The notes under the pieces are model-generated. The model was given only the letters and a program-made list of their open reading frames with translations, did not search any database and was not told where the DNA came from. Below, in pieces: positions 1 to 5,321 of a DNA stretch of 5,321 bases (the stretch's first letter is position 1; every line of letters begins with the position of its first letter). The DNA is taken from assembly GCA_025774205.1 (NCBI GenBank), contig JALGWK010000343.1:1-5321 (forward strand), in the 5' to 3' direction. The DNA is from a bacterium (GTDB taxonomy: Bacteria > Blakebacterota > Blakebacteria > Blakebacterales > Blakebacteraceae). The translations under genes were made by a program, and so were the position numbers.

Positions 1-1076
1 ATGAATATCCGGACCAGGTCGGGATGGTATTCGGTCCCGGCTCCCGCCACCAGGGTTTCAAAGATCTTCTCAATCGGTATCGGATCCTGGAAGGGGCGCT
101 GCGTGCGCATGGCATCAAAGGTATCGCAGATATGGGTGATCTGCGCGAGCCGGTGGGGCCTGCGTTTGTAATGCAGCGAGGGGTAACCCTCGCCGTTCCA
201 TTTGACATGGTGCTCATAGGCCGCGATTGCGGCCAGCTCCAGATTCTCGGGGGAACGCAGCAGGATACGGGCACCCTCTTCCGGATGCTGCCTGATTATC
301 TCCCATTCCTTTTCATCCAGAGGCCCGGGTTTGTTGAGGATCTCGTAAGGGATGGTGACCTTGCCCATATCGTGCAGCAGGGCAGCTTCACCGATGACAC
401 GGATCTGCTGTTTGGGCAGGCGGAAGTATTCCCCCACCGCCATTGCCAGCATCGAGGTGTTCATCGAATGCACCGTGCTGTACTGATCCACATCCTTCAA
501 TGACACCAGCGGCACCATCAAATTCCGGCCGTAGCGCATGGCGGTGGAGAGAGTCTGCACAACTGCCCGTGCCAGGGCAGTTGATACACGCCCCTTGATG
601 GCCACCTCCTCATGGAGGAAATCGACCTTTTCGACTTCTCCCTTCAGATCGAAGGGAAGGTCCTGATCCTTTCCCTCATCGCCCTGTTCAAGGCTCCCGA
701 AACGGATATGCGGGAACCGGGTCGGGTCCGCAACCAGCGTATCGGTGGAGCGGCTCAGCTGGTTTGAGGTCTCTTCGAGGAAGCTCCGGAATTCCTCCCG
801 GGTCAGACCGGTACTGATCTCGATCCGCTGGATGCGGCGCCTGGTCAGGTGGCGACTCAGGGGCAGATTCCGTAGTTCGGAGAGCGGGCGATCCTGGTAG
901 ATGACATCGTCTTCGAGGAAGGTGAATACCGGCTCGGGATCGGAAGCAAGGAGAGTAGTCAGAGTCTCCGTGGCCTCGTCCAGTGCGCTCTCGCGGGCAG
1001 GGTGTCCGGCACGGTAGAGCGAGAAAGAGGTAATAGCTCGCGCCAGCCTGGTCAGGAATTCAACCGGGGGATTCAT
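1..1076 (-). CDS. HD-GYP domain phosphohydrolase with N-terminal GHP-motif domain (3' end cut by window)
   Basis: Probable cytoplasmic cyclic-di-GMP phosphodiesterase. I translated 358 codons from ATG at 1076 to the window edge with no stop. Residues 1-105, perhaps to about 135, form a mixed helical/strand domain with LYRAGHP at 20-26 that resembles the N-terminus of the upstream gene product. A helical connector (about 150-195) leads to the HD-GYP domain (about 197-358). Putative metal ligands are all visible: H203, H235-D236 in LLHDMGK, H264 in RQHPEEG, H289-H290 and D318 in CDTFDAM, with GEGYP ending at 299. Two positions differ from the usual consensus: HHV instead of HHE, and RPFQ (327-330) instead of RPYK. 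The final EYHPDLVRIF matches the usual domain end, so probably only a few tens of residues are missing. No signal peptide or membrane segment is seen. The start overlaps the preceding stop as ATGA and has no good Shine-Dalgarno, implying translational coupling. HD-GYP assignment is firm; substrate is inferred from the family. Confidence 0.93.
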   Translation of the reverse strand, partial: MNPPVEFLTRLARAITSFSLYRAGHPARESALDEATETLTTLLASDPEPVFTFLEDDVIYQDRPLSELRNLPLSRHLTRRRIQRIEISTGLTREEFRSFLEETSNQLSRSTDTLVADPTRFPHIRFGSLEQGDEGKDQDLPFDLKGEVEKVDFLHEEVAIKGRVSTALARAVVQTLSTAMRYGRNLMVPLVSLKDVDQYSTVHSMNTSMLAMAVGEYFRLPKQQIRVIGEAALLHDMGKVTIPYEILNKPGPLDEKEWEIIRQHPEEGARILLRSPENLELAAIAAYEHHVKWNGEGYPSLHYKRRPHRLAQITHICDTFDAMRTQRPFQDPIPIEKIFETLVAGAGTEYHPDLVRIF

Positions 1077-3256
1077 GATCCGGCACCTGTGGAGCGGGCG
1101 ACAGTCTGGATCTGCGGATCAGGTGATCGCAAAGCGCTCTGCACAGCCTTGATCGCGCGCGGTTCCTGTTGCCAGTGGTTGGCGAGAGCCGACAGGGCGG
1201 CCATCATGGTCGCCGATTTCGGCGCCAGCGAATTCAGGATTATCCACTTGCGCTGCCAGACCAGACCCAGGAGCACCTCAAATGCCTCGAGGTCACCTGA
1301 TGAGGCCAGGGTACGGATACAGGCGGTCTTTATTTTTATCAGAGAGTCGGGATCCTGGATCATCGCGATCAGATACGGGATCAGCTCTTTCGGGCACCGG
1401 CCCTGTATGCTGTTGAGAGCCTGTTCGATCACCAGCGAGTCGCCATCGTTCAGGGCCTGGTGAAGAGCCTGACTCCGGAACGCATCCCGGCCCAGCGCGA
1501 TCGCGAAGGCCTCTCGTCTGACGCGGAGATCGGTATGGTCGAGGAATTCCCACGGTGTGAAGTCGTCGGGCAGGACCTCCAGTCGGCCCAGCAGATGGAG
1601 CAGGTTGCGCAGGTGGTACCACGGTCCGTCATCCAGCCGCTCCACGATCGCCGGTCCTATGTCCGGGCCGAGTCGTTCCAGCCTTTCCAGAAGGCTGATG
1701 CGCTCCATGCGCGAATCCGAATCAAGCATGCGGTCGAGCATCGGTCCCGCCGCGTCGTCCCAGATGCGCGTAATGACACGGTCGAGAGTAGAGTAGTCGA
1801 CCGGCTGGTAATCCAGAACATTGACGACGGTATCTTTCCGGTCGACCCGGTGCCAGAGGTTCTCAGTTGCCGCAACCCGTGCGGGCGCGTTCTCCAGAAG
1901 GTCCATCAAACTTCCTGTTTGACCGCTGGAGATCATGTCCGCGGTGGCTTTCAGGGTCGGTGGAGCCGCCTCGTCGATCTCGAGACTGATCTGCAGGATC
2001 CGTTCGGCGTCCCGCTCCTCAGACCATTTCAGATCCGCCGTCAGCTGCTCGGCCGTCCGGTTGAACTTGCGCAGGTCTTCATCGTAGTCCGTCGGATTCG
2101 GATTCTCGACATTCCAGCCCGCTCCCAGGCGCTGGAGGAGAGCCACCAGCTGTTGATCATCCCCTGAGCTGACAGGTGTCTCCGTGTCCTCGGTGAACAG
2201 GGCGAGTTTGGTCATCAGACGCAGCAGCGCGCTTGAAGCACCATCGTTTGATCCGGAATCGGCAGCTTCCATGATCTCACGAACGGTACCCTCGATGGAC
2301 CCTTCAGCGGCGCTCTGCCGGTACGATTCCGGCAGTTGTTTGACAAGGCTTCGCATGGTTTGCGGCGTCATCCCCACGATCATCTGAGAGATCCCCTCGT
2401 GGAGAGCGGCCGGATCGGTCGGATCGGAATTGTGCAGAACTTCCTTCAGCTTCGTCAGGTTGAGACCTGAGAGCTGTTGCCGGGCCTGATGCAGGACTTC
2501 GTCGGTCCCTGGGGAACCGGTGACAACGCCGGCTTCTTCCGACGATCCGGCGAAAACACCGGCTTCTTCCGACGATCCGGCGGAAACGCCGGCTTCATCC
2601 GACGATCCGGCGGAAACGCCGGCTTCTTCCGACGTTCCGGCTGAAACGCCGGCTCCTTCCGACGATCCGGCTGAAACGCCGGCTCCTTCCGACGATCCGG
2701 CTGAAACGCCGGCTTCTTCCGACGTTCCGGCTGAAACGCCGGCTTCTCCCGACGATCCGGATGAAACGCCGGCTTCTCCCGACAATCCGCCTGAAACGCC
2801 GGCTACTTTCGACGCTCCGGTAAAAACAGTTCCTTCTTCTGTGTCTCCTTCGGCGATGCTGAGGGAACTGAAGGGGATTACCTCGATCGTGATGTGAGCC
2901 GCCCCCAGGGATTCGGCCTGATTGCCCGGTTTGACCGCGATGGCGGCTATGAAATCCTGGAGTTCATTCGGTTCGACCCCCTGCCGGAATGTCAGTCCGT
3001 AAATAAGATGCCGGTAGAGCCGACGGGAGAGGGAGTTGAACAGGGTGTTATCGGGACTGGTGCTGGTCTCCCCGATGGTGAGGTGGTCCCGTGAGACATC
3101 GATGGTAAACGTGGGAGAAGAAGCCAGCACCGCCGCCAGGTGCTCCCGGGTTGAAGCCACTATCTCGGCGACCACCGGGTGACCGGGAGGGTACATTCCA
3201 ACTCGCTGAGCGGCACGAGCCAGCTCAATGAGGAATGTTTCTGTTTCAGGCGGCAT
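1073..3256 (-). CDS. HEAT-repeat protein with N-terminal GHP-motif domain and decapeptide-repeat linker
   Basis: A 727-residue protein of unknown function, likely a cytoplasmic scaffold; no signal peptide or membrane helix is visible. Residues 1-135 form a domain with MYPPGHP at 21-27, followed by helices and strands, that matches the N-terminus of the HD-GYP protein encoded next. Residues 146-245 are ten tandem decapeptides of the type AGSSEEAGVS, a flexible Gly/Ser/Ala/Glu linker. Residues about 250-495 are mostly helical, interrupted by an acidic low-complexity stretch near 360. Residues about 499-720 contain successive helix pairs typical of HEAT repeats, for example around LLERLERLG, LRVRREAFAIALGRD and LIKIKTACIRTLAS. 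I chose ATG 3256: it follows GGGAG at 3265-3261, and the alignment with the HD-GYP N-terminus begins here. A longer reading from TTG 3334 is rejected because that TTG lies in the -35 box. It is the first gene of a two-gene operon. HEAT assignment is from helix pattern only. Confidence 0.88.
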   Translation of the reverse strand: MPPETETFLIELARAAQRVGMYPPGHPVVAEIVASTREHLAAVLASSPTFTIDVSRDHLTIGETSTSPDNTLFNSLSRRLYRHLIYGLTFRQGVEPNELQDFIAAIAVKPGNQAESLGAAHITIEVIPFSSLSIAEGDTEEGTVFTGASKVAGVSGGLSGEAGVSSGSSGEAGVSAGTSEEAGVSAGSSEGAGVSAGSSEGAGVSAGTSEEAGVSAGSSDEAGVSAGSSEEAGVFAGSSEEAGVVTGSPGTDEVLHQARQQLSGLNLTKLKEVLHNSDPTDPAALHEGISQMIVGMTPQTMRSLVKQLPESYRQSAAEGSIEGTVREIMEAADSGSNDGASSALLRLMTKLALFTEDTETPVSSGDDQQLVALLQRLGAGWNVENPNPTDYDEDLRKFNRTAEQLTADLKWSEERDAERILQISLEIDEAAPPTLKATADMISSGQTGSLMDLLENAPARVAATENLWHRVDRKDTVVNVLDYQPVDYSTLDRVITRIWDDAAGPMLDRMLDSDSRMERISLLERLERLGPDIGPAIVERLDDGPWYHLRNLLHLLGRLEVLPDDFTPWEFLDHTDLRVRREAFAIALGRDAFRSQALHQALNDGDSLVIEQALNSIQGRCPKELIPYLIAMIQDPDSLIKIKTACIRTLASSGDLEAFEVLLGLVWQRKWIILNSLAPKSATMMAALSALANHWQQEPRAIKAVQSALRSPDPQIQTVARSTGAGS
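2521..2820 (-). repeat. Ten tandem 30-bp units encoding decapeptide linker
   Basis: Ten contiguous units of exactly 30 bp with no spacers, each carrying a variant of GCCGGC(T/A)TCTTCCGACGA on the plus strand. In the coding (minus) frame the units read as decapeptides, in order: TGASKVAGVS, GGLSGEAGVS, SGSSGEAGVS, AGTSEEAGVS, AGSSEGAGVS twice, AGTSEEAGVS, AGSSDEAGVS, AGSSEEAGVF, AGSSEEAGVV. Units 2641-2670 and 2671-2700 are identical at the DNA level, while those near 2820 are the most diverged, the usual signature of growth by unequal crossover or slippage. Because the period is a multiple of three, copy-number changes keep the reading frame and only alter linker length. Confidence 0.95.
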
Positions 3257-3274
3257 ATCTCTCCCGTCCCTCTC
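3257..3274 (-). promoter_or_regulatory. Shine-Dalgarno region deciding the ATG 3256 start
   Basis: The 18 bases before ATG 3256 are purine-rich: GAGAGGGA at 3274-3267 and GGGAG at 3265-3261. The latter leaves only 4 bases before ATG, slightly short; the former gives about 10. Either supports initiation at 3256 rather than at the upstream in-frame TTG. Confidence 0.6.
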
Positions 3275-3304
3275 GGTGAGGTCTGGAATTATGAAAAGCC
3301 GGTT

Positions 3305-3334
3305 ATTATACCATAAACGAAGGAGTTCTGGCAA
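3305..3334 (-). promoter_or_regulatory. Sigma70-type promoter of the HEAT/HD-GYP operon
   Basis: On the minus strand TTGCCA (3334-3329, one mismatch to TTGACA) is followed by an 18-bp spacer and a perfect TATAAT (3310-3305). TGG directly before the -10 gives an extended -10 (TGnTATAAT). Transcription should start near 3298, giving a leader of about 42 bases before ATG 3256. This is the AT-richest short stretch in the window and sits in the intergenic gap, at the right place and orientation for the two-gene operon. Functional activity is inferred. Confidence 0.8.
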
Positions 3335-3335
3335 T

Positions 3336-3353
3336 CACTTCATCCACTTCATC
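3336..3353 (-). promoter_or_regulatory. Perfect 9-bp tandem direct repeat abutting the -35 box
   Basis: On the minus strand GATGAAGTG occurs twice back to back (3353-3345 and 3344-3336), ending one base before the -35 hexamer. A head-to-tail repeat placed just upstream of a promoter is a typical layout for an activator or response-regulator site. No known regulator motif is recognised, so the regulatory role is inference; a chance duplication is possible. Confidence 0.4.
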
Positions 3354-3372
3354 TCTATCCTGAACGCGTGGA

Positions 3373-5321
3373 TCAGAAGATGAAGGTAGAGGCGTATTTC
3401 AGCATGATCGTGCGATCGCTGTGGTAGGGCAGGTTCGGGATCTCCCGCAGGCGGTCGGTGTTGATCCCCTCGTTGTAGACCAGATAGAAGTCGGTCCCCT
3501 CGCGTGGATTGAACCTGATACGGATATTACCCGTGACCGTGTCAACGGCGCCGTTGTACTGGATGAACGCGAAGGCCGAGAAGCTCGTGGTGAGGGTCAC
3601 CTCTGCCTTCAGTCTGCTTATCAGGGCAAGGTAGTCCTGATCCCGGTCGGGGAATGACACCCGGTTGACCTGGAAGAAACCGTTGAAGTTCGCGAACCGT
3701 CGTAGAACTCCCCGGCCTGAAGCACCAGTCCGGCATCGATCAATCGCCCTCCCCCCGGCTCGTAGATCGCTTCAACGCCCAGGAAGGTGTGGTCTCCGAC
3801 CGGTACGACCGCGTCGTTATCCAGTTCGAACTCTTCAGTCAGACCCTCCCGATACGCCTTCAGCGCCACGACGATGGTAGTGAGGTTGTTGAAGGTGACG
3901 GCGCTGGCGACTTCGAACTCCGCCGACTCGACCGTTCGGTCGGCGTTGCGCAGGAAGGTGAATCCGCCAACCGACACCCGGATCGAACGCCTCCCCCGCC
4001 CCGGAGACACTCAGGCTGTAGAAAAACCGGTCGATCGTCCGCCGTTCGAGATTGATCCTGAACCGGGAGGGATCGAAAGAGCCCGCACGATTCGACGCTC
4101 CCTCCGCGAATGACTGCGCCCAGACCATGGTCAGGTAGTCCTCCCCCCGCAGCCGGAAGATGCCGTCGAGGCCGTAGAGGAAGTTCCATGATCCATCCCG
4201 GCCGTACCGGCTGGTGACGATCGCCCCGATGTTGGAGTTGGGGTTGAAGACCTGGCGGCGGAGACGCACCACCCCGAAGTTCTCTGAGGGAAGCTCCCCC
4301 CTCGGATCCTCTTCGGTCTGCATATCGATCACCCCGACATCCCAGTCTCCGACCCGGCCCACCATCCTGACTCCCCCCAGAATGGGGATCTGGCTACCCT
4401 CGTGGAGACCGATCCGGCGGCTGTGGAAGAGGCGGTTGGGGCCCCCGAGAGAGACCTCGAACACATTCGAGCGCTCCTGGAAGAAACGGCGTTTCTCGGG
4501 GAAGAAGAGGGAGAAGCGGGTCAGGTTCACCTGCTGGTCATCCGCCTCTACCTGGGCGAAGTCGGTATTGTAGGTCAGATCGAGGGTGAGGTTGCTGGTC
4601 AGGCTGTACTTGAAGTCGAGACCGATCTCGCCGATCCGGTTCTCCTCCCTGACGTACTCGGTCTCGGCATCGTTCAGGTCGTTGCTGAATCCCGCGCCGC
4701 CCAGCAGATATGGCGTGAGATAGGAGGAGCGGCGGCTCTCGATCCCCTCGAAGAGAATGTCGGCGCCGCGGGAAACCTTGAAGCCGCTGAGTCCGCCCCA
4801 CGAGGCCTCGAAATCGGGGAAGATGTCGACCTCGCCCCGGCGGGCACTGTAGCGCCAGGTGATGAAGCCCATCACGACCCGTCCGTCGTCAACCTGGAAC
4901 CGCAGGCTGGTGAAGGGGATCCGGAATTCCGCGTACCACCCCCGATCGTCCCGGACCACTGCCACGTCCCAGAAGGTATCCCAACTGTCGTTGAAGGGCA
5001 TCGCGTCGGGAGTGGTCGGCTGGGCGTCGTTGGAGATGGTCATGTCGAGCCGGATGCCGCTCGGCGTGGTGAAGAAGGCCAGGCCATTCTCGTTGTCATT
5101 GAAGCTGTCGAGAACAATCCCGACGTAGTCGTTGTTCGGGGAAAGCATGTCCCGTTTGAGCGACGGTCCGAGGATGTCGGCCTGGTCGTCGAGCATCATG
5201 CCGGCCACGTAGAGGAATTCGTCGTCGTAAGCGATCCTGATCTCGGTCTCCCTCACCAGGGGGTGGCCGTAATCGGGCAGCTGCTGGACGAGAGGCAGTG
5301 GTGCCACGCCCTGCCAGGCCG
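3373..5321 (-). pseudogene. DUF5916 outer-membrane beta-barrel protein with CBM9-like domain, 5'-partial, two frameshifts
   Basis: Outer-membrane barrel protein of the CBM9/DUF5916 family; substrate unknown. The reading frame is open to the right edge (AWQGVAPLPL, matching the family's LDEPAWQ start), so GTG 5307 is internal, and the signal peptide plus first residues lie outside. Window residues 1 to about 175 form the CBM9-like beta-sandwich (IRIAYDDEFLYVAG, WYAEFRIPFTSLRF). The DUF5916 hallmark lies at about 250-287: YNTDFAQVEADDQQVNLTRF then FFPEKRRFF, followed by LFHSRRIGL. After FDPGVG (near 3973) the frame moves by one base; the middle segment, GFTFLRNADRT to GEFYDG, reads in the new frame. 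Near 3697 it returns to the first frame and continues FANFNGFFQVNRVSFP to the terminal RTIMLKYASTFIF and stop TGA 3375-3373. A C-terminal Phe on a last beta-strand is typical of outer-membrane proteins. All three segments keep barrel-like sense, so the damage is recent or a sequencing artefact. As read, translation stops at 3835. Confidence 0.85.

Follow-up and report, generated by a model that had tools for sequence, protein, structure and literature searches.

We analyzed a 5,321-nucleotide stretch of DNA, referred to here as the window, which is an entire contig (JALGWK010000343.1) of a fragmented 3.09-Mb genome (527 contigs) from the phylum Blakebacterota. Two genes occupy its minus strand. 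The upstream gene (1073 to 3256) encodes P0001, a protein of 727 residues with an N-terminal domain that recurs in its neighbor (residues about 5-129; 2870 to 3244, minus strand), a decapeptide-repeat linker and C-terminal HEAT repeats, which scored above the Pfam cut-off for HEAT_2 (residues 596-668; 1253 to 1471, minus strand; E=2.8e-12, 47.2 bits against a cut-off of 27.7). The downstream gene (3 to 1076) encodes the HD-GYP-type protein P0002, of at least 358 residues, whose C-terminus is lost at the contig end. Its own copy of the shared domain (residues about 4-130; 687 to 1067, minus strand) is followed by a domain matching HD_5 in Pfam (residues 193-353; 18 to 500, minus strand; 72.2 bits, cut-off 27.2), in which HHV stands in place of HHE; the HD family was matched as well. 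PADLOC hits were set aside as a generic Cas3-HD resemblance.

The two genes overlap by the ATGA that had been predicted (1073 to 1076, minus strand), in which the upstream TGA stop and the downstream ATG start are superimposed. The original prediction also placed the pair under one promoter. A sigma-70-like match (TTGCCA-18-TATAAT, 11 of 12 positions, with a TG extension) does lie at 3334 to 3305 on the minus strand, 49 nt upstream of the first ATG, but a single promoter is no more than plausible because chance alone would yield about one site of this kind per window (1 found, 1.0 expected from shuffles). The linker of P0001 consists of 10 copies of a 30-bp repeat (GVSAGSSEEA-like; 2517 to 2820, minus strand) and is a local feature, as the counterpart of P0001 in a sister genome, 66% identical, has no such linker. 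A further contig of the window genome carries a second pair, paralogous to the first, and both pairs also occur in the sister genome. One further observation in the sister genome is that the pair corresponding to P0001 and P0002 is convergent with a gene for an MshEN-T2SSE ATPase. This ATPase family includes known c-di-GMP binders, and we regard the neighbor as a pointer toward function, not as functional evidence.

We use the name N-domain for the uncatalogued N-terminal domain of ~130 residues that P0001 and P0002 have in common. Their N-termini were predicted to be related, and they are similar beyond chance both in direct comparison (28% identity over 138 residues, BLASTP E=1e-6) and when a profile of 71 HEAT-type homologues was compared with one of 63 HD-type homologues (E=1.6e-19, probability 99%, 140 columns). 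The motifs on which that prediction was built can all be located in P0001 and P0002, respectively: FLIELARA (8-15) and FLTRLARA (7-14), YPPGHP (22-27) and YRAGHP (21-26), VLAS and LLAS, P48 and P47, GVEPNELQDFI and GLTREEFRSFL, and a later HI.

AlphaFold2 models, computed from the window sequences together with homologues from related loci, had mean pLDDT values of 92.0 (P0001) and 92.6 (P0002) across the N-domain and agreed in their predicted fold. Helices (3-19/3-20, 27-46/26-45, 71-82/72-79 and 96-107/93-108 in P0001/P0002) and strands (49-54/50-53, 59-61/58-60, 85-91/84-87 and 122-126/124-127) follow one another in an identical alpha-alpha-beta-beta-alpha-beta-alpha-beta order. Comparison of these models with the PDB gave best Foldseek E-values of 0.36 and 0.17 and best VIA-align Z-scores of 4.3 and 4.5 over partial alignments; such weak matches do not prove that the fold is new. 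Foldseek rows for PelD and GAF (E 0.17-0.7, TM about 0.2) were set aside, and a PDB sequence match over 41 residues to the designed protein Octarellin V.1 was taken as spurious. As to family status, searches of Pfam, NCBIfam and PHROGs returned no credible match across the N-domain of either protein, and the 71 and 63 homologues matched solely HEAT, HD and stray families in these collections, so the statement that the domain has no named family holds for these three databases.

Adjacency of the two genes is not confined to one genome, and the pair recurs in many phyla. A search with a profile of 31 N-domains found the domain in 104 of 386 sampled bacterial genomes. Among the matches listed, there were 150 hits in 84 genomes and at least 41 pairs, adjacent and on the same strand, in 37 genomes, and the surrounding DNA contained at least 183 open reading frames with an N-domain, 76 of which also encode an HD-GYP domain. 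In this sample of 76, selected through N-domain hits and including some related genomes, 71 were preceded directly and on the same strand by a non-HD reading frame with an N-domain; in the other five, the HEAT partner was cut off by the contig end (two) or split by an in-frame TGA (one), the frame itself began at a contig end (one) or the upstream DNA was masked (one). No N-HD-GYP gene among the 76 lacked an upstream N-HEAT gene where the upstream sequence was readable. Matches to HEAT_2 were found in 68 of 71 upstream partners, and matches to HD_5 in 58 of 63 downstream partners (E<=0.001 in both cases). The order within pairs was always N-HEAT first and N-HD-GYP second, an exact 4-base overlap was possible in 26 of 71 pairs, and a possible start lay no more than 30 nt from the upstream stop in 63 of 71. 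As judged from these gene boundaries, translational coupling is a conserved, if predicted, property of the pairs.

Among the named records, pairs occur for instance in Deltaproteobacteria, a Desulfuromonadaceae bacterium, Acidobacteria, Actinobacteria and an Armatimonadetes bacterium, a set biased toward the LYPPxHP subgroup by the narrower alignment used for the scan of named taxa. In several Acidobacteria the genes form HEAT-HD-HEAT-HD arrays. We found no consistent third gene in the genomic context beyond the pair, where most neighbor clusters were generic kinases or shadow reading frames. A plasmid search with one HD-type protein returned matches resembling ordinary HD-GYPs only, none of which covered its N-terminus. 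One homologue lay inside an apparent open frame of 24,576 residues, which we discarded because it arose from a run of N spanning 72,000 bases.

The original prediction explained the shared domain by tandem duplication onto two outputs. A duplication is borne out, but not as a recent, local event. When 142 N-domains from pairs were placed on a tree, 3 changes sufficed to explain the HEAT and HD labels (shuffled mean 47.8), and the well-supported branches allow one label change. Identity between the two N-domains of a pair averaged 19%, similar to the averages inside each type; because partners are no closer to one another than members of either type are, the duplication must be old. This mean identity and the separation of labels on the tree together rule out a recent tandem duplication in the window genome. 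The tree supports one ancient duplication, probably followed by long co-inheritance of both copies as a pair. Distance matrices of the partners were correlated (Mantel r=0.62; r=0.34 for divergent pairs alone), a correlation for which co-inheritance alone can account.

The N-domain is carried by other proteins as well. We identified GGDEF-AAA_16-N-HEAT proteins of about 1,200 to 1,580 residues (loci L049, L153 and probably L121), a DUF4388-N protein (L125) and an N-N-HEAT protein (L095). At some sufficiently long loci, N-HEAT genes occurred without an N-HD-GYP partner, for example beside guaA, uvrB or jag, so the function of the HEAT protein does not always depend on an adjacent enzyme; given its fusions to GGDEF-AAA proteins, N-HEAT also operates alongside messenger synthesis. 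As N-HD-GYP never occurred without HEAT where the upstream DNA was readable, and the reverse was not true, these data suggest that the phosphodiesterase depends on the HEAT protein, which would be the primary element of the two. Genome-wide co-occurrence with GGDEF did not discriminate genomes with the N-domain (26 of 26) from others (63 of 72, p=0.11). Separately, we observed that MshEN counts per Mb were higher in N-domain genomes (p=0.008, not corrected for phylogeny).

This variety of outputs bears on what the N-domain does. Sensor domains are typically located N-terminal to HD-GYP, and the N-domain could likewise be an input through which both proteins independently read the same small-molecule or protein cue without binding each other; the HD-GYP protein would then alter the messenger level, the HEAT protein would alter its binding partners, and the operon would serve co-expression. 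The position of the domain, its presence on GGDEF-AAA-HEAT, DUF4388 and double N-domain proteins, and a YPxxHP segment whose Y and P hardly vary among N-domains are all consistent with such a role. However, a shared sensor has no need for the strict gene order and overlap found in 71 of 76 cases, and the N-domain matched no known ligand-binding fold, which is weak evidence in the same direction. We consider this explanation unlikely, though credible, and prefer a role of the N-domains in bringing the two proteins together.

We next consider the enzyme half, for which breakdown of cyclic-di-GMP had been predicted. The residues that bind metal in PmGH are E185, H189, H221, D222, H250, H276, H277 and D305 (PMC4159591). 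P0002 has the corresponding H203, HD dyad H235-D236, H264, H289-H290 and D318, as well as GYP at 297-299, and the PmGH columns H189, H221, D222, H250, H276, H277 and D305 were kept in 57-63 of 63 members; K225 (51/63), D308 (55/63) and R314 (53/63) were largely kept too. The E185 position is occupied by Y in 50 of 63 members and in P0002, which suggests that these domains are of the binuclear type and not of the trinuclear (E/D-T-G) HD-GYP subgroup.

The signature itself is altered. P0002 reads HHVKWNGEGYP, as opposed to the HHExxDGxGYP that begins the HD-GYP consensus (HHExxDGxGYPxxxxxxxI; PMC4159591). None of the 63 members has the E of this signature, whereas all 30 ordinary HD-GYPs drawn from the sampled genomes do. 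GYP was mostly kept in the members, and the E after HH was also absent in all 24 readable named loci. In a tree with 26 ordinary HD-GYPs from the sampled genomes, the N-domain-linked HD-GYPs were set off as a group by a branch whose SH-aLRT support was 99%. Because the E is absent in every member and this branch is well supported, we regard the N-domain-linked HD-GYPs as a separate, divergent and monophyletic sister subfamily.

Whether a domain with this signature is still an enzyme can be weighed from the same alignment. The absence of the E in all 63 aligned members would fit an HD-GYP half with little or no catalytic activity, serving as a receptor for a cyclic dinucleotide and relaying its state to the HEAT protein. 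There are precedents in HD-GYPs that are inactive or function as c-di-GMP receptors (DvhD, PMC13090378; Bd1817, PMC4159591). Yet the E after HH is not a metal ligand (PMC4159591), and the ligand columns, K225 and R314 are retained in most members as given above, which makes a dead domain improbable; on this conservation the subfamily is probably active. Its nucleotide may differ from c-di-GMP, for example 3',3'-cGAMP as for PmxA, a variant that could be combined with the signaling complex favored below. At the position of PmGH K317, a guanine contact, P0002 and 21 of 63 members have Q, but 17 of 63 have R, and the equivalence of this variable column to the selectivity glutamine near the active site of PmxA is putative; we judge another substrate to be very improbable. 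The predicted breakdown of cyclic-di-GMP is thus upheld as to the metal ligands and weakened by the altered signature, and we can only infer it: with the signature E missing everywhere and the K317 position variable, both activity and substrate are uncertain.

With homology, fold order, gene order, coupling and a single duplication established by computation, we infer for the module a binding event, a catalytic activity, a substrate and a target. In the reading that we favor, to which we assign a probability of roughly 0.5, the pair forms a local signaling complex in which the paralogous N-domains join a HEAT scaffold to its own phosphodiesterase. Through their N-domains the two proteins would assemble into a heterodimer or mixed oligomer. 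The HEAT protein would act as the scaffold or regulator that ties the dedicated phosphodiesterase to a target, in whose vicinity the HD-GYP domain would hydrolyze or sense a cyclic dinucleotide (c-di-GMP or 3',3'-cGAMP). More tentatively, and at somewhat short of even odds, the components may amount to an undescribed, phylum-crossing module, made up of a pairing domain without a clear PDB match, a HEAT scaffold and a private HD-GYP subfamily, in some lineages with a diguanylate cyclase in the same chain, that would work as a locally confined second-messenger switch.

Should the proposed mode of action hold, domains of an unnamed signaling module are present in roughly one in four of the bacterial genomes sampled, and every HD-GYP member has its interaction partner as a gene neighbor. 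How cyclic-dinucleotide networks match each enzyme to its target has long been asked, and a pair with built-in partner identity makes this specificity directly testable. The altered signature provides a simple marker for telling this HD-GYP subfamily apart, and the substrate of the subfamily should not be taken for granted.

The components belong to known superfamilies (HEAT and HD_5), whereas the N-domain copies analyzed here match no Pfam, NCBIfam or PHROGs model and we found no description of the HEAT/HD-GYP pair in the open-access literature searched. Like bacterial HEAT_2 or PBS-lyase-type HEAT repeat proteins, P0001 and its relatives have C-terminal HEAT repeats above the Pfam cut-off, to which the family adds the N-domain, a W-x-V-V-R-N-like HEAT motif in its consensus and a dedicated HD-GYP neighbor. 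We know of no domain that is common to a trigger phosphodiesterase and its partner. Trigger phosphodiesterases (PMC5052742) offer a comparison in manner of working only, in that a phosphodiesterase serves as an effector that locally controls a bound partner; binding in the present pair is putative. PmxA-type proteins, reported to be cGAMP-specific HD-GYPs (PMC8177086), are divergent as the members here are, and the likeness extends to a possible Q at a base-contact position without amounting to evidence of membership. In DUF3391-HD-GYP proteins, too, HD-GYP follows an N-terminal domain some 130 residues long, but a DUF3391 match (E=3e-4) was obtained for just 1 of 63 members and P0002 has none. 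Finally, the HD-GYP phosphodiesterases RpfG, PmGH and PA4108 share with our subfamily an HD_5 match above the cut-off, the HD dyad, metal-ligand His and Asp residues and GYP, while the members described here are set apart by the missing signature E, a clade of their own (99%), and an N-domain together with a HEAT partner gene.

Beyond the conserved pair of a HEAT gene and a downstream HD-GYP gene, the N-terminal domain shared by their products (the N-domain) was found on other protein architectures. At L049:4325-7951 and L153:1147-5877, we identified GGDEF-AAA_16-N-domain-HEAT fusions, which place the N-HEAT unit and a diguanylate cyclase domain on a single chain. The length and N-domain position of the L121:3967-7590 product suggest that it is probably a third such fusion. 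At L125:5203-6783, a DUF4388 domain precedes the N-domain, and neither a HEAT nor an HD domain was detected in this protein. N-HEAT proteins of about 890-930 aa at L118, L132, L134 and L143 carry an extra N-terminal region of ~240 residues, as L123, L140 and L144 probably do; this region had no Pfam match in the two proteins scanned (L118 and L132).

In the window HEAT protein, a decapeptide linker is encoded by 10 copies of a 30-bp repeat (2517-2820), of which the plus-strand ORF at 2520-2897 is an antisense shadow. The array is absent from the sister-genome HEAT protein (66% identical).

Some members of the pair are disrupted. The HEAT partner gene at L119:6413-8884 (minus strand) is broken by one in-frame TGA, which may reflect a pseudogene, a sequencing error or recoding. 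At L052:4803-5765 (minus strand), an HD-GYP partner remnant (HHIHFDGSGGYP) forms an out-of-frame fusion upstream of a calcineurin-like phosphoesterase. Separately, we rejected a 24,576-residue open frame at L174-L177 (G063:C95:64001-136000) as the product of a 72,000-base N run.

Also in the window, a DUF5916/CBM9-like gene (3373-5319, minus strand), whose product is a probable outer-membrane protein, is split over three frames (3835-5319, 3621-4010 and 3373-3660) by apparent frameshifts, which stem either from errors in the assembly or from decay of the gene. In the sister genome, an MshEN-T2SSE (GspE/PilB-like) ATPase gene (L039:3091-5019, minus strand) is convergent with the orthologous pair. 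By our reading of the sequences, RuvX/YqgF-like and MltG-like genes lie downstream of the HD-GYP gene in L042 and L169, possibly a lineage-specific neighbourhood.
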